From Fimbriimonadaceae bacterium (GTDB lineage: Bacteria > Armatimonadota > Fimbriimonadia > Fimbriimonadales > Fimbriimonadaceae): DNA of 13,438 nucleotides. Position 1 is the stretch's first letter; the number at the start of each line of letters is the position of its first letter. The notes under the pieces were generated by a model. The model was not told the origin of the DNA, searched no databases, and saw only the letters and a list, made by a program, of their open reading frames with translations. The stretch spans positions 1 to 13,438 of the forward strand of contig JAIBBE010000250.1 in NCBI GenBank assembly GCA_019694835.1. The letters run 5' to 3'. This document shows positions 1 to 13,438 of this stretch, piece after piece. The position numbers and the translations under genes are program-made.

Positions 1-2
1 GC

Positions 3-1001
3 GACGACGAGCGGCCCGGCGCCCTGTCGGCGGCCCTCGACTCGGTAACGACCGAGGCGGCGAAATCCCTCGCCGAAGCGGTCAAGCCGATCCAGGATGC
101 CCTGCTGGGCAGCGGCCCCACCGCCCTCCCCCAGGTGCTCGAGGTCCGCGTGCTGGACGCGCTGACCCGGGGCACCCGCGCGGCACTCGACAGGCTGTTC
201 GACGTCGAGGGTGGCAGTCCGCTGATGACGCACCTGGCCAACGGCGAGAAGGCTATCGCCGCGCTCCGCGAGGAGAACACGGCGATCGAAGGACGGCTGC
301 GTGCCGAGATAATCCAGCTGGCGGAAAAGGTTGTCGCCCAACAGTCGCAGAAGCCGACGCCGGTCGAGGCGGGCAACACCTGGGAGTCCGACACCCTCGA
401 CGACATCGCCCGCGTCACGACGATCCTCGGCGACACAGTCGAGCCGGTCGGAAGTTCGACCGGACACGGCAGGAGCAAGGCCGGCGACCACCTCCTGCAC
501 GTCTGCGATGCCGACCTCGATGGCATCCGGGTGGCCATCGAATGCCGTACGGGCTCCTCGCGGGCCCTCACGGTGGCCCAGTTGCGGGAGATGGTCGAGA
601 ACCGCGAAGCCCACGCCGGGCTGCTCCTCAGCCCGACGACTGAGGCCCTGCCCCGGGATGCGCGTGCCTCCGGGTTCCGGGTGTACCTCGCCGAGCGCGT
701 CGTGGTGCTCCATTACGACCGCCTTGATCCGACCGGCGAGCAACTGCTGGCAACAGCCATCCAGGTGGTTCGGTTGCTCGCCCGGCTGGCCGCCACCTCG
801 GGCGGCGCACTGGACGAGCGCGAGCAGATCCGCGACGGCTTCGCGCGCATCGAGACGGCGTTGGGCCACCTGAAACCGTTGCGTGCGGCGGTGACCGGCA
901 TCGAGAAGGAAACCGGCGTAGTACGCAAGCACGCATCGGAACTCGAGAACGAGATCCGCCGCGTGATCATCGACCTCACGGCCACGTTCATGGCGGCGTA
1001 G
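3..1001 (+). CDS. Coiled-coil protein with a restriction-endonuclease-like domain (C-terminal part, DUF2130-like)
   Basis: The frame is open to the left window edge, so this is the last 332 residues of a longer protein. The first ATG or GTG in the window is not necessarily its start. The visible part begins with a charged helical region (residues ~1-115 of the partial protein). A compact alpha/beta domain (~125-250) follows, with a GD pair (D162), a hydrophobic strand leading into an IECRTG motif (E180, R182), and LLLSPTTEAL and FRVYL strands. This order resembles the PD-(D/E)XK fold of DUF2130-type proteins, except that the expected E-x-K reads E-x-R. The last ~80 residues are again helical and heptad-like. 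A nuclease-related or DNA-binding role is inferred from fold resemblance only. It ends 15 bases before a strong hairpin, so it is transcriptionally separate from what follows. GC content is high, as in the right flank, so it is probably resident rather than part of the island. Confidence 0.6.
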   Translation, partial: DDERPGALSAALDSVTTEAAKSLAEAVKPIQDALLGSGPTALPQVLEVRVLDALTRGTRAALDRLFDVEGGSPLMTHLANGEKAIAALREENTAIEGRLRAEIIQLAEKVVAQQSQKPTPVEAGNTWESDTLDDIARVTTILGDTVEPVGSSTGHGRSKAGDHLLHVCDADLDGIRVAIECRTGSSRALTVAQLREMVENREAHAGLLLSPTTEALPRDARASGFRVYLAERVVVLHYDRLDPTGEQLLATAIQVVRLLARLAATSGGALDEREQIRDGFARIETALGHLKPLRAAVTGIEKETGVVRKHASELENEIRRVIIDLTATFMAA

Positions 1002-1015
1002 TACTGGCGGATGAA

Positions 1016-1056
1016 AGCGGAGTGGGTGGGTGGCGTTTTCACCCGCCCACTTCGCT
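1016..1056 (+). terminator. Intrinsic-type hairpin terminator after the first gene
   Basis: The arms at 1016-1032 and 1040-1056 pair over 17 positions, two of them G-U wobbles, around the 7-base loop 1033-1039. The hairpin starts 15 bases after the stop codon at 1001. There is no T-tract after the right arm, which is common for actinobacterial hairpin terminators. It should insulate the defence genes from the upstream gene. Confidence 0.7.
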
Positions 1057-1189
1057 GACTGACCCAGGCTGCATTCCACAGCTGGCAGCTCCTCGCATCT
1101 GGAGAATCGGGCAGGCCGGATAGGCCCGCTAGAACGGCGACCGGCAGCTGTTTTCACTGGAAGGCGAGGAACGCGCTGGAGAGTTTGCC

Positions 1190-1195
1190 TAGGCT
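1190..1195 (+). promoter_or_regulatory. Possible -10 element (TAGGCT) for a leaderless transcript
   Basis: TAGGCT fits the actinobacterial TANNNT -10 pattern. It lies 8 bases before the ATG at 1204, so a transcript starting 6-8 bases downstream would begin at or just before the start codon. This would explain why no Shine-Dalgarno sequence sits at a proper distance (the nearest, GGAGAG near 1178-1183, is too far). No convincing -35 is visible. The rest of the 1057-1203 gap holds three CAGCT-containing words but nothing I can name. Confidence 0.3.
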
Positions 1196-1203
1196 GCCGA
1201 GAC

Positions 1204-2757
1204 ATGGTTACCAAAAGGCGTTTGGAGACCCGCGCAGTAAAACTGGGGGATCTTGTTCAGGACTATCGCACCGGCCGCATTGTGATACCTGAGTTCCAGC
1301 GTGACTACGTCTGGGCTCCGAACAAAGCCCCGACGCTGTTGGATTCGCTTTACAAGAGTTATCCCGTTGCTTCCCTGCTGCTCTGGCGGAACGCGGACTA
1401 CGAGCGCGCTCGCCGCAGGACGCCCAAGCCGGCGCGCGAAGTGAGCAACTGGCTAATCGACGGTCAACAACGGCTCATGACCATCTCGCGTTCCATGTAC
1501 GGCGACGACGAGCGGATCGAAGTTGTCTTCAACGCCGAGAGTGAAGAATTCAGACTAATTAACGCCCGGCTGGCCAACGACCCTGCCTGGGTCAGAGTTT
1601 CACTGCTGTTTGATGACGACAGCTGGCGTGATATCCGGGGAGAATTGCCGACCGGACCCAAGGGCCGCAGAACAGAGGCTGCATACGACCGAGTCCGCGC
1701 CATAATGGATTACGAAATTCCTGTTGTGACGATGATTAATCACCCCTTCGACGATGCGGTGGAAGCATTCACTCGCATCAATAAACTCGGTGTCAAATTG
1801 AAGAAGCAAGACATCGAGAACGCGAAGACCGCAGCCCAGCACTCTGGCTTCATTTCAGAAGATGTCGTTCCCTACATGGAGAAGTTAGATGCCGCCGGAT
1901 TACGGCGGCTCTCTGTCATGCACCTGTTCCGCGTCTGCGAGTCTGTGGCAAGACCGGATGGAAGAACTCGCACACCACTCCACGAGTTGAAGAACGCCGA
2001 AGTCAAAGCTGCCTGGAGGGTGACCGAAAAGGCTGCGCTTGAAGCGCGCCGAATAATCCAGTCGGAACTCGGACTGGTCAATATGGACATCATTTGGTCT
2101 GGAGCACTGCTTGTTCCTCTCATCGCGATGCTGGCCAAGAAAAGAAGCGCGAGAGACTCGAACCCAAGGGCGATGATCGGCTGGCTGGCTTTAGCGGCTT
2201 TGCACCACCGCTACAGCAAGGGTGCGAATACGGCCCTGGACCAGGACGTGCGTGCTTGTAGGGCGGAAGATCCGATTGGAGCGCTACTAGGGAACCTGCG
2301 TCAGTATCACCGTGAAGCCCTGCTTTCGACGCCAGAAGACTTCAAAGCCGCCCTCAACGATCGCAACGGGCTGTTGGCAGCGTACATCGCATGCCGGCAC
2401 CGCGCGATGAAGGATCTCTTTACCGGCCAAACGATCATCTTGCAGGAATCGATCGACCGGCATCATATCCTTCCGCGGCGCCAGTTTCCCGAAGCCGACC
2501 GAGCGAAAATTGCTGATCAGATCGCCAATATCTCCTTCATCACCAGTGAGGTGAACAGCTCGATCAACCAGACGAGTCCGGAGGTGTACCTCAAAGATAT
2601 TCGGCCGGATATCCTTGCAAGCCAGTGCATTCCGGAAGATTCAACTCTGTGGTACATCAACAAATCGAGTGCGTTTTTCAGGGCCAGGATGTCACTGTTG
2701 TCCGAGGCATTCAACGACTTTGTGCGCGAGTGCCTGCCAGGTCGGCACTTGAGTTAG
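1204..2757 (+). CDS. DUF262 / HNH (GmrSD-type) endonuclease
   Basis: A 517-residue protein of the GmrS/GmrD class. The N-terminal DUF262 domain shows IPEFQRDYVW at 28-37, IDGQQR at 85-90 and FTRINKLGVKLKKQDIENAK at 189-208. In this superfamily (GmrSD, BrxU, SspE) the DGQQR loop binds and hydrolyses nucleotides. The C-terminal HNH-type domain has DRHHILPR at 418-425, ANISF around N442 and a further Asn near 451, the usual spacing for a DUF1524-like beta-beta-alpha metal nuclease. The middle (~215-400) is helical with no named motif. Family members are mostly modification-dependent (type IV) phage-restriction nucleases with nucleotide-regulated activity; the target modification here cannot be read from sequence. 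At 517 residues it is somewhat short for a fused GmrSD. ATG at 1204 is chosen because conserved sequence begins soon after it. A 226-base gap separates it from the next gene, so it may be independent. Composition is more AT-rich than the flanks. Confidence 0.88.
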   Translation: MVTKRRLETRAVKLGDLVQDYRTGRIVIPEFQRDYVWAPNKAPTLLDSLYKSYPVASLLLWRNADYERARRRTPKPAREVSNWLIDGQQRLMTISRSMYGDDERIEVVFNAESEEFRLINARLANDPAWVRVSLLFDDDSWRDIRGELPTGPKGRRTEAAYDRVRAIMDYEIPVVTMINHPFDDAVEAFTRINKLGVKLKKQDIENAKTAAQHSGFISEDVVPYMEKLDAAGLRRLSVMHLFRVCESVARPDGRTRTPLHELKNAEVKAAWRVTEKAALEARRIIQSELGLVNMDIIWSGALLVPLIAMLAKKRSARDSNPRAMIGWLALAALHHRYSKGANTALDQDVRACRAEDPIGALLGNLRQYHREALLSTPEDFKAALNDRNGLLAAYIACRHRAMKDLFTGQTIILQESIDRHHILPRRQFPEADRAKIADQIANISFITSEVNSSINQTSPEVYLKDIRPDILASQCIPEDSTLWYINKSSAFFRARMSLLSEAFNDFVRECLPGRHLS

Positions 2758-2774
2758 GCGCAGGGACAGCTGGG

Positions 2775-2797
2775 CGGTCAGTTGGAACACCTGGCCG
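2775..2797 (+). terminator. Possible weak hairpin terminator after the DUF262/HNH gene
   Basis: CGGTCAG (2775-2781) pairs with CTGGCCG (2791-2797) over 7 positions with one U-G wobble and a 9-base loop, 17 bases after the stop at 2757. There is no T-tract. The position suits a terminator but the stem is short. The rest of the 2758-2983 gap contains a small CCGG-AATG-CCGG hairpin and no clear promoter, although the next operon presumably has one here. Confidence 0.3.
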
Positions 2798-2970
2798 AGC
2801 AAGCATCGACGTCAGTACGCCCCCGACATCCTTGGGAACGCACTTCAGGTTGCGGACTTGGTGTTCTCTTCCATACCGGCGTCGACCCCAGCGTCGGGGC
2901 AGGTGAGTCAATGCCGAGATGGCCGGAATGCCGGTGTTACGGTCAGCGCGAGAGCTGGCTCAAGAGGTCT

Positions 2971-2976
2971 GGGAGG
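2971..2976 (+). promoter_or_regulatory. Ribosome binding site that sets the methyltransferase start (TTG)
   Basis: GGGAGG stands 7 bases before the TTG at 2984. This is the only good Shine-Dalgarno sequence in the upstream part of the frame, and it places conserved motif I right at the N-terminus, as is normal for the family. It decides against the ATG at 2858. Confidence 0.6.
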
Positions 2977-2983
2977 CCATCTA

Positions 2984-4051
2984 TTGATCGAGGTTGTATC
3001 CCTGTTCACCGGGGCGGGGGGATTGGACTTAGGCCTGGAGTCGACAGGGTACTTCGACATAACTGCACGAATCGAAGCGGAACCCGAATACTGCAAGACG
3101 ATCGCTGCCTCCCAGAAAGCGGGTGTACTTCGTGACGCGGCGATCTTCGAGAGCGACTTTTTGGAGGTAGATCCCGGTTCTGTCTGGACCCACCCAAAAC
3201 CGGAAATCCGCGGTGTCATAGCAGGTCCGCCTTGTGAGAGCTTCTCATCGTTCGGTCTCAGAAAGGGCCACAGCGACCCACGTGGACAGTTGCTTTTCAA
3301 GCTTATTGAATGGATAGATCAGTCAGATGCCGATTTTTTCCTCATAGAGAACGTTCCTTCTCTGACCCAGGGCGAGAATCGGCCCGGATTCGAACGCCTA
3401 ATCAAAAAATTCCGTTCACGTGGTTTCGCAGTTGATTTCCGAATACTCAACGCAGCAGACTACGGTGCCGCGACTTGGCGAAAGCGTGTAATTGTTTTGG
3501 GATTACGGGGCTCTAACCCCTTGGCGTTCCCCGAGCCAACCCACGCGGATCCGAACGGCCGTGACTTCAAGCATCACAGGACGCCATGGGTTACATCTGG
3601 TGACGCACTCAACGGGCTCCCTTCGCCGGCTGCGAAAGCGCCGGGGTCGCCCTCGGGCCATGTCCTAATCGCCCACACGGAACCAGTCACTGAGCGTTTC
3701 AGAGCCCTCGGTCCTGGAGCATTCGATCCCGTCCGCCGACGTCGCCGTCTTGCATGGAATAGGCCAAGCCCGTCCCTCGTAGCGGGAAACCTGACGGGGA
3801 CCCGCGCGCATATTCATCCACTTGAGCCTAGGGAGCTCACAAACCGGGAATGTGCTCGAATCCAAGGTTTTCCGGATTCGTTCGACTTCTCTGGATCACG
3901 TTGCGCGGTAGCGAAACAGATTGCCAACGCGGTTCCAGTCGCCCTCGCCCAACAAATCGGTTACGCGATCGGTCGACAACTGGACGAGGCGTCAACGGAA
4001 GATCGCAAGCCCAGCCCGAGCCCCTTGTTGAGGAATCCCGTTGCTGTCTGA
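2984..4051 (+). CDS. DNA (cytosine-5-)-methyltransferase
   Basis: A 355-residue C5-cytosine methyltransferase that transfers methyl from S-adenosylmethionine to cytosine in a specific DNA target. Motif I is VVSLFTGAGGLDLG (4-17). Motif IV is GPPCESFSSFG, with catalytic Cys84. Motif VI is the ENV triplet at 122-124. Motif VIII is DYGAATWRKR (159-168), where the usual Gln before the arginines is missing. Motif IX is RELTNRECARIQGFPDSF starting at 283, and motif X is KQIANAVPVALAQQIG from 311, with Ala in place of the usual Gly. Target recognition should lie between VIII and IX (~175-280). TTG at 2984 is chosen for its ribosome binding site and because the 42 residues added by the upstream ATG look non-coding (Ser/Gly/Arg-rich). 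The next gene begins 48 bases downstream, probably in the same operon. It could protect the host genome for the restriction genes around it or form a pair with the DUF262/HNH nuclease. Confidence 0.9.
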   Translation: MIEVVSLFTGAGGLDLGLESTGYFDITARIEAEPEYCKTIAASQKAGVLRDAAIFESDFLEVDPGSVWTHPKPEIRGVIAGPPCESFSSFGLRKGHSDPRGQLLFKLIEWIDQSDADFFLIENVPSLTQGENRPGFERLIKKFRSRGFAVDFRILNAADYGAATWRKRVIVLGLRGSNPLAFPEPTHADPNGRDFKHHRTPWVTSGDALNGLPSPAAKAPGSPSGHVLIAHTEPVTERFRALGPGAFDPVRRRRRLAWNRPSPSLVAGNLTGTRAHIHPLEPRELTNRECARIQGFPDSFDFSGSRCAVAKQIANAVPVALAQQIGYAIGRQLDEASTEDRKPSPSPLLRNPVAV

Positions 4052-4099
4052 CGCGAATGCATCCGCACGCGGAACACTATCGCCCGTAGTTGAGTAGTC

Positions 4100-5146
4100 A
4101 TGGGTTCGAGTCAACTAATTGGAAAGCGAACCCGCGGTTTGATCGACCCCGTGACGACCTTGGCGGCCGCAGACGAGGCGCTGGCTAAACTCGCGGCCTC
4201 AAAGCCTCAAGCTGTTGAAGATTTTCGCACTCTTAAATATCGATACGCTCGGGAATGCCGCTCCTACTACAGTGTTGCCGCTTTGTCGCGCCGGGCTCTC
4301 CTGGAAGACGAACTGCGGTCTGCGGCGTACGCAAAGCTGTTCCGGCTTCGGTCTAATCTCGAGAATTCAATCATTGGCGATCTCGATTTCTGCGGCGAAA
4401 GAGGTGATCTCGAGAAGATTTGGGCGTCAAAATCCTTTTTTGGCGTCTCAGCCAAGCAGGGCGTGAGCATACGATACGCACTGGCCAGTTGTGTACCTAC
4501 TCGTGATTGCGGCGCGCGTTGCTACGCACATGATGGCCGCGATCGCGAGATTCATCACTTGTTCCGGGGTGCTCTCAACTACTACTTCGGCCAGAAATAT
4601 GAGACTTCTGCGGCTGATGAGCGTCGGCGCTTGCTCGGCCTCTTGTCCAATGCGGTTGCCTACGGCGTGTCTGCCGCGCGCAGCGATCAACTCGCTGCCC
4701 AGAGAGAATTGGGAATCTTGCGGGCTCCGCGCATCCGCTTCTCTCACGTTGGCGAGATCGCTTCCACCCCGGAATTCGCGAACGCCGTTGCGCTGCAGGT
4801 TCGATCGATCGATCCGGAAGTGGCGTGCGTGATTTACACGCGACACCCCAAAGCCCAAAGCCTGGACAGCAGAATGTTCGTAATCAATTTCACGCTCGAG
4901 GGCGATGACGATCCGCGACGTCGATGGATTCCCCCCACCGCCCGCATTGTTTCGAGCGCGTGGAACGGGCAGTTGTCTTCTCTCGCGGACATCAATTTCC
5001 TGGAGCACCATGTGGCGGGCGTAGCTCAAGCCACCGGCCGCGGAGCCATATGTCCAGTGACGCTCGACCACGCCCGGAATTCCAGTTGTGATGTCGCACA
5101 GTGTCAGCTGTGTTTCGTCCCTCCCGCGGAAGGACTTCCTCGGTGA
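4100..5146 (+). CDS. GP88-like double-cysteine-cluster protein (possible radical-SAM/Fe-S enzyme)
   Basis: A 348-residue protein whose C-terminal two thirds resembles the phage GP88 family and, more distantly, Gp37/Gp68-type proteins related to radical-SAM enzymes. A first Cys cluster, CVPTRDCGARCYA (C131, C137, C141), precedes a helical stretch. Then come RIRFSHVGEIAS (211-222) and CVIYTRHPKA (243-252), which match the family's 'R-F-x3-G-(D/E)-x2-S' and 'Y-T-R' strands. A second cluster lies at the C-terminus: C318, C330, C335, C338. Two Fe-S or metal sites are plausible. The Cys spacing is C-x5-C-x3-C rather than the canonical radical-SAM C-x3-C-x2-C, so catalysis is uncertain. The first ~100 residues are helical and Arg-rich and I do not recognise them. 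ATG at 4100 is the first start after an in-frame stop at 4091; its Shine-Dalgarno is weak. The stop overlaps the next start in GTGA, implying translational coupling to the MmeI-like gene. The gene is AT-rich at its 5' end. Family assignment is from remembered motifs only. Confidence 0.6.
   Translation: MGSSQLIGKRTRGLIDPVTTLAAADEALAKLAASKPQAVEDFRTLKYRYARECRSYYSVAALSRRALLEDELRSAAYAKLFRLRSNLENSIIGDLDFCGERGDLEKIWASKSFFGVSAKQGVSIRYALASCVPTRDCGARCYAHDGRDREIHHLFRGALNYYFGQKYETSAADERRRLLGLLSNAVAYGVSAARSDQLAAQRELGILRAPRIRFSHVGEIASTPEFANAVALQVRSIDPEVACVIYTRHPKAQSLDSRMFVINFTLEGDDDPRRRWIPPTARIVSSAWNGQLSSLADINFLEHHVAGVAQATGRGAICPVTLDHARNSSCDVAQCQLCFVPPAEGLPR
5128..5134 (+). promoter_or_regulatory. Ribosome binding site that sets the MmeI-like gene start (GTG)
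   Basis: GGAAGGA lies 8 bases before GTG at 5143, which overlaps the upstream TGA (5144-5146) as GTGA. The alternative upstream GTG at 5101 has no comparable site and would overlap the preceding gene by 46 bases. Confidence 0.6.
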
Positions 5147-7878
5147 GGCTCAATCTGAAGGCAATCGAGAAAAGGGTAACGCCGCTCGCTCGCCGCGAGT
5201 CCTACGACCGAGGATTCATTTTCGATCTTCTGCTGGCTTACGGGAAGCCGCAAGGAAACGTCACTCGGCTACGCAAGGGGTCACTGAATGTGGCCGATGA
5301 CCCCGCGACGGAAGTCGCGCAAAAAAACGTCGTCTACTTCAAAGAAACCCCAGGTGATCCGCTCGCGTTGATCGATGAGCTGAAGTCGTCACCGGCCGTG
5401 GTGCGATACAACACCCGGTTTGTCGTCGTAACCAACTACATCGAATTGGTCGCCGTCGACACAAAGACCGGCGAAAACCTCATGATCCCTATTCGGGATA
5501 TCGATCAGCATTTCACCTTCTTCTTGCCTTGGGCCGGCATGGAGAAAGCTCAGTACGTTGCCGAGGCCCACGCCGACGTCAAAGCAGCGGGGCGGATGGG
5601 CCAGCTCTTCGACGAGCTCGTCGGGGCGAACTCCGGTCTGCTCGACCTACCCAACGGGCGCCACGCGCTTAACGTCTTCTTTACTAGGCTTCTCTTCTGT
5701 TTTTTTGCCGAAGACACTGGCATCTTCGGCGACAGCCAATTCACGAATGCTGTCGCATCGCACACTCAAGCTGACGGCTCCGACGTCGCCGAATTCCTAA
5801 ATGATCTCTTCGTCGCTCTCGACACGGCAGACCCCGCCGACCGGCCAAGCTATCTTGCGGAATTCCCGTACGTGAACGGAAGACTGTTTGCCAAATTGCG
5901 CGGCGAGGTTGTGCCCAAGTTCACCAGCAAGGCGCGTGACCTACTAATCGAACTCGGCAAGTTGATCTGGCGTGAGATCAATCCGGACATTTTCGGTTCG
6001 ATGTTCCAAGCGATCGTCACGCCAGGCAAGCGCTCGGACCTAGGCCAGCACTACACGTCGGTGCCGAACATCCTCAAGACAATTGAACCGTTGTTTCTCG
6101 ATGGTTTGAAGGAGCAATTCGACGCGGGATACGACAACGTCAAGAAACTTGAAGGCTTGCTCGACAGGATCGGCGCGATTAAGGTCTTCGATCCTGCCTG
6201 TGGATCGGGGAACTTTCTCGTCATCGCCTACAAGGAGTTGCGCAAGCTAGAGCACGCTATCCTCGAGCGCCTCGCCGATCTGGATCCCAAACATCAAGTG
6301 CTGTTCAATGAATCGAGAATAAAGGTAGAGAACTTCTACGGCATCGAACTCGACGACTTCGCAGTCGAGGTAGCGATCCTCTCCCTGTGGATCGCCAAGC
6401 ATCAGATGAATACAGAGTTCAGGGAGAAGTTCGGTGTCTCGATTCCATTGATCCCCCTCAAGGAAGCCGGCCAGATCCATCCTGGCAACGCTACCCGGAT
6501 CGATTGGAACGCAGTTTGCCCTAACAATGGCACCGAAATGATTTACCTGATTGGGAATCCGCCATATGTGGGATCGGTGCGCCAGTCTGCGGAACAGAAG
6601 GCCGATTATAAATTTACTTTCGGAGATCGACAATATTCCGGGAACCTCAACTACATAGCGCTCTGGTTCATCAAAGGGTCCGACTACATCAAAGGAACCC
6701 GAGCTGAGCTAGCCTTTGTTACTACAAACACCGTCGCGCAGGGTGAGCATGTTGGACTTATGTTCCCAATGATATTTGATATGAATGTCGAGATTGGGTT
6801 TGCACACACGGCATTCCAGTGGGACAACAATGCCAGAGGAAATGCTGATGTCACCGTCGCTGTCATAAGCCTCAGAAAGGCAAGCCCCCGCACGAAGTTC
6901 ATCTACACCGACGGGCTAAAAATCGAAGCCAAGAATATTAATGGTTACCTAGCCGATGGTGACAACGTCTTCATCACCGCCCGTTCGAGGTCAATAGCCC
7001 AATTGCCACTGATGGTCAAGGGATCTCAACCGACTGACGATGGCAACCTCATACTGAACCCAGCTGAGCGCAAGCAGCTTCTCGAGGAGTATCCATCCGC
7101 GGCGCCCTACATAAAACGTATCGTCGGATCGGTCGAATTCATCAACGACCAGGACCGATTCTGCATTTGGGCGCCCGACGACCAGGATGGGGAAGAGGCT
7201 TCCCGGATCCCAGCTCTAAAGCAGCGATTCGATCGGACAGCTGAATTTCGGCTAAATAGTCCCCGCGAAGCGACTAGGAAATTAGCTCAAACCCCACATA
7301 GATTCGATGTTGTGAGTTATCGCCCAGTGGAATCCATTGTTATACCGAGTGTGTCATCCGGGCTTCGTGAATATATTCCATTTGGGTTTCTGGGACCCGA
7401 TACCGTTATATCGAATCTAGCTTATGTGATCTACGACTCAGAGCCGTGGGTGTTCGCGCTCCTGACGTCCAGAATGCATATGACATGGGTGAACGCAGTA
7501 GCTGGCCGTAAGCGGATCAACTACCGATACTCAAACACGATTGTTTACAACAACTTCCCGGCCCCACCGCTTTCGGGCGAGCTGAAGGAGAAGTTGATCG
7601 CCGCAGCACTGCGCGTCTTAGACGTCCGCGAGTATCACTGCGAGAGGACTCTTGCTGAGCTTTATGACCCCGGTCAAATGCCGCAGGACCTAAGGGCGGC
7701 CCACGCTGAGGTAGATGCACTGGTCGATTCGATCTACTCGAAGCGCGCCTACGAGACCGATGAACAGCGCTTGTCGGACTTGTTCGCTATGTATGAGGTG
7801 ATGACCGCCGCGAAAGGGTCCACAGCCGGCCGAAAATTTGCAAAGACGTCAGGGGGGAACGCAAGTGAACACAATTAG
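5143..7878 (+). CDS. MmeI-like (type IIL-like) DNA methyltransferase/specificity protein, nuclease site not evident
   Basis: A 911-residue class I SAM-dependent DNA methyltransferase with MmeI-family architecture. Domains in order: an N-terminal domain (~1-150); the helical spacer with FFTRLLFCFFAEDTGIF (179-195) and GQHYTSVPNILK (301-312); the methyltransferase core with motif I VFDPACGSGNF (348-358), YGIELDDFA (399-407) and catalytic NPPY (472-475), typical of adenine-N6 enzymes; a target recognition domain (~600-785); and a C-terminal part with NYRYSNTIVYNNFP (793-806). True MmeI enzymes carry a D...ExK nuclease in the N-terminal domain. Here the corresponding strand seems to be NVVYFKE (62-68), with no acidic residue in the E-x-K position, so it may not cut on its own. 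It starts at GTG 5143 in a GTGA overlap and overlaps the helicase by 14 bases. The core and recognition domain are markedly more AT-rich than the N-terminal part. I infer that it recognises and methylates the site for the helicase/GIY-YIG pair. Confidence 0.88.
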   Translation: MRLNLKAIEKRVTPLARRESYDRGFIFDLLLAYGKPQGNVTRLRKGSLNVADDPATEVAQKNVVYFKETPGDPLALIDELKSSPAVVRYNTRFVVVTNYIELVAVDTKTGENLMIPIRDIDQHFTFFLPWAGMEKAQYVAEAHADVKAAGRMGQLFDELVGANSGLLDLPNGRHALNVFFTRLLFCFFAEDTGIFGDSQFTNAVASHTQADGSDVAEFLNDLFVALDTADPADRPSYLAEFPYVNGRLFAKLRGEVVPKFTSKARDLLIELGKLIWREINPDIFGSMFQAIVTPGKRSDLGQHYTSVPNILKTIEPLFLDGLKEQFDAGYDNVKKLEGLLDRIGAIKVFDPACGSGNFLVIAYKELRKLEHAILERLADLDPKHQVLFNESRIKVENFYGIELDDFAVEVAILSLWIAKHQMNTEFREKFGVSIPLIPLKEAGQIHPGNATRIDWNAVCPNNGTEMIYLIGNPPYVGSVRQSAEQKADYKFTFGDRQYSGNLNYIALWFIKGSDYIKGTRAELAFVTTNTVAQGEHVGLMFPMIFDMNVEIGFAHTAFQWDNNARGNADVTVAVISLRKASPRTKFIYTDGLKIEAKNINGYLADGDNVFITARSRSIAQLPLMVKGSQPTDDGNLILNPAERKQLLEEYPSAAPYIKRIVGSVEFINDQDRFCIWAPDDQDGEEASRIPALKQRFDRTAEFRLNSPREATRKLAQTPHRFDVVSYRPVESIVIPSVSSGLREYIPFGFLGPDTVISNLAYVIYDSEPWVFALLTSRMHMTWVNAVAGRKRINYRYSNTIVYNNFPAPPLSGELKEKLIAAALRVLDVREYHCERTLAELYDPGQMPQDLRAAHAEVDALVDSIYSKRAYETDEQRLSDLFAMYEVMTAAKGSTAGRKFAKTSGGNASEHN
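7851..7859 (+). promoter_or_regulatory. Ribosome binding site that sets the helicase start (GTG)
   Basis: AGGGGGGAA lies inside the end of the MmeI-like gene, 5 bases before GTG 7865. It favours that start over the TTG at 7838, which sits upstream of the site itself. Confidence 0.65.
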
Positions 7879-9844
7879 GAAACCTGTCAACGTCGTTGAT
7901 GTGACGTACGCGCACACTGGCGAGTCGGTTAACACCGATGCGATGGGTATGAGAGAGATGCAGCAGCGAGTCTTCGCGAAGCGCGATGCGCAGCATCTGC
8001 TGGTCAAGGCTCCGCCGGCCTCTGGCAAATCAAGAGCATTGATGTTCGTCGCTCTCGACAAGCTTTACAACCAGGGACGAAGGAAAGTGATTGTCGCAGT
8101 GCCGGAGCGATCGATCGGTGCTTCGTTCTCGTCAACAAACCTCACGGAGCACGGCTTTTTTGCGGACTGGGAAGTCAGGGATGACAACAACTTATGTACA
8201 CCGGGTTCGTCACTTGGCAAGGTCCCTGCGTTCGTCAACTTCCTAAACGGGCCAGACGCGGTGCTGGTCTGCACCCACGCGACCTTGCGGTATGCATTCG
8301 ACAAACTCACACCCGAGGCCTTCAACGGCACGGTCCTGGCGATCGATGAGTTCCACCACGTCTCAGCGGACACCGAGGCCAACCGTCTCGGAGCCCTTCT
8401 GCGTGAAGTGATGAACGGTTCGGACATACACATTGTTGCGATGACCGGTTCATACTTCCGAGGCGACTCGGTGCCAGTGCTCGCACCCGAAGACGAGATG
8501 AAATTCACGCCAGTTACGTTCAACTACTACGATCAACTCAATGGTTACGAACACCTGAAGTCCCTTGGCATCGGGCACCATTTCTATCAGGGCCGCTACA
8601 CCGACGCGATCGGCGAAGTTCTGGACCTGGACAAGAAGACGATCGTCCATATCCCGAACGTGAACTCAGGCGAGTCGACGAAAGACAAGATCGAAGAAGT
8701 CGGGTTCATCATCGACGCCATAGGGCACGTCGAGAGTACGGATCCCGACACTGGGATCATCAGCATTCGCCGTGCCGATAACGGTGCAGTCATCAAGGTC
8801 GCTGATCTCGTCGACGACTCGGACCAGAAAAAACGTGCGGACACCTTGCACTACTTGTCAACCGTCGCTGCCAAGGAACGTGAAGGCGTCGACATCATCA
8901 TCGCACTTGGGATGGCAAAGGAGGGGTTTGACTGGCCCTTCGCCGAGCATGCGCTGACCGTCGGTTACCGGGCATCGCTGACTGAAGTAATTCAGATTAT
9001 CGGGCGCGTTACCCGCGACAGTCCCGGTAAGGAGCGTGCTCAGTTCACTAATCTGATAGCCGAACCCGACGCCTCTAAAGGAGAAGTCACGGTTTCGGTG
9101 AATAACATGCTCAAAGCCATCACCGCTTCGCTGCTCATGGAACAGGTACTCGCGCAGAACTTTACCTTCAAGGCTGAGCAGGCCGCGGACCCAAACCCGA
9201 ATCCTCCTGGCACTATCAAGATCTGCGGATTCAAGGAACCGACGACCGAGCGCGTCAAGCAGATCGTCGAGACTGACCTGAACGACTTGAAAGCCACAAT
9301 CCTGCAAAATGACACCTTCGCCAAAGCCGCCGCGGGATCGCTGGATCCTGAGACTACGAACAAAGTCCTGATCCCGAAAATCATCCGTGAGCGTTATCCC
9401 GATTTGGATGACTCCCAAGTCGAGGAGTTGCGACAGCAAGTTGTCGTCGACGCAGTAATCAAGAACGGCGAAGTCCGGCAGGTTGGCGACAAGCGATTCA
9501 TAAGGATGGCAGAGAAGTTCGTAAACATCGACGACATCAACATCAACCTCATCGACTCCGTCAATCCCTTCCAGCGAGCCTTCGAGGTCATGAGCAAGTC
9601 GGTAACCCCCTCTGTGTTGCGCATCATCTCCGATGCAATCATCGCGACGCGGGTCGAGGTCACCGAAGACGAAGCCCTGACGGCTTGGCCGAAGATCCAA
9701 GCGTGGGTCAAGATCAACGGGCACAAACCCAACGTTCGTTCTGAGGATCCTATTGAGAAGCGGTACGCCGAGATATTGCTGTATCTGCAACGCAAGAAAC
9801 AGCAGCGCGATGCCGGCCAACGCGACGCCGAGGAAGAACCATGA
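7865..9844 (+). CDS. SF2 DEAD/DEAH-type helicase of the restriction operon
   Basis: A 659-residue superfamily 2 helicase/translocase. A Q-like lead-in (REMQQRVF) precedes Walker A APPASGKS (49-56). Motif II is DEFHH (161-165), a DExH variant; motif III is TGS (194-196); motif V is GMAKEGFDWP (349-358); motif VI is QIIGRVTRDSPG (377-388) with both arginines. The ATPase core therefore looks intact. From ~400 on there is a long helical C-terminal region of unknown fold. It ends in a 35-residue module (607-641, INGHKPN within it) that also occurs near the N-terminus of the next protein. It overlaps the preceding gene by 14 bases and the following one by ATGA, so the three should be made together. 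By analogy with type I and III restriction, the motor probably moves along or remodels DNA after the methyltransferase-like partner has found an unmodified site. No nuclease domain is visible in it. The start is GTG 7865. Confidence 0.88.
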   Translation: MNTIRKPVNVVDVTYAHTGESVNTDAMGMREMQQRVFAKRDAQHLLVKAPPASGKSRALMFVALDKLYNQGRRKVIVAVPERSIGASFSSTNLTEHGFFADWEVRDDNNLCTPGSSLGKVPAFVNFLNGPDAVLVCTHATLRYAFDKLTPEAFNGTVLAIDEFHHVSADTEANRLGALLREVMNGSDIHIVAMTGSYFRGDSVPVLAPEDEMKFTPVTFNYYDQLNGYEHLKSLGIGHHFYQGRYTDAIGEVLDLDKKTIVHIPNVNSGESTKDKIEEVGFIIDAIGHVESTDPDTGIISIRRADNGAVIKVADLVDDSDQKKRADTLHYLSTVAAKEREGVDIIIALGMAKEGFDWPFAEHALTVGYRASLTEVIQIIGRVTRDSPGKERAQFTNLIAEPDASKGEVTVSVNNMLKAITASLLMEQVLAQNFTFKAEQAADPNPNPPGTIKICGFKEPTTERVKQIVETDLNDLKATILQNDTFAKAAAGSLDPETTNKVLIPKIIRERYPDLDDSQVEELRQQVVVDAVIKNGEVRQVGDKRFIRMAEKFVNIDDININLIDSVNPFQRAFEVMSKSVTPSVLRIISDAIIATRVEVTEDEALTAWPKIQAWVKINGHKPNVRSEDPIEKRYAEILLYLQRKKQQRDAGQRDAEEEP

Positions 9845-11031
9845 GCAACGCAGAAGGCGAGGGCGTCAGACCCAGCGACATTGAGGCTCTGTTCGATTCC
9901 GATATCGATGGATTGCTCGAAGTTCCCGAGAAGCCGCAAAACGTCAGTTCTGCGGATCGCCTCGAGCGCGCGTTCCTGGAGATAGTCGAGTTTCGGCGCA
10001 CGCACGGACGGATTCCGAGTTCCTCAACGCGAAACATCGCTGAGCGCAAGCTCGGAGCGCGACTGGACGGCATCCTTGCGAACGACGAAAAGATAGCGGC
10101 GCTAAGGCCGCTGGACGAGTTCGGCATCCTCGACCTTCCCGAGGCGCCGGCGTCGATCGAGGACTTATTGCAGGGCGATGGTCTCGACCTGCTCGAGGAT
10201 GAGTCCGGGTTGCTCGACGTCTCTAACCTCCCAGTCCGGAAGGCGCCGGACTCGCCCGACTCGGTCGCAAGGCGTAAGAAGTGCAACGATTTCGAGCGTT
10301 TCGAGCCCCTGTTCAAGGCTAAGCACGCAGAGCTGGCCGATGGAACCGTCACGCTAGCCCCTTTCAAGGGCCTGCCCACTGTGCAGGAGGGCCGATTCTT
10401 CGTGTTGAACGGTCTGATGCTATTCGTGGCGGAAGTGGGTGAGACGAAGACTTTGGTTGTCGGCGGCAAACCTGAGCCGAAGCAACGATTGCGAGCGATC
10501 TTCGAGAACGGCACAGAGTCCGCGCTATACCGCCAATCGCTGTCCATTCGGCTTCACGAGCAGGAAGGTCAAGCGGTAGTCCGCACCGGCGTTGAAGACG
10601 AGGAGATTTTCGATGCTGATGTCGAGAGCGGCCATATCTATGTGCTTGAGTCGCTGAGCGAGGACCCACAACTGGCAAAAATCGCCGATCTACACAAGAT
10701 TGGTTTCTCAAGAACTAGCGTCGAAGGCCGGATCAAAAACGCTGAGAAGTCCCCGACCTATTTGATGGCACCGGTGAAAGTTGTTGAGGACTATCGTACT
10801 TACAACCTCAGGCCGTCCGCACTGGAGCACCTTCTGCATAGGGTATTCGCCGAGGTGCGCCTCGATCTCACACAGATCGACCACAAAGGCCGTAACTACG
10901 ACCCGTCCGAATGGTTTGTCGTTAGCCGAAAAGTGATCAACCAGGCGATCAACATGATCATGTCCGGAGAGATCGTTGATTACGTGTACGACGCGCGTCT
11001 CGGAAGGTTGGTTGAACGAGAAGTCCGGTGA
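9841..11031 (+). CDS. GIY-YIG (T5orf172-type) endonuclease
   Basis: A 396-residue protein. The C-terminal GIY-YIG domain has HIYVLES (265-271, Y267), HKIGFSR (285-291, the usual KIG form of the second motif), R297, catalytic Glu329 in ALEHLLHRVF, and EWF at 357-359; all key residues appear present. A middle domain (~170-245) carries FENGTES (221-227), seen in related GIY-YIG proteins before the nuclease. The N-terminus has a 35-residue module (44-78, THGRIPS within it) alignable with the helicase C-terminus. Around it are acidic short repeats of the type LLEVPE / ILDLPE / LLDVSN (25-30, 96-101, 124-129). It starts at ATG 9841 in an ATGA overlap with the helicase, with GAGGAAG at 9830-9836. 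It probably makes the DNA breaks for the MmeI-like/helicase system. The stop at 11031 ends the island, and no convincing terminator follows. Confidence 0.88.
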   Translation: MSNAEGEGVRPSDIEALFDSDIDGLLEVPEKPQNVSSADRLERAFLEIVEFRRTHGRIPSSSTRNIAERKLGARLDGILANDEKIAALRPLDEFGILDLPEAPASIEDLLQGDGLDLLEDESGLLDVSNLPVRKAPDSPDSVARRKKCNDFERFEPLFKAKHAELADGTVTLAPFKGLPTVQEGRFFVLNGLMLFVAEVGETKTLVVGGKPEPKQRLRAIFENGTESALYRQSLSIRLHEQEGQAVVRTGVEDEEIFDADVESGHIYVLESLSEDPQLAKIADLHKIGFSRTSVEGRIKNAEKSPTYLMAPVKVVEDYRTYNLRPSALEHLLHRVFAEVRLDLTQIDHKGRNYDPSEWFVVSRKVINQAINMIMSGEIVDYVYDARLGRLVEREVR

Positions 11032-11132
11032 TCGGATGCTTCTGGATACGCACTAATCCGAATGTCCGCTCTTGGCTGCTGACGGGACGCTTGGCCGGTC
11101 TTGTGTTCTGGCAGTTGGGCAGTTTGGCCAGC

Positions 11133-11141
11133 AAGGGGAGG
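11133..11141 (+). promoter_or_regulatory. Ribosome binding site of the RecB-like/helicase gene
   Basis: AAGGGGAGG ends 5 bases before ATG 11147 and fixes that start. The gap 11032-11146 shows no clear promoter. Confidence 0.7.
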
Positions 11142-11146
11142 TACTG

Positions 11147-13438
11147 ATGAATCCGCGGGTAGCCACACCATCAAAGATCACTGCATGGTTGGACTGCCCT
11201 CATTACTTGACGCTGCGGACCAAAGTCGATGATGGACAGCTCCCCGAGCCCAGCACAATCTTCGGTTCGTTCTCCCGACTTCTGCAGGCTAAGGGGGCCA
11301 TTCACGAGGCGGAGTGCCTGGAGGCATACGGAAAGGCGGGGCTATCTGTCCACAATGTTCCCGCAAGGCAGGACAGAGAGACCTTTGCAACGTGGGTGGA
11401 CCGCGTCGGAAATCCATTGGCTGAGGGCCCTGACGTCATCTATCAGATGCCGTTCATCCACGACGGCGTGAGAGGTATTGCGGACTTCCTCGAGCGGGTC
11501 GACACCCCGGAGGGGGGCTTCGCTTACGAGCCCGTGGACGCGAAACTGACTCGAGTCGACGCCAAGCCAGGCCATGTCCTGCAGTTGTGTTTCTATGCCG
11601 ATGCGATCGCCGCACTGTACGGCAGCGATCCGGAGCAGATGCATATCCTGCTCGGCTCCGGTCGGCGAGAGACGCTCAAGGTCAACGAGTTCCGTCCATA
11701 CTGGCGGCGGCTTCGCGGACAGCTGGCAGCGGCGCTCGACGCCGGGCCGGAGGCGGGCACCGCTCCCGAGAAGTGCGGGCATTGCGCGTTCTGCGAGTTC
11801 TTTCCGCATTGCGAGGCGCAGTGGCGCGAAGAGGACTCGTTGATCTTCATCCCCGGCATCCGGCCGGCCGAGCGGGCCGCCCTGGCCGTCGCCGAGGTGA
11901 CGCGCTTGGAGCAACTCGGCGGGCTCGATGGCCAGCCTGTCCGGATCCGCGGGCCGCGGCTGGGTTGGTTGGTGGAGCAGGCGAGGCTTCAGGTTCAGGC
12001 CCGTCTCGACAGCGACGGGGCCGCCCCGCCCTTCTCGATCTTGGAGGCCGGGGAGGACGCCAACCTGGGCCGCGGCTTTGAGCTGATGCCCGAGCCCGAT
12101 CCTGGCGATGTCTTCCTCGACTTCGAAGGTCATCCCTTCTGGCGCCCGGACACCGGACTGTTCTTCCTTCTCGGCCTCATCGAACGCAATGAAGCGGGCG
12201 ACTGGGTCTACCGGGACTGGTGGGCCCATGACCGCGACCAGGAAGCTCAGAAGGTTGCCGAACTGGTCGAATACCTGGGCCAGCGACGGGCCCAATTCCC
12301 CGGCATGCACGCCTACCACTACAACCACACCGAACGGACCGCGTTACAGAGCCTGACCCGCGAGCACGGCGTCGCGGAGGCGGAACTGGGCAGGTTGGTG
12401 CAAGCCGGGGTGTTCGTCGATCTATTCGCCGTCGCCCGCAACGCGATCCAGGTCGGCACGGAGTCCTACGGACTCAAAAGCCTGGAGCGACTCACCGACT
12501 ACCAACGGAACCACGACATCGACAAGGGCGCCGGCGCGGTGGTCCGCTACGAGCAGTTCATGGCCGACGGCAACCCGTCTGAGTTGGCGGCGATCGCGGC
12601 TTACAACGAGGACGACGTCCGCGCCACCCGTGCTCTACGCGACTGGCTGATCGCGCATCGACCGGCCGGCCTGCCTTGGCGAGAACCGCCGGAGGAACCC
12701 AACGAGGTCCTCGCCAACATCGACGAGCAGATCGCGGCCTTCCACCAATTCGACGAAGGAACCCCTGAACACCTCCTCGGTGACCTTCTCGGTTACTGGA
12801 CCAACGAGTGGTGGGCCTACCTCATGCCCAAACTCGCCCAATGCCAACAAGACACGAGCGACCTGCTCGAGGTCCGCGACGCGATCGCCGACATGCGCTT
12901 CACCGGCCCCTACCCGCGCTACAGCAAGAAGGGCACCGAGATCGACCCCGGGATGGGGTTCACCTTCCCTGAGCAACAACTCGAGGGCTTCCCGGACATC
13001 GCCGAAGACGACGAAGACACGACTGTCATGTACGTCGACCCGGAGGGCTCGTGGCGGTCGGCCAAGATCGAGCGCCTCGAGCGCGAGGCCGGGCAGTTGG
13101 GCCTGCAGTGGGGCAAGAAGAACCGGGACGCCGGGCACCTGCCGGCCGTCGTGGTCCTGCATCCCTGGGTGCGCACCGAGCCGAAGCGCCTCGCGCTGTC
13201 GGACTTCGGAACCCGCCTCCTGGAGGGCGACTCGCCCAACCCCGTTACCGAGGCTCTTCTGCGCCGAGAATTGCCGCGCTTCCATCCCGGCCACGGACCC
13301 ACCGGCGGGGAGTTCACCGACGACGTCGCCGACATGGCCGGGTGGGCGCCGCACCTGGACCACAGTTACGTCGCCGTACAAGGCCCCCCGGGCACCGGGA
13401 AAACGTTTCGGGCGGCCCACATCGTGCATGCCCTGGTC
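11147..13438 (+). CDS. TM0106-family RecB-like nuclease / RNase H-like / SF1 helicase fusion (5' part)
   Basis: The frame is open to the right edge, so the first 764 residues are seen; family members run well over 1000. Domains in order: a Cas4/RecB-like PD-(D/E)XK nuclease with a HE pair (53-54), D113, VDAK (D131, K133) and QLCFY (146-150); an iron-sulphur-type Cys set, C17 with C210, C213, C216 and C222, as in Cas4 and AddB; an RNase H-like 3'-5' exonuclease domain with DFE (325-327), D425 and YNEDD (486-490); a linker; then Walker A GPPGTGKT (746-753), opening the SF1 (UPF1-like) helicase that continues outside the window. It most likely processes DNA ends in repair or replication, though a defence role is possible next to this island. 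It is high in GC like the left flank, has its own ribosome binding site, and lies 115 bases after the island's last gene. It is probably a resident gene marking the right border. Confidence 0.9.
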   Translation, partial: MNPRVATPSKITAWLDCPHYLTLRTKVDDGQLPEPSTIFGSFSRLLQAKGAIHEAECLEAYGKAGLSVHNVPARQDRETFATWVDRVGNPLAEGPDVIYQMPFIHDGVRGIADFLERVDTPEGGFAYEPVDAKLTRVDAKPGHVLQLCFYADAIAALYGSDPEQMHILLGSGRRETLKVNEFRPYWRRLRGQLAAALDAGPEAGTAPEKCGHCAFCEFFPHCEAQWREEDSLIFIPGIRPAERAALAVAEVTRLEQLGGLDGQPVRIRGPRLGWLVEQARLQVQARLDSDGAAPPFSILEAGEDANLGRGFELMPEPDPGDVFLDFEGHPFWRPDTGLFFLLGLIERNEAGDWVYRDWWAHDRDQEAQKVAELVEYLGQRRAQFPGMHAYHYNHTERTALQSLTREHGVAEAELGRLVQAGVFVDLFAVARNAIQVGTESYGLKSLERLTDYQRNHDIDKGAGAVVRYEQFMADGNPSELAAIAAYNEDDVRATRALRDWLIAHRPAGLPWREPPEEPNEVLANIDEQIAAFHQFDEGTPEHLLGDLLGYWTNEWWAYLMPKLAQCQQDTSDLLEVRDAIADMRFTGPYPRYSKKGTEIDPGMGFTFPEQQLEGFPDIAEDDEDTTVMYVDPEGSWRSAKIERLEREAGQLGLQWGKKNRDAGHLPAVVVLHPWVRTEPKRLALSDFGTRLLEGDSPNPVTEALLRRELPRFHPGHGPTGGEFTDDVADMAGWAPHLDHSYVAVQGPPGTGKTFRAAHIVHALV

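Follow-up and report, generated by a model that had tools for sequence, protein, structure and literature searches.

A run of restriction genes in a Fimbriimonadaceae genome contains a GP88-like protein directly beside a DNA C5-cytosine methyltransferase, an enzyme with which relatives of this protein are paired in further genomes and fused in one case. The protein is encoded in a window of 13,438 nucleotides (the whole stretch of DNA analysed). It has seven invariant cysteines, profile kinship to GP88 proteins and a predicted fold like that of radical-SAM enzymes. We tentatively propose, as the reading we favour but do not regard as secure, that this protein belongs to the GP88 superfamily as a radical-SAM-type Fe–S enzyme and acts together with the adjoining C5-methyltransferase on its freshly methylated cytosine, giving a self mark beyond 5-methylcytosine (5mC).

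The GP88-like gene lies within a run of restriction genes

The same-strand gene order is GmrSD_N, C5-methyltransferase, GP88-like, MmeI-like, SF2 helicase and T5orf172/MUG113 (Table 1), the last being of GIY-YIG type. A sequence-only reading had placed the GP88-like gene between a C5-methyltransferase and an MmeI-like gene, and family matches confirm both neighbours (PF00145 and PF20473). The GTGA stop/start that it described is also there: the possible MmeI-like start GTG at 5143 overlaps the GP88-like TGA (5144–5146), with AAGGA at 5130–5134, eight bases 5' of the GTG. On the other side, 48 nt separate the end of the C5-methyltransferase gene (4051) from the GP88-like ORF start (4100), and the methyltransferase motifs GPPCES, ENV and QIANAVP are intact. 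G+C is about 50–59% across the defence-gene run (window 1000–11300) versus 63–69% at both window ends, which suggests that the run is an acquired island.

Table 1 Features of the window and of the GP88-like gene
Feature	Position	Strand	Evidence
GmrSD_N (DUF262-type) protein, 5' part of same island	1204–2757	+	ORF and family matches
DNA C5-cytosine methyltransferase, longest ORF, true start possibly internal	2858–4051	+	PF00145, E 2.2e-57
GP88-like, radical-SAM-like protein, 348 aa, ATG start	4100–5146	+	ORF list, homologue alignment, profile and fold comparison
N-terminal helical extension, about residues 1–110, absent at this length from short GP88 proteins	4100–4429	+	Secondary structure
CX5CX3C-Y motif (C131, C137, C141), loop after strand 1 (121–124)	4490–4522	+	Alignment, secondary structure
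F-S-H-[VI]-G-[ED], residues 214–219, after strand 2	4739–4756	+	Secondary structure, alignment
C-terminal four-Cys cluster (C318, C330, C335, C338)	5051–5113	+	Alignment; same Cys order in short GP88
AAGGA stretch resembling a Shine-Dalgarno site; GTGA shared between this stop and the MmeI-like start	5130–5146	+	
MmeI-like type IIG methyltransferase/restriction protein	5143–7878	+	PF20473, E 1.9e-95
SF2 helicase, longest ORF, start possibly 3' of 7838	7838–9844	+	ORF and family matches
T5orf172/MUG113 protein	9841–11031	+	ORF and family matches

Pfam MmeI_N matches the MmeI-like protein, which as a whole aligns to MmeI (5hr4) from residue 90 onward only; its first 136 residues (window 5143–5550) found no match among solved structures. 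The nuclease motif D...ExK was not seen by eye in this protein, and its nuclease may be inactive. At the start of the window, a 288-aa ORF (135–1001) has a weak, sub-threshold match to phage GP57 (18.2 bits versus a cut-off of 27).

Two cysteine clusters are invariant among homologues

The two clusters noted from the sequence alone, C131/C137/C141 and C318/C330/C335/C338, are present in the translation, and homologues conserve all seven residues. Scoring of the 7,996 candidates that shared most words gave 361 proteins at E≤0.01, the window's own included, 120 of which were listed. The alignment built from the window protein and 49 of the other 119 listed matches reaches down to 44% identity, and all 50 of its rows keep the seven cysteines; K119-Q120-G121-V122-S123, H144-D145-G146, D148, E302-H303-H304 and further residues are likewise invariant. 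The cysteines also stay invariant across 12 more divergent rows: the window protein, L001–L004, L014, a copy from a phage (L005) and five proteins from the list. The C-terminal cluster is a candidate auxiliary Fe–S or Zn site. FSH[VI]G[ED] occupies the place of the radical-SAM motif GGE; short GP88 proteins have GSGE there.

The protein is a long relative of GP88

The window protein has no family match in Pfam, NCBIfam, PHROGs or PADLOC, and the GP88 family PF17338 is touched, weakly, by three of the 50 alignment rows (best E 0.0007). Kinship emerges from profiles and models: 31 aligned short GP88 proteins matched the window-family profile in hhalign (P 96.4, E 1.1e-9, 217 columns) with motifs in register, and the first three rows of a structural search against viral models were phage proteins named 'Gene product 88' or 'Gene 88' (E 5.4e-5 to 9.0e-4). 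Three short proteins from other genomes (L010–L012, 230–250 aa) have CX5CX3CY, a GE or GD motif and the C-terminal cysteine cluster in common; L012 passes the Pfam cut-off of 24.4 bits (55.9), and L010 (21.9) and L011 (19.4) fall below it. Because it has the profile match and the motifs but no Pfam match, we regard the window protein as related to GP88, with extra N-terminal sequence, and by the Pfam threshold as a non-member. The label 'GP88-like' given by the earlier reading stands on profile kinship and the viral models, and lacks a Pfam or PHROGs match of its own. The Pfam entry reads only 'Gene product 88', and we know of no function assigned to GP88.

GP88 proteins occur in phages, and one relative (L005) is carried on a 172-kb phage contig, as might be expected of a domesticated phage anti-restriction protein. 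We consider that origin the least probable of all the explanations weighed here, since phage records gave 0 loci and IMG/VR one, and an anti-restriction gene kept within, and once fused to, a modification gene would be hard to explain. The scarcity in phage records is itself no proof of bacterial origin because the listing of 361 matches carries no hosts. In L005 (6875–8900) the GP88-like gene follows a methyltransferase with a sub-threshold resemblance to TIGR04096 (107.6 bits, cut-off 150), a DNA phosphorothioation-associated family, suggesting that several methyltransferases may accompany GP88-like proteins at large. The same contig has, at 10–2871, a phage DNA polymerase ORF with an apparent intein-like insert, as judged by eye.

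The predicted fold resembles radical-SAM enzymes

Radical-SAM proteins made up 28 of the 31 barrel rows matched by the predicted fold of the window protein and all of the top 15 rows for a short GP88 model; Foldseek alone gave no significant match for either model. By predicted fold only, the protein has the radical-SAM-type (beta/alpha) partial barrel. C131, C137 and C141 are placed in the loop after strand 1 (121–124), as a radical-SAM three-cysteine motif of any spacing would be. The canonical CX3CX2C spacing was not found, CX5CX3C being present in 5/5 loci. Spacing variants are known, such as CX5CX2C in HcgA (PMC10100467). Pfam Radical_SAM matched neither the window protein nor the aligned rows, and hhalign against radical-SAM domains gave P 0.1–0.5, with no meaningful alignment relative to shuffled controls (two sets, each of 11 of the 30 domains fetched; both weak tests). 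As the spacing is non-canonical, radical-SAM membership is provisional and 'works like' is the fitting description.

The earlier idea of an Fe–S or radical-SAM-like enzyme is only partly supported: the predicted barrel and the places of the cysteine loop and GE motif agree with it, whereas the canonical spacing and sequence-profile similarity do not. The comparison it proposed with radical-SAM and spore photoproduct lyase folds came out likewise, with predicted fold matches to radical-SAM enzymes and no meaningful profile alignment in the weak tests made. Profile comparison did not relate the family to DUF5131/Gp37Gp68 (PF07505) (hhalign P 0.3 and 2.5; P 1.0 to 6.7 with 20/20 fetched proteins, within shuffled controls).

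Endonucleases often partner C5-methyltransferases, and the invariant E302, H303, H304, D145 and D148 could bind metal, so the protein might instead be a metal-stabilised nuclease, not a radical enzyme, and supply restriction in a type II-like unit whose other half is the C5-methyltransferase. This is improbable, given that the predicted barrel and cysteine-loop position match radical-SAM enzymes and that no nuclease family match was found in Pfam, NCBIfam, PHROGs or PADLOC.

The long GP88 branch is paired with, and once fused to, C5-methyltransferases

The expectation that homologues would sit beside restriction genes was borne out. Among six bacterial loci (window, L001, L002, L003, L004 and L014), five have as direct same-strand neighbour a C5-methyltransferase whose catalytic motifs are intact; it lies upstream of the GP88-like gene in four and downstream in L004. 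Spacing runs from a 17-nt overlap up to at most 106 nt, the L014 gap possibly being shorter since the frame is open further upstream. In the sixth locus, L001, the contig edge cuts off one flank and a PLD-helicase occupies the other; the draft genome of L001 gave no C5-methyltransferase match. The loci differ in their other genes: the window has an MmeI-type gene, L002 and L003 have type III Mod/Res, and L004 and L014 are type IIG-like. PLD or SNF2-type helicases occur in L001, L002 and L014. C5-methyltransferase genes number 2, 1, 1 and 1 in the draft genomes of the four pair-bearing loci besides the window; at so few, chance adjacency would be about 5e-4 to 9e-4 per genome, a figure that is a guide only because it ignores the clustering of defence genes. 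In L014 (9158–18119) a PLD/SNF2-type helicase, an Eco57I-type methyltransferase, the C5-methyltransferase and the GP88-like gene form a four-gene set whose members individually match models from several defence systems.

A search for longer proteins among 4,441 candidates gave one match, P0210 (681 aa), known from one 2,753-base contig. It joins a C5-methyltransferase (residues 3–326, E 1.4e-64) to a GP88-like part (343–677), which are 43% and 45% identical, respectively, to their counterparts in the window, and keeps GPPCES, ENV, SHIGE and all seven cysteines. The fusion and the gene pairs are the best sign that the two proteins act together, and they suggest that DNA is marked or tended in a second step not described before.

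Two short GP88 loci from two other genomes (L015, L016) had no C5-methyltransferase among the nearest ORFs (nine scanned), so the pairing is seen in the long branch only. Their recognisable neighbours are a TatD DNase, a CHAT/NACHT protein and helix-turn-helix proteins, the short genes lying beside a CHAT/NACHT/TPR protein (L015 7633–12148) and among helix-turn-helix proteins (L016 7362–8069).

Fusion and adjacency would also suit a regulator. The protein might mature, regulate or redox-gate the methyltransferase or another operon protein, as an Fe–S sensor or peptide modifier, and the fold matches do include the radical-SAM protein/peptide modifiers anSME, ChlB and SuiB. The methyltransferase partners, however, are diverse (29–46% identical to one another) and occur in differing restriction settings, and we think such a role unlikely, if a little less so than a nuclease. 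Slightly better placed, and still unlikely, is damage control, in which the enzyme would repair or reverse lesions or off-target products associated with C5-methyltransferase activity: Vsr and AlkB-type repair accompany such methyltransferases elsewhere, and radical-SAM DNA repair has a precedent in spore photoproduct lyase.

Proposed function and comparison with known systems

In the reading we favour, a radical enzyme tied to one that methylates cytosine C5 would most simply act on that cytosine, and we infer its Fe–S cluster, cleavage of SAM, action on DNA and product as follows. A [4Fe-4S] cluster on the three N-terminal cysteines would cleave SAM and so yield a 5'-deoxyadenosyl radical; the four at the C terminus would bind an auxiliary metal centre. 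The enzyme would most likely act on the cytosine just methylated by the partner C5-methyltransferase, from whose 5-methyl group or nearby hydrogen abstraction would lead to a further change on the base. The operon's self mark would then be other than plain 5mC, much as TET enzymes work on the 5mC that a methyltransferase has made.

Plausibly, and with somewhat less confidence than in the enzyme itself, restriction operons contain a two-enzyme cytosine-marking unit of C5-methyltransferase and GP88-type radical-SAM enzyme that writes an undescribed DNA base, an oxygen-independent counterpart of TET-based 5mC hypermodification. No paper on the GP88-like protein or its C5-methyltransferase pairing was found among the open-licence PMC papers listed, a limited negative. 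The placing of GP88 among radical-SAM-like enzymes and the tie between one of its branches and C5-methyltransferases make the proposal directly testable: does host DNA contain an unknown cytosine derivative? If so, self-marking by restriction systems would reach beyond methylation, and radical chemistry on DNA would serve as a regular mark, not repair alone.

With the radical-SAM superfamily (viperin, spore photoproduct lyase, TYW1, QueE) the window family shares a predicted partial barrel, a cysteine loop after strand 1 and [V/I]GE after strand 2; it differs in having CX5CX3C in place of CX3CX2C and in its lack of detectable sequence similarity, its chemistry being predicted. Viperin-like antiviral nucleotide synthesis is very improbable as its role. 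DUF5131/Gp37Gp68 has a like three-cysteine motif, ending CYA, yet profile comparison shows no relationship. GP88 (PF17338) shares CX5CX3CY, the GE motif after strand 2, the C-terminal C-P...C..C..C cluster and the core fold; the window protein has the longer N-terminal part, and the short loci read (L015, L016), unlike the window branch, lack the C5-methyltransferase neighbour. Restriction–modification loci of C5-methyltransferase, MmeI and type III kinds likewise have a C5-methyltransferase close to a methyltransferase that is type IIG-like or type III, with a helicase or Res in most loci, whereas here a putative Fe–S, radical-SAM-like gene directly adjoins or is fused to the methyltransferase. 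TET-type 5mC oxidation exists in phages; no paper on it was found in our literature search. The candidate enzyme would, like TET enzymes, act on methyltransferase-made 5mC, but TET enzymes use iron and oxygen, whereas the proposed enzyme would use SAM radicals.
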